Shown here: positions 1 to 64,000 of the stretch, in pieces
How positions within the stretch are numbered: position 1 is the stretch's first letter
How the letters are laid out: each line of letters begins with the position of its first letter
NCBI GenBank assembly: GCA_026002995.1
Contig: BPGK01000001.1
Span: forward strand, 868,001 to 932,000
Length of the DNA: 64,000 bases
Source of the DNA: Gaiellaceae bacterium
Lineage (GTDB): Bacteria > Actinomycetota > Thermoleophilia > Gaiellales > Gaiellaceae
Reading direction: 5' to 3'
Program-made: the position numbers and the translations under genes
Notes under the pieces: model-generated
Seen by the model: only the letters and a program-made list of their open reading frames with translations
Told to the model about the DNA's origin: nothing
Databases searched by the model: none

Positions 1-235
1 CGGGAATGGGTGGACGGAGGTGCAGCTGAGCCCAGAAGACCGCGTCCGCGCTACGCACCGTTCGGGCTCTCGATAGCCAGCCGGTGATGGATGCCCCTAC
101 GGGGCGGCGCAGGCCAGGCGGGGCGACGAGCGTGACGCCGGGTAGCTCGGCAAGTGCCTCCTCTAGCGCCATCGCGGAGTTGCGGAGCGAGATCGGCTGG
201 TCGATCGCACGTTGCGACAGGACTACGAGCTTCAT
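1..235 (-). CDS. Partial gene, N-terminus of a probable glycosyltransferase
   Basis: An open frame on the minus strand starts at the ATG complementary to 233-235 (MKLVVLSQRAIDQP) and runs without a stop to the window edge, giving 78 residues of an incomplete protein. The start resembles the first beta strand and loop of GT-B glycosyltransferases, and the position beside other polysaccharide genes fits. It is divergent from the glycosyltransferase starting at 276, leaving about 40 bp between them. No catalytic motif lies in the visible part, so the family is a guess from context. Confidence 0.5.
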   Translation of the reverse strand, partial: MKLVVLSQRAIDQPISLRNSAMALEEALAELPGVTLVAPPGLRRPVGASITGWLSRARTVRSADAVFWAQLHLRPPIP

Positions 236-275
236 GCACGTAACGTAATGGCCTGCTGGTCTGAGCTCATGCGCG

Positions 276-1655
276 ATGATTTTGACGTCCACAATGCGAC
301 GCACTGCGGTCCTCGTTGCCTACCTGTTCCCACCACTCGGTGGAGTCGGGGTTCAACGGGCTCTCAACCTCTGCAAGTATCTCCCGCTTCAGGGGTATCG
401 CGTGATCGTCATCACGGGCCCAGGATCCTCAGCGAGCTACTGGACGCCACTCGACCCAACGCTCGGCTTGGTCGATGCGTGCTCCGAGCACGTTCGTGTC
501 GAGCGCGTGTCGGGCCCCGAGCCGTCACGCGGAGCTACCGGCGCCCGGCTCGATCGAGCCTTGGGCCGTTGGAGCCCGGTTCGTCGCTGGTTCGCAGACG
601 GTGCCGCAGAGGTCGCTCGCCGTCTCGGGGAGAAGGTGGACGTCGTGCTCACCGAGCTCGGTCCCTATGAGACGGCTCTCGCTGGCCAGCGGGTCGCCTC
701 AATCGTCGATGCTCCGCTCGTCGTCGACCTCCAGGATCCTTGGGCGCTCGACGAGATGTGGCTCCACGCAACGGTCCTCCATCGCCGTCTCGACCGACGG
801 AGAATGAAGCAAGTCCTATTCGACGCCGATCGCGTGATCATGAACACGCCCGAGGCCGCGCGCCGTGCCCTCGCCGAGTTCCCCGACCTCCACGGGCGAC
901 TGACGTCCATCCCGAACGGTTACGACGAGGACGACTTCAAGGGACCGGCACCCGAGCGGAGCGATGGGCGGTTCAGGCTCGTGCACTCGGGCTCCCTGCA
1001 CACGGAGATGGGCTTGCGCCACCGACGCACCTCTTGGCTCCGCCGTGCCCTCGGAGGAATGCCGGTGCCTGGTGTGGACTTCCTGTCGCGGTCGCACTAC
1101 TACCTCGTCGCCGCGCTCGAACTCCTCGCTCGGGAAGCCCCAGAGCTGGCGGCGCTCATCGACGTGCACCTGGTCGGCGTGACGACGGCGATCGATCTCG
1201 AGATCGCGTCCCGGCTTCCGGGCGTCCGAGTCCACGGCTTCGTGTCCCACGAAGAGAGCGTCCGCCTGCTGCGCTCGGCCGACCTCCTGTTCCTCCCCAT
1301 GCACACTCTTCCCCCAGGCATGCGGGCAGGCTTGGTGCCGGCCAAGACGTACGAGTACCTGGCAGCGAGGCGGCCGATCCTTGCGGCGGTCCCCGAGGGG
1401 GACGTGCGCGATCTCCTCTCAGAGTCCGGAGCTGCGACGCTCGTGGCGCCCGACGATGTTGAGGGTCTGGCGCGGGCTCTACAGACTCATGTTCTGGGCT
1501 GGCGCGAGGGACGAGGGTCGGTGCCGGTCTCGGCTGCCGTTCTGGAGCGCCTTACCTATCGGCGCCTCACCGCGTGCGTCGCGCACGTGTTGGAGCACGC
1601 GGCGGAGTTGTGCACGCGACCCTTAGACGTCGACGGGCTCCTCCGAGCCTCATGA
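276..1655 (+). CDS. Glycosyltransferase, GT4/GT1-like
   Basis: A 459-residue cytoplasmic GT-B glycosyltransferase that probably transfers a nucleotide-activated sugar during exopolysaccharide assembly. The N-terminus has the family signature YLFPPLGGVGVQRA followed by KYL, typical of group 4-like N-terminal domains. The C-terminal half has the PNGYD linker (about residue 214) and the nucleotide-sugar binding region with VPAKTYEYLAARRPIL (about 350-365), where the E of the E-x7-E motif usually lies. The ATG at 294 (MRRTAVLV) is an equally good start and matches family N-termini better; no Shine-Dalgarno decides. The 3' end overlaps the convergent flippase by 6 bp. Sugar and acceptor are unknown. 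Confidence 0.85.
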   Translation: MILTSTMRRTAVLVAYLFPPLGGVGVQRALNLCKYLPLQGYRVIVITGPGSSASYWTPLDPTLGLVDACSEHVRVERVSGPEPSRGATGARLDRALGRWSPVRRWFADGAAEVARRLGEKVDVVLTELGPYETALAGQRVASIVDAPLVVDLQDPWALDEMWLHATVLHRRLDRRRMKQVLFDADRVIMNTPEAARRALAEFPDLHGRLTSIPNGYDEDDFKGPAPERSDGRFRLVHSGSLHTEMGLRHRRTSWLRRALGGMPVPGVDFLSRSHYYLVAALELLAREAPELAALIDVHLVGVTTAIDLEIASRLPGVRVHGFVSHEESVRLLRSADLLFLPMHTLPPGMRAGLVPAKTYEYLAARRPILAAVPEGDVRDLLSESGAATLVAPDDVEGLARALQTHVLGWREGRGSVPVSAAVLERLTYRRLTACVAHVLEHAAELCTRPLDVDGLLRAS

Positions 1656-3164
1656 CGGATCTCGCCGGAAGGCGTCTCGAGCAGAGCGGAGCCCAATCGT
1701 CAGCAGATCCAGCATGACGTCGCGAGAGAACATGAGAAGTCCACCGATCGTCGTGAGCGCCGCAGCGAGGGCGCCGACCGCTCCCGCGACGAGTGTGGTA
1801 CCGATCTGAGTCGTGACGATCCAACCGACCGCTCCCCCGATCACCGCGACAGACAGGGGCGCGAGGAGCGCGATGGCGATGCGAGCTCCCGCGAGTCTCC
1901 GTACGGCTGGCACGAGGACGGCGCTCTCTGCACCAGCGCCGAGGATCCAACCGATTCCGACGCCGACGCCGCCCACTGCAGGCAGGAGCGCTGCTGCCGA
2001 GACGACCCAGGTTACGCCGTAGGCGATCGACGAGCGGAGCACGATCTCGGGCCTGTTCGCTGCGAACAGGTAGCCGACGGCTGCGGTCGCGAAGGTTCCG
2101 GTGACCATCAGCGCGAGGCTCGCTAGCGGGAGGAGCGGAACAATCCCGTCCCACTTGCTGCCGAAGAGACTCGGAACGTAGCCCGGAGCACCCGCTGCGA
2201 AGGCTGCCAGGAGGATCGCGGACGCTGCCGCAGCGAGCCTCGCGGTGCGCTCGATCAAGGGACGCGGATCTCTCCCACGTGCGAGGAGGTGCGACATGGT
2301 CGGGAACGTCACGCGACCGATCGCTTCGTACAGGACAGAAGGCACCTGCACGAGTCGTGCTGTCAGTGACCAGAGTCCGAGCGTGTAGATGCCGCCCATG
2401 ACCCCCGTGACCGCGTTCACCCCTTGCTCTCTCCCGACGATCGCGATCCAGTTCGCCTGAAATCGCACACCGAAGCGAATCAGAGGCCCGACATCTCGGA
2501 TCAGCTCCAGCGTCGGTCGCCGAAGTCCGCCACCCGGAACGACGGCCATGGCGAGCGCGCCGCAGATGGACCGGAAGACGGTGCCTGTCGCGAGCCCCCA
2601 GACGCCAAGGTCGAAGGCGGCAACCGCCGTTATCGACCACGCGTAGTAGCCGAAGACCGAAGCGGCATCGACGGCCGTGATCTGCCGCATTCTGATCTCG
2701 CGCGCGAGGCCGATCTTCCCCGCTGCCTGGAGGGTGCCGATCGGAACTGCCAGGCTCATCATGGCAGTCACCTGTCCGATCTCGCCGAACGGGAGAGCGA
2801 CGGCTGCCACGAGAAACACGAGTAAGCCGGTGATGCAGAGCTGGAGCCCTGTCAGAGTTCGAAGCTCGGGCTCAGTGGGAGGCTCGGGTCGGCGGATCAG
2901 CGCGCTCGCAAGTCCCCCTTCGGCGAACGCGCTCACGATGATCAGTACGGTTGAGCCCACCGCGACGACGCCGAATGCATTCGGATCGAGCAGCCGCGCG
3001 AGGACGAGGTTGCCGAAGAAGGCGGTGACGAGGTTCGCGAGCCCCCACGAGCCGACGAGGAACAGCGCTGCGGACGCGCGGTGTTTGACGCCGCCATCGT
3101 CAGAGCCGCCTTCGGCGGGTGAAGATCCTGCTTGGACGCTTCTCGGCTCCCCGGGGTTGGTCAT
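1650..3164 (-). CDS. Polysaccharide flippase, Wzx-like (MOP superfamily)
   Basis: A 504-residue integral membrane protein of the oligosaccharidyl-lipid flippase family, expected to flip undecaprenyl-linked repeat units across the membrane. After a hydrophilic N-terminus of about 30 residues there are roughly 12-14 hydrophobic segments. The early loop LARLLDPNAFGVVAVGST is the family hallmark (N-terminal polysaccharide_synt motif L-x(5)-FG). It neighbours Wzz- and Wzy-like genes, completing a Wzy-dependent pathway. The start ATG at 3164 is followed by an atypically long hydrophilic leader, so a GTG about 25 codons downstream (before KHRASAALF) is possible. The gene is divergent from the Wzz-like gene, with 194 bp between. 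Confidence 0.88.
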   Translation of the reverse strand: MTNPGEPRSVQAGSSPAEGGSDDGGVKHRASAALFLVGSWGLANLVTAFFGNLVLARLLDPNAFGVVAVGSTVLIIVSAFAEGGLASALIRRPEPPTEPELRTLTGLQLCITGLLVFLVAAVALPFGEIGQVTAMMSLAVPIGTLQAAGKIGLAREIRMRQITAVDAASVFGYYAWSITAVAAFDLGVWGLATGTVFRSICGALAMAVVPGGGLRRPTLELIRDVGPLIRFGVRFQANWIAIVGREQGVNAVTGVMGGIYTLGLWSLTARLVQVPSVLYEAIGRVTFPTMSHLLARGRDPRPLIERTARLAAAASAILLAAFAAGAPGYVPSLFGSKWDGIVPLLPLASLALMVTGTFATAAVGYLFAANRPEIVLRSSIAYGVTWVVSAAALLPAVGGVGVGIGWILGAGAESAVLVPAVRRLAGARIAIALLAPLSVAVIGGAVGWIVTTQIGTTLVAGAVGALAAALTTIGGLLMFSRDVMLDLLTIGLRSARDAFRRDPS

Positions 3165-3358
3165 CGAGTCATGGCTCCAGGCGGCTGCCGCAGGCTACGC
3201 GTACGCCCTCCGTGCGTGTATCGGCACAGGCGGCCGAACATCCATGCGCTGGAGACCCCTGCCTGTCGGAGCGAGGGCGGTCGAGTGTGTGGCTGGCGTC
3301 CGAAGCGCTGGTACGTACACTTCGAAGTAACGACAGGGGTGCGGTTACCCGGGGAGAC

Positions 3359-4171
3359 ATGGATCTGTTCACGTACTGGCAGGTGGTGAGACGACAGCGC
3401 CGGCTCATCGTGCTCGGCGGGCTCGTGACGGCGGTGCTGGCGGCGTTCGCGCTGTTCAAGGTGTCCACCTCGGGCCTCGAGCTCCGATCTCCGCCAACAT
3501 ACAGAGCGAGCTCGAAGCTCTTCGTGACGCAGAGCGGCTTCCCCTGGGGTCGCACCGCGCTCGACGAGTACATTCGCGTCCGGGGTGCGAACTCGGCCGT
3601 CCCTCGGTTCGCGGACCCGTCTCGCATGGAATATCTGGCGAGTCTCTACTCCGAGCTTGCCATGAGCGATGCCGTGCGCCGGATCGCGTTTGGCAATCGC
3701 GAGCTCCCGAGCTCGGACGACTACGAAGTCGTCGCTCTCAAGGCCCCGGACGGCCGTCCGATGCCGCTGATCGAGGTTGCGGGGCTGAGCAGCTCCGCCG
3801 AGCGTGCCGTCGCCATCGCGAACCGTGTCGCCGGGGCACTCCAGACGTTCGTCGCTCGTCGGCAGACGCAGAGCAAGATCCCCGAGAGCACGCGCATCGT
3901 GCTCCCCGTCGTCGATCAGGCAGAGCAGGCCGAGGTCTTCGAAGGAGTCAAGCTCACGACCGCAGTGATGATCCTGCTGCTTGGAACGGTCGCTACGCTG
4001 TTCGCAGCGTTCACCACCGACAACGTGAAGCGTCAGCGTCGACTGGCAGCGGAGCTCGAGTCGGTCGAACAGGACGTCGTCGGCATGACACGGGCGGACG
4101 ATTCCGCTGTGCATTCGCTCGGGAGCCCAGCTGGGAAGACGCGCGCGGGCTCGGCCAGCAGGCCACTGTAG
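3359..4171 (+). CDS. Wzz-like chain-length determinant / polysaccharide co-polymerase
   Basis: A 270-residue protein with the polysaccharide co-polymerase layout: a short cytoplasmic N-terminus, TM1 at about residues 16-34, an extracytoplasmic domain to about residue 195, TM2 at about 198-219 and a 50-residue cytoplasmic tail. Such proteins set polymer length for Wzy polymerases. The start is fixed by GGGGAG just upstream of the ATG and by the MDLFTYWQVVRRQRR family-like beginning; the frame is open further upstream but without family features. There is no Walker ATPase or tyrosine kinase domain, so this is the kinase-less type. It is followed after 15 bp by the Wzy-like gene and is probably cotranscribed with it. 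Confidence 0.8.
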   Translation: MDLFTYWQVVRRQRRLIVLGGLVTAVLAAFALFKVSTSGLELRSPPTYRASSKLFVTQSGFPWGRTALDEYIRVRGANSAVPRFADPSRMEYLASLYSELAMSDAVRRIAFGNRELPSSDDYEVVALKAPDGRPMPLIEVAGLSSSAERAVAIANRVAGALQTFVARRQTQSKIPESTRIVLPVVDQAEQAEVFEGVKLTTAVMILLLGTVATLFAAFTTDNVKRQRRLAAELESVEQDVVGMTRADDSAVHSLGSPAGKTRAGSASRPL

Positions 4172-4186
4172 GTCGCGGACGCCGCG

Positions 4187-5641
4187 ATGAGAGGCACGCT
4201 GCGCCTCGAGTGGACGTGGCTGATCGGGCTGTTGCTCCTGTGCCTCCTCTTCGTCCCTGCGCGAAGGTACTCGCTTCCCATCACGCTCCCGTTCGAGCTC
4301 GACTTGTATCGGGCGCTGCTCGCTGGGACACTCGGCCTCTGGTTCCTCTCACTGCTCTCGGATGAGCGAGTTCGCGTTCGAGCGAGCGGGCTCGAAGGCC
4401 CGCTGATCCTCTATCTCGTTGCCGTCAGCGGGTCGTTGCTCGCGAACGCGGACCGGGTCTCGGCCTACCAGGGCGAGGCTGTGAAATCGCTCTTCGTCCT
4501 CGCGAGCGTCGTGCTCACGTTCTACCTCGTCGTCAGTGCGCTTCGGAGCTTGGAGGACGTCGAGGCGATCCTCGCGATCCTCGTGCTCGGGAGCGCGGTC
4601 GTGGCTGCATTCGCAGTGATCGAGTCACGTACAGGCTGGACACCGTTCGACTCGTTGGATCGGTACGTTCCGATCCTTCGGCCGATCGCTGGCGACGAAG
4701 GGGCGCTCTTGCGGGACGGGAGGTTCAGAGCCGCGGGGTCGGCCGAGCACCCGGTTGCCCTCTCTGCGATGTTCGCGCTCGTTGCTCCGATCGCGGTCGC
4801 GTTCGCTGTGCGCCGACGAGGATCGGTGATCTGGTGGGCAGCGCTCGGCCTCCTCGTCATCGGGGCCGTGTCGACGGTGTCGCGCACGGCAGTCGTGATG
4901 CTCGTGACGTCCTTTGCGGTCTTCTGCGCTCTCCAGTGGCGGGAAGCAAGGCGTTTCATCCCGCTGGCTCTAGTCGTGCTCGCTTGCGTGCACCTCCTCG
5001 TGCCGGGCGCCCTCGGCTCGCTCCGACAGGGTCTCAGCCCGTCGCGAGCAATCGCAGAGCAGCAGTCGCTGCCCGACTCCGAGCTCTCCGCGGGCAGGAT
5101 CGCCGACCTCGGTCCGTCGTTCGAGGAGTTCAGCAGAAAGCCGGTGCTGGGCTACGGGGCGGGAACGAGAATCGTCGTCGGCGAGAAAGCGAACGCGCGC
5201 CTCCTGGACAACCAGTGGCTCGGAACCCTGCTCGACACGGGCATCGTCGGAGTGTTCGCCCTGGCTTGGCTCTTCGCGCGGTTCGTGTCCCGGCTGACGC
5301 GTGCTAGCGCGGCGGCGGCTCCGGCCGACGCCGTGCTCCTCGTCGCGCTTGCGTGCAGCGCTCTCGCGTATGCGGTCGGGATGTTCTTCTTCGACTCCTT
5401 CGCGTTCATCCAGGTCACGTTGGTCTTGTTCGTCGTTCTCGGGGCGGGTTGTGCACTCGCGCTTGCGCCGGGCCGCATCTTCGAAGCCCTTCCGGAGCCG
5501 ATCGTCGCGCCCGCCTTCGTGCGCAAGCGGAGGCTCCGGGCTCGCATCGCTGCGGCGGCGGCCATTCACCGCGAGCGCGTCCGCGCCCAGCTCGAGAGAG
5601 CGCGCGACTACGGGGTTCGCCGTAGGCCGCCTGAGGCGTGA
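4187..5641 (+). CDS. O-antigen ligase / Wzy-like polymerase family membrane protein
   Basis: A 484-residue polytopic membrane protein with about 11-12 hydrophobic segments and one large periplasmic loop in the second half (about residues 270-350). That loop contains the Wzy_C-type motif region GYGAGTR and LDNQWLGTLLDTGIVG, where O-antigen ligases and polymerases keep their functional residues. It probably polymerises or ligates lipid-linked repeat units outside the membrane. It forms a unit with the Wzz-like gene immediately upstream. The arginine-rich C-terminus (KRRLRARIA to the end) should be cytoplasmic. Ligase and polymerase cannot be told apart from sequence alone. Its end overlaps the convergent asparagine synthase gene by 34 bp. 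Confidence 0.82.
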   Translation: MRGTLRLEWTWLIGLLLLCLLFVPARRYSLPITLPFELDLYRALLAGTLGLWFLSLLSDERVRVRASGLEGPLILYLVAVSGSLLANADRVSAYQGEAVKSLFVLASVVLTFYLVVSALRSLEDVEAILAILVLGSAVVAAFAVIESRTGWTPFDSLDRYVPILRPIAGDEGALLRDGRFRAAGSAEHPVALSAMFALVAPIAVAFAVRRRGSVIWWAALGLLVIGAVSTVSRTAVVMLVTSFAVFCALQWREARRFIPLALVVLACVHLLVPGALGSLRQGLSPSRAIAEQQSLPDSELSAGRIADLGPSFEEFSRKPVLGYGAGTRIVVGEKANARLLDNQWLGTLLDTGIVGVFALAWLFARFVSRLTRASAAAAPADAVLLVALACSALAYAVGMFFFDSFAFIQVTLVLFVVLGAGCALALAPGRIFEALPEPIVAPAFVRKRRLRARIAAAAAIHRERVRAQLERARDYGVRRRPPEA

Positions 5642-7539
5642 GGCACTGCAGTACGAGAGAGCGCGTCCGCCCGCGCCCTGAAGGATGTCAGCCACGACTC
5701 GAGCACGAGGATCGCGAACAGCACGCGAGCCTCGTCCTCCGCGGGCGCGCTTCGATATCGACGAAGCAGGCTCTCGACCTCGGTTCCGTCGAGCAGTTCG
5801 CGGTACGCAGCTCTCGGATCTCGCAGTCGCTCTCCGGCTGTTTCCTCGAGCTGCGCCCCGAGCCAGGTCCCGAGCGCGAAGCGGAAGAATCCGATCTTGC
5901 GCTTGTGCACGGTCTCGGATGGAAGCAGCGTGCTGCCGACCTCGCGTAGCACGCGCTTCGTGATCCCGCCGCGTACCTTCATGGACGGAGGCAGGCGGGC
6001 CGCCCACTCGACGATCCTGTGATCGAGATACGGAACTCGAACCTCGAGCGAATGGGCCATCGACGTTCGGTCGAAGTAGAGCAACATGTCGTCGACGAGA
6101 CCGAGCCTGGCGTCGAGGTAGAGCATGCTCGAGAGCGGATCGCCGTTCACTGAGCCACGGAATGCTTCGAGCTCCGAGTGGACGAAGCTCTCCGGTATCG
6201 CCGCGAGACGTCCTCGGTAGAGCTCGGTCCGAGACTTCCCGAGGAGGCGTCCGCTCACCGCCAGGAGGCGCTCGGATGGGTCGTCTGCAGCAAGCGCTCG
6301 GACGGCGCGCTGCAGCCCGCGGTGCGGCCATGGGAGACGCGCGAGGCCCCGTCGTGCGGCTCCGGGGATCCCATCGAGGAGACGGAGCGTCGAGGCCACA
6401 CGGTGCTTCCGGTACCCACCGAAGAGCTCGTCTGCGCCCTGGCCGGACAGGGCGACGGTTACGTACTCCGAAGCGAGGCGACTCAAGAGGTCGAACCCGA
6501 GCGCGGAGAGATCGGCGACGGGCTCGTCCAGGTGCCAAACGAACTCGTCCAAGTCGAGTGTTGGTTCAGTCACGGACAGCTCGAGCTCGTGGTGCTCGCA
6601 GCCAAGCGCTCGTGCGATGTGTCGCGCATCGGCAAGCTCGTTCGCGTGATCCTCACGGAAGCCGACAGAGAAAGTCACCGTCGGGCCCGTCGAGGCCTCC
6701 GCCATGAGCGCAACGATGAGGCTGGAATCAAGTCCCCCGGACAGCATCGCACCGATCGGCACGTCGCTCATGAGGCGATCACGAACGGCGAGGCGGAGCA
6801 GCTCCAGCAACTCCTCGGCGTACTCGGAGATCGTCCGCGCAGGGTGTTCGGGCTCCGGATGCGGGTACTCCCAGAACAGGCTCTCGCGTACGTCTCCGTC
6901 GGCGATCTCGAGAAGACCACCGGGAGCGAGCTTCCGCACGCCGGCGAGGACTGTTCGCGGGCCTGGGACGAATCCGAGTGAGAGGTAGAGATCGATCGCC
7001 TCGTAGTCGAGTTCGGCGTCGACGAGACCGCTCGCCAGCAGCGCCTTGAGCTCGGATGCGAAGACGACGAGGTCGTCGACCCGTGTCCAGTAGAGCGGCT
7101 TCACACCCAGACGGTCACGTGCCAGAACAGCTCGCCGGCGGTGACCGTCCCAGACTGCGATCGCGAACTTCCCTCGGACGAGTTGGGCGAAGCGCAACCC
7201 GTCGCGCTCGTACAGGTGGGGGATTATCTCCGTGTCGCAGTGGCTGCGGAACTCGTGTCCGGCACGTGAGAGCTCCCGGCGCAGTTCCTCGTGGTTGTAC
7301 AGCTCGCCGTTCTGGATAGCGACGATCCGGCCGTCCTCGCTCACGAACGGTTGGTGACCGCCCTCGACATCGACGATCGACAGTCTCCGCACTCCTAGCG
7401 CGATGCCTGCGGCCGTAAAGGCTCCGCGGTCGTTCGGCCCACGGTGCGCCATTGCGTCGGTCATCACATCGAGGCGGGCCTGCGAGAGAACCTCGCGAGG
7501 ATCGCCTCCGACCTGCACCACGCCACAGATCCCGCACAC
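5608..7539 (-). CDS. asnB: Asparagine synthase (glutamine-hydrolysing) family protein
   Basis: A 643-residue class II glutamine amidotransferase fused to an adenylating synthetase domain. The start is placed at the GTG complementary to 7537-7539 because the next codon gives the nucleophile Cys2 (V-CGICGVV); family members need the Cys directly after the initiator, although an ATG at 7617 is in frame. The glutaminase domain shows HRGPND and QNGELYNH; the synthetase has the pyrophosphatase loop SGGLDSS at about residues 267-273. In polysaccharide loci such proteins often amidate sugar carboxylates or other substrates rather than make free asparagine; which applies here is unknown. It is transcribed away from the GT2 gene starting about 55 bp further on. 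Confidence 0.88.
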   Translation of the reverse strand: MCGICGVVQVGGDPREVLSQARLDVMTDAMAHRGPNDRGAFTAAGIALGVRRLSIVDVEGGHQPFVSEDGRIVAIQNGELYNHEELRRELSRAGHEFRSHCDTEIIPHLYERDGLRFAQLVRGKFAIAVWDGHRRRAVLARDRLGVKPLYWTRVDDLVVFASELKALLASGLVDAELDYEAIDLYLSLGFVPGPRTVLAGVRKLAPGGLLEIADGDVRESLFWEYPHPEPEHPARTISEYAEELLELLRLAVRDRLMSDVPIGAMLSGGLDSSLIVALMAEASTGPTVTFSVGFREDHANELADARHIARALGCEHHELELSVTEPTLDLDEFVWHLDEPVADLSALGFDLLSRLASEYVTVALSGQGADELFGGYRKHRVASTLRLLDGIPGAARRGLARLPWPHRGLQRAVRALAADDPSERLLAVSGRLLGKSRTELYRGRLAAIPESFVHSELEAFRGSVNGDPLSSMLYLDARLGLVDDMLLYFDRTSMAHSLEVRVPYLDHRIVEWAARLPPSMKVRGGITKRVLREVGSTLLPSETVHKRKIGFFRFALGTWLGAQLEETAGERLRDPRAAYRELLDGTEVESLLRRYRSAPAEDEARVLFAILVLESWLTSFRARADALSRTAVPHASGGLRRTP

Positions 7540-7592
7540 GTCTGGCGCAGAGTAGCCGGGGCCGTCGACGATGGCTACGTCGGGCACGAAGT

Positions 7593-8570
7593 GTGTTGAA
7601 TGAGGCTGTGCGCTCAACTGCGAAGCGGCTCGCGGTGATCATCGTGTCCGCGAATAGCGGACACTGGCTCAGGCCGTGTCTTCGCACCGTGTTCGAGCAC
7701 GCTGGTGATATCGAGCTCGACGTCGTAGTGGTCGACTCGGGCTGTACCGATGACACCGTCGCGCTCGTCCAGAGAGAGTTCCCTCGAGCGAGGACGCTCT
7801 CCTGCATCAATCGAGGGTTCGCCCATGCAAATAACCAGGCGCTGCGCGGAGTCGATTCCGAGTGGATCCTCTTCCTCAATCCGGACACGGAGATCCTCGA
7901 TGGGAGCCTTGCGGATCTCGTCGCGCGTGCCGACGCTCGGATAGACATCGGTCTCGTAGGCGTTCGCCAAGTCACGCAGGAGGGCCAGCTCTTTCCTACG
8001 ATCCGCCGCTTCCCGTCGGTTGCGCGAGCTTGGTTCGAGGCTCTCGGATCCGAGCGACTTCCGATTCGCGCCCCCTGGCTCGGTGAGCGCGAGCTCGACC
8101 TCGACCGCTACAACGACGAGGTCGAGTGCGATTGGACGAGCGGCTCGTTCATGCTTGCCCGCCGCGATGCGCTGCTCGGTGCGGGCTTCTTCGACGAGCG
8201 GTTCTTCCTCTACGCCGAGGAGACGGACCTCTGTCTCCGCATCAAGCGCGCAGGTTGGCGCGTCTTGCACATGCCGTACCTCACCGTGCTCCATCACGTC
8301 CGCACGAACTCCTGGGAGCCTCGCCTCCACGCCCAAGCGGTCTTTGCTCGGCGCCAGTACCTCGAGAAGCACTTCCCGCCGATGCGACGCGGTGCTGCGC
8401 TCGGAGCCCTCATCGTCGCGCAGGGGATCCGCGCGCTGCTCCCTGGTGTCGCCGAGAGGCGTGCGAGCTCCCTCGCGGCTCTCAAGACCCTCATCGGGCT
8501 CGAGCCACCGCCGTTCGGTCGGCCTCCGCCGGTGGCGCTCGTCCGCGACGAGAGCGTGGACAGCGGTTGA
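7593..8570 (+). CDS. Glycosyltransferase family 2, rhamnosyltransferase-like
   Basis: A GT-A fold glycosyltransferase of about 325 residues. The catalytic domain begins KRLAVIIVSANSG, continues with VVVVDSGCTDDT, and carries the metal/nucleotide binding motif LNPDTEI (about residues 95-101) typical of rhamnosyltransferase-like GT2 proteins. A later WTSGSFMLARRDAL and FFLYAEETDLCLR give the acceptor-side ED motif. The start is uncertain: GTG 7593, TTG 7596 and GTG 7608 are all in frame and none has a convincing ribosome site. It is expected to act on the cytoplasmic face in repeat-unit assembly. The donor is not predictable. Confidence 0.85.
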   Translation: MLNEAVRSTAKRLAVIIVSANSGHWLRPCLRTVFEHAGDIELDVVVVDSGCTDDTVALVQREFPRARTLSCINRGFAHANNQALRGVDSEWILFLNPDTEILDGSLADLVARADARIDIGLVGVRQVTQEGQLFPTIRRFPSVARAWFEALGSERLPIRAPWLGERELDLDRYNDEVECDWTSGSFMLARRDALLGAGFFDERFFLYAEETDLCLRIKRAGWRVLHMPYLTVLHHVRTNSWEPRLHAQAVFARRQYLEKHFPPMRRGAALGALIVAQGIRALLPGVAERRASSLAALKTLIGLEPPPFGRPPPVALVRDESVDSG

Positions 8571-8601
8571 GCCCTGCCGTCTTGCAACCGATGACCCGAC
8601 T

Positions 8602-9222
8602 GTGGGGACGTCTTCGCTATCAGTCGCTGCGACGAGGATCAGCCCCGAGTTGGCTCTCGTCGATCCTGAACTCGCCGGAGACGCTCGGAAGCATCTCCCG
8701 GATCCTTCCGACACCCTCACCGCGATCAGCGCCGTTTCGGCGCCTCGGAACGCCGTGCCGGTTGACTCACTCCTCGGACGGTGCGCTCGTTGGGCCTCGC
8801 GCGGCGCCGTGCCTGGCCTCACGTTGACCGCTGCGATCGCTCTCGCCACTGCCCTCGTCGCGGGAGGTCTCGCCGTGACGCAGCGAGGAGGCGGATCGAG
8901 CTCCGAGGCTCCGGCCCATGTCGAGACACCGGTCTCCTTCATGCCGACCGAGGGCACCCCGAGCACGGTACCTCGACGCTTCTCCTGGGCTCCGGCTCAC
9001 GGTGCTTCCGCGTACCGCGTCGAGTTCTACCGCGGAGACGAGCGGATCTTCGCGGCTGACACCACGAGACCCGAGGTGACCGTTCCGGTCGCCTGGACGT
9101 TCGAGGGAACGCGTCGACGCTTTGCTCCAGGGGAGTACCGGTGGTATGTCTGGCCCCTGCGCGACCGTCTTCGAGCGACGGAGCCCGTTGTCAGCGCGCG
9201 ACTCCTCATCGCTGAGCGCTGA
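8602..9222 (+). CDS. Hypothetical membrane-anchored protein with an FN3-like domain
   Basis: A frame of about 206 residues. An N-terminal cytoplasmic stretch is followed by one transmembrane helix (around GLTLTAAIALATALVAGG), then a 90-residue extracellular part in which RFSWAPAHGASAYRVEFY and GEYRWYVWPL are typical of fibronectin-type-III-like beta sandwiches. It probably sits on the cell surface near the exported polysaccharide, but no function can be named. The GTG at 8602 is the first usable start after the preceding glycosyltransferase stop; the frame stays open upstream inside that gene, so the exact start is unsure. Codon usage matches its neighbours. Confidence 0.55.
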   Translation: MGTSSLSVAATRISPELALVDPELAGDARKHLPDPSDTLTAISAVSAPRNAVPVDSLLGRCARWASRGAVPGLTLTAAIALATALVAGGLAVTQRGGGSSSEAPAHVETPVSFMPTEGTPSTVPRRFSWAPAHGASAYRVEFYRGDERIFAADTTRPEVTVPVAWTFEGTRRRFAPGEYRWYVWPLRDRLRATEPVVSARLLIAER

Positions 9223-9255
9223 GCTCGGCCTGGAGCCTTCTCTTCAGAACTCGGA

Positions 9256-9800
9256 TCAGAATGACGCGACGAGCCCCCTGAAGCAGACGAGGCAACAGCC
9301 GAGCGCGAGGAAGGCTTCGTGGATCTCGGCGCGACGGTCGTAGCGGACGAGCAGACGCTTGACCTGGCGGAGGTGGCCGAAGGCTCGCCCCACCATCCAG
9401 CGGACGCGGCCGAGCCCGGAGCCGTGCTCGGTCTTGCGGCGAGCGATCACTCACCTGACACCCTGCTCGTGAACGCTCGAGCCGGCGATTGCTCGCGACC
9501 ACTCGAGCTCGCCGGCGGCTCGGAGCTCGGAGAGCAAGAGCTGATGCAGCTTCTCCTACACTCCCGCCCGTTACCACTCGTTGAGGCGGCGGTAGCAGGT
9601 CGAGCCCGAGCCGAAGCCGAGCTCGAGCTGCAAGCGCCGCCGGGCGATCCCGGTGTCCGGGACGAACAGGAGCCCCTGCAGCGCCTGGCGATCGGGAAGT
9701 CGCTTGCGACAAGGAGAGCGGAAGCGACGCTCCACCTTCGGGAAGAGCGGCTCGATCCTCCGGTCCTGCCGCTGCAAGTTCCCCCGATCCAGCCATTTGA
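9256..9800 (-). mobile_element. Degraded IS5-family transposase (pseudogene)
   Basis: The minus strand reads as one frame of an IS5-type DDE transposase broken by three stop codons. The N-terminal part (about 9571-9770) contains RRFRSPCRKRLPDRQALQG and ELGFGSGSTCYRRLNEW, then a stop. The same frame continues with LLSELRAAGELEWSRA, then jumps to the C-terminal part VIARRKTEHGSGLGRVRW and HEAFLALGCCLVC (9256-9450). The central region that should carry most of the catalytic DDE residues, roughly 90-100 residues, is missing. No intact inverted repeats or target duplication were recognised. It is immobile and marks an old insertion just upstream of the beta-helix genes. Confidence 0.8.
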
Positions 9801-9833
9801 CGCGTTGCCGCAGGAGCCGACCACTGGGATGCC

Positions 9834-12806
9834 GTGTTTGCCGCCGCCAAGCATTGGGCACCTGGGCTGCTCGCGCTCGCTGCACTCAGCGTCCTGGCGC
9901 TGTCGACCGCTGCGAGCGGTGCGCCGGTCGGTACCGAGCGATCGAAGCAGTCGACCAAGCGGGACCGAACCCCTCCGACCGCTCCGACGGACCTTCGTGT
10001 AACGGCAACGACACCCTCCTCTGTCGCACTTGCCTGGTCCGCGTCCAAGGACAACGTCGGGGTCGTCGGGTATCGCGTCTCCTACGCGGGAAGGTCTCGT
10101 AGCGTTACGACGACATCGTTCGTGGTCAAGGGCCTCACGTGTGGGCGAAGCGTGTTCGTGTCCATCGTCGGCTTCGATCGCGCAAGGAACGTCTCCGTGC
10201 CTACCGCGACCACCGCATCGACGTCCGCGTGCACCGACGTGACTCCGCCGACATCTCCTACCGGGTTCCGTCAGATCGACACTTTCCAGGACGCCGTCGT
10301 GCTGAGCTGGAGCCCGTCATCCGATGATGTCGGCGTCGTCGGCTACGGCGTCTATCGGAGCGGTGTACTCGTCGCCGAGTCGTCGAGCCCGATCGTCACG
10401 CTTGCGAGGCTCACATGTGACGCGACTTACCGGTACGACATCGATGCGGTCGACGCCGCGGGCAACCGCTCTCGTCCGACGCCCGTCTGGGTGCAGACGT
10501 CGGCGTGTGACGATTGGGGCGACGCTCCGTCCGCTCCGGAAGAGCTGCGGGTGATCGCCCAAGAGCCGAGCTCGGTGACGCTGGCGTGGTCGGCTCCATC
10601 CGACGGTGTCGGGGTTACCGGCTACACGGTCTACATCGACGGTGCGCCCGCGCTGAACTCGAGTCAGCTCTCGGCGATCGTTTCGGGGCTCTCCTGTGGG
10701 ACGACCTACGTGCTCGGTGTCGACGCGTTCGATGCCGCGGGTAGGCGCTCGCCGATCGTGACCGTGAGCTCGTCGACGAGCCCGTGTGTAGCAGACCCCT
10801 CGCCGATTCCTGGGTCTGCGCTCGACTCGTCGCCTCCTTCACCGCCGGGCGAGCTCGCGGTTACGGGTGCCACGGGCTCGACGATCTCGCTCTCCTGGGC
10901 CGCCTCATCGGACGATCGCGGTGTCGCCGGCTACGGGCTCTATGTCCATGGTCGGCGCGTCGCGAGCACCACGGCGCTCACGGCTACGATCTCGGCGCTC
11001 TCCTGCGGCACGTCGTACGTGCTCGGCGTCGATGCGGTCGATGGGGCAGGCAATCGCTCGACCGTGACTCAGCGCTCTGCGTCGACGGCGCGGTGCGAAG
11101 ACACCCAGCCGCCGACGTCTCCCACGAGTCTCGTCGCGACGTCACGAACCTCCGACAGCATTGCGCTCTCATGGTCAGCGTCCAGCGATGATGTCGGCGT
11201 CGTCGGCTACGGGCTCTATCGGAATGGTGTCCTCGTTGGGGCAACCTCCGGGACGAGCGGCATCTTCGTCGGCCTCGCATGCAATACGAGCTACACCTTG
11301 GGGGTCGACGCGTTCGATGCCGCAGGGAACCGCTCGCCACGCGCCGTCATGATGGTCTCGACGTCCAGCTGTCCCGACACATCGCCGCCAAGCGCTCCGA
11401 CGAACCTCGTCGTCGCCTCGATCGGCGAGACGAGTCTCACGCTGATGTGGGGGGCGTCGACGGACGACACCGGTGTGGTTGGCTACGACGTCTATCGTGG
11501 AGAGGCGAGAGTAGCCACCGTCACGACGACGTCGTACCGCCAGGGCGAGCTGTCCTGTGGGACGACGTATACGTTCGGGGTCACGGCCTTCGACGGGGCG
11601 GGCAACCGCTCTCCTCGCGCCCAGATCACGGTCTCGACTCCTACCTGTCCGCCTCCGCCAGTGCCCGCGTCCTCGGGCGCTGCGGTTGCCGTCGCCCCCT
11701 CCGGGAACGATTCGACCTGCGTCCGCGGCGATCTCGCGAAGCCGTGCGCCACCTTCCGCCGCGCGTACGAGATCGCTCACTGCGGAGATCTCGTCCACGT
11801 CGCTGACGGGTCGTACGCGCGCCAGGATCTCCAGGGCCCGGACAAGTCCTGCTCGGGTGGCTACGTCGTCTTCAAGGGGAGTCGCGCAGCGGTAGTGGAC
11901 GAGATCAAGACGGCCGAGTGCTGCGGTCGTGCTGTGAACGGCCCGGACTGGATCGAGCTCAACGGCTTCACGCTCCGCAACCGGCTGAACGGCTGGGGTC
12001 AAGCCGACAACTGGCGCGTCATTGGGATCGACGGGGGTTCCTTCGACATCAACGGTCCGGCCAACTGGCTGCTCTCGGGCAACGACTGGGGGCCATGCAG
12101 CTCGAACACGGCGCCGACCTGCAATGGGCAGAACTTCGCTGGTGGAGTATCCAACCTCGTCATCGACGGAGACACCTTCCACGACTTCACCATCACGCCG
12201 GGATCGGGGGCGCACTGGGAGTGCCTCTTCATCACCGGTGCACGCGGGGCGAACGTCATTCGCAACTCTCGCTTCTGGAACTGCGAGACGTACGGGATCT
12301 ACTTCTCGAGCTTCCACTCCGACCACCGCTACTCGACGGGCTCCTGGACGGTCGAGAACAACTGGTTCGGCCGCACCTGCTGCTTCGGCTCGTCACCCCG
12401 CTCATCTGCGATCAACCTCGGAGGCTCCTCCCCCGGCGAGCCGGTGCAGAACGTTCTCATCCGCTTCAACTCCTTCGCCCCGGGCCAGACGCTCGTGCGC
12501 GAGGGGGGTCCGACGGGCTCGAACCTCCGCGCAGTTGGGAACATCTTCGGAGCGAGCGGGTGTGTGGCGGACGTCTCATACTTCTATAACCTCTTCAGAG
12601 GCGGCACCTGCGGGCAGTCGGGTCTCACGATCTCGGAGATGCCCTATGTCAACGGGTCTGACGGCGCCGCGATGGACTACCACCTCCGCAGTGGCTCGCC
12701 AGCCGAGCGGTATGTGGCACCGACGAGCTCCGACTACGCGCTGGCCATCGACATCGATAGGCAGAGCCGAAGCTCTCCGAGGGACGCAGGCTCCGATCAG
12801 CGCTGA
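9834..12806 (+). CDS. Secreted protein with six FN3 repeats and a parallel beta-helix domain
   Basis: A 990-residue exported protein. A signal sequence (about residues 1-29, ending near TAASGA) precedes six fibronectin type III repeats of about 93 residues (about 46-606), each with DDVGVVGY-like and DAAGNRSP-like motifs. A right-handed beta-helix/pectate-lyase-like domain (about 612-990) follows. Every FN3 unit has one internal Cys (L-S/T-C-G) and ends in a Cys, implying one disulfide per unit. The start is a GTG at 9834. Beta-helix domains of this kind commonly bind or cleave polysaccharides; with its position in an exopolysaccharide locus, a matrix-binding or trimming role is plausible but not shown. 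Residues about 620-907 are encoded by DNA repeated in the next gene. Confidence 0.85.
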   Translation: MFAAAKHWAPGLLALAALSVLALSTAASGAPVGTERSKQSTKRDRTPPTAPTDLRVTATTPSSVALAWSASKDNVGVVGYRVSYAGRSRSVTTTSFVVKGLTCGRSVFVSIVGFDRARNVSVPTATTASTSACTDVTPPTSPTGFRQIDTFQDAVVLSWSPSSDDVGVVGYGVYRSGVLVAESSSPIVTLARLTCDATYRYDIDAVDAAGNRSRPTPVWVQTSACDDWGDAPSAPEELRVIAQEPSSVTLAWSAPSDGVGVTGYTVYIDGAPALNSSQLSAIVSGLSCGTTYVLGVDAFDAAGRRSPIVTVSSSTSPCVADPSPIPGSALDSSPPSPPGELAVTGATGSTISLSWAASSDDRGVAGYGLYVHGRRVASTTALTATISALSCGTSYVLGVDAVDGAGNRSTVTQRSASTARCEDTQPPTSPTSLVATSRTSDSIALSWSASSDDVGVVGYGLYRNGVLVGATSGTSGIFVGLACNTSYTLGVDAFDAAGNRSPRAVMMVSTSSCPDTSPPSAPTNLVVASIGETSLTLMWGASTDDTGVVGYDVYRGEARVATVTTTSYRQGELSCGTTYTFGVTAFDGAGNRSPRAQITVSTPTCPPPPVPASSGAAVAVAPSGNDSTCVRGDLAKPCATFRRAYEIAHCGDLVHVADGSYARQDLQGPDKSCSGGYVVFKGSRAAVVDEIKTAECCGRAVNGPDWIELNGFTLRNRLNGWGQADNWRVIGIDGGSFDINGPANWLLSGNDWGPCSSNTAPTCNGQNFAGGVSNLVIDGDTFHDFTITPGSGAHWECLFITGARGANVIRNSRFWNCETYGIYFSSFHSDHRYSTGSWTVENNWFGRTCCFGSSPRSSAINLGGSSPGEPVQNVLIRFNSFAPGQTLVREGGPTGSNLRAVGNIFGASGCVADVSYFYNLFRGGTCGQSGLTISEMPYVNGSDGAAMDYHLRSGSPAERYVAPTSSDYALAIDIDRQSRSSPRDAGSDQR
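11690..12556 (+). repeat. 867-bp direct repeat, copy 1 (beta-helix core)
   Basis: Coding repeat in the six-FN3 protein. As far as I can read, the sequence is identical base for base to 13063-13929, at an offset of 1,373 bp and in the same reading phase. The flanks diverge abruptly on both sides at the nucleotide level, although the protein just past the 3' boundary remains recognisably similar. Confidence 0.95.
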
Positions 12807-12925
12807 GCCGAGAGCTCAGCGCGTCCTGCTGGTAGGGTGACGTCTCCTGGCGCGGGCGTCTCGCACGGAGATGTCCGCAGGATTCGTGCTGGGAGTGGTG
12901 GCTCCGTGGCGTTTCGGGTTGGGGA

Positions 12926-14308
12926 GTGATCGAGGTCTCACTGTCGAAGCCGCGATCGAGAGCCCTGGTAGCGTTGCTCGTCTTGAGCGGAATCGTGCTC
13001 GGAGGCGAGCGGATCACCTCTCTTGCCGCCAGTGGACAAGCATCTGCGACACCACGAGTCCGCGTCGCCCCCTCCGGGAACGATTCGACCTGCGTCCGCG
13101 GCGATCTCGCGAAGCCGTGCGCCACCTTCCGCCGCGCGTACGAGATCGCTCACTGCGGAGATCTCGTCCACGTCGCTGACGGGTCGTACGCGCGCCAGGA
13201 TCTCCAGGGCCCGGACAAGTCCTGCTCGGGTGGCTACGTCGTCTTCAAGGGGAGTCGCGCAGCGGTAGTGGACGAGATCAAGACGGCCGAGTGCTGCGGT
13301 CGTGCTGTGAACGGCCCGGACTGGATCGAGCTCAACGGCTTCACGCTCCGCAACCGGCTGAACGGCTGGGGTCAAGCCGACAACTGGCGCGTCATTGGGA
13401 TCGACGGGGGTTCCTTCGACATCAACGGTCCGGCCAACTGGCTGCTCTCGGGCAACGACTGGGGGCCATGCAGCTCGAACACGGCGCCGACCTGCAATGG
13501 GCAGAACTTCGCTGGTGGAGTATCCAACCTCGTCATCGACGGAGACACCTTCCACGACTTCACCATCACGCCGGGATCGGGGGCGCACTGGGAGTGCCTC
13601 TTCATCACCGGTGCACGCGGGGCGAACGTCATTCGCAACTCTCGCTTCTGGAACTGCGAGACGTACGGGATCTACTTCTCGAGCTTCCACTCCGACCACC
13701 GCTACTCGACGGGCTCCTGGACGGTCGAGAACAACTGGTTCGGCCGCACCTGCTGCTTCGGCTCGTCACCCCGCTCATCTGCGATCAACCTCGGAGGCTC
13801 CTCCCCCGGCGAGCCGGTGCAGAACGTTCTCATCCGCTTCAACTCCTTCGCCCCGGGCCAGACGCTCGTGCGCGAGGGGGGTCCGACGGGCTCGAACCTC
13901 CGCGCAGTTGGGAACATCTTCGGAGCGAGGTCATGTACCACGGATGTGGCGTACTCCCGGAATCTGTATCCGGCGGGACGCTGTAGCTCCGAGGATCGAC
14001 TCGGCCCGCCATACGGCTACCGGCTCGTCGACGATCGGCTCGTCTTCGACGGTCGGCGCGCACAGGCCGTGAGGCGAGCCTTCCACCTCGCCGCGTTGCA
14101 TCGGGAACCACCGTTCGCTGTCGCTCGGGCTCTCCGGAGAGCCCGCCTTCCTCGTCCGCCGGGGGGATGGACGGCCGCCGGAGTCTCCGTCTTGCTCGGG
14201 AATCGAGACTACCTCGGGCGATCAATCGGACGGCAGGCCGCTCACCCGCCGCTCGTGTCGAGGCGCGAGTTCAATCGCGCTCAGCGGAGCCTGCGCTCAG
14301 CGCGATGA
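12926..14308 (+). CDS. Secreted beta-helix protein with a C-terminal serine-recombinase-like domain
   Basis: A 460-residue protein starting at a GTG (MIEVSLSKPRSR), with a signal sequence or anchor at about residues 12-35. Residues about 47-334 are the same beta-helix core as in the preceding protein, encoded by apparently identical DNA. After a short diverged tail (SCTTDVAYSRNLYPAGRC, the counterpart of CVADVSYFYNLFRGGTC upstream), the last 100 residues match the 'Recombinase' domain of large serine integrases: PPYGYRLVDDRLVFD, an AVRRAFHLAA helix, RLPRPPGGWTAAGVSVLLGN, DYLGR, then HPPLVSRREFNRAQ. There is no serine-recombinase catalytic domain. A DNA-binding-type domain on an exported protein is odd; it may be a chance fusion, a repurposed fold or a gene relic. 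Confidence 0.75.
   Translation: MIEVSLSKPRSRALVALLVLSGIVLGGERITSLAASGQASATPRVRVAPSGNDSTCVRGDLAKPCATFRRAYEIAHCGDLVHVADGSYARQDLQGPDKSCSGGYVVFKGSRAAVVDEIKTAECCGRAVNGPDWIELNGFTLRNRLNGWGQADNWRVIGIDGGSFDINGPANWLLSGNDWGPCSSNTAPTCNGQNFAGGVSNLVIDGDTFHDFTITPGSGAHWECLFITGARGANVIRNSRFWNCETYGIYFSSFHSDHRYSTGSWTVENNWFGRTCCFGSSPRSSAINLGGSSPGEPVQNVLIRFNSFAPGQTLVREGGPTGSNLRAVGNIFGARSCTTDVAYSRNLYPAGRCSSEDRLGPPYGYRLVDDRLVFDGRRAQAVRRAFHLAALHREPPFAVARALRRARLPRPPGGWTAAGVSVLLGNRDYLGRSIGRQAAHPPLVSRREFNRAQRSLRSAR
13063..13929 (+). repeat. 867-bp direct repeat, copy 2 (beta-helix core)
   Basis: Second copy of the 11690-12556 segment, in frame in the following gene. The match breaks at the codon after the shared GAGCGAG end, where the two genes continue with related but diverged tails. 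Confidence 0.95.
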
Positions 14309-15079
14309 GGGCTCCTGGAACCACTCGAAGCGTCGGTTCATCGGGCGCACGAGGGGGATCCGCAGTAAGAGCCGCTTGAGAGCCATCTTCTGCTTTTGAC
14401 GACGTTCGTAGCGTCGCCAGAACTCTCGTTTCTCTGGAGGCTCGGGACCGCTTGGGCTCTGATGGAGCACGTGGAGGTCGGCCAGGACTGCGCTCTCGAG
14501 TCCGATCCGCTCGAGAGCCCTGATGTACTCCCACTCCTCCTGCCAGAAGACGCGCCCCGGACGCTCCGGGAAGCCGCCCACACGGTCAGCGACGTCTCTC
14601 GAGGTCATCGCGCACCCTCCGCCCGCGGGTCCCGAGAGGAGGCGGATGCCGTTGATCTCGTAGGGGTGGTACTCGTGTGGGCGCACCTCGTGGCGCACGC
14701 GTGACGCTTGGTCGTGGGGATTGGGGGCGAGATCGGCCGCGAGGAAACCCACTTCCGGGAGCTTTCGGTATGCCTCGTAGAGGACTCTGTCCCAGTGCCA
14801 GGGTGCCGCAACGACGTCATCATCGAGCTCGATCATGTACGGGGCCTTCGTTTGGCGAAAGGCTCGCGCGTACCCGTTCATGCCGACGTTCGTCGAGGAG
14901 CGGATGCAGCGGAAACGAGGATCGGGCAGGCTCTCCACATACGCGGCTGTTCCGTCTCGGGAGCCGTTGTCCCAGATCACGATCTCGGTCGTGAGGTTCG
15001 ACGTTCGCAGGAGGACATCCTCCACGCACCTGCGGAGCGTTGGGAGTCGGTTATGAGTGATGACGACGATCGCGATCAC
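14297..15079 (-). CDS. Glycosyltransferase family 2
   Basis: A 260-residue GT-A glycosyltransferase. It starts MIAIVVITHNRLPTL and shows EIVIWDNGSRDGT and the metal-binding LDDDVV (about residues 85-90), then GGCAMTSRDVADRVGG, the usual acceptor-loop region. It is last in a four-gene minus-strand operon (17431 to 14297), overlapping the upstream GT2 gene by 4 bp, and is convergent with the beta-helix/recombinase gene (12-bp overlap). It probably adds one sugar of the repeat unit. The basic C-terminal tail may associate with the membrane. Confidence 0.85.
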   Translation of the reverse strand: MIAIVVITHNRLPTLRRCVEDVLLRTSNLTTEIVIWDNGSRDGTAAYVESLPDPRFRCIRSSTNVGMNGYARAFRQTKAPYMIELDDDVVAAPWHWDRVLYEAYRKLPEVGFLAADLAPNPHDQASRVRHEVRPHEYHPYEINGIRLLSGPAGGGCAMTSRDVADRVGGFPERPGRVFWQEEWEYIRALERIGLESAVLADLHVLHQSPSGPEPPEKREFWRRYERRQKQKMALKRLLLRIPLVRPMNRRFEWFQEPSSR

Positions 15080-16068
15080 GAGCCGTACCTTCCTCGGGGC
15101 CGGCCGTTGCTCCTTCGTCGCCGACCGTCCATTGCTCCACGCGCTTGGGCGAGCGCTCGCGTGTAGGGAAGGAGGACGTAGATGATCGGGAGCGTCTTGA
15201 GCTTTTGCATCGAACTCAGTCGGACGCCGTTCTCAGCGAGCCAGGTCGCGTCGGGACCCGTTAGGGAGACCCCGAACCGTCGCCGCGACCTCATGACAGG
15301 GAGGATCGGCATCCAGTTCCGCAGCTTCAGACCATCCGGCTTCTCGCCACGGCTCACGGCTCGAGCGGCGTAGCCTCGGCTGTAGATCCAGTGCGCCCGC
15401 AGGACGCTTCGCGCCCTGTCTCGGGTCGGGTGCCACACGACCGCCTCCGGGCTGTACGAGAGACGGTAACCGGCAGCGACCGCGCGCTCGACGAAGTCGA
15501 AGTCGCCGTGTTCGTCGATGGAGTCGTCGAATCCGTCGAGGGCCTCGAAGACGTCTCTGCGCACGAACAGGTTCGCGGTCTCTGCCGTGCCGAGCCTGGT
15601 CAGGAGGCGGTGGTTCTTCGACGTCTCCATGTCGACGTACGTCCACGAGGTCGCCCGTCTCGGCAGCTTGAAGCGTATCCTGCCGGCAACGAGGTCAGCG
15701 TCCGCGAGCGCCGCGAGGCCTCGCTCGAGCCAGGACGGCTCCGGCTCGCAGTCCGCATCGCAGAAGGCGAGGATCGATGCGGTAGCTGCGCGCGAAGCTC
15801 GGTTGCGTGCGGCGTACGAGTTCAGCGCTGGGCCGGTGAGGACGCGTACCCAGCTGTCTCTGGTCGCAAGTTGTCCTGGATCGTCGTGCGAGCCGTCGTC
15901 TCCGATGAGCACCTCGAAGCGCTTCCGCGGGAGTGTTTGTCTCTCCAGCGCACGGATGAGGTTGGGTAACCAGCGCATACCGTTCCTGACCGGCACGATC
16001 ACGCTGACGCGATCCGCGCGGCTCTCGGCGCGTCGAATGCCTGTTTCAGCGCGTCGACTGACAGACAT
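15076..16068 (-). CDS. Glycosyltransferase family 2
   Basis: A 330-residue GT-A enzyme. The ATG at 16068 (MSVSRRAETG) is chosen because the frame further upstream is low-complexity and overlaps the preceding gene. Motifs: RVSVIVPVRNGMRWL, IGDDGSHDD, FCDADCEP (the DXD region, about residues 120-127) and FDDSIDEHGDFDFVERA. A C-terminal hydrophobic/basic stretch (KLKTLPIIYVLLPYTRAL) may be a membrane-associated helix. It overlaps the Alg13-like gene upstream by 23 bp and the next GT2 by 4 bp, so the operon is translationally coupled. Confidence 0.85.
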   Translation of the reverse strand: MSVSRRAETGIRRAESRADRVSVIVPVRNGMRWLPNLIRALERQTLPRKRFEVLIGDDGSHDDPGQLATRDSWVRVLTGPALNSYAARNRASRAATASILAFCDADCEPEPSWLERGLAALADADLVAGRIRFKLPRRATSWTYVDMETSKNHRLLTRLGTAETANLFVRRDVFEALDGFDDSIDEHGDFDFVERAVAAGYRLSYSPEAVVWHPTRDRARSVLRAHWIYSRGYAARAVSRGEKPDGLKLRNWMPILPVMRSRRRFGVSLTGPDATWLAENGVRLSSMQKLKTLPIIYVLLPYTRALAQARGAMDGRRRRSNGRPRGRYGS

Positions 16069-16543
16069 GGTCAGCCCCGAGAAGCGCGCTCTGCGTGATC
16101 TCCGCGACCGCTCGCGACAAGGATGTGTCCGCTGCGAGCGTGAACGCCGTGGTGTCGGAGTGACGGACGCTCTCGGCGAGCTCGTCGAGACTCCGGACAT
16201 GAGTGACGGAGCCTAGCTCGTGGAGCGCGTCCGCCAGCTCGAGCTGGTGGTCGTCGACGGCCTCGCCGAGCCGGGCACGGCGTGCGACGACGAGCGGTCG
16301 TTTCCCAGCGAGGGTCGCGGTGAGAATCGACCCGACCCCAGCGTGACTTACGACGATCCGTGCGCGCTCCATGTGAGCTGCGACTTCGCCGTAGTCCATG
16401 AGCTCGACACACGTGGCATTCCGCGGGCGGACAGTCGAGCTCCCGCATTGCGCGACGATCTCCTCGTCGGTGTCGAGTTCCTCGACAGCCTTGAGCAGCC
16501 GGTCGAAAGCGAAGTGGGTTGTCCCGACAGTGACGAAGATCAC
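16046..16543 (-). CDS. Alg13/PssE/EpsF-like glycosyltransferase subunit
   Basis: A 165-residue protein corresponding to the C-terminal, nucleotide-sugar-binding half of a GT28 enzyme. It starts MIFVTVGTTHFAFDRLL, the canonical Alg13/PssE beginning, and has the UDP-sugar loop VVSHAGVGSILTATLAGKRPLVV (about residues 64-86, HAG-x-GS). Enzymes of this type work only with a membrane-bound Alg14/PssD partner. The likely partner is encoded about 1 kb away on the opposite strand (17530-18030). It lies 6 bp after the GT2 gene at 16550-17431 and overlaps the next gene by 23 bp. Confidence 0.85.
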   Translation of the reverse strand: MIFVTVGTTHFAFDRLLKAVEELDTDEEIVAQCGSSTVRPRNATCVELMDYGEVAAHMERARIVVSHAGVGSILTATLAGKRPLVVARRARLGEAVDDHQLELADALHELGSVTHVRSLDELAESVRHSDTTAFTLAADTSLSRAVAEITQSALLGADHVCQSTR

Positions 16544-16549
16544 GCGCTC

Positions 16550-17431
16550 TCACTCACCCACTGGCGCTTCGAGTCCGAGCGCCTCCCGCCGGCGCCGGAG
16601 GAGCTTCCGCACGCTCTGGTCGCGGCGGAGCCGCTGACGAGCGGCTTCGTCGGGATAGCGGGGAGCTCTCCGCGCCGCGGCATCCAGGAAGCCGAGAATC
16701 ATTGCGAGCGCAGCCGGCTCGCGGCGCGCGTTGTGAGCTGCTCGAGCCAGGAGGTACCACGTGCGGTACCCCATGTAGTGCGCCGACTCTCCGCACGCCC
16801 TCCAGTGCGCCACGCGCGAGGCATCCCGCGCACCCTCCCGGCGATGATGGCGAAACTCGAGGTCTGGGATCGTTCGCGTGCGCCAACCTCTCGATCGTGC
16901 GCGCAGCTGATCGAGGCCGTCCCAGCCGTGTCGCTCCTCGAGTGGGAGCACGTCCTCGAGGCAGGCTCGGCGGTAAGCCCGCGTCGCACCCCACACAGTG
17001 CCGCCGGTGACGAACCGCTTCACCCATGCTCCGTCCACCTCCTCGAGTGCGCTCCCGCTCGCGATCCCAAGTCGCGGGTCCGCCGCGAACTCGGCGAGCA
17101 GCCGCTCGAAGTAGTCGGGATCCATCGAGACGTCTGCGTCGACGTTGACCACGATGTCCGCCCTTTGACCAACCACACGGAGACCTGCTGTGAACGCACG
17201 GACGATTGGGGCCCCGCGCTCGGCTACGCCGCTTCCACGGGACGAGCAGAGCACGATCCACGGATAGGCGGCTGCGAGCTCCTCGGCGACCTCACGAGTC
17301 CGGTCCGAGGAGCCGTTCTCGACGATCGCCCATGCTTCGGGCAGGACTGTCTGGAGAGCCAGAGACTCTGCGAGGCGGGGAAGGTTCTCCTCCTCGTCTC
17401 GAGCGGGTGTGACGACCGCGTATCGAAACAT
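16550..17431 (-). CDS. Glycosyltransferase family 2
   Basis: A 293-residue GT-A enzyme and the first gene of the minus-strand glycosyltransferase operon. The ATG at 17431 (MFRYAVVTPARDEE) matches the family start; the frame extends further upstream without homology. Motifs: AIVENGSSDRT, VNVDADVSMDP (DXD at about residues 95-97) and HGWDGLDQLRARSRGW in the acceptor region. A TACAAT -10 box reads leftward at 17466-17471, about 35 bp before the start. The C-terminus is strongly basic. The sugar specificity is unknown. Confidence 0.85.
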   Translation of the reverse strand: MFRYAVVTPARDEEENLPRLAESLALQTVLPEAWAIVENGSSDRTREVAEELAAAYPWIVLCSSRGSGVAERGAPIVRAFTAGLRVVGQRADIVVNVDADVSMDPDYFERLLAEFAADPRLGIASGSALEEVDGAWVKRFVTGGTVWGATRAYRRACLEDVLPLEERHGWDGLDQLRARSRGWRTRTIPDLEFRHHRREGARDASRVAHWRACGESAHYMGYRTWYLLARAAHNARREPAALAMILGFLDAAARRAPRYPDEAARQRLRRDQSVRKLLRRRREALGLEAPVGE

Positions 17432-17529
17432 GACCGGATGCTCGGCGTGCCCAGGCCCTCTCCGTATTGTACGAACGAGATCGTGGACAGACCCGTGACG
17501 CACGACGGGAAGCGGCTCGCAACGATGAT

Positions 17530-18030
17530 GTGAGCGTGAGAGCTCGAGCGACGACACAGCGGGCGGGGTTGCTCGTGGCCTCGAGCGGCGGTCACCTCCT
17601 CCAGCTCGTTCTCCTCGCACGGCGCTTGCCGGACGCTGCGTGGACGTGGGTCACGTTCGACACCCCTGACGCTCGATTCCTGCTCGATGGTCGGAAGACG
17701 GTGTTTGCCCACCATCCGACGAACCGGAACCTCCTGAACCTCGTCCGTAACCTGCGGATCGCGGTGCAGCTCGTCCGACGTGTGCGCCCATCGGTGCTGG
17801 TCACAACCGGAGCGGGCGTTGCTGTGCCGTTCTGCTGGGTCGCGAAGCTCTTCGGAGCGAGAATCGTGTACGTCGAGAGCCTAACCAGGATCTCGAGCAT
17901 CTCTCTGTCGGCCCGTCTCGTCCATCCGATCGCGGATCACGTCTTCGTTCAGTGGCCAGGGGCGGTGCACAAGCTTCGAAAGGCGGAGTTCGCCGGCAGC
18001 ATCCTCTCATGCGCCGAGCACGAGACGTAG
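17530..18030 (+). CDS. Alg14/PssD-like membrane subunit of a GT28 glycosyltransferase
   Basis: A protein of about 166 residues with the Alg14/PssD pattern: a basic N-terminus, LLVASSGGHLLQLVLL (Rossmann loop S-x-GGH), TTGAGVAVPFCWVAKLFGARIVYVES and VFVQWPGA. The family anchors an Alg13-like catalytic half to the membrane and supplies acceptor contacts. Start GTG 17530 is preferred, with GTG 17536 also possible. It is divergent from the GT2-PssE operon, with about 100 bp between, so the presumed complex is made from two promoters. The related PssE-like gene is at 16046-16543. Confidence 0.82.
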   Translation: MSVRARATTQRAGLLVASSGGHLLQLVLLARRLPDAAWTWVTFDTPDARFLLDGRKTVFAHHPTNRNLLNLVRNLRIAVQLVRRVRPSVLVTTGAGVAVPFCWVAKLFGARIVYVESLTRISSISLSARLVHPIADHVFVQWPGAVHKLRKAEFAGSILSCAEHET

Positions 18031-18166
18031 ACGCGAGACGCAGATAGGCGCGGCGGGCGTCGCGCAGGCGGATCGCCCCTTGCATTCTCGAGCATCGCGG
18101 CTATGGTTCGTGGTGTTCCTACGTGGAGCGCTGGTCTGCGAGGGGGGCCGGCACGGGGGAGGAGTG

Positions 18167-19663
18167 GTGTCTGCAGTAACAGGGGAAGCGACTGCCCTCT
18201 CGCATACGGAGGCGCTTGCCAGCCCACAGGTCATGCCTCGCCGACGCGGATCGCGTCGGGGCTGGATCCTTCGGCGTCTCCTCCTCGCCGCTGACCTCGT
18301 CGGCCTCGTCGTGGCGTTCGGGCTCGCCCTTCTCTTCGAGCCCGCCCTACGCGATGTCGACGAGGTCACCCCGCGCGTCGAGCTCTTGCTCTTCGTGCTG
18401 ACGCTGCCACTGTGGGTCTTGCTCTTCCGTGTCCACGGTCTCTACGATCGAGACGAGGAGCGGACCGACCACTCGACGGTAGACGACGTCGTCGGAGTCT
18501 TCCAGGCCGTGACCCTCGGGACGTGGTCGTTCCTCGTCCTCAGCACGTTGTTCGACGCACCGCATCCGACACTCGCGCGACTCGTCGTCTTCTGGCTCCT
18601 CTCAGTCGGTCTCGTGCCGCTCTTGCGCGGGGCGACGCGCGCTGCTGCCAGAAGAACCGCGCTCTACACCCAGAACGTCATCATTGTCGGCTCCGGTCGG
18701 GTCGCACGGCTGCTCGCAGGAAAGATCCTGAAGCACCCAGAGTACGGGCTCGACGTCGTCGGTTTCGTCGACCACGACGGCGGCGCGTCCATCAGCGGAG
18801 CTCGATCCGTGCCCCTTCTCGGTACCACCGATGAGCTCCCCAGGCTGGTGGCGGAGCATTCGGTCGATCGTGTCGTGATCGCGTTCTCCACCGAGCCGTA
18901 TGAGCGGACGCTGAGCGTCATCAGATCACTTCAACAAGTCGACGTGCAGATCGACATCGTCCCGCGCATGTTCGAGGTGCTCGGAGCCGGCGCGCAGATG
19001 CATACGATCGAGGGCCTACCACTCGTCGGCCTATCGCCGACCAAGCTCCCGCGGTCATCCCGTGTCCTCAAGCGAGCCTTCGACACTCTCGGGGCGACGC
19101 TGGGGCTGGTCATCCTCGCTCCCCTGTTCCTCATCGTGGCGGTCTGGATCAAGCTCGACTCTCCGGGGCCGGTGTTCTTCCGTCAATGCAGGATCGGGCA
19201 GCGGCAACGCCCCTTCCAAATCTTCAAGTTCCGCACCATGGTCGTCGACGCGGAAGCACGAAAGGGCGAGGTCGCCCACCTCAACATGCACGCGACCGAC
19301 GACCCGCGGATGTTCAAGGCGCCGAACGACCCACGTGTGACGCGCGCAGGGAAGTGGCTCCGCCGTTGGCGGATCGACGAGCTTCCGCAGCTCATCAACG
19401 TTCTGCTTGGACACATGTCCTTGGTGGGGCCGCGTCCCCTCATCCCAGACGAGGACTCGCACGTCGAGCACTGGGCACGTCGCCGCCTCGACCTCAAGCC
19501 GGGAATGACTGGGCTCTGGCAGGTGCTCGGCGCGAGCGACATCCCGTTCGAAGAGATGACGAAGCTGGACTACCTCTATGTGACGAACTGGTCGTTGCGA
19601 GAGGACCTCCGGCTCATCATGCTCACGATCCCTGCCGTTGCTCGAACGCGTGCAGCGTACTGA
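18167..19663 (+). CDS. Polyprenyl glycosylphosphotransferase initiating sugar transferase (WbaP-like)
   Basis: A membrane protein of about 498 residues that should transfer a sugar-1-phosphate to undecaprenyl phosphate, the first step of repeat-unit synthesis. The N-terminal half has four to five hydrophobic segments and a Rossmann-like domain (NVIIVGSGRVARLLAG). The C-terminal catalytic domain shows KRAFDTLGATLGLV, a membrane re-entrant stretch, FKFRTMVVDAE, RRWRIDELPQLINVLLG and SLVGPRP, all hallmarks of the bacterial sugar-transferase family. Start GTG 18167 follows a GGGGGAGGAG tract closely; GTG 18164 and ATG 18233 are alternatives. It lies 136 bp after the PssD-like gene. Confidence 0.9.
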   Translation: MSAVTGEATALSHTEALASPQVMPRRRGSRRGWILRRLLLAADLVGLVVAFGLALLFEPALRDVDEVTPRVELLLFVLTLPLWVLLFRVHGLYDRDEERTDHSTVDDVVGVFQAVTLGTWSFLVLSTLFDAPHPTLARLVVFWLLSVGLVPLLRGATRAAARRTALYTQNVIIVGSGRVARLLAGKILKHPEYGLDVVGFVDHDGGASISGARSVPLLGTTDELPRLVAEHSVDRVVIAFSTEPYERTLSVIRSLQQVDVQIDIVPRMFEVLGAGAQMHTIEGLPLVGLSPTKLPRSSRVLKRAFDTLGATLGLVILAPLFLIVAVWIKLDSPGPVFFRQCRIGQRQRPFQIFKFRTMVVDAEARKGEVAHLNMHATDDPRMFKAPNDPRVTRAGKWLRRWRIDELPQLINVLLGHMSLVGPRPLIPDEDSHVEHWARRRLDLKPGMTGLWQVLGASDIPFEEMTKLDYLYVTNWSLREDLRLIMLTIPAVARTRAAY

Positions 19664-19702
19664 GGCCGCTCGCCTTCCGCGGTACGCTCCTCGAGAACGA
19701 CC

Positions 19703-20272
19703 GTGCTGTTTACGGAGACAGAGTTGGCGGGCGCGTTCGTGATCGACCTCGAGCGGCACGAGGACGAGCGAGGGTTCTTCGCGCGCACCTTCTGTCAGCG
19801 CGAGTTCACCGCGCGTGAGCTCGAGCCGGTTGTCGCGCAGGCGAGTATCGCGTTCAACCACCGCCGCGGAACGCTTCGCGGCATGCACTTCCAGTACCCA
19901 CCCTCGAGCGAGACCAAGCTCGTACGGTGCACGCGCGGGTCCATCGTGGACGTGATCGTCGACCTTCGTCCCGAGAGCCCCACCTTCTTGCAGCACGTCG
20001 CGGTTGAGCTCGACGCCGACAGCCGTCGTGCTCTCTACGTGCCGCGACGGTTCGCGCACGGCTACCAGGTGCTCGAGGACGAGACGGAGACGAGCTACCT
20101 GATCGGCGAGTTCCACACACCGGCTGCGGAAGGTGGGCTTCGCTACGACGATCCACGGCTCGGGATCGCATGGCCGCTCGAGGTCACGTCGATCTCTCCG
20201 AAGGATCGCGCATGGCCGTTGTTGGATGAGCTCGAGGCAGAGCTACGCCGCCGGATGACCCTCAACCACTGA
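19703..20272 (+). CDS. dTDP-4-dehydrorhamnose 3,5-epimerase family protein (RfbC/RmlC-like)
   Basis: A 189-residue cupin-fold epimerase acting on nucleotide 4-keto-6-deoxy sugars. The catalytic His lies in RGTLRGMHFQ (about residue 63), with the partner Asp/Tyr region in RFAHGYQVLEDETETSYL. The start is the GTG at 19703. Because the next genes make a CDP-activated sugar and no dTDP-rhamnose genes (rmlA, B, D) are present in the window, the natural substrate may be a CDP-hexose rather than dTDP-4-dehydrorhamnose. It begins a five-gene run (19703-24190) with short or overlapping junctions. Confidence 0.85.
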   Translation: MLFTETELAGAFVIDLERHEDERGFFARTFCQREFTARELEPVVAQASIAFNHRRGTLRGMHFQYPPSSETKLVRCTRGSIVDVIVDLRPESPTFLQHVAVELDADSRRALYVPRRFAHGYQVLEDETETSYLIGEFHTPAAEGGLRYDDPRLGIAWPLEVTSISPKDRAWPLLDELEAELRRRMTLNH

Positions 20273-20288
20273 GCACGGTGAGGACCTT

Positions 20289-21710
20289 GTGATACTCGTC
20301 GACTCGTTGAAGGCGCGAGAGGCCGAGGGCCGACCGATTCGCGTAGGCCTTGTCGGTGCGGGCTTCATCGCCCGGGCGCTGGCGAGCCAGATCGTGAACA
20401 GCGTTCCCGGCATGCGGCTCGCTGCGGTGCAGGGGCGACGCCTCGACCGCGCCGAGGCGATCTGTCGCTACGCGGGCGCCGACGGTCGTGTCGCGGATGA
20501 TCAAGCCACTCTCGAGGATGCGATCCGATCCGGACGCACGGGGATAGTCGAGGATGCGATGCTCCTCTGCCGCTCCGAACAGCTCGACGTCCTCGTCGAT
20601 GCGACGGGGTCGGTGGACTTCGGAGCCGAAGTCGCCCTGGAGGCCTTTCGCCACGGCATCCACGTCGTTCTGATGAACGCCGAGCTCGATGCGACGATCG
20701 GTCCGATTCTCCACCACTACGCGCGCGAACACGGCGTGATTCTGTCCGCGACCGACGGGGACGAGCCCGGAGTCCAGATGAATCTCGCGCGTTGGCTAGC
20801 GGGGCTCGGCTTCACGCCACGTGTCCTCGGGAACGTCAAAGGCTTCTACGATCCGTATCGGAACCCGTCCACGCAACGGGAGTTCGCCGAGAGGTGGGGG
20901 CAGAACCCAGACATGGTGGCATCGTTTGCCGACGGATCGAAGCTCAACTATGAGCAGGCGATCGTCGCGAACGCCACAGGGTTTACGGTGCTCTCACGCG
21001 GGATGTCTCGCGGGCGGCGCTACGAGGGCCCGATCGCCGAGATCGGAGCCCTCTACGACCTCGACCTCGTCCGAGAACATGGCGGCATCGTCGACTTCAC
21101 AGTGGGGACGCCGGGGGCGAAGGTCTTCTGCCTTGCGGAGCATGATGACTCGAGGCAATACCGGTACCTCGAGTTGTACAAGCTCGGGTCTGGGCCGCTC
21201 TACGCGTTCTGGGTTCCGTACCACCTGCCGCACCTCGAGACTCCGAACGCTATCGCGCGTGTTGTCCTGTTCGGAGACAGCATCGCGCCTCCGCTCGGAG
21301 GGCCCGTCGTCGAAGTCTGCGCGGTGGCGAAGCGCGATCTTCGGGCGGGCGAGACACTGGACGACTGCGGCACGTACATGACGTATGGCGAAGCGGTGAA
21401 AACCCCTGAGATGTGCGCGAGGCGGTACCTTCCCGGAGGTCTCGCGCAGGGTTGCGTCCTCCTTCGAGACATCCCGAAGGACGCCGTTCTTACCTACGAC
21501 GACGTCGAGCTGCCGCCCGTGAGACTCGCCGATCGTCTCCGCGCCGAGCAGTATCGGCACTTCCTCGGCGAGACGTGGCTCGAGGATCGGCTGGCGCAGA
21601 GAGCGGCGGGGACATCGATCGCGGGCCGGCTCCAGGGATCGCCGACGCCTGCCGATGAAAGTCGCGTGGCGTCGGTGAGTCCCTCGTCCAACGTCTCTGG
21701 TAGCCCATGA
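20289..21710 (+). CDS. NAD(P)-dependent homoserine-dehydrogenase-like oxidoreductase with SAF-type C-terminus
   Basis: A 473-residue cytoplasmic protein starting at a GTG. The N-terminal Rossmann fold has the GLVGAGFIA dinucleotide motif (about residues 20-28) and VLVDATG; the middle resembles homoserine-dehydrogenase-like proteins (ATDGDEPGVQMNL), and the C-terminus a SAF/antifreeze-like domain (VVEVCAVAKRDLRAGETLDDCG). Family members are often annotated as homoserine dehydrogenase but recur beside RfbF and PIG-L genes in polysaccharide loci, where they probably act on an activated sugar or its side chain. It overlaps rfbF by 4 bp (ATGA). The exact reaction is unknown. Confidence 0.75.
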   Translation: MILVDSLKAREAEGRPIRVGLVGAGFIARALASQIVNSVPGMRLAAVQGRRLDRAEAICRYAGADGRVADDQATLEDAIRSGRTGIVEDAMLLCRSEQLDVLVDATGSVDFGAEVALEAFRHGIHVVLMNAELDATIGPILHHYAREHGVILSATDGDEPGVQMNLARWLAGLGFTPRVLGNVKGFYDPYRNPSTQREFAERWGQNPDMVASFADGSKLNYEQAIVANATGFTVLSRGMSRGRRYEGPIAEIGALYDLDLVREHGGIVDFTVGTPGAKVFCLAEHDDSRQYRYLELYKLGSGPLYAFWVPYHLPHLETPNAIARVVLFGDSIAPPLGGPVVEVCAVAKRDLRAGETLDDCGTYMTYGEAVKTPEMCARRYLPGGLAQGCVLLRDIPKDAVLTYDDVELPPVRLADRLRAEQYRHFLGETWLEDRLAQRAAGTSIAGRLQGSPTPADESRVASVSPSSNVSGSP

Positions 21711-22507
21711 AGGTCGTGATCTTCTGCGGCGGGCTCGGGGTACGTATGGGGGAGGCCACACAGCGAATCCCGAAGCCCATGATCCCGATCGGGACGCAGC
21801 CGATCCTCTGGCACCTCATGAAGTGGTACGCCTCTTGGGGACACCGGGAGTTCATTCTGTGCCTCGGGTATCGCGCAGAGAGCGTGAAGAAGTACTTCCT
21901 CTCCTACGAGGAAGCTCTCGCGAACGACTTCGTTCTCGCTGACGGCGGCAGAGAGGTGCGAGTCCTGAGCTCCGACATCTCGGATTGGCGAATCACGTTC
22001 GTGGACACCGGAGTGCGCGCCGAGATTGGCCAGCGCCTCAAGGCGGTCGAGCCCTACCTCGAGGGTGACGCGACGTTCCTCGCGACCTACGGGGACGCTC
22101 TGACCGACGCGCCGCTCGACGAGATGATCGCTCTGCACGAGCGGAGCGGGAAGACAGCGCTCCTGATGTCGGTACGGCCCCGTCTCGACTACCACCTGCT
22201 GCGTTCGGATTCGAGCACCGGTCTCGTTCTGGCCGTCCAGCGGCTTGCCGAGGCCGACGTCCGGATCAACGGTGGGTTCTTCGTCTTTCGGCGAGAGATC
22301 TTCGACGTGATCGGGCCCGGCGAAGACCTCGTCGAGGAGCCCTTTGCACGCCTCATCGAGCGGGGAGACCTCCTCGCATACCCGTACGACGGCTTCTGGG
22401 AGCCCATGGACACGATCAAGGACAAGCAGAAGCTGGACGCCATCTACGAGGCTGGGCAGGCACCCTGGCTCCTCGGGCCGTCACGAGGGAAGGCATGCCT
22501 CGAGTAG
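21707..22507 (+). CDS. rfbF: Glucose-1-phosphate cytidylyltransferase
   Basis: A 266-residue nucleotidyltransferase predicted to make CDP-glucose from CTP and glucose 1-phosphate. Family signatures: VVIFCGGLGVRM (nucleotide loop), KPMIPIG, YGDALTD (metal-binding Asp, about residue 128), NGGFFVFRREIFD and FWEPMDTIKDK. Length and motifs agree with RfbF/AscA enzymes. CDP-glucose normally feeds a 4,6-dehydratase (RfbG); the only candidate here is the SDR at 23147-24190. It overlaps the genes on both sides (ATGA upstream, 13 bp downstream). Confidence 0.92.
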   Translation: MKVVIFCGGLGVRMGEATQRIPKPMIPIGTQPILWHLMKWYASWGHREFILCLGYRAESVKKYFLSYEEALANDFVLADGGREVRVLSSDISDWRITFVDTGVRAEIGQRLKAVEPYLEGDATFLATYGDALTDAPLDEMIALHERSGKTALLMSVRPRLDYHLLRSDSSTGLVLAVQRLAEADVRINGGFFVFRREIFDVIGPGEDLVEEPFARLIERGDLLAYPYDGFWEPMDTIKDKQKLDAIYEAGQAPWLLGPSRGKACLE

Positions 22508-23142
22508 CGATCTCGCTTCCGGAGTCGGTGGAGCGGGTGCTCGCGATCGGCTCGCATGCCGACGACATCGAGATCGGGTGTGGTGGCACGCTACTTCGCC
22601 TCGCACGGAGCAGGCCGGCGTTGTGGGTGACCTGGGTCGTGCTCTCGGCAACTGGAGAGCGTGCCGAGGAGGCGCGCGCAAGCGCCGAGGCCTTCCTCGC
22701 CCCGTGCGCACGCCGAGAGGTCGTCGTTCACGAGTTTCGGGACGGGTTCCTCCCGTACCACGGTGGTGCGGTCAAGGAGATGTTTGAAGGGCTCAAGCGT
22801 GTCGAGCCGGACCTGATCCTCACGCACTCGCGTGACGATCTCCATCAGGATCATCGCCTCGTCGGAGAGCTCACCTGGAACACCTGGCGGGATCACCTGA
22901 TTCTCGAGTACGAGATCCCGAAGTACGACGGCGACCTGGGGTCGCCAAACGTCTTCGTCGCGCTCGACGGCGAGGTCGTCGACGAGAAGCTTCGCCTGCT
23001 GGATCGGCACTACGTGAGTCAGCGCGGCAAGCACTGGTTCGACGCGGAGGTGTTCAGGGGCCTCATGCGCCTTCGGGGCATGGAGTGTGCATCGCGCTAC
23101 GCGGAGGCGTTCTTCTGTCGAAAACTCGTCCTCGGGGCCTAG
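22495..23142 (+). CDS. PIG-L/LmbE family deacetylase
   Basis: A 215-residue zinc-dependent N-deacetylase-like protein. The metal/catalytic motif is the variant AIGSHADDIEIGCGG (family A-H-P/A-D-D, about residues 17-31), and the second His site is DDLHQDHRLVG (about 113-123). Relatives remove acetyl groups from GlcNAc-containing lipids or small molecules. In this module it may deacetylate an amino-sugar intermediate or a sugar side chain. The start ATG overlaps the end of rfbF by 13 bp; the next gene starts 4 bp after the stop. Confidence 0.85.
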   Translation: MPRVAISLPESVERVLAIGSHADDIEIGCGGTLLRLARSRPALWVTWVVLSATGERAEEARASAEAFLAPCARREVVVHEFRDGFLPYHGGAVKEMFEGLKRVEPDLILTHSRDDLHQDHRLVGELTWNTWRDHLILEYEIPKYDGDLGSPNVFVALDGEVVDEKLRLLDRHYVSQRGKHWFDAEVFRGLMRLRGMECASRYAEAFFCRKLVLGA

Positions 23143-23146
23143 CGAC

Positions 23147-24190
23147 GTGAGGATCCTCGTCACCGGCCATCACGGCTACATCGGGTCTGTCCTCGCACCC
23201 ACGCTTCGCGAAGCCGGTCACGACGTCGTAGGCGTCGATACGTTCTTCTACCGAGGTTGCGACTTCGGCACCGCGCCGGACATCCCCTCGCTCGAGGCTG
23301 ACGTCCGTGACCTCGGCCCGCGCGATCTCGAGGGGTTCGATGCGGTGGTGCATCTCGCCGCGCTCTCGAACGACCCGGTCGGCGATCTCGATCCCGAGTT
23401 GACGTACGAGATCAATCTCCGCGGATCAGTCTCGCTGGCGCGGGCGGCGAAGGCCGCAGGCGTCCGTCGCTTCGTCTTCGCCTCCTCCTGCTCGATGTAT
23501 GGGGCGAGCGGCAGCGACGCGCTGCTCGACGAGAGCGCACCTCTCCGTCCGCTGACCCCTTACGCCGAGTCGAAGGTGCGTGCAGAGAAGGAGGTAGTCG
23601 CACTAGCTGGCGAGGGGTTCGCGCCCGTATTCATGCGAAACGCCACGGTCTACGGCGTCTCACCGCGACTTCGCCTCGACGTCGTGTTGAACAACCTCGT
23701 CGCCTGGGCGCATACCACCGGGGCGATTCGGCTTCAGAGCGACGGCTCCGCATGGCGACCGCTCGTCCACGTCCGCGACCTTTCCCGGGCAACCCTCGTG
23801 CTGCTCGACGCGCCGCTCGAGCTCGTTACTGGCCAAGCGTTCAACATCGGCTCTCCCGAGCAGAACTACCGTATCCGCGAGCTCGCAGAGATCGTCCACG
23901 ACTGTCTCCCCGAGTGCGAGGTCACCTTCGCGGGCGGAGTCTCGCCCGACCCGCGCAGCTACCGGGTGCGCTTCTCGAAGTTCGCCGAGACATTCCCGGA
24001 GTTTCGCTTCGAATGGACAGCCGAGCGCGGGGTGAAGGAGCTCGCACGCGCCTACGAGGAGCTCGGTCTCACGCTCGAGGAGTTCGACGTGACTGGTCGG
24101 TTCACGCGCCTTGCCCAGCTAAGGAGATTGCTCGACACGGGTGCGCTGGATCGTGACCTGCGTTGGCGTTCTCGCTCGGACGGTTCCTAG
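23147..24190 (+). CDS. NAD-dependent epimerase/dehydratase (extended SDR)
   Basis: A 347-residue extended short-chain dehydrogenase for a nucleotide sugar. The GTG at 23147 gives VRILVTGHHGYIG (G-x2-G-x2-G), preferred over an earlier in-frame start inside the previous gene. The catalytic triad appears as SSCSMYG, then YAESK (Y-x3-K); FMRNATVYG and a late RPLVHVRDLSRA follow the UDP-hexose-4-epimerase pattern. It is the only SDR in the module, so it could supply the 4,6-dehydratase or 4-reductase step on CDP-glucose. It overlaps convergent ybaB by 4 bp. Confidence 0.87.
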   Translation: MRILVTGHHGYIGSVLAPTLREAGHDVVGVDTFFYRGCDFGTAPDIPSLEADVRDLGPRDLEGFDAVVHLAALSNDPVGDLDPELTYEINLRGSVSLARAAKAAGVRRFVFASSCSMYGASGSDALLDESAPLRPLTPYAESKVRAEKEVVALAGEGFAPVFMRNATVYGVSPRLRLDVVLNNLVAWAHTTGAIRLQSDGSAWRPLVHVRDLSRATLVLLDAPLELVTGQAFNIGSPEQNYRIRELAEIVHDCLPECEVTFAGGVSPDPRSYRVRFSKFAETFPEFRFEWTAERGVKELARAYEELGLTLEEFDVTGRFTRLAQLRRLLDTGALDRDLRWRSRSDGS

Positions 24191-24516
24191 CCTCCTGAGC
24201 CGAGCCCGCCGAGGCCGCCGAGCCCTCCGGGGATGAGCCCTGCCATCTTCGACTCCATGAGCGAGCGTGCGGAGCGGAGCGCCTCGTTGACCGCGGCGAG
24301 GACGAGGTCGCCCAAGAGCTCCGGGTCGTCGGGGTCGATGGCGCGCGGGTCGATCGTGATCGAGAGCACCTCGCCCGCGCCGTTCGCCTTCACCGTCACC
24401 ATGCCCCCGCCGGCGGAGGCCTCGACGACCTCGTTCGCCGCCTCCTCTTGGGCCTTGGCGAGCTCGGCCTGCATGCGCTGGGCCTCGCGGAGCATCTTGT
24501 TCATGTCGAAGCTCAT
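24187..24516 (-). CDS. ybaB: YbaB/EbfC nucleoid-associated protein
   Basis: A 109-residue member of the YbaB/EbfC family, small dimeric DNA-binding proteins. The N-terminal helix (MNKMLREAQRMQAELAKAQ) and core (ANGAGEVLSITIDP, then LLGDLVLAAVNEALRSA) are canonical, followed by a Gly/Leu-rich tail. It overlaps the end of dnaX by 4 bp on the same strand, the common dnaX-ybaB pair. The recR gene that usually follows is absent; a polysaccharide gene converges instead. A GAGAAAGGGGA ribosome site precedes the ATG. Confidence 0.93.
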   Translation of the reverse strand: MSFDMNKMLREAQRMQAELAKAQEEAANEVVEASAGGGMVTVKANGAGEVLSITIDPRAIDPDDPELLGDLVLAAVNEALRSARSLMESKMAGLIPGGLGGLGGLGSGG

Positions 24517-26141
24517 CCGTCCCCTTTCTCTACCTCTCGGGCGTCCAACGTGTCCTTCAGCAGCGAGATCACGTCCTCCTCCGAGAGGCGCTCGTCCTGC
24601 ACGGCGACGGCGCTCTCGGCCGACGCGCCGGCGGCGAGCACGACGGCCAGTTTCTTGCCCGTGACCTCGTAGAGCGCGTCGCGGAGCAGGCCGAGGTTCT
24701 GCGGCTCCGAGACCTGACGGCGATGGAAGTCCGCCCCCGGGGGGAACTCGATGACGAGGGTATCGCCGGCGAGCTCGGTCGGGCGCGCCTCGGCGAGGAG
24801 GCTCGCGACCGGAATCGAGCGCTCTCGGACGGCCTCGACGATGCTCCGCAGCCAGGCGTCGGCGACCTGCTCGAACGCGACATCGGGGACGGGTTTCTCT
24901 CCAGCGACGGGCTCCGCGATCGGCTGCGCAGTGGGAGGCGCCGGAGGCTCGGGCGGCGGCGGGTCGGCGTGCGCCGCCTGCGGTACGCCGAGCCGGCTCT
25001 CGAGCAGCTCGACGCGGTGCGCGAGCGACTCGCGCGAGAGGTCCGCGTGCGGGCGCGTCACCTTCACGATCGCGAGCTCGAGCGGGAGACGCGGATCACC
25101 GCCCTGGCGCGCGTCGTCGACCGCGACCGCGAGGAGGTCGATCAGCCGCAGAACGGTCGGCTCGGGGAGCTGGTTCGCCTGCTCCCGGAGGGCGTCCTTC
25201 GTCTCCTCGGTGACCGGGAGCGACTCCGGCACGTGGCCGAGGTGCTGCACGAGGATGAGGTGGCGGAGGTGCTCGAGCAGGTGGACGACGAACCCTCCGA
25301 GATCCTGCCCCTGTTCCGCGAGCTCCTCGACGAACAGGAGCGCTCCCGCCGTGTCGCGGTCGACGATCATGTCGCAGAGGCGCAGCAGCGCCTCCTCCTC
25401 CACGGCACCGACGAGCTGGAGTACGGACTGGGGATCGACGACGCCGTTCGTCGCAGCCGCGAGTTGGTCGAGCGTTGAGACGGCGTCGCGGAAGGAGCCG
25501 TGCGCGCTCCGCGCGATGAGCGAGAGCGCTGCGTCGGGCGCCTGGATGCCCTCGCCGTCGGCGACGCGCCGAAGGAGCGCGACCAGCTCGCCGAGACGCG
25601 GCCGCTGGAAGACGAACGTCTGGCACCGCGAGCGAACCGTCGGGATCACCTTCGAGAAGTCGGTCGTGCAGAAGACGAAGAGGAGGTGGGGCGGAGGCTC
25701 CTCGATGAGCTTGAGCAGCGCGTTCCAGGCGGCGTCCGTGAGCTGGTGCGCTTCGTCCAGGATGTACACCTTGTAGCGACCCTCGACCGGCTGGAGGACG
25801 ACTCGCTCGCGGATCTCGCGGATGTCGTCGATGCCGCGCTGCGAGGCGGCGTCCATCTCCACGACATCGAGCGACGTGCCGCTCGCGATCGCCTGGCAGA
25901 CGTGGCAGGTCGTGTCGGGCGTCGTCGTCGGCCCGCGCGCGGCGGCGCAATTGAGGGCCTTCGCGAGGATCCGCGCCAGGGACGTCTTGCCCGTGCCCCG
26001 CGGCCCCGCGAAGAGGTAGGCCTGGCGCACCTGGTCGTGCTCGATCGCGTTTCGGAGGGTACGGACGATCGCCTCCTGCCCGACCACGTCGTCGAAGCTC
26101 TGGGGGCGGTACTTCCGGTAGAGCGCGGTCACCGCTCGCAT
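24513..26141 (-). CDS. dnaX: DNA polymerase III subunit gamma/tau
   Basis: A 542-residue clamp-loader ATPase. Motifs: LYRKYRPQSFDDVVGQE at the N-terminus, Walker A GPRGTGKTS (about residues 46-54), zinc-binding cysteines (NC, then TTCHVC), Walker B VYILDEAH (about 123-130) and sensor 1 (FCTTDFSKV). The C-terminal third has a Pro/Ala-rich linker and a tau-like domain ending LLKDTLDAREVEKG. ATG 26141 is used; a GTG three codons in (VTALYRKYRP) is also plausible. It is transcribed with ybaB, and the SRP RNA gene lies 35 bp upstream on the same strand. No frameshift slippery site was recognised. Confidence 0.95.
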   Translation of the reverse strand: MRAVTALYRKYRPQSFDDVVGQEAIVRTLRNAIEHDQVRQAYLFAGPRGTGKTSLARILAKALNCAAARGPTTTPDTTCHVCQAIASGTSLDVVEMDAASQRGIDDIREIRERVVLQPVEGRYKVYILDEAHQLTDAAWNALLKLIEEPPPHLLFVFCTTDFSKVIPTVRSRCQTFVFQRPRLGELVALLRRVADGEGIQAPDAALSLIARSAHGSFRDAVSTLDQLAAATNGVVDPQSVLQLVGAVEEEALLRLCDMIVDRDTAGALLFVEELAEQGQDLGGFVVHLLEHLRHLILVQHLGHVPESLPVTEETKDALREQANQLPEPTVLRLIDLLAVAVDDARQGGDPRLPLELAIVKVTRPHADLSRESLAHRVELLESRLGVPQAAHADPPPPEPPAPPTAQPIAEPVAGEKPVPDVAFEQVADAWLRSIVEAVRERSIPVASLLAEARPTELAGDTLVIEFPPGADFHRRQVSEPQNLGLLRDALYEVTGKKLAVVLAAGASAESAVAVQDERLSEEDVISLLKDTLDAREVEKGDG

Positions 26142-26176
26142 TCAAGCAGGTGGGCCCGCGCGGCACGTTGCAGAAG

Positions 26177-26453
26177 CCCGGCCGCGCGGTCCGTCGTCGA
26201 GAGCGGACTCACCGGAGGTGCCTGCGTCGCCGGCTCGGATCGGGCGAGACCGCGGCACCTGAGAGGGAGTCCTTAGCGCTGCTTCCTTCCGGACCTGACG
26301 CGGTTCGGACGCTCCCAGTGCGCGGGACCCGATCTGTCATCACTGCGTGCGCAGACCCAATCCCGACGAGCCGTCCCTCGGACGGCGTTCGGCCCCGCAT
26401 GGAGCGGATTTCGGGTTCAGGGAACCGCTGACTCCCCACCTAGCGCGGCCGGG
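26177..26453 (-). ncRNA. ffs: Signal recognition particle RNA, large type with Alu domain
   Basis: On the minus strand, the universally conserved SRP core GTCAGGTCCGGAAGGAAG followed by CAGC reads across about 26279-26300. The S-domain stem closes with GATCGGG (26328-26334) pairing CCCGATC (26238-26244). Upstream, TAGGTGGGGAGTCAGCGG and CCGAAATCCGCT with GGGGCCGAA (about 26392-26445) closely resemble the Alu domain of the Bacillus scRNA, so this is the roughly 280-nt type rather than a 4.5S RNA. The ends are set by an 11-bp helix: CCCGGCCGCGC at 26443-26453 pairs with GCGCGGCCGGG at 26177-26187. True ends may lie a few bases outside. Confidence 0.88.
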
Positions 26454-26460
26454 CGCACGC

Positions 26461-26466
26461 AGCCTA
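26461..26466 (-). promoter_or_regulatory. Probable -10 box of the SRP RNA gene
   Basis: TAGGCT on the minus strand lies 7 bases before the predicted 5' end of the SRP RNA, the right place for a TANNNT -10 element. No clear -35 box was seen. Confidence 0.45.
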
Positions 26467-26638
26467 CCAATCCCGAGGGCGGGGGGCCGGGCCGGCCTCC
26501 TATCCGCGTCCCCTGTCAGGGGGAGGAGAAGGGACGCCATGAACCGACCCGGCGCCGATGACTTTCTCCGTCGCCACGTGTGTCCCTCCGTCCGGCTTCG
26601 ACTCTCCCGAGACGCCGTGACGGAGCGCACGCAAGGGA

Positions 26639-26710
26639 TGGGCGCACCTGGGATCGAACCAGGGACCTCTCGCGTGTGAAGCGAGCGCTCTCCCGCTGAG
26701 CTATGCGCCC
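26639..26710 (-). tRNA. tRNA-Val (CAC)
   Basis: The minus strand gives the acceptor pair GGGCGCA/TGCGCCC, a D arm GCTC-AGCGGGA-GAGC, anticodon stem CTCGC/GCGAG with loop TTCACAC (anticodon CAC, reads GTG), and a T arm CCTGG-TTCGATC-CCAGG. The discriminator base is A and CCA is not encoded. Confidence 0.95.
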
Positions 26711-26742
26711 CGCGGGCCGTAGGGTACCCCAGGCGGCCCTGT

Positions 26743-26748
26743 TAGGTT
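26743..26748 (+). promoter_or_regulatory. -10 box placing a leaderless start for clpS
   Basis: TAGGTT ends 6 bases before the clpS ATG at 26755, so transcription should begin at or next to the start codon. No Shine-Dalgarno sequence is present. Confidence 0.5.
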
Positions 26749-26754
26749 CATCCC

Positions 26755-27051
26755 ATGAGCCCAGCAACGAAGATGCCCCCGCGCGAGCGACAGCGAGGCG
26801 GCGCGGGCGGCGGCCTCGGTGACGCGTGGAGGGTGATCGTGCTGAACGACGACCACAACACGTTCCACGGGGTCGCGTTCGCGCTCTCGAGCGTGCTCCC
26901 GGGCGTGAGCTTCGACCGGGGGATGGCGCTCGCGAACCGGATCCACAACACGGGACAGGCGGTCGTGTGGTCGGGTCACCGCGAGCAGGCCGAGCACTAC
27001 TGGTCGCAGCTCGCCGGCTACGGGCTGACGCTGGCGCCGCTCGAGTGCTAG
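26755..27051 (+). CDS. clpS: ATP-dependent Clp protease adaptor ClpS
   Basis: A 98-residue N-recognin adaptor that hands N-degron substrates to ClpA or ClpC with ClpP. After a flexible, Gly/Arg-rich N-terminal 23 residues comes the ClpS fold: WRVIVLNDDHNTFHGV (about residues 25-40; the NDD-x-x-T/F motif lines the N-degron pocket), ALANRIHNTGQAVVWSG, and LAGYGLTLAPLE at the end. Residues 25-98 match the usual domain length. It probably uses a leaderless mRNA (TAGGTT box 6 bases before the ATG). The gene is isolated between tRNA-Val and a cytochrome gene; no clpA/clpC is in the window. Confidence 0.9.
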   Translation: MSPATKMPPRERQRGGAGGGLGDAWRVIVLNDDHNTFHGVAFALSSVLPGVSFDRGMALANRIHNTGQAVVWSGHREQAEHYWSQLAGYGLTLAPLEC

Positions 27052-27077
27052 CTGCCTCTTGCCGCCGGGCACCGTGG

Positions 27078-27083
27078 TAGGTT
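27078..27083 (+). promoter_or_regulatory. -10 box placing a leaderless start for the cytochrome c gene
   Basis: TAGGTT lies 6 bases before the GTG at 27090, the same arrangement as upstream of clpS. Confidence 0.5.
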
Positions 27084-27089
27084 CCGGCC

Positions 27090-27662
27090 GTGCTCGCGCT
27101 CACCGGCTACGAGATCGCCCTCGCCATCGTCGCGCTCGTCTTCGTCGCCTTCGCGCTCGTCGTCTCCCTCGTGATCCCGCGCTCGCGACCGGACTTCCCC
27201 GGCGGACGGCTCGGCGTCTTCATCGGCATCTGTGCGGTGCTCTTCGTCGCGCAGATGGGGGCCGTGCTCGCGCTCGCCGAGCTCGGAGAGGGCGACGAGT
27301 CGACCGAGGAGGTCGCGCCGCCGACCGAGACGACGCCGACGGAGACCACCCCCACGGAGACGACGCCGACGGAGCCCACTGCGACGGAGACGACCCCGAC
27401 CGAGACCGGTCCCGAGGCCGAGCCGAGCATCGCCGCCGGCAAGGAGATCTTCCTCGCCAACTGCGGGTCCTGTCACACGCTCGCGGACGCGGGAACGACC
27501 GGGTCGGTCGGCCCGAGCCTCGACGCTGCGCAGCCGCCCGTCGACCTCGTGATCGACCGGGTGACGAACGGACGCGGCATCATGCCGTCCTTCGCAGGGA
27601 CGCTCAGCGAGCAAGAGATCCGCGACGTCGCGGCCTACGTGGCGGCGACGGCGGGCTCGTAG
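27090..27662 (+). CDS. Membrane-anchored class I cytochrome c
   Basis: A 190-residue protein starting at a GTG. Two hydrophobic helices (about residues 5-28 and 40-62) anchor it. A linker of repeated Thr-Glu-Thr-Thr-Pro units (about 72-108) leads to a single haem c domain with the attachment motif CGSCH (about residues 126-130) and the axial Met in GIMPSF. It should shuttle electrons on the outer face of the membrane in respiration. It is a close paralogue of the lipoprotein cytochrome at 45425-45841 (both have TLADAGT, VTNGRG and a GTLSE-x-EI helix). It is transcribed alone, with tRNA-Ser just downstream. Confidence 0.88.
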   Translation: MLALTGYEIALAIVALVFVAFALVVSLVIPRSRPDFPGGRLGVFIGICAVLFVAQMGAVLALAELGEGDESTEEVAPPTETTPTETTPTETTPTEPTATETTPTETGPEAEPSIAAGKEIFLANCGSCHTLADAGTTGSVGPSLDAAQPPVDLVIDRVTNGRGIMPSFAGTLSEQEIRDVAAYVAATAGS

Positions 27663-27692
27663 CGCCGGGTGGCGGGTACGCTTCATCCGCCT

Positions 27693-27781
27693 GGAGAGGT
27701 GTCCGAGCGGTCTAAGGAGCGCGACTGGAAATCGCGTACGTGCCGAAAGGTGCGTCGCGGGTTCAAATCCCGCCCTCTCCG
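27693..27781 (+). tRNA. tRNA-Ser (GGA)
   Basis: Class II tRNA with acceptor GGAGAGG/CCTCTCC, anticodon stem and loop GCGCGA-CTGGAAA-TCGCGT (anticodon GGA), a long variable arm (TACGTGCCGAAAGGTGCGT), T arm GCGGG-TTCAAAT-CCCGC and discriminator G. Confidence 0.95.
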
Positions 27782-27946
27782 TCTCTGAGCCCCGGGGGCC
27801 CGGCACCTGGGGAGAAGTTCACTCGAGCAAGGGATCAAGTCTCCCTCGACGGGGGACCGCCATCCCTCGTCTCCCGCCTACGGTCAGGCGTGGCCGCGAC
27901 GCGGCCGCCGGAGGGAACTGCGGACACGAAGGAGCGGGAGGCACAG

Positions 27947-28039
27947 GTGAGACGCTCACGGCACCCGTCACAACGAAGCGCGCTTCTCCCGCTCGCGGCG
28001 GCGCTCGCTGTGCCGATCTTTGCGGCGACCGCGCTCTAG
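27947..28039 (+). CDS. Very short ORF: signal-peptide-like relic
   Basis: A 30-residue frame starts at a GTG with a strong GGAGCGGGAGG ribosome site 5 bases upstream. It encodes a basic start followed by a hydrophobic run (ALLPLAAALAVPIFAATAL), then stops. It looks like the surviving signal peptide or first membrane helix of a larger gene, perhaps the same one that left the EAL remnant 300 bp downstream. Between this ORF and the EAL remnant (28040-28344), and in 27782-27946, I see no convincing gene. Confidence 0.35.
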   Translation: MRRSRHPSQRSALLPLAAALAVPIFAATAL

Positions 28040-28344
28040 CTTCCGGCGCAGGCGATCGACCGGATCGCATCGCGGTTCGTCGGTCATGCGGGCGCGCTTG
28101 CGGCACCAGGGTCGTCGGCATGAGCGTTGTCGAGGCCAGCCGCCCGGGAGGGCCGGAGGCTCCGGGAGCGCTCCCGGTCACGCCGAGGGGTCGCGAGTGC
28201 GCTCCGGGGATACGCCGGGTCGCTCCCAGCCCTGTGGCGCAGGAGGACTCCGGCCTCGGTCTGGGCATCTCGGAGAGCGCGGCGGGCGCTGCGGGGTTGG
28301 CTCCGGGACGCTCGAGGGGAGGCGGCGATGAAGGGCCGAGTAGC

Positions 28345-28779
28345 TTGGTCGAGCGCGGGATCCGGATCGCCATCGACGACTTCGGTGTCTGCTGCTCGTC
28401 GCTCGGCGAGCTCGAGGGCCTGCCCGTCCGCGTTCTCAAGATCGATCGCTCGTTCGTGGGCGCCATGGAGCGCGATCCGCGCGACGTCGCGATCGTCCGC
28501 TCGACTGTCGAGCTCGCGCACCGACTCGGCCTCGAGATTGTCGCCGAGGGCGTCGAGAGTCGCGAGCACATCGCCCGACTCGAGGGGATCGGGTGCGACA
28601 TCGGGCAGGGTTTCGCGCTCGGTCGCCCCGTTCCGGCCCGGGACTTCCCGTACGCGGGTCGGTCGATGCGGGACGCGCTCAGCGAGCCGATCGACGCCGT
28701 TATCCCGCTCCGGCGCGCCGCGCTCGGACGCTCGGTCGAGCGTCCCTCGTGGGCGGCGAGCGGAGGGGGAGGGATTTGA
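28345..28779 (+). pseudogene. Truncated EAL-domain (c-di-GMP phosphodiesterase) remnant
   Basis: The frame encodes the C-terminal half of an EAL domain: LVERGIRIAIDDFG, LKIDRSFVGAM, then LEIVAEGVESREH and GCDIGQGFALGRP. The first half, including the EAL signature itself and its catalytic Glu, is missing; an in-frame ATG at 28120 only adds Gly/Pro-rich sequence unlike the family. DDFG is followed by VCCSS in place of the usual TGYSS. An active cyclic-di-GMP phosphodiesterase is therefore unlikely. The 3' end overlaps tRNA-Ser(CGA) on the opposite strand, another sign of decay. Confidence 0.7.
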
Positions 28780-28847
28780 ACCCTCGAGGCGCTTGCACGC
28801 CTAACGGTTTTCGAGACCGCCCCGTTCGACCGCTCCGGCACCCCTCC
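28761..28847 (-). tRNA. tRNA-Ser (CGA)
   Basis: Minus-strand class II tRNA: acceptor GGAGGGG/CCCCTCC, anticodon stem GCGGT/ACCGT with loop CTCGAAA (anticodon CGA), long variable arm, T arm GAGGG-TTCAAAT-CCCTC and discriminator G. Confidence 0.94.
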
Positions 28848-28971
28848 GAAGACGCCATTGTGCTCGAAGGGGGAGTCTCGCGGGGTCGCAACGGTTCGCT
28901 CGCGCACACTTCGAGCTCTCTCCCTCGCCATCCGAGGGCGCGCGGAGGCGTCCGATATCCTGAGCGCGCCC

Positions 28972-29062
28972 GGAGAGGTGGCCGAGTGGCTGAAGGCGGC
29001 GCCCTGCTAAGGCGTTACGGGTGGTAATCCGCCCGTCGAGGGTTCGAATCCCTCCCTCTCCG
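28972..29062 (+). tRNA. tRNA-Ser (GCT)
   Basis: Class II tRNA: acceptor GGAGAGG/CCTCTCC, anticodon stem GCGCC/GGCGT with loop CTGCTAA (anticodon GCT), variable arm around CGGGTGGTAATCCGCCCG, T arm GAGGG-TTCGAAT-CCCTC and discriminator G. Confidence 0.95.
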
Positions 29063-29087
29063 CCTCCGTCGTCGCCCGTCCGAGCGG

Positions 29088-29384
29088 TCAGTCGTGGACT
29101 CGCGCGATGAGCTCCTCGCGCTTCAGCACCTTGACCTCGATGCCGCCCGAGCGGACGTCGTAGCCCGCCGAGCGCGGGTAGAGCACCTTGTCGCCGACGT
29201 CGACGCCGGTCACGTCTGCGCCGATGGCCGTGACGATGCCGCTGCGGCAGGGCGCGGCGTCCGTCGCGGAGGCGGGGAGGATGAGCCCGGCGCGGGTCTC
29301 CGTCTCGTCGGGAACGGGTTGCACGACGACGTACTCGTCGAGCGGCTCGAGTGTGGTGTCCAGGCTGCGCGACTCCTCGATCAC
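29088..29384 (-). CDS. groES: Co-chaperonin GroES
   Basis: A 98-residue GroES: LEPLDEYVVVQPVPDETETRAG at the N-terminus with the mobile loop, ILPASATD, then GIVTAIGADVTGVDVGDKVLYPRSAG and ILA-like ending LIARVHD. Start GTG at 29384; TACGAT on the same strand ends 6 bases before it, suggesting a leaderless message. No groEL accompanies it in the window, so it must serve a distant chaperonin or be a second GroES. The divergence of the mobile loop (RAGLILP in place of TxGGIxLP) is mild. Confidence 0.9.
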   Translation of the reverse strand: MIEESRSLDTTLEPLDEYVVVQPVPDETETRAGLILPASATDAAPCRSGIVTAIGADVTGVDVGDKVLYPRSAGYDVRSGGIEVKVLKREELIARVHD

Positions 29385-29390
29385 GCTCGA

Positions 29391-29396
29391 ATCGTA
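29391..29396 (-). promoter_or_regulatory. -10 box of groES (leaderless arrangement)
   Basis: TACGAT on the minus strand, 6 bases before the GTG start of groES. Confidence 0.45.
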
Positions 29397-29409
29397 CGCC
29401 TCGCCGCCG

Positions 29410-30159
29410 TCAGAGGCGGCCGGCCTCGACGATGCGCTGGAGGAACTGCCGCGTCCGCGGCTCCTGCGGGGCCGCGAAGATCGCCTCGGGCGGCCCCTGC
29501 TCGAGGATGACCCCCTCGTCGAGAAAGCAGACGCGGTGTGCGACGTCGCGGGCGAAGCCCATCTCGTGGGTCGCGATGAGCATGGTCATTCCCTCGGCGG
29601 CGAGCTCGCGAATGACGTTCAGCACCTCCGCGACGAGCTCCGGGTCGAGCGCGCTCGTCACCTCGTCGAGGAGCAGGAGACCCGGCTGCATGGCGAGCGC
29701 CCGCACGATCGCCACGCGCTGCTGCTGCCCTCCGGAGAGCCGGTCCGGGTACTCGTCGCGCTTGTCGGAGAGCCCGAAGCGGGCGAGGAGCTCGTCCGCG
29801 CGGGCGACCGCCTCCTCCTTCGACAGCCCGAGCGCCTTGCGCGGCGCGAGCGTGACGTTCTCGAGGACCGACATGTGGGGGAAGAGGTTGAACGCCTGGA
29901 ACACGATTCCGATCCCGCGGCGGACACGGTTGACGTCGATTCCCGGTGCGGTGATGTCCTCGCCGCGGAGCAGGATGCGGCCCTCGTCGATCGGCTCGAG
30001 CAGGTTCACGCAGCGCAGCAGCGTCGACTTCCCGGAGCCTGAGGCGCCGATCAGGCACACGACCTCGTGCTCGTCGAGGGCGAGATCGATCCCGCGCAGC
30101 ACCTCGAGCTTGCCGAACGACTTGCGCAAGCCCTCGATCGCGAGCGCGGGAGCGGTCAT
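29410..30159 (-). CDS. Polar amino-acid ABC transporter, ATP-binding protein
   Basis: A 249-residue ABC ATPase of the GlnQ/HisP group. Walker A GASGSGKST (about residues 38-46), Q-loop VFQAFNLFPH, signature LSGGQQQRVAIVRAL, Walker B LLLLDEVTSALDP and H-loop IATHEMGFARD are all intact. It drives import of an amino acid through the permease encoded immediately upstream (4-bp ATGA overlap). It is last in the substrate-binding protein, permease, ATPase operon (31863 to 29410). Confidence 0.95.
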   Translation of the reverse strand: MTAPALAIEGLRKSFGKLEVLRGIDLALDEHEVVCLIGASGSGKSTLLRCVNLLEPIDEGRILLRGEDITAPGIDVNRVRRGIGIVFQAFNLFPHMSVLENVTLAPRKALGLSKEEAVARADELLARFGLSDKRDEYPDRLSGGQQQRVAIVRALAMQPGLLLLDEVTSALDPELVAEVLNVIRELAAEGMTMLIATHEMGFARDVAHRVCFLDEGVILEQGPPEAIFAAPQEPRTRQFLQRIVEAGRL

Positions 30160-30920
30160 GCGAGACGCCCGGCCTGTTGTCGTTTCCGGTCGCGCGCAGT
30201 GAGCCAGTCGGTGAAGCGCGCGAGCGGGACGGTGATGAGGACGAAGAGCAGCGCCGTCGCGAGGTAGGGCGTGTAGTTGAACGTCGCGGCGACCTCGATC
30301 TGCGACTGCCGGAAGGCTTCGACGACTCCGAGGAGCGCGACGAGCGCGGTGTCCTTCTGGAGCCCGATGAAGTCGTTGAGGAGCGGCGGGATCACGCGGC
30401 GCACTGCCTGTGGCAGGACGACGAAGCGGAGCGCCTGGAAGCGGGTGAGGCCGAGCGAGCGTGCCGCCGCCTCCTGGCTCGGGTGCACCGACTCGATCCC
30501 GGCTCGGTAGACCTCAGACACGTACGCGGTGTAGACGACGACGAGCGCCACGGTTCCCCAGAAGAGCGGCGAGTTGGGGACGCCCGGGAGCTGGAGGGCG
30601 GTCACCCCGAACCCGAGGATGTAGATGACGAGGATCGTCGGGATCCCGCGAAAGATGTCCGCGTAGACCGTCGCGAGCAGGCGGAGCGGGAAGAACACCG
30701 GCCCCGGGAGGCTGCGGAGCACGGCCAGGCCGAGCGCGAGGACGAGGATGAAGACCTCGGCCACGAGGAAGATGCGGACGTTCACGAGGAACGCCTCGAG
30801 GATCGCCGGGAACGAGTCGTCGAAGACCTCGCGGTCGAAGAAGGCCTGCTTGACGTCCGGCCAGCCCGGCGCGTTGGAGACGGAGAGCGCGACGACCGTC
30901 ACGAACACGGCCGTCGACAC
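30156..30920 (-). CDS. Polar amino-acid ABC transporter, permease
   Basis: An inner-membrane permease of the HisM/GlnP family, about 254 residues as given, with five to six helices. The coupling EAA loop reads EAARSLGLTRFQALRFVVLPQA (about residues 147-168), and FRGIPTILVIYILGFG is typical. The GTG at 30920 falls inside what should be the first helix. The frame continues upstream for about 23 codons rich in Arg/Gly with no ATG, GTG or TTG, only a CTG at 30989 five bases after the binding-protein stop. The real start may be that CTG or a non-canonical codon. Confidence 0.9.
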   Translation of the reverse strand: MSTAVFVTVVALSVSNAPGWPDVKQAFFDREVFDDSFPAILEAFLVNVRIFLVAEVFILVLALGLAVLRSLPGPVFFPLRLLATVYADIFRGIPTILVIYILGFGVTALQLPGVPNSPLFWGTVALVVVYTAYVSEVYRAGIESVHPSQEAAARSLGLTRFQALRFVVLPQAVRRVIPPLLNDFIGLQKDTALVALLGVVEAFRQSQIEVAATFNYTPYLATALLFVLITVPLARFTDWLTARDRKRQQAGRLA

Positions 30921-30993
30921 GGCGGCGACGAGGGTCGCCCGGAGGCCGCGGCCTCCGGGCGATCTCGCCGCGCGTCGTCCGCCGGTCAGGGCG

Positions 30994-31863
30994 CTACCGC
31001 AGGTCGGGAGCGCCGGCCCGCGCGAGGTACTGCTGCTGGAGCCGCTTGATGGTGCCGTTCGCCCACAGGCGGTTCAGCGCCTTGTTCACGCAGCGCACGA
31101 GCGGATTGTCCTTCTCGAACACCATCCCGAAGCGCTCTCGCTCCGGCCCCCGGTTCGGGAGACGGCCGACGATCGTCCCGTTCTCGAGCTGCACGGCGAC
31201 GACGTAGAACGCGGTCGGGAGGTCGACGACGATGCCGTCGATCTGCTTTGAGCGCAGGGCGGAGATGGCGTCGTTGTTCGTGTCGTAGACGGCCGGCTTC
31301 TGGCTCGGGCGAATGTACTTGACGATGTAGTCGTAGCTCGTCGTTCCGACCTGCGCGCCGAGCTTGTAGCGCTTGAGACCGGCGACCGTCTTCACGCTCG
31401 CGATCGGCGTTCCGGCGTTCGCGACGACGGACTGGTTGACGAAGTAGTACGCGTTCGAGAAGGTGACGTTCTTCGCCCGCTCGGGCTTGTACGACACCTG
31501 GGCGAGGTAGAAGTCGAACGGCTTCTTGCCGGGCCGGAACGAGCTCGCGAAGGGGACTGCTGTCCACGTCACCTTGCCCCGCGGGAAGCCGAGCTCCTTC
31601 GCCACCGCGTACGCGACGGCGGACTCGTAGCCCTTGCCGCTGTACGGGTTCGAGACCTTCCACGGCTTGCGCTCGGCCCCGCCGAACCACGGCGGGTAGG
31701 CCGGGTTGTCGGTGCCGACCGTGAGCGTGCCCGGCTTCAGCAGGTTCAGATCGGCGATCGCGCAGCCGGGGATCGCGGTCGCAGTTGCGGGGCCGCCCGT
31801 CGCCGTCGCCGCCAGGGCGAGCGCGAGGACGGTGAGAGCTGCTCCGAGAACACCTACGCGCAT
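30994..31863 (-). CDS. Amino-acid ABC transporter, substrate-binding protein
   Basis: A 289-residue exported solute-binding protein of the SBP_bac_3 family. ATG 31863 is chosen because GAGGAG lies just upstream and a signal peptide follows directly (MRVGVLGAALTV, then ALALAATATGG). The mature part begins with the family pattern GTLTVGTDNPAYPPW and keeps GYESAVAYAVAKELG, VTFSNAYYFVNQS, YKLGAQVGTTSYDY and DGIVVDLPTAFY. It delivers a polar amino acid or related solute to the permease/ATPase encoded downstream. No lipobox Cys was found, so it may be freely secreted or held by its signal. Confidence 0.92.
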   Translation of the reverse strand: MRVGVLGAALTVLALALAATATGGPATATAIPGCAIADLNLLKPGTLTVGTDNPAYPPWFGGAERKPWKVSNPYSGKGYESAVAYAVAKELGFPRGKVTWTAVPFASSFRPGKKPFDFYLAQVSYKPERAKNVTFSNAYYFVNQSVVANAGTPIASVKTVAGLKRYKLGAQVGTTSYDYIVKYIRPSQKPAVYDTNNDAISALRSKQIDGIVVDLPTAFYVVAVQLENGTIVGRLPNRGPERERFGMVFEKDNPLVRCVNKALNRLWANGTIKRLQQQYLARAGAPDLR

Positions 31864-31924
31864 CGAGTCCACTCCTCGGGGAGAGTTGCTGGGCCGGCGC
31901 GAGCGTACCACCGGGCTCGACGGC

Positions 31925-31930
31925 TAGCGT
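31925..31930 (+). promoter_or_regulatory. -10 box for the LigD-polymerase gene
   Basis: TAGCGT ends 7 bases before ATG 31938. The in-frame GTG at 31929 lies inside this box, which favours ATG 31938 as the start of a leaderless message. Confidence 0.45.
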
Positions 31931-31937
31931 GCCGCGC

Positions 31938-32948
31938 ATGGCGAGCCCGTTCGTCGAGCTCGAGGTGGGAGGGCGCCTCGTCAAGGTGACGAACCCGGAC
32001 AAGGTGCTCTTCCCCAAGCTCGGGAAGACGAAGCTCGACCTCGTCGAGTACTACCTCGCGGTGGGCGAGGGCATCGTGCGCGCGCTGTACGAGCGACCGA
32101 CGCAGCTGCGCCGCTTCCCGGACGGGATCGAGGGGGAGGCGATCTACCAGAAGCGGGTGCCGGAGAAGCGGCCGGAGTGGGTGGAGACGGCGCGCGTCAC
32201 CTTCCCCTCCGGGCGGCATGCGGACGAGCTGTGCGTGACCGAGCTCGCGCAGGTGATCTGGGCGGCGAACCTCGCCGTCGTCGACTTCCATCCCTGGCCG
32301 TCGCGGCGGCGGGACCCCGAGCGCCCGGACGAGCTGCGCATCGACATCGATCCCCAGCCCGGCACCGACTTCCGCGACGCGAAGCGAGTCGCAGCGCTCG
32401 TGCGCGAGGTGCTCGACGAGATCGGGTACGTGGGTTGGCCGAAGACCTCGGGGAACCGCGGCATCCACGTCTTCTGTCGGATCGAGCCGCGCTTCGAGTT
32501 CCCGGTGGTGCGCCGGGCGGCGCTCGCCTTCGCGCGCGAGGTCGAGCGCCGGGCCCCGCGGCTCGTCACGACGGCGTGGTGGAAGGAGGAGCGTGGGGAG
32601 CGCGTCTTCATCGACTTCAACCAGAACGCGCGCGACCGCACGGTCGCCTCCGCCTACTCCGTGCGCCCTCGTCCCGACGCACCTGTCTCGGCTCCCGTGT
32701 CGTGGAACGAGCTGCCCGATGTCGAGATCGAGGACTTCACGATGACGACCATGCCTGCCCGGTTTGCGAAGCTCGGGGACGTGCACGCGGGCATCGACGA
32801 TGCGGTATGCGACCTGCGGGTGCTCCTCGAGTGGGTCGAGCGCGACGAGGCGGCGGGGCTCGGCGAGGCGCCCTACCCGCCGAACTTTCCGAAGATGCCC
32901 GGCGAGCCTCCTCGGGTGCAGCCCTCGCGGGCGCGGAAGTCTCCGTAG
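31938..32948 (+). CDS. LigD-type polymerase domain protein (non-homologous end joining)
   Basis: A stand-alone archaeo-eukaryotic primase-like polymerase of 336 residues, equivalent to the polymerase domain of LigD. It can fill gaps or add nucleotides at double-strand breaks in end joining. Family motifs: VKVTNPDKVLFPKLGKTK at the N-terminus, the 5'-phosphate pocket and catalytic Asp pair in RIDIDPQPGTDF (DxD, about residue 135), KTSGNRGIHVF, and NQNARDRTVASAYSVRP. The C-terminus ends PNFPKMPGEPPRVQPSRA. A DNA ligase gene lies just downstream on the other strand, giving a split LigD-like set; no Ku gene is in the window. Confidence 0.9.
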   Translation: MASPFVELEVGGRLVKVTNPDKVLFPKLGKTKLDLVEYYLAVGEGIVRALYERPTQLRRFPDGIEGEAIYQKRVPEKRPEWVETARVTFPSGRHADELCVTELAQVIWAANLAVVDFHPWPSRRRDPERPDELRIDIDPQPGTDFRDAKRVAALVREVLDEIGYVGWPKTSGNRGIHVFCRIEPRFEFPVVRRAALAFAREVERRAPRLVTTAWWKEERGERVFIDFNQNARDRTVASAYSVRPRPDAPVSAPVSWNELPDVEIEDFTMTTMPARFAKLGDVHAGIDDAVCDLRVLLEWVERDEAAGLGEAPYPPNFPKMPGEPPRVQPSRARKSP

Positions 32949-33032
32949 GCCGGGTCGACGCAGCCCAACGCGCCAGCTTCGGACACGTCTGCGCGAGGGA
33001 CAAACCGCTCTCTGAAGCCGTTTGTCACCCAT

Positions 33033-33075
33033 GGTGTCTGACACCTCTTTCCACAGGGCGGACACCTTTATCCAC
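33033..33075. repeat. Short palindrome and 21-bp-spaced direct repeat between the polymerase and ligase genes
   Basis: GGTGTC-T-GACACC (33033-33045) is an interrupted palindrome. GACACCTCTTTCCAC (33040-33054) and GACACCTTTATCCAC (33061-33075) match at 13 of 15 positions with 21-bp spacing. They could be a mobile-element end or a terminator region between the convergent genes. The rest of 32949-33109 shows nothing else. Confidence 0.4.
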
Positions 33076-33109
33076 CGGCCACCGCGGCGCAGGGGGCGAA
33101 GGGTCGCCC

Positions 33110-34162
33110 CTATGATCCGAGAAGCCGAGCGATCGACTCGCCGGCGCGGCGTGCGGGGCGGAGCTCCCGCCATGTGCACTGCGTGGGCTCCTTGTCGTCC
33201 CGGAAGCGGAGGAGTTTCGTCCCGTGCCGGAAGCGGCGCCCCTGCACCTTGTCGTAGCGCACCTCGACCACGAGCTCGGGCCGCAGCGCCGCCTCCTCGA
33301 GCTCGCCCGTGCCCCAGCGGTTCGGCTCGGAGAAGCGACGCTCCGGCGCGTCCTCGAGCAGCGGCAGGACGCGGCGGGCGACCTCCTCGTGGCGCGCGGG
33401 CGCGACCGCCGCCGAGCCCACGTAGTCGAGCTCGCCGTCCTCCCCGTAGAGCCCGAGCAGGAGCGTTGCAATCCGGTCGGGACGGGACTTCCAGCGGAGC
33501 CCGACGACGACGCAGTCGGCCGTCCTCTCCGGCTTCACCTTGACGACGCCCTCGCGCGAGCCGGGAAGGTAGGGAAGGTCGGCGCGCTTGGCGACGACCC
33601 CGTCGAGGCCGATCGCCTCGAAGCGCTCGAGCCAGCCGAGCGCCTCCCCGCGGTCGGCCGTTGCGGGCGAGAGCTCGAACCGCCCGGCGAGTCGCTCGAG
33701 CGCGCGCCGGCGCTCGGCGAGCGGGCGCCGCCACAGCTCCCCACCCTTCCAGACGAGTACGTCGAAGGCGACGAAGCGCGCCGGAATCTCGGCCGCCAGC
33801 TTGCGGATGCGGCTCTCTGCGGGGTGCAGGCGCATCTGCATCGCGTCGAAGTCGAGGACGCCCTCGCGTTCGATGACGATCTCGCCGTCGAGCGCGGAGC
33901 GAGGCGGCAGCAGCGTCCCGAGCGGGCACAGTTCGGGGAAGTAGCGAAGCAGCGGACGTGCGTTTCGCGACCACAGGCGCAGTTCACCGCTCGCGTTCTC
34001 GAGCAGGCCGCGGAAGCCGTCCCACTTCGGCTCGTACTGCCACCCATCTCCCCACGGGAGCTCACGGACGAGCTCCGCCTCCATCGGGGGGAAGGGGATC
34101 GCGGGGTCGAGGTCTACCGGCCGCTCGACAGGGCTGCGCGGGCCGATTCGCGAGCGAGCCAC
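33110..34162 (-). CDS. ATP-dependent DNA ligase, LigC-like
   Basis: A 350-residue ATP-dependent ligase with a nucleotidyltransferase domain and an OB domain. The adenylated Lys is in EPKWDGFR (K46), motif III is FVAFDVLVW, motif IV GLDGVVAKR and motif V VKVKPER; LVVEVRYDKVQGRRFRH lies in the OB fold. It probably seals breaks after the polymerase encoded next to it. The start is a GTG at 34162 with TAGCTT 6 bases upstream, consistent with a leaderless transcript divergent from fabF. Confidence 0.92.
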   Translation of the reverse strand: MARSRIGPRSPVERPVDLDPAIPFPPMEAELVRELPWGDGWQYEPKWDGFRGLLENASGELRLWSRNARPLLRYFPELCPLGTLLPPRSALDGEIVIEREGVLDFDAMQMRLHPAESRIRKLAAEIPARFVAFDVLVWKGGELWRRPLAERRRALERLAGRFELSPATADRGEALGWLERFEAIGLDGVVAKRADLPYLPGSREGVVKVKPERTADCVVVGLRWKSRPDRIATLLLGLYGEDGELDYVGSAAVAPARHEEVARRVLPLLEDAPERRFSEPNRWGTGELEEAALRPELVVEVRYDKVQGRRFRHGTKLLRFRDDKEPTQCTWRELRPARRAGESIARLLGS

Positions 34163-34168
34163 GGCAGC

Positions 34169-34181
34169 AAGCTACTACGCT
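34169..34181. promoter_or_regulatory. Back-to-back -10 boxes for ligC and fabF
   Basis: TAGCTT reading left (34169-34174) serves the ligase gene and TACGCT reading right (34176-34181) serves fabF. They are one base apart, and each lies 6-8 bases from its start codon, so the two polymerases would compete for the same DNA. Confidence 0.45.
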
Positions 34182-34189
34182 CTCGCGGC

Positions 34190-35425
34190 ATGCGTCGGGT
34201 TGCGGTCACCGGCCTCGGAGCGGTCACCCCGCTCGGCCTCGATGCGCGCGCGACGTGGGAAGGAGCGATCGCGGGACGCAGCGGCGTCGACTTCATCCGC
34301 TCCTTCGACGCGTCCGGGTACCCAGTTCGGATCGCCTCCGAGGTGAAGGACTTCGACCCGGTCGCCGTCGTCGGCCCGAAGGATGCGCGGCGCCTGGAGC
34401 GCAACGTCGTCCTCGCCGTCGCCGCGGCGCGCGAGGCCTGGGAGGACGCGGGCGTGCACGGCGTCGACCCGGCGCGCGCGGGGATCCTCGTCGGCTCGGC
34501 GATCGGTGGCGTGACGGGGGTCCTCGCGCAGGAGGAGGTACGCCGAGAACGCGGACACGCCCGTGTCTCGCCGTGGTTCCTGCCGAACGTGCTCGTGGAC
34601 TCCGCGAGCGGGCAGATCGCGATCGACCTCGGGCTGCGCGGCCCGAACTACGCGCCCGTCTCCGCCTGCGCGACGGGCTCGCACGCGGTGGGGGAGGCCG
34701 CCGAGCTGATCCGCCGTGGCGACGCCGACGTCGTGCTCGCGGGCGGCACCGAGGCCTGCCTGCACCCGCTCATCCTCGCCGGCTTCTGCGCCATGCGCGG
34801 CCTCGTCGCCGAGGAGGAGGATCCGACGCGAGCCTCACGGCCGTTCGACGCGACGCGGGCGGGCTTCGTGATGGGAGAGGGCGCGTGCGTGCTCTGCCTC
34901 GAGGACCTCGAACGGGCGCAGGCGCGGGGAGCGCGCATCTACGCGGAGGTGCTCGGGTACGGGACGTCGAACGACGCGCACCACATGGCTCAGCCTGACC
35001 CCGAGTCCGTCGGGGTGGCGGAGATGATGCGGGCCGCCCTGAAGCGGGCAGGGGTCGAGCCCGAGCGGGTCGGGTACATCAACGCGCACGGCACCTCGAC
35101 GCCGCTCGGCGACCTCGCCGAGACGAAGGCGATCAAGGCCGTCTTCGGCGAGCACGCCTACCGGCTCGCCGTCTCCTCGACGAAGTCCGTGCTCGGCCAC
35201 CTCTTCGGGGCTGCGGGTGCGGTCGAGGCGATGATGTGCGTCCTCGCGCTCCACGAAGGAGTCCTCCCGCCCACGATCAACTACCGCAACCCGGACCCCG
35301 AGTGCGACCTCGACTACGTGCCGAACGAGGCGCGACGCGTGCAGGTCGAGGTGGCCCTCTCGAACGCGATGGGCCTCGGCGGCCACAACGCGTGCGTCCT
35401 GCTTGGGCGGGTGCACGGAGCCTGA
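34190..35425 (+). CDS. fabF: Beta-ketoacyl-ACP synthase II
   Basis: A 411-residue condensing enzyme of fatty-acid elongation. The start at ATG 34190 gives MRRVAVTGLGAVTPLG, the usual beginning; upstream open sequence lies antisense to the ligase gene. The active-site Cys is C160 (VSACATGSHA), with the two catalytic His in NAHGTSTPLGD and SVLGHLFGAAGAVEA; GLGGHNACVLL closes the fold. All catalytic residues are present. It stands alone rather than in a fab operon, and a free acyl carrier protein is encoded 3 kb away (38148-38399). Confidence 0.95.
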   Translation: MRRVAVTGLGAVTPLGLDARATWEGAIAGRSGVDFIRSFDASGYPVRIASEVKDFDPVAVVGPKDARRLERNVVLAVAAAREAWEDAGVHGVDPARAGILVGSAIGGVTGVLAQEEVRRERGHARVSPWFLPNVLVDSASGQIAIDLGLRGPNYAPVSACATGSHAVGEAAELIRRGDADVVLAGGTEACLHPLILAGFCAMRGLVAEEEDPTRASRPFDATRAGFVMGEGACVLCLEDLERAQARGARIYAEVLGYGTSNDAHHMAQPDPESVGVAEMMRAALKRAGVEPERVGYINAHGTSTPLGDLAETKAIKAVFGEHAYRLAVSSTKSVLGHLFGAAGAVEAMMCVLALHEGVLPPTINYRNPDPECDLDYVPNEARRVQVEVALSNAMGLGGHNACVLLGRVHGA

Positions 35426-35482
35426 GACGAGAGCGCTTGCCAGCGCCGCTGCCGGTGCGAGCGAACCCGGGAGGCGAGGAGA

Positions 35483-36145
35483 TCAGGCGCGGAGCCCGTC
35501 CGCGTGTATGACGCTCGCATCGAGCTCGGCGAGGGAGGAGAGCACCGCGTCGGCGAGCGCGAGCGCGTCCTCGGGCGGCGGGTAGCGGCGGTTCGGGATC
35601 GCGAGCACTCGCATCCCGGCCGCATGGGCGGCGCGGATTCCGTTCGCCGAGTCCTCGATTGCCGCGGAGCGCTCCGGCGGCACGCCGAGGCGGCGCGCCG
35701 CCTCCAGGAACACGTCGGGCGCTGGCTTCCCGTGCGCGACCTCCTCCGAGGAGACGGTCGTCTCGAAGTACCGCGCGAGGCCCGAGCGCTCGAGCACGAC
35801 GTCGATGAGCGGGCGGTTGGAGGACGACGCGAGCCCGAGCCGGAACGACCCCGCGAGACGCTCGACGGCCTCCACCGCCCCCTCGATGAGCGGCAGCTCC
35901 GCCTCGTAGCGGGCGAGCATCCGCCGCACAACCTCGGCCGAGATCTCCTCCGGCGGGTCGGGGAGCCCGATCATGTCGTGCATGTAGCGTGACCACTCCG
36001 GCGAGCTCATGCCCATCATGTCCGCCTGCGCGCGCTCGTGCCAGCGCCCGCCCCGCTCGCGCGCGAGCGCCTCGCGCACCTCGTCCCAGACGTGCTCGGA
36101 GTCGAGGAGCACGCCGTCGAGGTCGAAGACGACGGCTTCGATCAC
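35483..36145 (-). CDS. HAD-family hydrolase, phosphoglycolate phosphatase/beta-phosphoglucomutase-like
   Basis: A 220-residue haloacid-dehalogenase enzyme. Motif I is VVFDLDGVLLDS with the nucleophile D8 and acid/base D10, motif II LASSSN, motif III Lys in HGKPAPDVFLEAA, and motif IV AIEDSANGIRAAHAAGM. The helical cap after motif I marks subfamily IA (phosphatases or phosphomutases of small sugar phosphates). It is coupled by a 4-bp overlap to the FMN oxidase gene upstream, so it may clear a phosphorylated two- or three-carbon hydroxy acid. The substrate is not predictable. Confidence 0.88.
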   Translation of the reverse strand: MIEAVVFDLDGVLLDSEHVWDEVREALARERGGRWHERAQADMMGMSSPEWSRYMHDMIGLPDPPEEISAEVVRRMLARYEAELPLIEGAVEAVERLAGSFRLGLASSSNRPLIDVVLERSGLARYFETTVSSEEVAHGKPAPDVFLEAARRLGVPPERSAAIEDSANGIRAAHAAGMRVLAIPNRRYPPPEDALALADAVLSSLAELDASVIHADGLRA

Positions 36146-37434
36146 GCCCGCTGCAGCGCGTCGGGCCCGATGTCGCGGAGCGACGCGCAGCCGGCGAGAC
36201 CCATCGTGAGGTCGAAGTCCGCGCGCAGGTTGCGGATCACCTCGCGAACGCCCTGCTCACCACCTGCCGCGAGCCCCCAGACGTAGGGCCTGCCGAGCCC
36301 GACCGCGGACGCGCCGAGCGCGAGCGCGCGGAAGACGTCCGCGCCCGAGCGCACCCCGCTGTCGAGGAGCACTGGAACACGTCCACCCACGGCCTCGACG
36401 ACCGCCGGCAGCGCATCCATCGTCGCGATCGCGCCGTCTACCTGCCTGCCGCCGTGGTTCGACACCACGATTCCGTCCATCCCGTGCTCGACCGCGGCGC
36501 GCGCGTCGGCGGGGTGGAGGATGCCCTTCAGCAGGATGGGGAGATCGGTGCGCTCGCGCAGGAAGGCGAGGTCGTCCCAGGTGAGGGAGGGGCGGGAGTA
36601 CGTCTCCACGAACCGGCGGACCGCTGCCCGCGCGAGGCCCGAGCGGAGGCCGTGGAGGCGGGAGCCCGGAAAGGAGCCGGCGAGCTCCCAGAGCGTTCCG
36701 AGCGCGGAGAGCGTGATCCTGCCGCCCGGGGGCGGCTCCTGTCGCAGCGTCTCCTGCAGGGCCTCGAGGAAGACGGGGTCGCTCGTGTACTGCGCGATCC
36801 CGCGCCCGCGCAGGAACGGGAGGTAGGCGAGGTCGAGGTCGCGGACGCGCCAACCGAGCATCGTCGTGTCGAGCGTGAGCACGATCGCCGAGCAGCCGCA
36901 GCGCGCGGCGCGCGCGAGGAAGCTCTCCACCAGCGCGTCGTGTGTCGACCAGTAGAGCTGGAACCAACGTGGCGCGTCGCCCATCGCGCGCGCGGTCTCC
37001 TCCATCGCCACAGACGCCTGGTTCGAGAAGACGAACGGGATGCCCTCTGCGGCGGCTGCGCGTGCGACGGCGAGATCGGCGTCTGGGTGCGCGAGGTCGA
37101 GGACGCCGATGGGGCAGAGGAAGAACGGGCTCTGAAAGGGCGTGCCGAGCACCTCGACGCCGGTGCTCCGGCGCGAGACGTCGCGCAGCATGCGGGGGAC
37201 GATGCGCCAACGCTCGAACGCCTCGCGGTTCGCCCGGATCGTCTCCTCGGTCCCCGCGCCGCCCGCGACGTACGCGTAGCCTTCGCGACTCATCTTCCGC
37301 CGAGCGGCGCGCTCGAGGCGCTCGAACGAGACCGGCACGTGCGGCAGCGCGCCGCGCGCGCCGCCGATGTAGACCTCGAACTGCCGCTCGCGGCCGATCC
37401 CCGGCGAGGGCGGTGGTGGGGCGTCCTCGGGCAT
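36142..37434 (-). CDS. FMN-dependent alpha-hydroxy acid oxidase/dehydrogenase (lactate 2-monooxygenase-like)
   Basis: A 430-residue member of the lactate/glycolate oxidase family that oxidises L-2-hydroxy acids. Core motifs: FFLCPIGVLDLAHPDAD, PRWFQLYW, LTLDTTMLGWR, ILLKGILHPADA (FMN-phosphate Lys), the catalytic VVSNHGGRQVDG and LLDSGVRSGADVFRALALGA. Its N-terminal 40 residues and length resemble lactate monooxygenases more than glycolate oxidases. ATG 37434 has TAGGGT 6 bases upstream (leaderless type). It is followed by the HAD phosphatase. Confidence 0.9.
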   Translation of the reverse strand: MPEDAPPPPSPGIGRERQFEVYIGGARGALPHVPVSFERLERAARRKMSREGYAYVAGGAGTEETIRANREAFERWRIVPRMLRDVSRRSTGVEVLGTPFQSPFFLCPIGVLDLAHPDADLAVARAAAAEGIPFVFSNQASVAMEETARAMGDAPRWFQLYWSTHDALVESFLARAARCGCSAIVLTLDTTMLGWRVRDLDLAYLPFLRGRGIAQYTSDPVFLEALQETLRQEPPPGGRITLSALGTLWELAGSFPGSRLHGLRSGLARAAVRRFVETYSRPSLTWDDLAFLRERTDLPILLKGILHPADARAAVEHGMDGIVVSNHGGRQVDGAIATMDALPAVVEAVGGRVPVLLDSGVRSGADVFRALALGASAVGLGRPYVWGLAAGGEQGVREVIRNLRADFDLTMGLAGCASLRDIGPDALQRA

Positions 37435-37440
37435 GACAGG

Positions 37441-37479
37441 ACCCTACCCCGTGCGCCACCTCGGGTCTGGAAGCAGAAT
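37441..37479. promoter_or_regulatory. Divergent -10 boxes for the FMN oxidase and sugar transferase genes
   Basis: TAGGGT reads left at 37441-37446, 6 bases from the oxidase ATG. CAGAAT reads right at 37474-37479, 6 bases from the sugar transferase GTG at 37486. Confidence 0.4.
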
Positions 37480-37485
37480 CGTGGC

Positions 37486-38130
37486 GTGCAGCCCGAGCCC
37501 GACCCGTACCCGCCGGCGAAGCGGGCGCTCGACAGGGGGTTGGCGGTCGCGCTCCTCGCGCTCCTCTCGCCGCTCTTCGCGCTCGCAGTCGGCGCGATCG
37601 CGTGGGGGTCGCTTCGGCACCCGCGCGACCGCGGCCCGTTCCTCTACCGCGAGCGCCGCGTCTCGGCAGGCCACGAGTTCGAGCTCCTGAAGTTCCGCAC
37701 GCTGCGGAGCGACGTCCTCCGGGCACACGCCGGGGAAGAGGGGCACGCGCGCCTCCTCGAGGCGGACGCCGCGAATCTCACGTGGGCCGGCCGCCGTGTC
37801 CTGAAGCCGTGGTACCTGGACGAGCTGCCGCAGCTCCTCAACGTCCTCCGGGGCGAGATGAGCCTCGTCGGCCCGCGCCCGTGGCCGCCGTCGATGGTCG
37901 CGCGTCAGGTGGAGCAGGGGCTCGACTACCGGCTGCGCGTTCCGGCCGGGTGGACTGGGCCGGCACAGATCCAGAAGGGCATCACCGATCCCTCCGGGTA
38001 CGCCGATCTCGATCTCGCCTACATCGAGGCGTGCCACCGGTCGAGGGGGCTCGGCGTCGTCACGCGCGACCTGCGCATCCTCTGGCGCACGGTGCACGTC
38101 CTCGCGCGGGGCGAGGGCCTCCGGTATTGA
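37486..38130 (+). CDS. Short bacterial sugar transferase (initiating glycosyl-1-phosphate transferase)
   Basis: A 214-residue protein that is only the catalytic part of a polyprenyl-phosphate glycosylphosphotransferase, like PglC-type monotopic enzymes. A KRALDRGLAVALLALLSPLFALAV re-entrant helix is followed by LLKFRTLRSDV, KPWYLDELPQLLNVLRGEMSLVGPRP and GWTGPAQIQKG. The start is the GTG at 37486. It is a paralogue of the large enzyme at 18167-19663 but lies 18 kb away among metabolic genes, so it may start a second glycan or glycolipid. No glycosyltransferase is adjacent. Confidence 0.88.
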   Translation: MQPEPDPYPPAKRALDRGLAVALLALLSPLFALAVGAIAWGSLRHPRDRGPFLYRERRVSAGHEFELLKFRTLRSDVLRAHAGEEGHARLLEADAANLTWAGRRVLKPWYLDELPQLLNVLRGEMSLVGPRPWPPSMVARQVEQGLDYRLRVPAGWTGPAQIQKGITDPSGYADLDLAYIEACHRSRGLGVVTRDLRILWRTVHVLARGEGLRY

Positions 38131-38147
38131 ACGCCAGAACGCGCGCG

Positions 38148-38399
38148 CTACGCGGTCTCGAGCGCGGCCGCGACGTAGTCCACGACCTGATCGAGCGTCT
38201 GCAGGCGCGCCCACTCGGCCTCGGGGATGTCCACGCCTGTCTGCTCGTGGATCCCGATGACGAAGTTGAGCGAGTCCATCGAATCGATGTCGAGCTGGTC
38301 GCGGAGGCTGAGGTCCGGCCGAAGCGTCGCGGGGTCGGCCTCGGGGGCGACCTCGCTCAGGGCATGGAGGACGGCAGCTCTGATCTCGTCTTGGTTCAT
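38148..38399 (-). CDS. Acyl carrier protein
   Basis: An 83-residue four-helix carrier. The phosphopantetheine attachment Ser is S40 in LDIDSMDSLNFVIGI, the D-S-M variant of the usual DSL. Acidic helices and length are normal for type II carriers. It is the last gene of a five-gene operon, sharing 4 bp with the E2 gene upstream (ATGA), and so is tied to a 2-oxoacid dehydrogenase rather than to fatty-acid synthesis genes. It may accept or donate the acyl group handled by E2 or by the acyl-CoA synthetase; that is inference from position. It is convergent with the sugar transferase gene. Confidence 0.88.
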   Translation of the reverse strand: MNQDEIRAAVLHALSEVAPEADPATLRPDLSLRDQLDIDSMDSLNFVIGIHEQTGVDIPEAEWARLQTLDQVVDYVAAALETA

Positions 38400-39598
38400 A
38401 GCTCCTCGGGCTCCTGGAGGTGGCGGTCGATGGTGGAGAGGAAGGCCGCGGCTCGATGGCCGTCGGTGACGCGGTGGTCGGCGGAGAGGCTCGCGTGCAC
38501 GACCGGGCAGGGAAGGACCTGTCCCTCGGAGATCCACGGCCGCTCCACGAGCGTCCCGAAGCCGACGATCGCGACCTGCGGTGGGAAGATCACCCCGAAG
38601 ACGCTCTCCACGCCGCGCTCGCCGAGGCTCGTCACGGTGATCGTCGGATCGGAGAGCTCGCTTGCGCGCAGCGAGAACGATCGTGCACGGGAGACGAGGT
38701 CGCGGAGCGCATGCATGAGCTCGTCCAGACTGAGCTCGTCCGTGCGGTGTATAGCGGGGGCGACGAGGCCGCCGCCGCGAAGCGCGATCGCGACGCCCAC
38801 GTTGATGTCCTGCCGCGTCACGAGCTCCTCGCCTTCCCAGACGGCGTTCAGCTCGGGCACCTCGCGGAGGGCGAGGGCGACGGCCTTGATGAAGAGGGCG
38901 CCGGAGAGGAGACGCTCGGTCACCGGGCGGCGGAGGTTCTCCTGCTGGAGCCAGGCGACCGCCTTCGACATGTCGATCGTCTGGCCGAGGTAGAAGTGCG
39001 GGATCTCGCGCTTCGAGCGCGACATCGACGCGGCGATCGCGCGCCGCATCGCCGCCTGGCGATCGGCGGTAGGCGCACTCGGAGGGGCCGGCGGCGCAGG
39101 GGTCGTCGCAGCTCCTGTCGGCGAGGCAGCAGCCTCTGCGGCGGCGGGCGCGCCGGCGCGTGCTCGTGCGGCGGCCTCGACATCCTTGCGTTGGATACGC
39201 CCGCCGGGGCCTGAGCCTCGGATCGTGGCCGGGTCGACGCCGAGCTCCCGCGCAAGCTGGCGCGCGGACGGCGAGATGAGGAGGCGCGGCTCCTCGACTG
39301 GGGTCGAGGACGGTTTTCCGGCGCCGGGAGCGGCGCTGCGAGCGACCTCCGTCGGCGACGCTCCGTCCTCCCGGATGCGCGCGAGCACGGTCCCAACGGG
39401 CACCTCCGTCCCCGGCTCCACGAACACCTCCTCCAGGACGCCGCTCGTGAACACCTCGACCTCGACGTCGGCCTTGTCCGTGTGGACGACGGCGACGATC
39501 TCGCCCTTCTCCACCCGGTCGCCTGGCTGCTTCAGCCACTCGAGGAGCGTGCCGGCGCTCATGTCGGCACCGAGGGCGGGCATGACGAAGTCGGCCAT
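38396..39598 (-). CDS. 2-oxoacid dehydrogenase E2 (dihydrolipoamide acyltransferase)
   Basis: A 400-residue E2. It has one lipoyl domain (residues about 1-77; lipoyl Lys K42 in HTDKADVEVEV), an E1/E3-binding peripheral domain (about 106-143, SPSARQLARELGVDP), an Ala/Pro-rich linker and a catalytic acyltransferase domain ending with the HxxxDG motif DHRVTDG. It passes the acyl group made by E1 to CoA. It overlaps E1 beta by 1 base and the ACP gene by 4. The acyl group (acetyl, branched, acetoin-derived) cannot be told. No E3 gene is nearby. Confidence 0.93.
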   Translation of the reverse strand: MADFVMPALGADMSAGTLLEWLKQPGDRVEKGEIVAVVHTDKADVEVEVFTSGVLEEVFVEPGTEVPVGTVLARIREDGASPTEVARSAAPGAGKPSSTPVEEPRLLISPSARQLARELGVDPATIRGSGPGGRIQRKDVEAAARARAGAPAAAEAAASPTGAATTPAPPAPPSAPTADRQAAMRRAIAASMSRSKREIPHFYLGQTIDMSKAVAWLQQENLRRPVTERLLSGALFIKAVALALREVPELNAVWEGEELVTRQDINVGVAIALRGGGLVAPAIHRTDELSLDELMHALRDLVSRARSFSLRASELSDPTITVTSLGERGVESVFGVIFPPQVAIVGFGTLVERPWISEGQVLPCPVVHASLSADHRVTDGHRAAAFLSTIDRHLQEPEEL

Positions 39599-40578
39599 CA
39601 GAACGCCATCTCCTTCACCGCGTGGACGATGCGCTCGGTGCTCGGGAGGGCTGCCTCCTCGAGGTGCTTCGCGTACGGAATCGGCACCTCCGCCGTGCAG
39701 ACCCGCCGAACCGGCCAGTCGAGGAGGTCGAAGCCGCGCTCCATGATCTGGGCGCTGACCTCCGCGGCGAGGCTGCCCGTCTTCCAGCCCTCGTCGACGA
39801 TCACGAGGCGGTGCGTCTTCGCGAGCGAGGCGAGGATCGTCTCCGTGTCGAGCGGGCGGAGCGTCCGCAGGTCGATCACCTCGGCGTCGATGCCGTCGGC
39901 TGCGAGGGTCTCCGCAGCCTGCAGGCACTTGCCGAGCGAGCCGCCGTACGTGACGAGCGTGACGTCGTCACCCCCTCGGCGCACCGCCGCGTGGTCGATG
40001 TCCACGGCATGCGGCGTCTCCTCGAGCTCTCCCTCCAGCGGGTAGAGGGTCGCGTGCTCGAAGATGAACACCGGGTCGGGGTCGTCGAGCGCTGCGAGCA
40101 GCATCCCTCGCGCATCCTCGGGTGTCGCGGGCGCGAGGGCGCGCACGCCGGGGATGTGCGCGTACCAAACCTCGAGACTGTGCGCGTGCTGCGCGGCGAG
40201 CTGACGTCCGGCGCCCGTCGCCATGCGCACGACGAGCGGCACGCTGAGCTGGCCGCCCGACATGTACCGCAGCGTCGCGGCGTTGTTCACGATCTGATCG
40301 AGCGCGAGCAGGCTGAAGTTGATCGTCATCACCTCGACGATCGGCCGCATCCCGTTCAGCGCGGCGCCGATCCCGGCGCCGACGAAGGCCGACTCCGAGA
40401 GCGGCGTGTTGCGGACGCGCTCAGGCCCGAACTCCTCGAGCAGGCTCATGCTCACCGCAAACGCCCCGCCGTACGCACCGACGTCCTCGCCCATGAGGAA
40501 CACCCGCTCGTCCGTGGCGAGCGCGTGGCGGATGCCAGCTCGGGAGGCCTCGCGGTAAGTGAGCGTGACGGTGCTCAT
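39598..40578 (-). CDS. 2-oxoacid dehydrogenase E1 component, beta subunit
   Basis: A 326-residue transketolase-like subunit, pairing with the alpha subunit encoded upstream. Start at ATG 40578 ([16 protein letters not shown]). Features: [32 protein letters not shown], the [16 protein letters not shown] loop and a C-terminal [18 protein letters not shown]. Together E1 decarboxylates a 2-oxoacid, or cleaves acetoin, with thiamine diphosphate. It is coupled to E1 alpha (4-bp overlap) and E2 (1-base overlap). Confidence 0.93.
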
Positions 40579-41569
40579 GGCGAGCGAGGGGTCGTGACGT
40601 CCTTCAGCAGGTCCTCGACGGGCTCGATCGGCGCCGCGTCGGCGAACGCGATCGCCTCGTCGAGCTCGGCTGCGACCGCCGCCTCGAGCTCCTCGAGGTC
40701 GCCGTCGGAGATGAGCTCGGCAGCGCGCAGGCGCTCCTCGAAGAGCACGATGGGGTCGCGCCGCTTCCAGCGCTCGATCTCCTCCTTCGTGCGGTAGAGG
40801 TCGGGATCGGCCATGGAGTGCGCGCGGAAGCGGTAGGTGCGCAGCTCGAGGAAGCGCGGCTCGCCCGTCTCTCGCACCTCGTCCGCCGCCCGGCGCGCGG
40901 CCGCTTCGACCTCGAGCACGTCCATGCCGTCGACGGCGTGCGCCGGGATCCCGTAGCTTCGCGCGCGCGCGGCGATGTCGGTGACGGCCAGCTCTTGGAC
41001 GATGGGCGTCCCCATCGCGTAGAGGTTGTTCTCGCACAGGAAGAGCACGGGCAGCTTCCAGAGCGCCGCCAGGTTGAGCGATTCGTGGAACTCCCCTTCT
41101 GCCACCGCACCCTCGCCGAAGAAGCAGGCGCTGACGCGTCGTCGGCCCTGCATCGCGTCTGCGAGCGCGAGGCCGACGGCGATCGGCAGCCCGCCGCCCA
41201 CGATCGCGTACCCCCCGTAGAAGCGGCGCGACACGTCGAAGAAGTGCATCGAGCCGCCGCGGCCGCGGCTGCAGCCGCTCGCCTTCCCGAACATCTCGGC
41301 CATCAGCGACGACGCCGGCAGCCCCCGCGCCAACGCGTGGCCGTGCTCGCGGTAGGTCGCCACGACGGCGTCGTTCGGTGTGAGCGCCTGCATCACCCCG
41401 ACCGCGACCGCCTCCTCGCCGATGTAGAGGTGCAAGAAGCCGCGGATCTTCGCGAGGCTGTACTGCTCGGCGGCGCGCTCCTCGAAGCGGCGGATCCGCA
41501 GCATCTCGCGCAGCAGGCGCAACCCGTGATCGCGATCGAGCGTGGTTGCCTTCGCCGTCGCCTCGGTGC

Positions 41570-41573
<4 letters not shown>
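40575..41573 (-). CDS. 2-oxoacid dehydrogenase E1 component, alpha subunit
   Basis: A 332-residue thiamine-diphosphate-binding subunit. The cofactor motif starts [31 protein letters not shown] (about residues 150-180, GDG...NN type with E in place of D). [19 protein letters not shown] and a phosphorylation-loop-like [19 protein letters not shown] are typical of acetoin/pyruvate E1 alpha. ATG 41573 overlaps the synthetase stop by 4 bp. Similarity of the [17 protein letters not shown] region to acetoin dehydrogenases is noted, but substrate assignment from it is weak. Confidence 0.93.
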
Positions 41574-43336
<1,763 letters not shown>

Positions 43337-43452
43337 TCCGCTCCTTGTCCGAACGTCGCTTTCGGGAGCGATCCTCGTCCGGGCGGAGTCGCTCGTCATC
43401 CGAAGATGTGCCCAGGCGCCGTTCGGTCTACTACGGAAGTCGCGAGGAGATG

Positions 43453-43458
43453 TACCGT
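43453..43458 (+). promoter_or_regulatory. -10 box of the holin-X gene (leaderless arrangement)
   Basis: TACCGT, 7 bases before ATG 43466. Confidence 0.4.
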
Positions 43459-43465
43459 CTTCGCT

Positions 43466-43876
43466 ATGAGCGCGGACGCGAGCGACGGCGCCACCCGCCG
43501 CGGGATCCGGATCTCGCTGGCGCGGGTCGTGGCACACACGCGCGCGCTCGTGCGGCTCGAGCGAGAGCTCGCACGGGCGGAGCTCGAGCGGAAGGGCGAG
43601 CTCGTGGGCGGCGGAGTCGCTCTCGGGCTCGGCGCCGCGATCCTCTCCGTCTACGCCGTCGGCTTCGGGCTCGCGGCGCTCGCCACCGCGCTCGCGCTCG
43701 TCGTGGACTGGTGGCTCGCGCTCCTTCTCGTCTTCCTCGTCCTCCTCGTCTTCGTGGCGGGGCTCGCCCTCGGCTCGAGGCGGCTCCTGCGGGCCGCTGC
43801 TCCGATGAAGCCCGTGCAGGCGATCGAGGAGGCGAGGCTGACGAAGCAGGCGCTCAGGGGATCCCGTGGCGAGTGA
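43466..43876 (+). CDS. Actinobacterial holin-X (holin superfamily III)-like membrane protein
   Basis: A 136-residue protein with an amphipathic N-terminal helix ([20 protein letters not shown]), two strongly hydrophobic helices ([19 protein letters not shown] and [20 protein letters not shown]) and a basic tail. This is the DUF1469/holin-X layout common in actinobacterial housekeeping operons; a lysis role is not established for it. It overlaps the small DUF3618-like gene by 11 bp, the usual partner. Confidence 0.75.
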
Positions 43877-44063
43877 GACCCGGAACGAGGCGGAGATCCG
43901 CGCCGAGCTCACCGCCGAGCGCGAGCAGCTCGTCGGGGCGCTCGCCGACCTCCGGGCAAGCGTGGCAGCGAAGCGCCAGCCGGCGGCAGTCGTCGGTGGA
44001 GTCGCCGCCGCCGCAACCGCGCTCGTCGTCCTACGCGGCATCGCCCGCCGCCTGCGCGGGTAG
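43866..44063 (+). CDS. DUF3618-like small protein
   Basis: A 65-residue protein starting at a GTG inside the end of the holin-X gene. A charged helix ([21 protein letters not shown]) precedes a short hydrophobic stretch ([17 protein letters not shown]) and a basic end, as in DUF3618 proteins. Family function is unknown; it probably associates with the membrane alongside the upstream product. It ends right before tRNA-Ser(TGA) on the other strand. Confidence 0.7.
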
Positions 44064-44150
44064 CGGCGGGGGTGGGATTCGAACCCACGGGGCGCTTGCG
44101 CGCCCAACGGTTTTCAAGACCGCCCCGTTCGACCGCTCCGGCACCCCGCC
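44064..44150 (-). tRNA. tRNA-Ser (TGA)
   Basis: Minus-strand class II tRNA: acceptor GGCGGGG/CCCCGCC, anticodon stem GCGGT/ACCGT with loop CTTGAAA (anticodon TGA), long variable arm, T arm GTGGG-TTCGAAT-CCCAC and discriminator G. It lies 41 bp downstream of serS on the same strand and may be cotranscribed with it. Confidence 0.95.
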
Positions 44151-44191
44151 GACCCGCATTGTGAAGGGCGAGGGCGAGGCAGGCCTCGCGC

Positions 44192-45394
44192 CTACGTCGG
44201 CGAGCGCTCGATGCGAGGCGGGGCGCCGTAGGAGTGCAGGACTTCGGGCACCTCGCCCTGGAAGTTCTCGAGGATCGCGAGGAGCGTGCGGTCTGTGACC
44301 ATCGTCCCGTTCAGGGTGTGTGGCACGGCGAGGCCGTGCTCGGTGCGGTAGCGGATGCCGAGGCGACGGGCCTGGTAGTCCGTCGTGTTCGAGCAGGAGG
44401 TCACCTCGCGGTAGCGGCCCTGGGAGGGGAACCACGCCTCGAGGTCGATCTTCTTCGCGGCGGAGGCGCCGAGGTCGCCGGCGGCGACGTTCATGACGCG
44501 GTAGGGGAGGCCGAGGGCCTGGAGGTAGCGCTCCTCGAGGTCGACCATGCGCTCGTGCTCGTCCCACGAGGCCTCCGGCTCGACGAAGCAGAACATCTCG
44601 ACCTTGTTGAACTGGTGCACACGGAACATCCCGCGCGTGTCCTTCCCCGCCGCTCCCGCCTCCCGCCGGAAGCACGTGGAGAAGCCCGCGTACCGGAGCG
44701 GGAGCTCCTCGAGCACCTCGGTCATGTGCAGCGCCGCGAGCGCGACCTCGGAGGTTCCGGTGAGGTAGAGGCCGTCTTGCTCGAGCGCGTAGATGTTGGC
44801 GCGGTCGGTGGGGAAGAAGCCCGTTCCGAACATCGCCTCCTCCCGGACGAGGACGGGCGGGATGACCGGCGTAAAGCCGGCCTGGACGAGGTGCTCGAGC
44901 GCGAAGCGGTAGAGCGCCATGGCGACGAGCGCGGAGTCGCCGATGATGTAGCCGAACCGCGCCCCGGACACGCGTGCGGCGCGCTCCATGTCGAAGCGCC
45001 CGATCTCCGTGTGCTCGCGCGGCTCCGCCGGGACGATCGGCTCCCCGACCCGGCGGAGCTCGACGGCGTCGTCTTCGGCCTCGCCGTCGGGCGCCGAGGG
45101 GTGCGGCGGATTCGGGACGAGCGCGAGCGCGGCGTCGCGCTCCGCTTCCGCCGCGGCGAGCTCCGCCTCGGCCGCCTTGAGCTCCGCCTTGAGGCGCTGG
45201 AGCTCCGCGAGCTCCTCCTCGCTCGGCTTCCCCTTGAGCTTCGTCCGCGATCGGAGCTCGTCGACGCGGGGGACGAGCGCGCGCCAGCGCGCGTCCGCTG
45301 CGAGCGCCCGGTCGAAGTCCTCGACGCCCCCCTTGCGCGCGAGCGCGGCCCGGAAGGCGTCGGGGTCGGCGCGGGCGGCCTTGAGGTCGATCAC
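44192..45394 (-). CDS. serS: Seryl-tRNA synthetase
   Basis: A 400-residue class II synthetase charging tRNA-Ser. It has the N-terminal coiled-coil arm (about residues 30-105, rich in E-L-x-R-L-K-A) that reads the long variable arm of tRNA-Ser, then motif 2 FSTCFRREAGAAGKDTRGMFRVHQF, EMFCFVEP, and motif 3 LNGTMVTDRTLLAILENFQ. Start GTG 45394, with TAGACT 6 bases upstream and a CTGACG -35 candidate 16 bp further on. A serine tRNA gene follows directly, and three more lie 15-16 kb away. Confidence 0.96.
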   Translation of the reverse strand: MIDLKAARADPDAFRAALARKGGVEDFDRALAADARWRALVPRVDELRSRTKLKGKPSEEELAELQRLKAELKAAEAELAAAEAERDAALALVPNPPHPSAPDGEAEDDAVELRRVGEPIVPAEPREHTEIGRFDMERAARVSGARFGYIIGDSALVAMALYRFALEHLVQAGFTPVIPPVLVREEAMFGTGFFPTDRANIYALEQDGLYLTGTSEVALAALHMTEVLEELPLRYAGFSTCFRREAGAAGKDTRGMFRVHQFNKVEMFCFVEPEASWDEHERMVDLEERYLQALGLPYRVMNVAAGDLGASAAKKIDLEAWFPSQGRYREVTSCSNTTDYQARRLGIRYRTEHGLAVPHTLNGTMVTDRTLLAILENFQGEVPEVLHSYGAPPRIERSPT

Positions 45395-45400
45395 GGCGGG

Positions 45401-45406
45401 AGTCTA
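45401..45406 (-). promoter_or_regulatory. -10 box of serS (leaderless arrangement)
   Basis: TAGACT on the minus strand, 6 bases before the GTG start; CTGACG 16 bases further upstream could be the -35. Confidence 0.5.
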
Positions 45407-45424
45407 GAAGTCCGCGCCGCGGCG

Positions 45425-45841
45425 TCAGCTACCGGCGGCCTGCGAGACGTACGCGGCGACGTTCTGGATGTCCTCCTCGCTCAGCGTGCCCGAGAAGGAC
45501 GGCATCTGACCGCGCCCGTTCGTGACGATCTCGACCACCGCCGAGTAGCTCGGCGCGATCTCGTCGAGGTTCGGCCCGACCGTGCCGGAGGTGCCGGCGT
45601 CGGCGAGGGTGTGGCAGGCGCCGCACCCGGCGGAGCCGAGGAAGACCTCCTTCCCGGCCGCCGGGTCGCCCTCCTCGGCCGGGGGCTCGGTCTCGGTCGT
45701 GCCGGTGTCGGTCGGCTGGGTCGGGAGCTCGCCGGTGACCGTGTCCGGCGTCGGCGTCGCCTCCTCGCTCCCGCCGCAGGCGCTCGCTGCGAAGCCGAGG
45801 GCTACGACGAGCGCTGCGAGAGCGGCGAACGATCGGATCAT
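45425..45841 (-). CDS. Lipoprotein class I cytochrome c
   Basis: A 138-residue exported cytochrome. The signal peptide ends in a lipobox (GFAASAC, Cys about residue 22), then comes a Thr/Pro/Glu-rich linker and one haem domain with CGACH (about residues 73-77) and axial Met in GQMPSF. It is a paralogue of the membrane-anchored cytochrome at 27090-27662, with a lipid anchor instead of helices. ATG 45841 has TAGGAT 7 bases upstream. It presumably carries electrons between membrane complexes and an oxidase. Confidence 0.9.
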   Translation of the reverse strand: MIRSFAALAALVVALGFAASACGGSEEATPTPDTVTGELPTQPTDTGTTETEPPAEEGDPAAGKEVFLGSAGCGACHTLADAGTSGTVGPNLDEIAPSYSAVVEIVTNGRGQMPSFSGTLSEEDIQNVAAYVSQAAGS

Positions 45842-45848
45842 GGCGAAG

Positions 45849-45854
45849 ATCCTA
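45849..45854 (-). promoter_or_regulatory. -10 box of the lipoprotein cytochrome gene
   Basis: TAGGAT on the minus strand, 7 bases before ATG 45841. Confidence 0.4.
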
Positions 45855-45862
45855 CACGCGCG

Positions 45863-46444
45863 TCAGGCGGCCTCGAGCTCCTTCGCCACCTGGCGCAGCT
45901 TGAACGCGAGGAAGAGGTCGGTCACGCCCTTCGAGAGGCAGACGGCGCCGACGTAGACGAGCAAGAGCGTGACCTTGCGCTCGAAGTCTCCGGCGACCCA
46001 GAAGGCGAGCCCGATCTCGATCAGCCCGACGAGGAGCTGAAGCCACCAGAGCTCGAACTCGCCCTTCGTCACGAAGGCGACGGTGAGGTCGAAGACGCCC
46101 TTGAAGAGGAAGAAGAAGCCGATGACGCCGGCGAGCGCCTCGAAGGTCGAGCCCGGCTCGACGAAGGCGAGGATCCCGATCAGGACGAAGATCGCTCCGA
46201 GAATCCCGTGCACCACCTTCCAGCCGCTCGTCGAGACTGCGATCGTGAGGAACTCGGCGACGCCGGCCACGATCGCGATCACGCCGAAGAGGAACGCGAC
46301 GGTCGCGGCGCTCGCGATGTCGAAGCGGAAGATGACGAGGCTGAAGACGAGCCAGGAGATCCCCGTCACGAGGAAGAGCCACCACAACCTGCCGGCTTCG
46401 CGCGCGACCTCGCGCGGCTCGAACACGGAATCGACCGTCGTCAT
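45863..46444 (-). CDS. HdeD/DUF308 family membrane protein
   Basis: A 193-residue protein with six hydrophobic helices in pairs, matching the HdeD-type DUF308 repeat (LFLVTGISWLVFSLVIF, GVIAIVAGVAEFL, VHGILGAIFVLIGILAF, GVIGFFFLFKGVFDL). HdeD of E. coli is linked to acid resistance, but the role in actinobacteria is unknown. Start ATG 46444 follows a GAGGAG ribosome site. It is transcribed toward the cytochrome gene but has its own spacing of 21 bp. Confidence 0.82.
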   Translation of the reverse strand: MTTVDSVFEPREVAREAGRLWWLFLVTGISWLVFSLVIFRFDIASAATVAFLFGVIAIVAGVAEFLTIAVSTSGWKVVHGILGAIFVLIGILAFVEPGSTFEALAGVIGFFFLFKGVFDLTVAFVTKGEFELWWLQLLVGLIEIGLAFWVAGDFERKVTLLLVYVGAVCLSKGVTDLFLAFKLRQVAKELEAA

Positions 46445-46504
46445 GGGAGTCTCCTCGGTAGGTGTCGGGACGCTGCTTCGCCGGCCCGGAGGCTACTCCT
46501 CCCG

Positions 46505-46510
46505 TACGAT
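46505..46510 (+). promoter_or_regulatory. -10 box of the metallo-hydrolase gene
   Basis: TACGAT, 6 bases before ATG 46517. Confidence 0.45.
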
Positions 46511-46516
46511 CCGGGC

Positions 46517-47194
46517 ATGATCCTCGAGCGGAGCATGCACCCGGCGTGGCTCTCGAACGCGTACCTCCTCGGCGACGAGCCCGGGGGAGCGGCCGTCTTC
46601 GTCGACAGCGGCGCGCCGCTCGCACCACTGCTCGAGGTCGTCGAGCGCGAGCGGCTGACGCCGACGCACCTCCTCCTCACCCACGGCCACGAGGATCACG
46701 TCGCCGGAAACGACGAGCTCGTTGCGCGCTTCGGCCTCGAGGTGACCTCGGGCGACGTGGAGACGGGCGGGCTTCGCATCCGAGCGCTCGCGACACCCGG
46801 CCACTCCGACGACGGGGTCTCCTTCCTCGTGGAGGGGATCTGCTTCACGGGCGACACCCTCTTTCGCGACGCCGTCGGGGGCGGTCCAGCGGACGAGATT
46901 CGTCGCTCGGTGATGGACGTCCTCATGCGGCTCCCGCACGAGACGCGTGTCCTCCCCGGCCACACGGTGGAGACGACGATCGGCCGCGAGTGGGAGCACA
47001 ACCCGTTCGTCCGCTTCTGGCGCGGGCTCGACGCGGCGGACGGCCGCTCGTGCCGCGTGCACGGAGCCGAGGCGGTGGTCGTCGTGTGGTCGCCGGACTA
47101 CGACGGCAAGGGGAAGGCGCTCGTGCGCTTCGCCGACGGCGCTGAGGCGATCGTCGGCGCCTCCCGCATCGAGTGGCCGAGCTCCGCGAGCTGA
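46517..47194 (+). CDS. Metallo-beta-lactamase fold hydrolase (glyoxalase II-like)
   Basis: A 225-residue cytoplasmic hydrolase with the binuclear metal motif LLLTHGHEDHVAGN (HxHxDH, about residues 59-64), then TPGHSDDGVSFLV, FTGDTLFRDAVGG and LPGHTVETTIGREWEHNPF, the glyoxalase II/thioesterase layout. A C-terminal extension of about 40 residues (VVVVWSPDYDGKGKALVRFA) is not part of the core. Likely substrates are thioesters or glutathione/mycothiol adducts. It is transcribed alone, ending just before the copper operon promoter. Confidence 0.85.
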   Translation: MILERSMHPAWLSNAYLLGDEPGGAAVFVDSGAPLAPLLEVVERERLTPTHLLLTHGHEDHVAGNDELVARFGLEVTSGDVETGGLRIRALATPGHSDDGVSFLVEGICFTGDTLFRDAVGGGPADEIRRSVMDVLMRLPHETRVLPGHTVETTIGREWEHNPFVRFWRGLDAADGRSCRVHGAEAVVVVWSPDYDGKGKALVRFADGAEAIVGASRIEWPSSAS

Positions 47195-47221
47195 CAGCTG
47201 TATACCCCTAGGGGGTATACT
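47191..47221 (+). promoter_or_regulatory. Promoter and CsoR operator of the copper operon
   Basis: A near-ideal -10 TATACT (47216-47221) pairs with CTGACA (47191-47196, 19-bp spacer). Over the -10 lies a perfect inverted repeat, GTATACCCC and GGGGTATAC around TAG (47200-47220), the known form of CsoR operators. Cu(I)-free CsoR should block this promoter; copper binding releases it. Confidence 0.85.
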
Positions 47222-47255
47222 CGCGACGACCTGATCGCGAGCGAGAGGACGAGCC

Positions 47256-47459
47256 ATGAGCGAGACGCTGACGTACGAGGTGCCAGGGATGCACTGCGCA
47301 CACTGCGAGCGGGCGATCCGCGAGGAGATCACTGCGCTCGAGGGTGTGGACGAGGTCGAGGTCGATCTGGAGAGGAAGACGGTGGTCGTTCGCGGCGCCG
47401 GGCTCGAGGACTCGGCGCTCCGCGCAGCCATCGTCGAGGCGGGGTACGAGGCGACGTGA
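47256..47459 (+). CDS. copZ: Copper chaperone CopZ (heavy-metal-associated domain)
   Basis: A 67-residue single HMA domain with the Cu(I) motif GMHCAHC (C14, C17) and a canonical ferredoxin-like fold ([15 protein letters not shown]). It binds cytosolic Cu(I) and delivers it to CopA. First gene of a three-gene operon behind a CsoR operator; it overlaps copA by 4 bp. Confidence 0.93.
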
Positions 47460-49564
47460 CGGTCGCTCTCGAAGAACCGACGGAGCGGGTCGAGCTCGCG
47501 CTCGAGGGGATGACCTGCGCAGCGTGCGCGGCGCGGATCGAGCGATCGCTCAACCGGCTCGAGGGCGTCGAGGCGGCGGTCAACTACGCGACGGAGCAGG
47601 CCGCGGTCACCTTCGACCCCCGTCGCGTCCGCGTCGAGGACCTCGTCCACGCGGTCGAGGCCGCCGGCTACCACGCACGCCTCGTGTCGGAGGTCGCCGC
47701 GAGCGAGGACCGCTCGCGCGCGCTGCGGACGAAGCTCGTCGGCGCCGCTGCGCTCACGGCGCCGCTCGCCGCGCTCTCGATGCTCGAGCCACTCCACTTC
47801 CCGGGCTGGGAGTGGGTCGCGTTCGCGCTCGCCACGCCCGTCGTCTTCTGGGCCGGGAGCGGCTTCCACCGCGCGGCGCTGGCGAACGCGCGCCATGCGT
47901 CGGCGACGATGGACACCCTCATCTCGATCGGCACGCTCGCCGCCTGGGCGTGGTCGACGGTCGCGCTCGTCGCCCTCGAGGACGCGCACGTGTACTTCGA
48001 GGTCGCCGGGGTCATCACGACCCTGATCCTGCTCGGCCGCTTCCTCGAGGCGCGGGCGCGACGGCGCTCGAGCGCCGCCATCCGCGCTCTGCTCGAGCTC
48101 GGCGCGAAGGAAGCGCGGGTGCTCCGCGAGGGGACAGAGGTCTCGGTTCCGATCGAGGAGCTGGCTCCCGGCGACCTCATGGTCGTCCGTCCGGGGGAGA
48201 AGATCCCCACCGACGGCGTCGTCGTCGAGGGCCGGTCGGCGATCGACCAGGCGCTCCTCACCGGCGAGCCGGTTCCCGTCGAGGTCGGCCCTGGCTCGGA
48301 GGTCGCGGGCGCGACGATCAACACGTACGGGCGCCTCGTCGTGCGCGCGACCAAGGTGGGCGACGAGACCGCGCTCGCGCAGATCGCTCGGCTCGTGGCG
48401 GAGGCGCAGGCGGGAAAGGCGCCCATTCAACGTCTCGTCGATCGAGTCGCGGCCGTCTTCGTCCCGGTCGTCCTCGTGATCGCGCTCGCCACCCTCGTCG
48501 GCTGGCTCGCGCTGACCGGTGACACGAGCCGCGCCTTCACTGCGGCGGTCGCGGTCCTCATCATCGCCTGCCCCTGCGCGCTCGGTCTCGCGACGCCCAC
48601 GGCGCTCATGGTCGGCACCGGGCGCGGCGCGCAGCTCGGGATCCTGATTCGGGGGCCCGAGGTTCTCGAGCGGACGCGTCGGATCACGGTCGTCGTCCTC
48701 GACAAGACGGGCACGGTCACCGAAGGGCGGATGACGCTCGTCGCCGTGACGCCGCGCGACGGGGTGCCCCGCGAGGAGGTGCTGCGGCTCGCCGGCGCCG
48801 TCGAGGCGGCCTCCGAGCACCCGATCGGGCGGGCGATCGCCGCCGCGGCCCGCGCCGAGCTCGGCGAGTTGCCGCCGGTGACCGACTTCCGGAACGAGCC
48901 CGGTGTCGGGGTTTCCGGGATCGTCGAGGGGCATCGGGTCGAGATCGGCCGCTCGAACGGCGCGATCGTCGTCTCCTGGGACGGGATCGAGCGTGCGACG
49001 CTCACGGTGCGCGACGCCGTCAAGGAGACGAGCGCCGAGGCGATACGGGAGCTTCGCGCGCTCGGCCTCGAGCCCATCCTGCTCACGGGGGACGCGCGCG
49101 AGAGCGCGGAGCGGGTCGCAGCGGAGGTCGGAATCGAGCGGGTGCTCGCCGAGGTCTATCCCGAAGGCAAGGTGGCCGAGGTGCGGCGGTTGCAGGCGGA
49201 GGGCGAGGTCGTCGCCTTCGTCGGAGACGGGATCAACGACGCGCCGGCGCTCGCGCAGGCCGATCTCGGGATCGCGATCGGGACGGGCACGGACATCGCG
49301 ATCGAGGCCTCGGACATCACGCTCGTGACTGGCGACCTGCGCGCCGTCGCCGACGCGATCGCGCTCGCCCGGCGCACGCTGCGGACGATCAAGGGGAACC
49401 TCTTCTGGGCGTTCGCGTACAACGTCGCCGCCATCCCGCTCGCCGTCGCCGGCCTCCTGAACCCGATGATCGCCGCCGCCGCGATGGCCTTCTCGAGCGT
49501 CTTCGTCGTCTCGAACTCGCTGCGGCTGCGACGCTTCCACTCCGCCCGGGAGAGACGTGTGTGA
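47456..49564 (+). CDS. copA: Copper-exporting P1B-type ATPase
   Basis: A 702-residue Cu(I) exporter. One N-terminal HMA domain (GMTCAAC, C21/C24) is followed by eight membrane segments. It carries the transport motif [12 protein letters not shown] (CPC), the phosphorylated Asp in [10 protein letters not shown], the TGE loop ([10 protein letters not shown]), the HP motif [10 protein letters not shown] and the hinge [12 protein letters not shown]. The late-helix YN and MxxSS motifs ([24 protein letters not shown]) mark the Cu(I) subgroup. GTG start overlaps copZ, and the stop overlaps csoR (GTGA). Confidence 0.96.
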
Positions 49565-49863
49565 GCGCGGCCCGGGAACACGGCTACACGAAGGAGAAGG
49601 ATGCGCTCCTCAAGCGCCTCCGTCGCATCGAGGGCCAGGTGCGCGGGATCGAGCGGATGCTCGAGGACGACCGCTACTGCATCGACGTGTTGACGCAGAT
49701 CTCCGCCGTTACGACGGCGCTCGAGAGCCTCGCCTTCCGCATCCTCGACGACCACGTGAACCACTGCGTCGCGAGCGCGCTCGCCTCGGGCGACCCGGAA
49801 GAGGCCGAGGCGAAGAGCCGCGAGCTCCTCGAGGCGGTGCATCGCTTCGCGCGCGCGCGGTAG
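49561..49863 (+). CDS. csoR: Copper-sensing repressor CsoR
   Basis: A 100-residue all-helical repressor. The Cu(I) ligands are C40, H65 and C69 ([14 protein letters not shown]), with the C-x24-H-x3-C spacing of Mycobacterium CsoR. The basic N-terminal helix ([20 protein letters not shown]) contacts DNA. It probably autoregulates the operon through the palindrome at 47200-47220. GTG start overlaps the copA stop by 4 bp. Confidence 0.95.
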
Positions 49864-49903
49864 CGAGCGACGGTCACTCGACCGCGTCAGCCGCAGCGCG
49901 CGC

Positions 49904-50170
49904 TCACACGTACAGGTCGTCGGAGGGGTCGCGCTCCCCGCGGCGCTCGGCGAGGAACTCCCGCAGCCCCTCGATCCCGCCGTACCCCTGGAGCTCGAGC
50001 ACCTGGTCGAGCTTCCCGAGCACGGCGAGGGCGGGCTCGTGGGAGACGGGCGACCAGCGCCCGGAGGACTCGGCGACCGCATGCACCGCGCGCTCGATCA
50101 CCTCGACCTCCCAGGGGTAGAGGGCGATGACGACGGCCTCGGCGTTCCACGCGTCTCGGTTGTGGCCCAT
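49904..50170 (-). CDS. Hypothetical small protein
   Basis: An 88-residue soluble protein, mixed alpha/beta by appearance, with VVIALYPWEVEVIERAVHAV, WSPVSHEPALAVLGKLDQVL and a C-terminal charged tail. I do not recognise a family. A GAGG ribosome site precedes the ATG at 50170. It is divergent from the ArsR-led sulfur operon, sharing a 112-bp intergenic region, so it could respond to the same regulator. Confidence 0.6.
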   Translation of the reverse strand: MGHNRDAWNAEAVVIALYPWEVEVIERAVHAVAESSGRWSPVSHEPALAVLGKLDQVLELQGYGGIEGLREFLAERRGERDPSDDLYV

Positions 50171-50238
50171 GACGCCTCTTCATCGGCCTGTCCGGGCCCG
50201 AGGTTGAGCGCATCCGCCGCGTCTTCTTGTCTATTCAA

Positions 50239-50276
50239 TCAAGTACTTGACTTTGACCGGCCCAGGGTACTAGGGT
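50239..50276 (+). promoter_or_regulatory. Promoter and probable ArsR operator of the sulfur operon
   Basis: A perfect 12-bp palindrome TCAAGTACTTGA (50239-50250) overlaps a TTGACT -35 (50247-50252). An 18-bp spacer leads to TAGGGT (50271-50276). The box ends 6 bases before the GTG start of the arsR gene, so the message should be leaderless. Binding of the repressor over the -35 would shut the operon; autoregulation is the simplest reading. Confidence 0.65.
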
Positions 50277-50282
50277 GGGCGC

Positions 50283-50609
50283 GTGGCCGTCGTCGCCGAG
50301 GAGCTCCTGGATGACGTCGCGCGCCGCTTCGCGCTCCTCTCCGACCCGACCCGGCTCCGGCTCATCGGCGTGCTCCACGAGGCGGGTGAGCTCCCCTCGG
50401 GCGAGCTCGCCGAGCGAGCGCGTGTAACGCCTGCGAACGCGTCCCAGCACCTGGGGAGACTCCTCGCCGGCGGCATCGTCGCCAGACGGCGGCAGGGGAC
50501 GAGCGTCTACTACCGGATCGTCGATCCCACGATCGAGGAGATCTGCCGCATCGTATGCGCCGGGATCGAGCCGGCCGTCCGGCTCCGCGAGGCGGTCGGG
50601 GCCCGGTGA
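50283..50609 (+). CDS. ArsR-family transcriptional regulator of the sulfur operon
   Basis: A 108-residue winged-helix repressor: LSDPTRLRLIGVLHEAGELPSGELAERA, recognition helix VTPANASQHLGRLLAGGIV and wing RRRQGTSVYYRI. Two Cys four residues apart in the last helix (C88, C92 in EEICRIVCAG) could sense metal or reactive sulfur; the SqrR/BigR persulfide sensors use two Cys in other positions, so the mode is open. It is first in a nine-gene operon and overlaps the next gene by 4 bp (GTGA). Confidence 0.87.
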   Translation: MAVVAEELLDDVARRFALLSDPTRLRLIGVLHEAGELPSGELAERARVTPANASQHLGRLLAGGIVARRRQGTSVYYRIVDPTIEEICRIVCAGIEPAVRLREAVGAR

Positions 50610-52180
50610 GCGCGTCGCTCCCCGTCGAGCAGGGGGCTGTGCCCACCGACCTGCGCGCGCTCGCCGCTTCCGATGGCACCCCGCTCTGGGCGAAGGTGAT
50701 CGACCAGACGACGTGCATCGGTTGCCATGCCTGCACGACCGCCTGCAAGTCGGAGAACGCGGTGCCGTTGTCCGTGACGCGCACGTACGTGAAGGCGGTC
50801 GAGGTCGGCGTCTTCCCGCAGGCGCGGCGTGCTTTCCAGGTCACGCGCTGCAACCAGTGCGAGGACGCTCCGTGCGTCGCTGCCTGCCCGACGGCAGCGA
50901 TGTACCGACGTCCGGACGGGATCGTCGACTTCGAGAAGTCGGTCTGCATCGGCTGCAAGGCGTGCATGGCCGCCTGCCCGTACGACGCGATCTTCATCAA
51001 CCCCGAGGACCACTCGGCGGAGAAGTGCAACTTCTGCTCGCACCGGCTCGACCGCGGCCTCGAGCCGGCCTGTGTCGTTGTCTGCCCGGTGGGGGCGATC
51101 CTCGTCGGCGACCTGCGCGACCCCGCCTCGAGGGTGGCCCAGATCGTCCACAGGGAGGCGGTCGCCGTCCGGCGACCGGAGAAGGAGACGCGGCCGAAGC
51201 TGTTCTACAAGGGCGCCCACCAGGCGACGCTCGATCCCCTCGCGGCGAGCCGGCCTGAAGGCGGGATGTTCATGTGGAGCGAGCAGGGCGACGTGCCCCA
51301 CGGCATCGCTTCCGGGGCCCCCGGATCGTGGAACAGCTCCGCAGCGGCGCTCCTCGCCTACGACGTCCCGCACCGGGCTCCCTGGGACTGGCGAGTGGGT
51401 CTCTACACGTGGACGAAGTCGGTCGCCGCCGGCGCCTACCTCGCTGCGCTCCTGCTCGCGCTCGCCGGGCTCTCGAGCTGGACGAGCTCCCTGTGGCTGT
51501 GGGCGGCGCCCGTCCTCTCCGCCGTCTTCCTGGCGGCGACCGGGCTCGTGCTCATCTGGGACCTCGAGCACCCGCTCCGCTTCCCGCTCCTCTTCCTGCG
51601 ACCGCAGTGGAAGAGCTGGCTCGTCCGAGGCGCGGTCGCGATCACGGGCTACGCCGCCGTGCTCGGCGCGACCGTGCTCGCGAGCCTCGCCGGGCTCGAG
51701 GGGCCGCAGCGCTGGCTCGCGCTCGCGGGGGCGCCGCTTGCCGTCGCCACCGCCGTCTACACCGGCTACCTCTTCGCCCAGGCGAAGGCGCGCGACCTCT
51801 GGCAGAGCCCGCTCCTGCCGCCGCACCTCCTCGTGCAGGCCTTCCTCGCGGGCTCGGCTGCGCTCCTGCCCCTCGCTCTCTGGCTCGACGAGGAGGCGGC
51901 GGATCCGCTCGCGTGGACGCTCGGGATCGCCGCGCTCGTCCACCTCCTCGTCGTCGCCGGCGAGACGACGCTCACCCACCCGACGGCGCACGCGCGCCTC
52001 GCCGTCCACGAGCTCGTCCGTGGGCGGTACGCAGCGCCCTTCTGGGCGGGCGTCGTGCTCGTCGCGGTCGCGCTCGCCGCCCCCTGGATCGGCGTCGTCG
52101 CGGCGCCCTTCGCCCTCGTCGGGCTCTTCCTCTACGAGCACGCCTACGTCCAGGCCGGCCAGGCGGTGCCGCTCGCGTGA
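50606..52180 (+). CDS. Fused four-cluster ferredoxin and NrfD/PsrC membrane subunit
   Basis: A 524-residue fusion of two subunits normally separate in PsrABC/SoeABC complexes. Residues about 31-165 are a PsrB/DmsB-like ferredoxin with 16 Cys in four groups (C37-C47, C82-C94, C114-C124, C141-C160), room for four [4Fe-4S] clusters. Residues about 245-524 hold about eight helices of the NrfD family, the quinone-binding membrane anchor. The GTG start is fixed by GTGA overlap with arsR. There is no Tat or Sec signal, so the Fe-S domain should lie in the cytoplasm. It overlaps the catalytic subunit by 4 bp. Confidence 0.9.
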   Translation: MSASLPVEQGAVPTDLRALAASDGTPLWAKVIDQTTCIGCHACTTACKSENAVPLSVTRTYVKAVEVGVFPQARRAFQVTRCNQCEDAPCVAACPTAAMYRRPDGIVDFEKSVCIGCKACMAACPYDAIFINPEDHSAEKCNFCSHRLDRGLEPACVVVCPVGAILVGDLRDPASRVAQIVHREAVAVRRPEKETRPKLFYKGAHQATLDPLAASRPEGGMFMWSEQGDVPHGIASGAPGSWNSSAAALLAYDVPHRAPWDWRVGLYTWTKSVAAGAYLAALLLALAGLSSWTSSLWLWAAPVLSAVFLAATGLVLIWDLEHPLRFPLLFLRPQWKSWLVRGAVAITGYAAVLGATVLASLAGLEGPQRWLALAGAPLAVATAVYTGYLFAQAKARDLWQSPLLPPHLLVQAFLAGSAALLPLALWLDEEAADPLAWTLGIAALVHLLVVAGETTLTHPTAHARLAVHELVRGRYAAPFWAGVVLVAVALAAPWIGVVAAPFALVGLFLYEHAYVQAGQAVPLA

Positions 52181-55071
52181 ACGTCCACGAGCTCGAAGAG
52201 CGCGTCAGCGCGGCGAAGCGCGAGACGCTCGCGCGCGGCGAGACCTTCTACCCGGGTCCGAGCCGCATCCACCTCGCGGCCTTCCCGCCGAAGGAGCGCT
52301 GGGACGAGTGGATCGACGTCGGCCCACGCGGGGAAGAGCGGCGGGTGCTGCTCGTGCCGACGACCTGCTTCAACTGCGAGGCGGCGTGCGGGCTCCTCGC
52401 GTACGTCGATCGGGAGACGCTCCAGGTGCGGAAGTTCGAGGGCAACCCCGAGCACCCCGGCTCGCGGGGACGCAACTGCGCGAAGGGGCCGGCGACGCTC
52501 AACCAGGTCACCGACCCCGACCGGATCCTCTTCCCGCTCAAGCGGGCGGGCAAGCGCGGCGAGGGGCGCTGGGAGCAGGTGTCCTGGGACGAGGCGCTCG
52601 ACGACATCGCCGCTCGGATCCGTCGCGCGCTCGTCGAGGGCCGCCCGAACGAAATCATGTATCACGTCGGCCGTCCCGGCGAGGACGGCTACGCCGAGCG
52701 CGTGCTCGCAGCCTGGGGCGTCGACGGGCACAACTCGCACACGAACGTCTGCTCCTCGGGCGGTCGCGCCGGGTACGCGTTCTGGATGGGGCTCGATCGC
52801 CCGAGCCCGGATCACGCGAACGCGAAGGTCATCCTCCTCGTCTCCTCCCACCTCGAGTCCGGGCACTACTTCAACCCGCACGCCCAGCGCATCCTCGAGG
52901 GGAAGCAGCGGGGCGCGAAGCTCGTCGTCCTCGACACCCGGCTCTCGAACACGGCCACCCACGCCGACCACTGGCTCGCACCCTACCCGGGCTCGGAGCC
53001 GGCCATCCTGCTCGCGATCGCGAACGAGCTCATCCGCACGGCGCGCTACGACCGGGAGTTCGTCCGCCGCTGGTGGAACTGGCAGGAGTACCTCGAGCGC
53101 GAGCACCCCGAGGTCGAGCCGACCTTCGAGGCCTTCGAGCGGGTGCTCGGCGAGCTCTACGCCTCCTACACCTTCGAGCACGCCGAGCGCGAGTCCGGGG
53201 TAGCGGCGGAGACGCTGCGCGAGGTCGCGGAGCTCGTCGCCTCCGCGGGCACCCGGCTTGCCACGCACGTCTGGCGCTCCGCCGCGGCCGGGAACCTCGG
53301 TGGTTGGCAGGTCTCGCGCTGCCTCTTCCTCCTCAACGCGCTCCTGGGGGCGATCGCGACGGAGGGAGGCACGTACCCGAACGCCTGGAACAAGTTCGTG
53401 CCGCGGCCGATCTACGTGCCGCCGCACCCGGGGAGCTGGAACGAGCTCACCTGGCCGCGGGAGTACCCGCTCGCGATGTTCGAGCTCTCCTACCTCCTGC
53501 CGTACTTCCTGCGCGAGGGCCGTGGGCGGCTCGAGGTCTACTTCACGCGGGTGTACAACCCCGTGTGGACGAACCCGGACGGGTTCGCCTGGATCGAGGC
53601 GCTCACCGACGAGTCGCTCGTCGGGCTCCACGTCGCGCTCACTCCGACGTGGAGCGAGACCGCCTTCTTCGCCGACTACATCCTCCCCATGGGCGTCGGC
53701 TCGGAGCGGCACGACCTGCACTCGTACGAGCAGTACGACGGCCGCTGGCTCGGCTTCCGGCAGCCCGTCCTGCGCGCCGCGCGCGAGCGGCTGGGCCACC
53801 CGGTGCGCGATACGCGGGAGGTCAACCCCGGCGAGGTGTGGGAGGAGAACGAGCTCTGGATCGAGCTCTCCTGGCGGATCGATCCGGACGGGAGCCTCGG
53901 CATCCGGCGCTTCTTCGAGTCGCGCGAGCGGCCGGGCGAGAAGCTCACGGTCGACGAGTACTACCGCTACATCTTCGAGCGCTCCGTGCCGGGACTCCCC
54001 GAGCGGGCCGCGGCGGAGGGGCTCGACCCGCTCGCGTACATGCGACGCTACGGGGGCTACGAGGTCGACCGTGGGATCGGGCCCGTCTTCGCGGAGCGGG
54101 TGCCCGAGGAGGAGCTCGTCGACGTGCGGGTCGACGAACGGGGGCGCGTCTACACCCGAGCGCCGCGGCCGGACTCGCCGAATCTCGTCCCGCTCCCCTC
54201 TCCCGAGGGCGACGCCGAGGGCCGCCGTCCGGTCGGCGTGCTCGTCGAGGGCGAGATCGTCCGCGGCTTCCCGACCCCGAGCGGGAAGCTCGAGTTCTAC
54301 TCGCCGACCCTCGCCGACTGGGGGTGGCCGGAGCTCGCGATCCCGACCGCGCCTCGCAGCCACGTCCACCCGGACGCGCTCGAGGAGGGCCAGGCGGTGC
54401 TCATCTCGACCTTCCGGCTCCCGGTTCAGATCCACACCCGGAGCGCGAACGCGAAGTGGCTGGACGAGATCGCGCACACCAACCCGCTCTGGATCCACCC
54501 GAGCCACGCGGAGCGAATCGGGGTCCGCACGGGCGATCTCGTCCGCGTGGAGACGGAGATCGGATACTTCGTCGTCAAGGCCTGGGTCACCGAGGGCATC
54601 CGGCCGGGCATCGTCGCGTGCAGCCACCACATGGGGCGCTGGAAGCTCGGCGACGCCGGGCAGCGGCAGATGATGGCGACGGTCGCGCTCGAGCACGAGC
54701 AGGGCCGGTGGGCGATGCGGCGGCGCTCGGGAGCGGAGCCCTTCCGCTCGAACGATCCGGACACGACGCGGATCTGGTGGACGGACGTCGGCGTCCACCA
54801 GAACCTCACCTTCCCCGTTCAGCCCGACCCGGTCTCCGGCCAACACTGCTGGCACCAGCGGGTGCGCGTGCGAAGGGCCAAGCCGGGAGACGCCTACGGC
54901 GACATCGCGGTGGACACGGAGCGCGCCTGGGCCGCGTACCGCCGCTGGCTCGATCTCGCGCGCCCCGCCGATCGGCACTCCCCAACCGGAGAGCGTCGGC
55001 CCTACTGGCTGCTGCGGCCGCTCAAGCCCGCGCGCGAGGCCTACCGGCTCCCGGAGCGAGCGGACGCATGA
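52177..55071 (+). CDS. Molybdopterin oxidoreductase catalytic subunit (PsrA/SoeA-like)
   Basis: A 964-residue Mo-bis-MGD enzyme. The N-terminal [4Fe-4S] site is C64-x2-C67-x3-C71-x29-C101 (TTCFNCEAACG, RNCAKG). The likely Mo ligand is Cys192 in NVCSSGGRAG. Later sections show HLESGHYFNPHAQRI and a C-terminal molybdopterin-binding domain (RSHVHPDALEEGQAVLIS). It begins MNVHELEERV without a twin-arginine signal, so it is cytoplasmic, unlike periplasmic PsrA. That and the neighbours (persulfide dioxygenase, TusA, SulP) favour a SoeA-like sulfite dehydrogenase, but thiosulfate, polysulfide or tetrathionate reduction cannot be excluded. Confidence 0.88.
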   Translation: MNVHELEERVSAAKRETLARGETFYPGPSRIHLAAFPPKERWDEWIDVGPRGEERRVLLVPTTCFNCEAACGLLAYVDRETLQVRKFEGNPEHPGSRGRNCAKGPATLNQVTDPDRILFPLKRAGKRGEGRWEQVSWDEALDDIAARIRRALVEGRPNEIMYHVGRPGEDGYAERVLAAWGVDGHNSHTNVCSSGGRAGYAFWMGLDRPSPDHANAKVILLVSSHLESGHYFNPHAQRILEGKQRGAKLVVLDTRLSNTATHADHWLAPYPGSEPAILLAIANELIRTARYDREFVRRWWNWQEYLEREHPEVEPTFEAFERVLGELYASYTFEHAERESGVAAETLREVAELVASAGTRLATHVWRSAAAGNLGGWQVSRCLFLLNALLGAIATEGGTYPNAWNKFVPRPIYVPPHPGSWNELTWPREYPLAMFELSYLLPYFLREGRGRLEVYFTRVYNPVWTNPDGFAWIEALTDESLVGLHVALTPTWSETAFFADYILPMGVGSERHDLHSYEQYDGRWLGFRQPVLRAARERLGHPVRDTREVNPGEVWEENELWIELSWRIDPDGSLGIRRFFESRERPGEKLTVDEYYRYIFERSVPGLPERAAAEGLDPLAYMRRYGGYEVDRGIGPVFAERVPEEELVDVRVDERGRVYTRAPRPDSPNLVPLPSPEGDAEGRRPVGVLVEGEIVRGFPTPSGKLEFYSPTLADWGWPELAIPTAPRSHVHPDALEEGQAVLISTFRLPVQIHTRSANAKWLDEIAHTNPLWIHPSHAERIGVRTGDLVRVETEIGYFVVKAWVTEGIRPGIVACSHHMGRWKLGDAGQRQMMATVALEHEQGRWAMRRRSGAEPFRSNDPDTTRIWWTDVGVHQNLTFPVQPDPVSGQHCWHQRVRVRRAKPGDAYGDIAVDTERAWAAYRRWLDLARPADRHSPTGERRPYWLLRPLKPAREAYRLPERADA

Positions 55072-55913
55072 GCGAGCTCCTGCGCGCTCTCGCCGTCCTC
55101 AGTGAGCCTCCCTCGCGGCAGGCGGCTCGGGTGGCGGACGTGCTCGGCCTCGGGCGTGCGCCGAGCCGGGTCGAGTGGACGGAGCTCTTCCAGCTCGAGC
55201 TCCCGCCCTACGCCTCCATCTACCTCGGAGGCGAGGGATGGATCGGCGGGGAGGCGAGGGATCGGGTCGCCGGCTTCTGGCGCGCGCTCGGGCTCGTGCC
55301 GCCTGCGGAGCCCGACCACCTGGCCGCCCTCCTCGGCCTCTACGCCGAGGCCCAAGAGGCGGGGGCGCCCGAGTCGGTGCTCCGGGCGCTCCTGTGGGAG
55401 CACCTGCTGAGTTGGCTCCCCGTCTACCTCGCGAAGACAGGCGAGCTCGCGCCCGACCCGTACCGGCGTTGGGCCGAGCTCATCGAGGAGACGCTCCTCG
55501 TCGAGGCCGCTCGCTTGCCCTCGGAAAGGCTCGTCCCGCTCCACCTGCGCGAGACCGGGACGGTTCTCGATCCACGCGAGGCGGGAGCCGAGGCGTTCCT
55601 CGAGACGCTCCTCGCGCCTGCGCGGAGCGGCGTCCTGCTGACGAGAGCGGATGTGCGGAACGCAGCCCGCGATCTCCATCTCGGCCTCCGCGTCGGCGAG
55701 CGGAGCTTCGCGCTGCGCGCGCTGCTGGCGCAGGACGCGGAGGCGACGCTTCGCTGGCTCGCCGCGGAGGCCGAGCAGTGGGCGGAGCGGCACCGACGCC
55801 ACGGAGGCGCGCTCGCGCCCGTGGACGAGCTGTGGGCGCAACGGGCGGAGCGGACGGCGGCGCTGCTCGAGGAGTTGGCGCAGACGATCGGAAAGGAGGT
55901 AAGCCGTGTCTGA
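55068..55913 (+). CDS. TorD/DmsD-like molybdoenzyme chaperone
   Basis: A 281-residue, mostly helical protein. The first 210 residues match the TorD/NarJ pattern (WTELFQLELPPYASIYLGGEGWIGGEARDRVAGFW, then LLGLYAEAQEAG and LLWEHLLSWLPVYL, with the PDP-like PDPYRRWAELIEE). It should assist insertion of the Mo cofactor into the enzyme encoded just before it, with which it overlaps by ATGA. The extra 60-70 C-terminal residues are charged helix (EATLRWLAAEAEQWAERH) and have no clear counterpart in DmsD. Confidence 0.8.
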   Translation: MSELLRALAVLSEPPSRQAARVADVLGLGRAPSRVEWTELFQLELPPYASIYLGGEGWIGGEARDRVAGFWRALGLVPPAEPDHLAALLGLYAEAQEAGAPESVLRALLWEHLLSWLPVYLAKTGELAPDPYRRWAELIEETLLVEAARLPSERLVPLHLRETGTVLDPREAGAEAFLETLLAPARSGVLLTRADVRNAARDLHLGLRVGERSFALRALLAQDAEATLRWLAAEAEQWAERHRRHGGALAPVDELWAQRAERTAALLEELAQTIGKEVSRV

Positions 55914-56475
55914 GACGGGCACGATCGAGAGCGTCGGGCTGACCGAGGAGGCGGTCCGACAGATCGTCCGCGAGGAGCTCGGGCGGGCGGAGAGGAGAGA
56001 CCCGGCGACGAAGAAGGCGGCGATCATCGCCTCCAAGGGCACGCTCGACTTCGCCTACCCGCCGCTCATCCTCGCGACGACCGCGGCCGCGACGGGAATG
56101 GAGACGCACGTCTTCTTCACCTTCTACGGCCTCAACATCGTCCACCGCGAGTTCGAATCGAAGCTGAAGGTGTCGCCGGTCGGAAACCCGGCGATGCCGA
56201 CCCCGGTGCCGATGCCGAACCTCGTCACCGTCGTCCCGGGGATGGGGCCCTTGGCCACGTCGATGATGAAGTCGCGCTTCGACCGCAAGCACGTGGCGAG
56301 CATCGCCGAGCTCCTGGACACCGCGCGCGAGCTCGGCGTGCACCTCGTCGCCTGCCAGATGACGATGGAGGTGTTCGGCTACGAGCCGGACGACCTCATC
56401 GAGGGCGTGGAGCTCGGCGGCGCGGCGGCCTTCCTCTCCGAGGCGCGCCGCGCGCACCTCACGTTGTTCATCTGA
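55906..56475 (+). CDS. DsrE2-like sulfur carrier protein (DsrE/DsrF/DrsH family)
   Basis: A 189-residue protein. An N-terminal charged segment leads to the DsrE2 core KKAAIIASKGTLDFAYPPLILATTAAATGMETHVFFTFYGLNI, followed by a Pro-rich hydrophobic stretch and LGVHLVACQMTMEVFGYEPDDLIEGVELGGAAAFL. The conserved Cys in VACQMTMEVFG is the sulfur-carrying residue of this family. DsrE2 with TusA and rhodanese forms the known rhd-tusA-dsrE2 module that moves sulfane sulfur in the cytoplasm. GTG start overlaps the chaperone by 8 bp. The early DsrE2 Cys is absent here; only the C-terminal one remains. Confidence 0.88.
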   Translation: MSETGTIESVGLTEEAVRQIVREELGRAERRDPATKKAAIIASKGTLDFAYPPLILATTAAATGMETHVFFTFYGLNIVHREFESKLKVSPVGNPAMPTPVPMPNLVTVVPGMGPLATSMMKSRFDRKHVASIAELLDTARELGVHLVACQMTMEVFGYEPDDLIEGVELGGAAAFLSEARRAHLTLFI

Positions 56476-56489
56476 CCGAGGAGGATGCG

Positions 56490-56732
56490 ATGGCGATCGC
56501 AGAGGACAAGGTGCTCGACGCCCGGGGCCTCCTGTGCCCGATGCCGGTGGTGAAGGCGGGCAAGGAGATCGCGACGCTCGAGCCGGGTCAAGTGCTGAAG
56601 ATTCTCGCCACCGACCGAGGGTCGGTAGCGGACGTCCCGGCATGGGCCGAGGACACCGGGAACGAGCTCCTCGAGTGGCACGAGCAAGACGGGATCTTCG
56701 TCTACTACGTCCGGCGCGGAGAGGAGGAGTGA
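56490..56732 (+). CDS. tusA: TusA-family sulfur carrier protein
   Basis: An 80-residue TusA. The active-site motif is LLCPMPVVKAGKEI (C16 of the CPxP motif), then VLKILATDRGSVADVPAWAEDTGNELLEW. It carries persulfide sulfur between rhodanese, DsrE2 and downstream enzymes. It lies 14 bp after dsrE2 with a GAGGA site, and 4 bp before the persulfide dioxygenase gene. Confidence 0.95.
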   Translation: MAIAEDKVLDARGLLCPMPVVKAGKEIATLEPGQVLKILATDRGSVADVPAWAEDTGNELLEWHEQDGIFVYYVRRGEEE

Positions 56733-56736
56733 GCGC

Positions 56737-57540
56737 ATGATCTTCAAGCAGTTCCGGTACGAGCCACTCTTCCAGGCCTCGTACCTCGTCGGCTGCGGGC
56801 GGGCGCGGGAAGGGCTCGTCGTCGATCCCATCGCCGACCTCGGCCCGGATCACTACGTGCTCGAGGCAGCCGACCAAGGCCTCGACGTCGTCGGGGTGCT
56901 CGAGACGCACGTGCATGCCGACTTCGTCTCCTGCGCGCGGGAGCTGGCGGAGATGACGGGCGCGCCGCACTACCTCCACGAGGCGGCCCAGGGCCTCGTT
57001 CGCTACCCGTTCACGCCCCTCCACGACGGGCAGGTCCTCACGATCGGGCAGGTCGAGGTGCGGGCGATTCACACCCCGGGGCACACGCCCGAGCACACCT
57101 GCTTCCTCGTCACCGACCGTGCGCGATCCGAGGAGCCGTGGGCGGTGCTCACCGGCGACTCGCTCTTCGTGGGCGACGTCGGTCGGCCCGATCTCCTCGT
57201 CGGCGAGGACGAGCTCGACGTGTACTCGGAGGCGGAGCGGGCGGAGCTCCAGTTCCGCTCGATCCACGAGAAGCTCTTCACCCTGCCCGAGCACGTCGAG
57301 GTGTACCCGAACCACTACGGCGGCTCCACCTGTGGGGGCGTGAACATGAGCGGGAAGGCGAGCTCGACCATCTGGTTCGAGAAGCGCTTCAACCTCGCGC
57401 TCGCGCAGCCCGACGTGGCCGCCTTCGCGGCCTTCGTCCGCGAGACGGCGAAGCCGTTCCCCGAGCGCTACCAGTGGATCAAGTCGTACAACCTCGGGCT
57501 CATCACCCGCGAGGAGCTCGAGGGGGCGATGCGTCGGTGA
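56737..57540 (+). CDS. ETHE1-like persulfide dioxygenase (metallo-beta-lactamase fold)
   Basis: A 267-residue non-haem iron enzyme of the ETHE1/persulfide dioxygenase group, which oxidises a thiol persulfide to sulfite. Metal ligands and signature: GVLETHVHADFVSCARELAE (THxHxD, H58/H60/D62), AIHTPGHTPEHTCF, LTGDSLFVGDVGRPDL and VYPNHYGGSTCGGVNM. The CxHxD-to-VGRPDL spacing follows ETHE1 rather than glyoxalase II. It is coupled to the tandem rhodanese by a GTGA overlap, a pairing that recurs as PDO-rhodanese fusions in other bacteria. Confidence 0.88.
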   Translation: MIFKQFRYEPLFQASYLVGCGRAREGLVVDPIADLGPDHYVLEAADQGLDVVGVLETHVHADFVSCARELAEMTGAPHYLHEAAQGLVRYPFTPLHDGQVLTIGQVEVRAIHTPGHTPEHTCFLVTDRARSEEPWAVLTGDSLFVGDVGRPDLLVGEDELDVYSEAERAELQFRSIHEKLFTLPEHVEVYPNHYGGSTCGGVNMSGKASSTIWFEKRFNLALAQPDVAAFAAFVRETAKPFPERYQWIKSYNLGLITREELEGAMRR

Positions 57541-58154
57541 CCCCGGCGGAGGTCGCCGCGGCGTTCGCGGAGGGGGCGGTCGTCCTCGATCTCCGCCCGC
57601 CGCGCCCGTTCGCGGCCGAGCACATCCCCGGCGCGCTCACGATGCAGTTCAATCGGGCCGACCTCGGCGAGCGGGCGGAGCTCATGCTCCCGCGCGAGCT
57701 CCGCCTCGTCGTCCACGCGGAGCCGGAGCCGATCGCCACGGCCGCCGTCGAGATCCTGCGCGGGACGGGCTTCGAGGTGCTCGGCGCGCTCGAGGGTGGG
57801 CTGCGTGCCTGGAAGGAGGCGGGCTACCCGACGGAGAGCCTCCCGCTCATCGACGTCGATACGCTGCACGCCGACCGCGAGCAGTACACGGTCGTCGACG
57901 CACGCGAGGGCTTCGAGCACCGCCACGGGCACGTCCCGGGAGCGCTCCTCTTCCCGCCCGGGGAGGCCTGGGAGCGCGCCGAGGAGCTCCCGACGGGGAC
58001 GCCGCTCGCCGTCGTCTGCGGCGACCAGACGCGGAGCGCGTACGTCGCCTCGGTGCTCCGCCGGCACGGGCGCGAGGCGGTGCTCGTCATGGGAGGGATG
58101 GCCGACTGGCTCGAGCGCGGCTACGAGACCGAACGGACGACTGCCTCCGCGTGA
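57537..58154 (+). CDS. Tandem-domain rhodanese (thiosulfate sulfurtransferase family)
   Basis: A 205-residue protein with two rhodanese folds. The C-terminal one is active-looking: DAREGFEHRHGHVPGALLFP, then the loop CGDQTRSA with C161 and Arg at +5. The N-terminal one (VVLDLRPPRPFAAEHIPGAL) has His-Ala-Glu (residues 60-62) where the nucleophilic Cys would be, so it is probably regulatory, as in TST/MPST enzymes. It hands sulfane sulfur to TusA/DsrE2 or regenerates persulfide for the dioxygenase. The GTG start at 57537 overlaps the previous stop; the next gene overlaps by 4 bp. Confidence 0.9.
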   Translation: MTPAEVAAAFAEGAVVLDLRPPRPFAAEHIPGALTMQFNRADLGERAELMLPRELRLVVHAEPEPIATAAVEILRGTGFEVLGALEGGLRAWKEAGYPTESLPLIDVDTLHADREQYTVVDAREGFEHRHGHVPGALLFPPGEAWERAEELPTGTPLAVVCGDQTRSAYVASVLRRHGREAVLVMGGMADWLERGYETERTTASA

Positions 58155-59749
58155 GCGGGCGGAGGCGGCCCGACGTGCAGGGGGACGTGACCGACTCGCA
58201 GCCGGTGCGCTCTCCGCTCAGCCGTCGCGAGGCTCTCCCGCGGCCGACGCTCGGCGACCTCGTCGCCGGCGTGAGCGTCGCCCTCGTCCTCGTCCCGCAG
58301 GCGCTCGCCTACGCGCAGCTCGCGGGCATGCCCGCCTACCGCGGGCTCTACGCGGCCGCGCTTCCGCCCATCGCCGCCGCGCTCGTCGCTTCCTCGCCCT
58401 ACCTCCAGACGGGCCCGGTCGCCCTGACCAGTCTCCTCGTATTCGGTGTCCTCTCCGAGCTCGCCGAGCCGGGAAGCGAGGAGTACGTCCGTCTCGGCCT
58501 CCTGCTTGCGCTCGTCGTGGGTGTCGTCCGTATCGCCGTGGGCCTGCTGCATGGCGGTGTCGTCGCCTACCTCCTCTCCCGGCCTCTGCTCGTCGGCTTC
58601 ATGCCTGCGGCTGCGCTCCTCATCATCGCCTCGCAGCTCCCGGACGCGCTCGGCGTTCCCTCGGATGGAGGTGGGATCCTCGAGCAGGGGTGGGAGGCGC
58701 TGACGAGCCCCGGCTCGTGGGATGGCCAGGCGGTCCTCCTCTCGATCGCCGCTCTCGCGCTCGTCGTAGGGGGAAGGCGGATCCATCGGCTGTTCCCGTC
58801 GGTGCTCCTCGCCGTCGCCCTAGGTGTCGCCTACAGCACGCTCTTCGACTACGAGGCGGAGACGGTCGGCTCGATCCCCGAGGGGCTCCCGCCGCTCGGG
58901 ATCGACGTGCCCTGGGCGGAGCTCCCGCAGCTTCTCGTGGGAGGCGTGGTGATCGCGCTCGTCGGCTTCGTCGAGCCCTCCTCGATCGCCCGCACGTTCG
59001 CGACCCGCGATCGGCAGCGGTGGGATCCGAACCGGGAGTTCCTAGGCCAGGGCATGGCGAACGTCGCGGCCGGCCTCTCGGGCGGCTTCCCTGTCGGCGG
59101 CTCCTTCTCGAGGAGCGCGCTCAATCGGGACGCCGGGGCGCGGACGCGCTGGAGCGGGGCGATCACCGGCGTCGCGGTGCTTCTCTTCCTGCCCGTCGCA
59201 GGCGTTCTCTCCCCGCTGCCCGCGGCCGTCCTCGCGGCGATCGTGATCGGTGCGGTCGCCGGGCTCGTCCGTCTCCTCCCGATCGTTCGGCTCGCGCGCT
59301 TCTCCCGTCCGCAGTTCCTCGTCGCGGCGACGACCTTCGTCGCCACGCTCGCGCTCGCTCCGAGGATCGACCGTGCCGTCCTCGTCGGCGTCGGGCTGGC
59401 GGTGGCGGCGCACCTGTGGCGCGAGCTCTCGCTGGAGGTGCCGAGCTGGACGGAGGCGACGACGCTCCACCTGCGGCCGAGCGGGGTGCTCTGGTTCGGC
59501 AGCGCGGCCCGCCTCGAGGACGTCTTCCTCGAGCTCCTGGGGACGCATCCGGAGGCGGAGCGCCTCGTCATTCACCTCGACGCCGCCGGCCGCGTGGATA
59601 CGACCGCGGCGCTCGCCCTCCGCTCGCTCGTACGTGACGCGCGCGACGCTGGGCTCGAGGTCGTCTTCGAGGACGTGCGTCCGCGCTGGCGCAGACTCGT
59701 CGAGGGGGTGATCGAGAGCGCCGAGGATCCGCTCGGAGGCGGCGCCTGA
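58151..59749 (+). CDS. SulP-family sulfate transporter with STAS domain
   Basis: A 532-residue SulP anion transporter. The transmembrane part (about residues 25-415) has the family sequences PQALAYAQLAGMPAYRGLYAAALPP and ALVGFVEPSSIARTFATRDRQRWDPNREFLGQGMAN, then GGFPVGGSFSRSALNRDAGARTRWSG. A C-terminal STAS domain (about 425-525) includes IHLDAAGRVDTTAALALRSLV. As the last gene of the sulfur operon it may export sulfate formed by sulfite oxidation or import sulfur oxyanions; direction cannot be read from sequence. GTG start overlaps the rhodanese stop. Confidence 0.92.
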   Translation: MSGRRRPDVQGDVTDSQPVRSPLSRREALPRPTLGDLVAGVSVALVLVPQALAYAQLAGMPAYRGLYAAALPPIAAALVASSPYLQTGPVALTSLLVFGVLSELAEPGSEEYVRLGLLLALVVGVVRIAVGLLHGGVVAYLLSRPLLVGFMPAAALLIIASQLPDALGVPSDGGGILEQGWEALTSPGSWDGQAVLLSIAALALVVGGRRIHRLFPSVLLAVALGVAYSTLFDYEAETVGSIPEGLPPLGIDVPWAELPQLLVGGVVIALVGFVEPSSIARTFATRDRQRWDPNREFLGQGMANVAAGLSGGFPVGGSFSRSALNRDAGARTRWSGAITGVAVLLFLPVAGVLSPLPAAVLAAIVIGAVAGLVRLLPIVRLARFSRPQFLVAATTFVATLALAPRIDRAVLVGVGLAVAAHLWRELSLEVPSWTEATTLHLRPSGVLWFGSAARLEDVFLELLGTHPEAERLVIHLDAAGRVDTTAALALRSLVRDARDAGLEVVFEDVRPRWRRLVEGVIESAEDPLGGGA

Positions 59750-59753
59750 TCGC

Positions 59754-60398
59754 TCAGCGGTCGAGGAGCAGGCGGCGGAGCTCGCGGTCGAGGAGGTCGA
59801 CCCAGCGCTCGGCTTTCGGGAGCGCGACGAGCCCACCGAACGGCGAGCGCACCGCGACGCCGTGCACGGCGCCGGGGATGAGGATGTACCGCCCCTCGAC
59901 TCCGAGCGCGCGCGCCCGCTCGAAGCCACGGCGCGAGACCTTCGCCGGAACCCCGGGGACTCCCGGGAGCCAGCGGTCGAGGCTCCCGTGCAGGACGACG
60001 AGCTCGCGGCCGCGGAGGGGCGAGAGGTCGAGCCGATCCGGGATCCAGGGAGCGAGGCCGACGACCGCCTCGACCGACTCGCTCGCCGCACCCGCGATGG
60101 CCACAGCACCTCCCATGGAGAAGCCGACGAGGAGCGTGCGCTTCGCGCCGAGCGCGCGGATCGCCGCCTCGGCGTCCTCGACGCACCAGTCGAGCCGTCG
60201 CCACGAGCGCACGCGGTAGCGCACCTCGCCGAAGGTCAGCTCGGGCAGCCTCGGGGCCAGTCGCTGCACGAGCCATTCGACGGTCGCGCCCCAGTTCCCC
60301 TCGGCGAGTCGCCCCTGCCCGCCGTTCATGCAGACGACCGCGGCCGCCGTTCCGGAGCCGGTCGTCCGCAGCTCGGCGCCTGTGGCGAGCCTCGTCAC
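59754..60398 (-). CDS. Alpha/beta hydrolase
   Basis: A 214-residue serine hydrolase. GTG 60398 gives MTRLATGAELRTTG; the nucleophile elbow is GFSMGG (about residues 93-98), the acid Asp is in LHGSLDRWLPG and the His in PGAVHG. Substrate unknown. It overlaps the upstream carboxylesterase-like gene by 4 bp and is convergent with the SulP gene, 4 bp apart, so it belongs to a separate minus-strand unit. Confidence 0.8.
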   Translation of the reverse strand: MTRLATGAELRTTGSGTAAAVVCMNGGQGRLAEGNWGATVEWLVQRLAPRLPELTFGEVRYRVRSWRRLDWCVEDAEAAIRALGAKRTLLVGFSMGGAVAIAGAASESVEAVVGLAPWIPDRLDLSPLRGRELVVLHGSLDRWLPGVPGVPAKVSRRGFERARALGVEGRYILIPGAVHGVAVRSPFGGLVALPKAERWVDLLDRELRRLLLDR

Positions 60399-61060
60399 GG
60401 CGCCGTATCCGCGTGTGCCGCGAGCGCGCTCTCGAGCCACGCCGGGAGCTCGGCCACGAAGCGTGGGTCGATGGCGTGGCCGAGGCCGGGGGCCTCGCGG
60501 TAGAGGACCTCCGCGCCCGCCGCGACGAGCTCGCGGGCGGCGGCGCGGCTCCACTCGACCGAGATGACGGTGTCGAGCGAGCCATGGCCGATGGCGACGC
60601 GCGGGAGCGGGGGCGTCAGGTCGAGGGCGAAGCCGGGCACCGTCGGGATGAAGCCGCTCCAGCAGACGAGCGCGGCCGGGCGCGGGCGCGCGTGTCCGAG
60701 CCCGAGCGCATATGTCATGACCGCGCCCTGCGAGAAGCCACCGAGGATCGTGCGCCGGGCGGGGATGCCCGTCTCCTCGGCGAGTACGTCGAGCCACTCG
60801 GCAACACGCTCGAAGGTCGCGAGGAACGTTGCGGGATCCGGGTAGCCGATCTCCCGCACTGCGTACCAGTGCGCTCCACCGGGAGGGAGGCGGAGCGGCC
60901 CCCGAGGTGTGACGCCGAGCAGCCGGCGCTCCGGGTCGAGGAGATCGAGGAGCGGGAAGAGGTCGCGCTCGTCCGCGCCGCGCCCGTGGAAGAGCACCAG
61001 CAGGCCCTCGGGGGAGCCATCAGCGGGGCGGGTCAGGTGCGCGAGCGCGTCGTTGGCCAC
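60395..61060 (-). CDS. Phospholipase/carboxylesterase family hydrolase
   Basis: A 221-residue alpha/beta hydrolase of the Abhydrolase_2 type. FHGRGADERDLFPLLDLLDP provides the oxyanion region, GGFSQGAVMTYALGLG the nucleophile elbow, IGHGSLDTVISVEWS the Asp and GLGHAID the His. Such enzymes hydrolyse lysophospholipids, acyl thioesters or other small esters. It forms a two-gene unit with the hydrolase at 59754-60398. Start GTG 61060. Confidence 0.88.
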   Translation of the reverse strand: MANDALAHLTRPADGSPEGLLVLFHGRGADERDLFPLLDLLDPERRLLGVTPRGPLRLPPGGAHWYAVREIGYPDPATFLATFERVAEWLDVLAEETGIPARRTILGGFSQGAVMTYALGLGHARPRPAALVCWSGFIPTVPGFALDLTPPLPRVAIGHGSLDTVISVEWSRAAARELVAAGAEVLYREAPGLGHAIDPRFVAELPAWLESALAAHADTAP

Positions 61061-61073
61061 GTCCCGGAGGACG

Positions 61074-61985
61074 CTACCTACGAGACGGCGCGCTCCTCTC
61101 CGCGACGAGCTTCACGAGCTCGTCCTGGCGCCAGCCGTTCATGAAGTCGGCGTGCGCTCCGAGCCTGCCGGACGCGAGCTGGGAGAACTTCGGCGCCACC
61201 GGCGGGTACAGCATGATCAGCGAGATCGTCGGCAGCGCGACCGGATGCGACGCCGGGCACCGGCCTCCCGCGTGGTACCGCATGTGCTGCTTGTGGTCGG
61301 CGCTGTCGAGCGTGTGCCCGTTCCAGCAGTTCGGGAACGTGACCTGCAGCTGCAGGAGCTGATCCCCGCTGCAGGCCGGGATGACGTAGAAGCGCGGCTT
61401 GCCGCCGACCGCGCCGCAGCTCCAGGCCACGATGCCCTTCGGCTGGCGCGTGCGCGCCTCCGCGTTCCCCGCCACCATCACGAGACCCGGGGGCGGCGCG
61501 ACAATCGGCTCGCGCATGCGGTTCGTGTAGTAGACGATCGCCGCGAGCGGGTTCACGACGTTTCTGCTCTCGTAGAGCGTGGGCACCCAGTACGCCGACG
61601 AGTCCGCCGGCTCCTCGCACGACGTGCGGCCCCCGATCAGCGATGCAGGAGTGGTGGAAGCGTCGACGCTCCGGTTGCCCACGAAGGTGTGGTTGTGGGA
61701 TCGGCCCGGCTGCTTCGGGAAGAGGATCGGGTCGTCGTTGTTCCGATGACTGAAGCTGCAGCTGATCGCGAAGTAGGGGCCGCCGGGGAACGAGGGCGCG
61801 AGCTGGAGGGGTGCACTGGGGGCGGCTTCCACGCGGCCGGGGAGGGCGACGGCGGCGGCCAGCGCGAGCGCCGCGCCGCTCAGGAGGAACGCGAGCCCGA
61901 GCCGCCGCCGGGCCGATCCGGGACCGCATTCGGGAGAGGGAGTGCCATCCAGCGGCACCTCCGCGGACGACCGGTGCGGGCTCAC
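61074..61985 (-). CDS. Secreted DUF1996 protein
   Basis: A 303-residue exported protein with a twin-Arg/hydrophobic leader (SARRRLGLAFLLSGAALALAAAVAL). DUF1996 follows: FAISCSFSHRNNDDPILFPKQPGRSHNHTFVGNRSVD with the conserved HxH-type residues, AYWVPTLYESRNVVNP, FPNCWNGHTLDSADHKQHMRYHAGGRCPASHP and FMNGWRQDEL. Several conserved Cys suggest disulfides. The family is common in actinobacteria and fungi; its function is not known to me. GTG 61985 with GGAGGGG upstream. Confidence 0.82.
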   Translation of the reverse strand: MSPHRSSAEVPLDGTPSPECGPGSARRRLGLAFLLSGAALALAAAVALPGRVEAAPSAPLQLAPSFPGGPYFAISCSFSHRNNDDPILFPKQPGRSHNHTFVGNRSVDASTTPASLIGGRTSCEEPADSSAYWVPTLYESRNVVNPLAAIVYYTNRMREPIVAPPPGLVMVAGNAEARTRQPKGIVAWSCGAVGGKPRFYVIPACSGDQLLQLQVTFPNCWNGHTLDSADHKQHMRYHAGGRCPASHPVALPTISLIMLYPPVAPKFSQLASGRLGAHADFMNGWRQDELVKLVAERSAPSRR

Positions 61986-62042
61986 GACCCCTCCACCTCT
62001 CCCGGGCGACGCTACACGAGCCGTGTGAGAGAACTGTGAGAG

Positions 62043-62153
62043 TCAGCCGCGGCGGCCGACCACGAACCGGAGCGGCGGGTTCCACGTGCGCTCGATCTCG
62101 TGGACGTTTGTGAAGCCGGCTCGGTCGACACGTTCGAGGATGAGGCCGCTCGA
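62043..62153 (-). pseudogene. Possible C-terminal fragment of a methyltransferase-like gene
   Basis: In the 187-bp gap between the DUF1996 gene and the next minus-strand gene, one frame reads LILERVDRAGFTNVHEIERTW then NPPLRFVVGRRG and stops. The ending looks like the last strand of a class I methyltransferase. No upstream half exists, so this would be a relic. The match is short and may be chance. Confidence 0.25.
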
Positions 62154-62172
62154 CCCGAGCGGGTGACGTCTG

Positions 62173-62616
62173 TTACTTGGCCGGGTCGCGGCCGGCGAGC
62201 TGGCCGAGCGCGAGCCCGAAGAGCGCATGGCGCCACGTCGCCTGCGCGAAGGCGCGCGGGCTCGTCAGCAGCGGCGGCACGCCGGCCTCGCCACGGGCGG
62301 GGTGGAAGCGGTCGACGACGTAGCAGAGAGGGTAGAGCCCGACGTGCTCGACGAGCGCCATCCCGAGTGCGAGCTTCCGTTCGCTCACCGGCACGCGCTG
62401 CCGTGCCTCGTGGAAGGCGAGGCCGAAGAGCGCGCCGTTCGCCAGATGCAGCGCGAGGCCGACCGGTCGCCAGGCGGGGCCGCGCGTGACGCCCTTGCCG
62501 AGCACGGCAACGTCGGAGTAGTCGTAGCGGAGCACACGCTGGTCGAGCGGCTCCTGCAGCGCCCAGATCGCCGCGGCTGCGGCTCCGGCAGCGGCTGCCC
62601 GCAGTCTTCCGGCCAT
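62173..62616 (-). CDS. Hypothetical small membrane protein
   Basis: A 147-residue protein with about three to four hydrophobic stretches (AAAAGAAAAAIWALQEP, PVGLALHLANGALFGLAFH, LALGMALVEHVGLYPLCYVVD, ATWRHALFGLALGQLAG). I do not recognise the family, although small proteins with the LHLANGALFGLAF pattern are frequent in actinobacteria. ATG 62616 is used. It lies 34 bp downstream of the bestrophin-like gene and may be cotranscribed. Confidence 0.65.
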   Translation of the reverse strand: MAGRLRAAAAGAAAAAIWALQEPLDQRVLRYDYSDVAVLGKGVTRGPAWRPVGLALHLANGALFGLAFHEARQRVPVSERKLALGMALVEHVGLYPLCYVVDRFHPARGEAGVPPLLTSPRAFAQATWRHALFGLALGQLAGRDPAK

Positions 62617-62650
62617 GCGGCCAGTCTGCCCGAACGGGCCGGGCTCCCCG

Positions 62651-63583
62651 TCACCAGAGGTACCCGTCGACCGGCTGAGGGACCGGCGGGAGATCGCGTT
62701 CGCCGACGAGCGCGCGCAGGTCGCGCTCCAACTCGGCGCAGATCGTCGCGAGCGGGACGTCGGTGACGCGGTTCTCGAACGGGTCGTCGTTCGCCGCGCC
62801 GGTGACCGCCAGGACGACGAAGACGCCCGAGAGGACGACCGCGAGCGGGACCGTCCACCAGATCGCCTCGGGCACGAGGCTGAGGATCCCGAACGGCGCG
62901 AGGACGGCGAAGACCTCCAGGATCCGGCGCGTGAAGTAGTCGTACTGGCGCGGCGTCGGCGTGTGCTTGATCCGCTCCACGACTCCCTGGGCGCTTCCGA
63001 GGGCGACGAGCTGCGGCTCGAGCGAGATCGGGTCGAACTGCCCCAGCGCTCCCTCGCGGATGGCGTCCTTGATCCGCACGGACTGGCGGGCGAGGCAGGC
63101 GGTCGCCGGATTCGCGGCGCTGCGCAGCCGCTCGAGCTCCTGGCTCTCGACGAGGGAGGCGACGTGGCCCCAGTCGACCGGCGGGCGCACGCTCCCGGAC
63201 AAGACATGGGCGAAGGCGGCGAGCCGCAGCGCGCTTTCGCGCATGAAACCGTCCGCGGCCTCGCGCTCGACCGCGCCGCTCGTGGCCGCGTTCTCCGTCG
63301 CCGCGCCGATCTGCCGCATGAGCGCGCGGCAGGCCACGACGATCGACTGCCATGCGGAGCGCGCTTCGTTCCAGCGGCTGAACGCCGTGTTGTTGCGGAA
63401 CGCGATGAGGATCGCGAGCGCGGCCGCGAGCGCGCCGACCGGGGCGAACGGCAGGACGAGCCGCTCGTCGTCGGTGAGCTCGTAGAGCAGTGGCGCCGCG
63501 ACCCCCCACGCGAGCACCCACGCCATCGGGCGCGCGGTGTACTCGACGACGCGGCGCGGGCTGAGGTTGCGCTTGACGATCAT
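62651..63583 (-). CDS. Bestrophin-family ion channel
   Basis: A 310-residue membrane protein of the UPF0187/bestrophin family, which forms pentameric ion channels. Features: MIVKRNLSPRRVVEYTARPMAW, LVLPFAPVGALAAALAILIAFRNNTAFSRWNEARSAWQ (the family's FR-N-x-x-x-x-RW-E-A-R segment), VSLxxQ-like ALRLAAFAHVLS and ITGAANDDPFENRVTDVPLATICAELERDL at the end. Ion and regulation are unknown. It overlaps the gene that runs off the right edge by 4 bp. Confidence 0.87.
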   Translation of the reverse strand: MIVKRNLSPRRVVEYTARPMAWVLAWGVAAPLLYELTDDERLVLPFAPVGALAAALAILIAFRNNTAFSRWNEARSAWQSIVVACRALMRQIGAATENAATSGAVEREAADGFMRESALRLAAFAHVLSGSVRPPVDWGHVASLVESQELERLRSAANPATACLARQSVRIKDAIREGALGQFDPISLEPQLVALGSAQGVVERIKHTPTPRQYDYFTRRILEVFAVLAPFGILSLVPEAIWWTVPLAVVLSGVFVVLAVTGAANDDPFENRVTDVPLATICAELERDLRALVGERDLPPVPQPVDGYLW

Positions 63584-64000
63584 CGCCGCAGGAGCGCGAA
63601 CGCGATGTCGCGCCCGAGGGCGCCTCGCGCGAGCCGGATCCAGAGCGCGGCGAGGCGCTCGAGGTCGCGCGCCGCCTCGAGCGGGCCCGCATCGACCGCC
63701 TCGAAGCCGAGGCTCGAGGCGAGGCCGAGCACGGTCTCCTTCGCGCCGGCGTCGTCGCCGGCCACGGGCATCAGGGGCGTTCCACCCGGGTACGCCGTGT
63801 CGGCCATCGTCTCGAAGCCGACCGTGTTGAACGCCTTCACGACGTGCGCTCCGGGCGCGAGCTCCGCCACGCGCTCGGCGCCCGAGCGGCCCTCCGGGTC
63901 CGGCGAGCCGAGCGGGTTCGTCGCGTCCATGACGATCTTGCCGTCGGTCTCCACCTCGGCCAGGACCTCGCGAACGGCGGACCAGGGCAGCGCCAGCACG
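63580..64000 (-). CDS. Partial NADPH-dependent F420 reductase-like protein (C-terminal part)
   Basis: About 139 residues of a protein whose start lies beyond the window. VLALPWSAVREVLAEV, VMDATNPLGSPDPEG, VVKAFNTVGFETMAD and GLASSLGFEAVDAGPLEAARDLERLAALWIRLA match the NADP oxidoreductase, coenzyme F420-dependent family. Such enzymes exchange hydride between NADPH and F420; the Rossmann loop that binds NADP is in the missing part. Cofactor use is therefore inferred from the family. Confidence 0.75.
   Translation of the reverse strand, partial: VLALPWSAVREVLAEVETDGKIVMDATNPLGSPDPEGRSGAERVAELAPGAHVVKAFNTVGFETMADTAYPGGTPLMPVAGDDAGAKETVLGLASSLGFEAVDAGPLEAARDLERLAALWIRLARGALGRDIAFALLRR

Follow-up and report, generated by a model that had tools for sequence, protein, structure and literature searches.

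An identical 867-bp core in two adjacent mosaic genes of a Gaiellaceae polysaccharide cluster, one of which ends in a serine-integrase recombinase domain

Two neighbouring genes and the core they share

The locus described here lies in a 64,000-nucleotide stretch of a Gaiellaceae genome, referred to below as the window, and consists of two neighbouring forward-strand genes built around the same central region, the core. Gene A (9834-12806; 990 aa) begins with a hydrophobic, leader-like N-terminus, followed by an FN3 array, the core (11690-12556) and an ordinary tail (12557-12806) that ends in DAGSDQR; six PF00041 (FN3) stretches were recognised with 161.2 bits (E 6.9e-48) against a cut-off of 25. 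Gene B (12926-14308; 460 aa) also opens with a hydrophobic, leader-like N-terminus, followed by the core (13063-13929), a short stretch that is homologous to A yet diverged (13930-13990), and a recombinase domain (RD, PF07508; 14009-14305) without the catalytic or zinc-ribbon domain. The two genes therefore differ at both ends, with an FN3 array against a short leader at the N-terminus and an ordinary tail against an RD at the C-terminus. Judged from sequence, both products are probably secreted proteins. The core resembles right-handed beta-helix proteins, although scores against PF13229 (Beta_helix) of 16.9 bits for A and 18.7 bits for B stay below the 25.9 cut-off and Pfam membership is not reached. 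The full-length AlphaFold model of B (pLDDT 35.2) is of too low confidence for the core fold to be read from it, NCBIfam offered no name for anything in B, and a search for promoter- or terminator-like sites found none.

The neighbourhood is a polysaccharide cluster with glycosyltransferases, Polysacc_synt, Wzy_C, asparagine synthase and a bacterial sugar transferase, and two family-2 glycosyltransferase genes (PF00535) lie downstream of B on the reverse strand (14297-16200). GC content rises from about 0.66 in the cluster to 0.70 or more near window position 24000. The 3' ends of A and B carry an imperfect inverted repeat of 19 nt (12785-12803 and 14277-14295), which was considered as the ends of a mobile unit and dropped as compatible with chance, the inverted-repeat count being 1.5 against a mean of 0.43 and a maximum of 2.5 in 20 shuffles.

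By direct comparison the two cores are equal at 867 of 867 bases, in the same reading phase within their own ORFs and with zero extension on either side; the original prediction of an identical, in-frame and sharply ending repeat was thus borne out. Identity over this length is no chance match. A search of the whole genome, which is a single contig of 2,622,036 bases (2.62 Mb; 97.28% complete), recovered both places at full length and 100% identity and found no third copy elsewhere in it. The absence of any difference places a 95% upper bound on divergence of 0.34% over all sites and of 1.0% over the 289 third positions. Among the direct repeats of at least 60 bases listed for the window, the only others were FN3 units and one 105-nt pair of 87% identity (28745-28849 and 44048-44152).

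Both edges of the block are abrupt. Ungapped DNA identity drops at once to 9/20 bases past the 3' edge and is 7/20 bases just before the 5' edge. In an alignment of the core family, the block runs from the conserved residues at its beginning to near the last motif. Beyond the 3' edge, where the peptides had been quoted correctly in the earlier reading, the first 20 residues of A and B give a BLOSUM62 score of 48 that none of 200,000 shuffles reached. This upholds in part the description of two otherwise diverged beta-helix genes, as homology does continue past the block; it extends for only about 20 residues, after which the tails are different domains, and on the 5' side only the 7/20 bases agree. 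That description had also overlooked that gene B ends in a recombinase domain.

The C-terminal tail of gene B

The tail of B is the DNA-binding RD type of large serine recombinases, without the rest of the enzyme. PF07508 was matched with 24.3 bits by the whole protein and 28.3 bits by the tail alone, in both cases over the cut-off of 21.1, and in PHROGs the tail fell into an integrase family (E 3.1e-12). Searches of B for the PF00239 resolvase catalytic domain, with E up to 1, and for the PF13408 zinc ribbon gave no match, and the protein ends directly after the RD. A tail model built from ten sequences has a pLDDT of 78, and from residue 31 onwards nine of its ten ten-residue blocks have values of 85-96 and the remaining one has 72; eight rows of the underlying alignment are recombinase pieces from viral contigs, on which the fold result leans. 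With this model Foldseek placed serine integrases at the top (4kis_A, E 5.6e-4, then Bxb1 and YokA), while VIA-align against 9y66_C gave Z 13.1 over 109 residues. A profile made from the tail of B and that of its relative in genome G035, discussed below, matched YokA among PDB sequences (E 0.0094).

B thus shares family, fold and RD consensus residues with the large serine recombinases (4kis, Bxb1 9iu9, YokA 9dxh/9y66, PhiC31 4bqq), from which it differs in lacking the catalytic domain and zinc ribbon, in carrying the RD behind a probably secreted core and in being far more basic. At +15 in B and +12 in the G035 relative, the RD carries a higher net charge than any of the 30 other RDs kept by the E-value and coverage filter of this comparison, which range from -2 to +9. 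Excerpts from a study of an A118-family integrase describe an RD with a 13-bp contact area, of which 3 bp are contacted directly in the major groove (PMC3783163). We also considered whether B might be a piece of an ordinary integrase gene and rejected this, given the missing catalytic domain and the fact that B is the sole PF07508 match over the cut-off in its own genome.

Relatives and distribution of the two architectures

When 151 genomes, our own included, were searched with B, 14 gave a match, in most cases restricted to the core or to the RD. For neither core did the searches yield a close ortholog, the best match outside the genome itself being 33% identical. One genome, G035, from the same family and another genus, carries a core-RD fusion as in B (28% identity over the aligned length, E 9e-26), with an RD above the Pfam cut-off and a tail 39% identical to that of B; the contig, L070 (JACDAN010000007.1), belongs to an Actinomycetota MAG. 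The order leader-core-RD is common to the two genera, and both ORFs end where the RD ends. Upstream of the L070 fusion (also listed as L006) a signal-peptide-like stretch lies in a different frame from the core, either through a sequencing error or a frameshift. At the end of the same contig, 2.8 kb from the fusion, is the 3' part of an A-type gene. Over 128 aligned positions, covering the last part of the core and the tail, this fragment and gene A are 41% identical; in its core part the fragment shares only 27% identity with its own B-type neighbour. A complete A-type gene, FN3-core-plain tail, is present in G003 of the same genus as our genome, with 36% identity to A over 918 aligned positions.

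The fusion is rare. It was seen in 2/103 family, 2/129 order, 2/399 class and 1/396 phylum genomes; these samples overlap, and the genomes concerned are always our own (G000) and, where included, G035, so that only two cases were found in this analysis. At the thresholds used, the RD tail was seen in none of the ten other genomes of the genus, several of them incomplete. A profile search of genome contigs with the alignment A1 matched only L070 (the contig of G035:C48), a scan of genome contigs with B alone gave no match, and neither did plasmids with the whole of B or phages with its tail. All 25 other places from a class-wide search with the tail were inspected, and none carries the core; they are serine-recombinase ORFs by motif or Pfam, as is L098 from the order search. 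In one of the 25, L062 (G244:C17), a 470-aa frame holds the RD and zinc ribbon, and the catalytic domain is not in frame.

A follows the usual order of secreted FN3/right-handed beta-helix proteins from actinobacterial polysaccharide clusters, with FN3, core and DAGADE-like tail, as in G003, G042 and G012. B stands apart in carrying the RD in place of the ordinary tail and in having a core identical to that of its neighbour.

A core tree of 19 rows paired the A-type core of G003 with the B-type core of G035 (support 96/85), which indicates that core type and tail type are not coupled. The tree left out the core of A, being the same as that of B, and the short A-type fragment of G035; G292, without the start motif, had been lost earlier. 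The core of our own genome (G000) sits by itself on a long branch with unsure placement, and the donor therefore cannot be read from the phylogeny. Codon usage of the block was nearer to the flanks of A than to those of B in 500/500 size-matched samples, and synonymous third-position GC is 0.857 in the block, 0.778 in the A flanks and 0.692 in the B flanks, although the block differs from the A flanks too (p 0.006). Together these point weakly to A as the donor.

Origin of the identity and possible role of the fused tail

The presence in G035 of a core-RD fusion and an A-type tail with differing cores makes both architectures look older than the identity. As both also exist outside our genome, recent one-way copying of the core is the best reading. 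We would give about an even chance to a scenario in which A and B are older mosaic paralogs of an exopolysaccharide cluster, encoding probably secreted proteins with different N- and C-termini; the core DNA would have been copied recently and in one direction, most likely from A to B, by gene conversion in a broad sense, leaving identical cores between flanks that keep their original age. B would be exported, and its very basic RD, freed of the catalytic parts of a recombinase, would act as a tip that grips DNA or another polyanion and anchors the core in the matrix.

The original prediction had likewise preferred recent gene conversion to a simple new duplication, which we find plausible and supported in part. 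The homology after the block and the separate existence of the architectures in G003 and G035 speak for it, while the edges are too abrupt. As in known conversion between neighbouring paralogs, A and B are adjacent and the identical block sits inside a longer homology; it is, however, confined to one domain, and the flanks are mostly unrelated. RecA-type conversion between strongly diverged genes does not typically leave abrupt edges, and in families this diverged the edges are hard to square with ordinary conversion. The former core of B may have been closer to that of A, or the event may have been illegitimate or Rhs-like.

An illegitimate event could have taken the form of a domain-level duplication, with a copy of the A core inserted or fused between a leader and an RD tail and no existing core converted. 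The abrupt edges on both sides and the extent of the block, from the conserved first residues of the core family to near its last motif, are what such an event would leave, but the roughly 20 residues of older homology beyond the 3' edge and a leader-core-RD unit already present in another genus argue otherwise, and we regard it as rather unlikely. Alternatively, a core with another tail might have entered through a single crossover inside the core, giving a direct core repeat with two tails. Excerpts from work on rhs loci describe such an arrangement, in which the cores within one locus are identical and the tips differ (PMC2935791), and A and B similarly place identical cores with different tails side by side; the unlinked core and tail types in the tree would also fit. 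Unlike a startless core plus displaced tip, though, B forms a complete ORF that has a start of its own and a leader-like N-terminus, the G035 pair has differing cores, and the FN3-core-plain tail order of G003 means that the tail of A need not be new. Such a tip exchange seems improbable here. It also should be considered that zero differences in 867 bases, in an assembly judged without reads, might reflect a false second copy or similar copies made identical by polishing. This we consider very improbable: the genome is a single contig, both copies are in frame, the differing flanks each have a counterpart in other genomes, and polishing, though it might remove a handful of differences, would not erase a divergence as strong as that observed within the family.

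A separate question is whether the RD tail of B has a function at all, or is what is left of an accidentally fused integrase gene, now decaying. Rarity of the fusion, in 2/103 family and 2/399 class genomes, and the frame of the leader-like stretch in the G035 relative would be in keeping with a remnant; the same order in two genera, ORFs that both finish at the domain end, retained RD consensus residues and two strongly basic tails are harder to reconcile with decay, and we think a remnant unlikely. Under our preferred reading the RD would have been exapted so that a secreted protein of the exopolysaccharide cluster could bind DNA or another polyanion with its tip. More broadly, and doubtfully, A and B might belong to a family of secreted matrix proteins whose C-terminal tips can be exchanged; core-templated recombination would then shift a given core between an ordinary tail and an integrase RD that has been domesticated and that, outside the cell, would bind extracellular DNA or an acidic polysaccharide. 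A 1373-bp deletion between the two cores is also conceivable and is predicted to yield FN3-core-RD.

The fusion of a probably secreted core to an integrase RD is a more interesting feature than the identity of the cores. Were B exported, a DNA-binding domain from an integrase would be working outside the cell, and in the titles and abstract openings of the literature searched we found no extracellular use of such a domain. If it is not, the locus would represent a well-documented yet ordinary recombination event. The pair also provides a clean example of mosaic surface-protein genes whose cores look to have been homogenised very recently. On contig G042:C3 (L004, L018), two opposite-strand genes about 11 kb apart have cores that are 74% identical, with DNA identity peaking in mid-core and with differing N-termini and C-terminal extensions, and are perhaps an older case of the core sharing seen in A and B.

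Follow-up and report, generated by a model that had tools for sequence, protein, structure and literature searches.

A serine integrase-type recombinase domain as the C-terminal tail of a putatively exported beta-helix protein in a Gaiellaceae bacterium

How a DNA-binding domain typical of large serine integrases came to stand at the end of an apparently exported protein, and what it may do there, is the question raised by a gene of a Gaiellaceae bacterium (GCA_026002995.1, contig BPGK01000001.1, positions 868,001 to 932,000; the window hereafter denotes this whole stretch of 64,000 nucleotides, to which all positions refer). The gene was read as one uninterrupted frame without a stop on the plus strand, encoding 460 residues. 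A beta-helix, a putative signal sequence suggested by hydropathy and a recombinase domain (RD) tail were recovered on the same protein, in agreement with the first-pass annotation. That annotation had allowed that a frameshift might assign the tail to a separate gene; both a frameshift product and a separate gene were ruled out, as the tail lies in the same single open frame. The domain had been marked from 13930 onward, which is the first base past an 867-bp repeat; the segment 13930-14005 still encodes the end of the beta-helix, and the RD starts at about 14006 with PPYGY. The frame ends 3 residues past the Pfam PF07508 match. The parts of the gene are as follows.

12926..14308, plus strand: open reading frame of 460 aa with putative signal, beta-helix and C-terminal RD (from the ORF list, single frame)
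12926..13048, plus strand: putative N-terminal signal sequence, residues 1-41 with hydrophobic core 14-25 (from hydropathy; cleavage site inferred)
13055..13984, plus strand: right-handed beta-helix, residues about 44-353, ending in the closing motif C337...C353
13979..13999, plus strand: junction RCSSEDR, residues 352-358, which precedes the C-cap in paralogues (compared with L086, L042, L043 and L064)
14006..14296, plus strand: RD (PF07508), residues 361-457

The motifs from which an integrase-type Recombinase domain had been recognized were found in place in the tail, namely PPYGY (residues 361-365), VRRAF (382-386), PPGGWTAAGV (ending at 420), DYLG (about 428-431) and HPPLVSRREFNRAQ (440-453). 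In the PF07508 profile search that had been proposed as a check, the match lay above the Pfam gathering cut-off of 21.1 bits both for the full protein (24.3 bits, E = 3.8e-5, residues 379-457) and for the tail alone (28.3 bits, E = 2.2e-6), and the tail was the sole match when the whole genome was searched (28.1 bits, E = 5e-6). PHROG_95 'integrase' matched residues 361-457 (E = 5.9e-11; 3.1e-12 for the tail alone), and hhalign of a two-tail profile, built from this tail and from the second one described below, against a profile of 12 integrase RDs gave a probability of 99.6% (E = 1e-23). The NCBIfam search returned no match, and when PDB sequences were searched with the profile of the tail, only a weak match to the SPbeta integrase appeared (E = 0.012). 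Because the Pfam, PHROG and profile-profile matches agree, the RD identification is real and well beyond chance, and the comparisons indicate that the tail is homologous to integrase RDs.

Structural modelling, also proposed earlier, led to the same domain. The tail model, based on an alignment of 36 RD sequences, reached pLDDT 91.7 and pTM 0.84, and its best structural match was the SPbeta integrase (9y66_C, Z 13.3 over 107 residues, rmsd 2.9), followed by Bxb1 (Z 11.2), LI (10.2) and phiC31 (10.1); integrase RDs overall matched with Z of 7-13 and unrelated proteins with Z below 5. Since the alignment for the tail model contained integrases, a full-length model was built from an integrase-free alignment, and the same strand and helix order was predicted in the tail at lower confidence. 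The tail is thereby predicted to have the RD fold.

The remaining parts of an integrase were not detected. The serine catalytic domain (PF00239), already noted as missing from the protein, was found neither there nor in the genome (2.62 Mb, one contig). Pfam detected no zinc ribbon in the 460-aa protein, and downstream of the tail no integrase or zinc-ribbon remnant was found; the tail is thus without serine catalytic domain, alpha-E helix, zinc ribbon and coiled coil. As there is no catalytic domain, alpha-E, zinc ribbon or partner resolvase in the genome, the RD probably plays no part in recombination.

The rest of the protein has the character of a putatively secreted beta-helix. Residues 14-25, which follow KPRSR, have a mean Kyte-Doolittle value of 3.06 and fit a signal peptide as judged by hydropathy only, and 12 cysteines lie in the beta-helix; hydropathy and Cys content together suggest that the protein is exported. 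The PF13229 score of the 460-aa protein (18.7 bits) is below the cut-off of 25.9, and the fold is also backed by homology to paralogues and by an AlphaFold model in which strands are predicted at 43-344 in a beta-helix pattern. The Foldseek matches of this part were polysaccharide lyases with low TM-scores; PL6 and rhamnogalacturonan lyase are polysaccharide lyases whose folds are near the PF13229-like beta-helix, and an enzyme activity of the modelled beta-helix part is possible. H210, D211, H221 and E268-N270 (13553-13558, 13586-13588 and 13727-13735) are conserved, or almost so, throughout the beta-helix family and possibly form an active or metal site. Were the protein instead to stay in the cell, its RD could bind DNA there, for example in a regulatory role or by inhibiting integrase attachment, in keeping with the DNA-binding function of RDs in integrases (PMC3783163). 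This is very improbable in view of the N-terminal hydrophobic segment typical of export, the cysteines, the adjoining paralogue with a signal-like N-terminus, the extracellular kind of fold that the beta-helix represents and a genome without an integrase to inhibit.

The position of the RD was compared with the C-terminal ends of the paralogues. Their beta-helix is closed off by a C...C motif; the cap comes next, often with DR or DRxA in between. The ordinary cap (...D.DG..R....DAGADE) is absent from the RD-tailed protein and the RD stands in its place, so that, as far as the aligned sequences tell, the cap is replaced by the RD at the domain boundary, at a canonical junction. In the paralogue L045 (G111:C101), a different C-terminal module is found where the ordinary cap would stand.

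The gene is surrounded by genes for glycosyltransferases, an O-antigen ligase-like protein, a flippase-like protein and a sugar transferase, i.e. a polysaccharide region, and its immediate setting includes the following.

9834..12806, plus strand: paralogous exported protein of 990 aa with six FN3 domains (Pfam fn3, 161 bits) and a beta-helix with ordinary C-cap (...DAGSDQR)
11690..12556, plus strand: 867-bp repeat, copy in the upstream FN3 paralogue
13063..13929, plus strand: 867-bp repeat, copy in the RD-tailed gene, 100% identical (exact-repeat extension, blastn)
14297..15079, minus strand: convergent family-2 glycosyltransferase gene, sharing 12 bases with the tail end

The upstream paralogue has a signal-like N-terminus. 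The exact direct repeat spans the beta-helix core of the two adjacent genes, and both of its flanks differ. The identity shows a recent gene conversion between the two genes, in either direction. Recombination in cis by the RD-tailed protein, for instance driving the 867-bp exchange, was ruled out by the lack of a catalytic domain and of any PF00239 match in the genome.

The search for beta-helix proteins ending in an RD in other genomes, suggested by the first-pass annotation, yielded one, G035:C48 (JACDAN010000007.1), from an independent actinomycetote MAG of another genus. The two RD-tailed proteins align over their full length (28% identity, E = 8e-26), and the second also matched PF07508 above 21.1 bits (24.5 bits; 29.0 for its tail alone). 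Its surroundings are likewise of polysaccharide type, with genes labelled, from reading the sequence, as encoding a membrane protein, methyltransferase-like and epimerase-like proteins and a beta-helix paralogue with an ordinary cap. In the first ~150 bases of its gene (L029/L067), the signal-like segment is in another frame, through sequencing error or decay.

Searches of 61 relatives and of the family (103 genomes), order (129), class (399) and phylum (396) gave this one further fusion among the matches listed. Within the family, it is the only genome besides the source to carry one, consistent with the earlier remark that such a fusion is unexpected, and no additional RD-tailed protein was found among the matches listed for the phylum-wide sample of 396 genomes. 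As the number of candidates scored per genome was limited in the larger searches, weak or distant fusions may have escaped them. When 92 RD frames were examined, 71 had a catalytic domain, and among the others a beta-helix occurred in the two fusions only, the remainder being mainly Firmicutes RD proteins, truncated frames and diverged integrases. A contig scan again recovered the G035 record; its other matches were integrases or Firmicutes RD proteins lacking the catalytic domain. Viral contigs contained integrases and RD-only frames, none with a beta-helix, and plasmids and phages gave no match to the tail (tblastn, 1e-5). Several RD proteins of ~290 aa from Firmicutes and viral contigs (L069, L070, L080, L155 and L156) have no catalytic domain and lie near full-length serine recombinase frames. 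Nothing on exported RDs was found in the literature searched. The known RD-tailed beta-helix proteins are thus two examples, and the fusion is rare.

The second genome also bears on whether unrelated pieces could have been joined during metagenome assembly. An exact 867-bp repeat is a place where assemblers err; against this, the same architecture is present in a second genus, in an independent MAG, and the RD junction lies ~77 bases past the repeat, the intervening bases still encoding beta-helix. An assembly chimera is therefore the least credible of the explanations weighed here.

Whether the two tails share one origin was assessed from their similarity. With a joint profile, they scored 233 and 205 bits in the 399 class genomes, the next among the matches listed being a true integrase at 49 bits; high scores are expected for both tails because they are inside that profile. 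As a single query, the source tail matched the G035 tail best (52 bits) and the best integrase at 45 bits. The two tails grouped together in the tree with support of 81/64 and long branches, and the beta-helix cores of the two proteins were not sisters, which is attributed to the 867-bp conversion. These comparisons lend weak support to a common origin for both tails. Two independent fusions from two integrases, with the beta-helix C-terminus as a frequent site of module exchange, form a tentative alternative of some weight, to which the limited tail grouping on long branches, the non-sister cores and the different module that replaces the cap in L045 all lend support. Nevertheless, no integrase found is as good a match to the tails as they are to each other, and the conversion overwrites the core phylogeny. 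This alternative concerns origin and is compatible with any role. The earlier idea of cassette-like exchange is supported in part: the core has undergone recent gene conversion, the tails beyond it differ and the cores are not sisters, whereas swapping of the tails themselves was not observed. Nothing was found to show that the tail is hypervariable, as had also been proposed.

The conservation of the two tails was analyzed over 99 aligned codons. Differences amounted to 0.42, 0.43 and 0.70 at codon positions 1, 2 and 3, compared with 0.69, 0.73 and 0.69 for random pairing. Position 3 is saturated and positions 1 and 2 are not, indicating protein-level selection for at least part of the tail's history; part of that constrained history may predate the fusion, inside the integrase, if the fusions are separate. 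These data weigh on the proposal that the tail is a relic, an integrase fragment joined to the beta-helix gene and drifting without function. PF07508 integrases occur within the same genus, so that donors exist, few genomes have the fusion and the frame of the second copy is broken close to the N-terminus, all of which would suit a relic. However, the protein-level constraint between the tails, the predicted high-confidence fold, the in-frame position at the domain boundary in both proteins and the lack of any integrase remnant past the RD are at odds with it. Two divergent genomes have retained both the RD consensus and the predicted fold, which makes drift unlikely. Among the three proposals of the first-pass annotation, reuse of the domain outside the cell is the best supported, as the fusion recurs in a second genus and shows protein-level selection; the function itself is inferred.

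The tails are also strongly basic, with pI values of 11.6 and 11.85-11.9 compared with a median of 9.5 and a 90th percentile of 10.9 for integrase RDs. The gene product would be an extracellular or cell-surface beta-helix protein of a polysaccharide-biosynthesis region, in which an RD captured from a large serine integrase replaced the usual C-terminal cap and was kept as a folded, strongly basic extracellular tail. Its basic surface would bind DNA or another polyanion non-specifically, extracellular DNA and acidic polysaccharide being examples, and the beta-helix domain would thereby be retained on the envelope or within the matrix. To this explanation as a whole, in which the captured RD persists as a folded basic tail that binds polyanions outside the cell, we give about an even chance. 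In the LI integrase, only 3 bp are contacted directly by the RD in the major groove, and it acts jointly with the zinc ribbon, alpha-E and a linker that lies in the minor groove (PMC3783163). Because alpha-E and the zinc ribbon are missing here, the RD alone may bind DNA weakly or not at all. Because the partners of an LI-type RD are absent and the tails are very basic, non-specific DNA or polyanion binding outside the cell is the likeliest role of the tail as judged from charge and ancestry, at somewhat less than an even chance.

The main rival to polyanion binding is a purely structural role, in which the RD serves as a C-cap, closing off the beta-helix instead of the ordinary cap, or as an oligomerisation module, without binding nucleic acid or any polyanion. 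The RD stands exactly at the start of the ordinary cap, after the RC..xDR motif, the ordinary cap is the very part that is missing, and the loop between Y.G and H is shorter in both tails than in many integrase RDs. Yet the tails exceed integrase RDs in basicity rather than falling below them, and they keep the RD consensus, helix-turn-helix region included, which is more than a cap requires; a purely structural tail is accordingly rated as rather unlikely, at about one chance in four. Extracellular polyanion binding is thus retained as the preferred role. The fuller evolutionary scenario, in which an integrase DNA-binding domain was exapted as an extracellular polyanion or DNA module at a swappable C-terminal site, with cores exchanged by gene conversion, is put forward as a speculative possibility.

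Integrase RDs are known as the DNA-binding parts of enzymes acting on chromosomes. If the proposed role is true, an RD can leave mobile elements and be put to use outside the cell, here in two genera. A PF07508 match need not denote a recombinase, and in the source genome the only one does not.

As far as can be judged from the genome, profile and literature searches described above, the domain combination is new and is built from two known kinds. The tail is homologous over the whole domain to the RDs of large serine integrases (SPbeta YokA, Bxb1, LI/A118 and phiC31), from the PPYGY start to the HPPLV...F..AQ end, but it has no catalytic domain, alpha-E, zinc ribbon or coiled coil, is more basic and is fused to an apparently exported beta-helix. 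With the exported PF13229-like beta-helix proteins of the actinobacterial class, the protein shares core residues, the Cys-closed end, the signal-like N-terminus and the polysaccharide-gene neighborhood, whereas most members seen end in the ...DAGADE cap rather than in an RD. The plant ALOG domains (PMC3537659) are a similar case, in which a host protein has taken over the DNA-binding domain of a recombinase but not its catalytic domain; they differ in deriving from tyrosine-recombinase-type elements and in belonging to developmental regulators, whereas a serine-integrase RD is carried here by an apparently exported protein. In its proposed role, DNA binding outside the cell, the tail would resemble the extracellular DNA-binding proteins of biofilm matrices (PMC6593408), the resemblance being one of functional analogy only.
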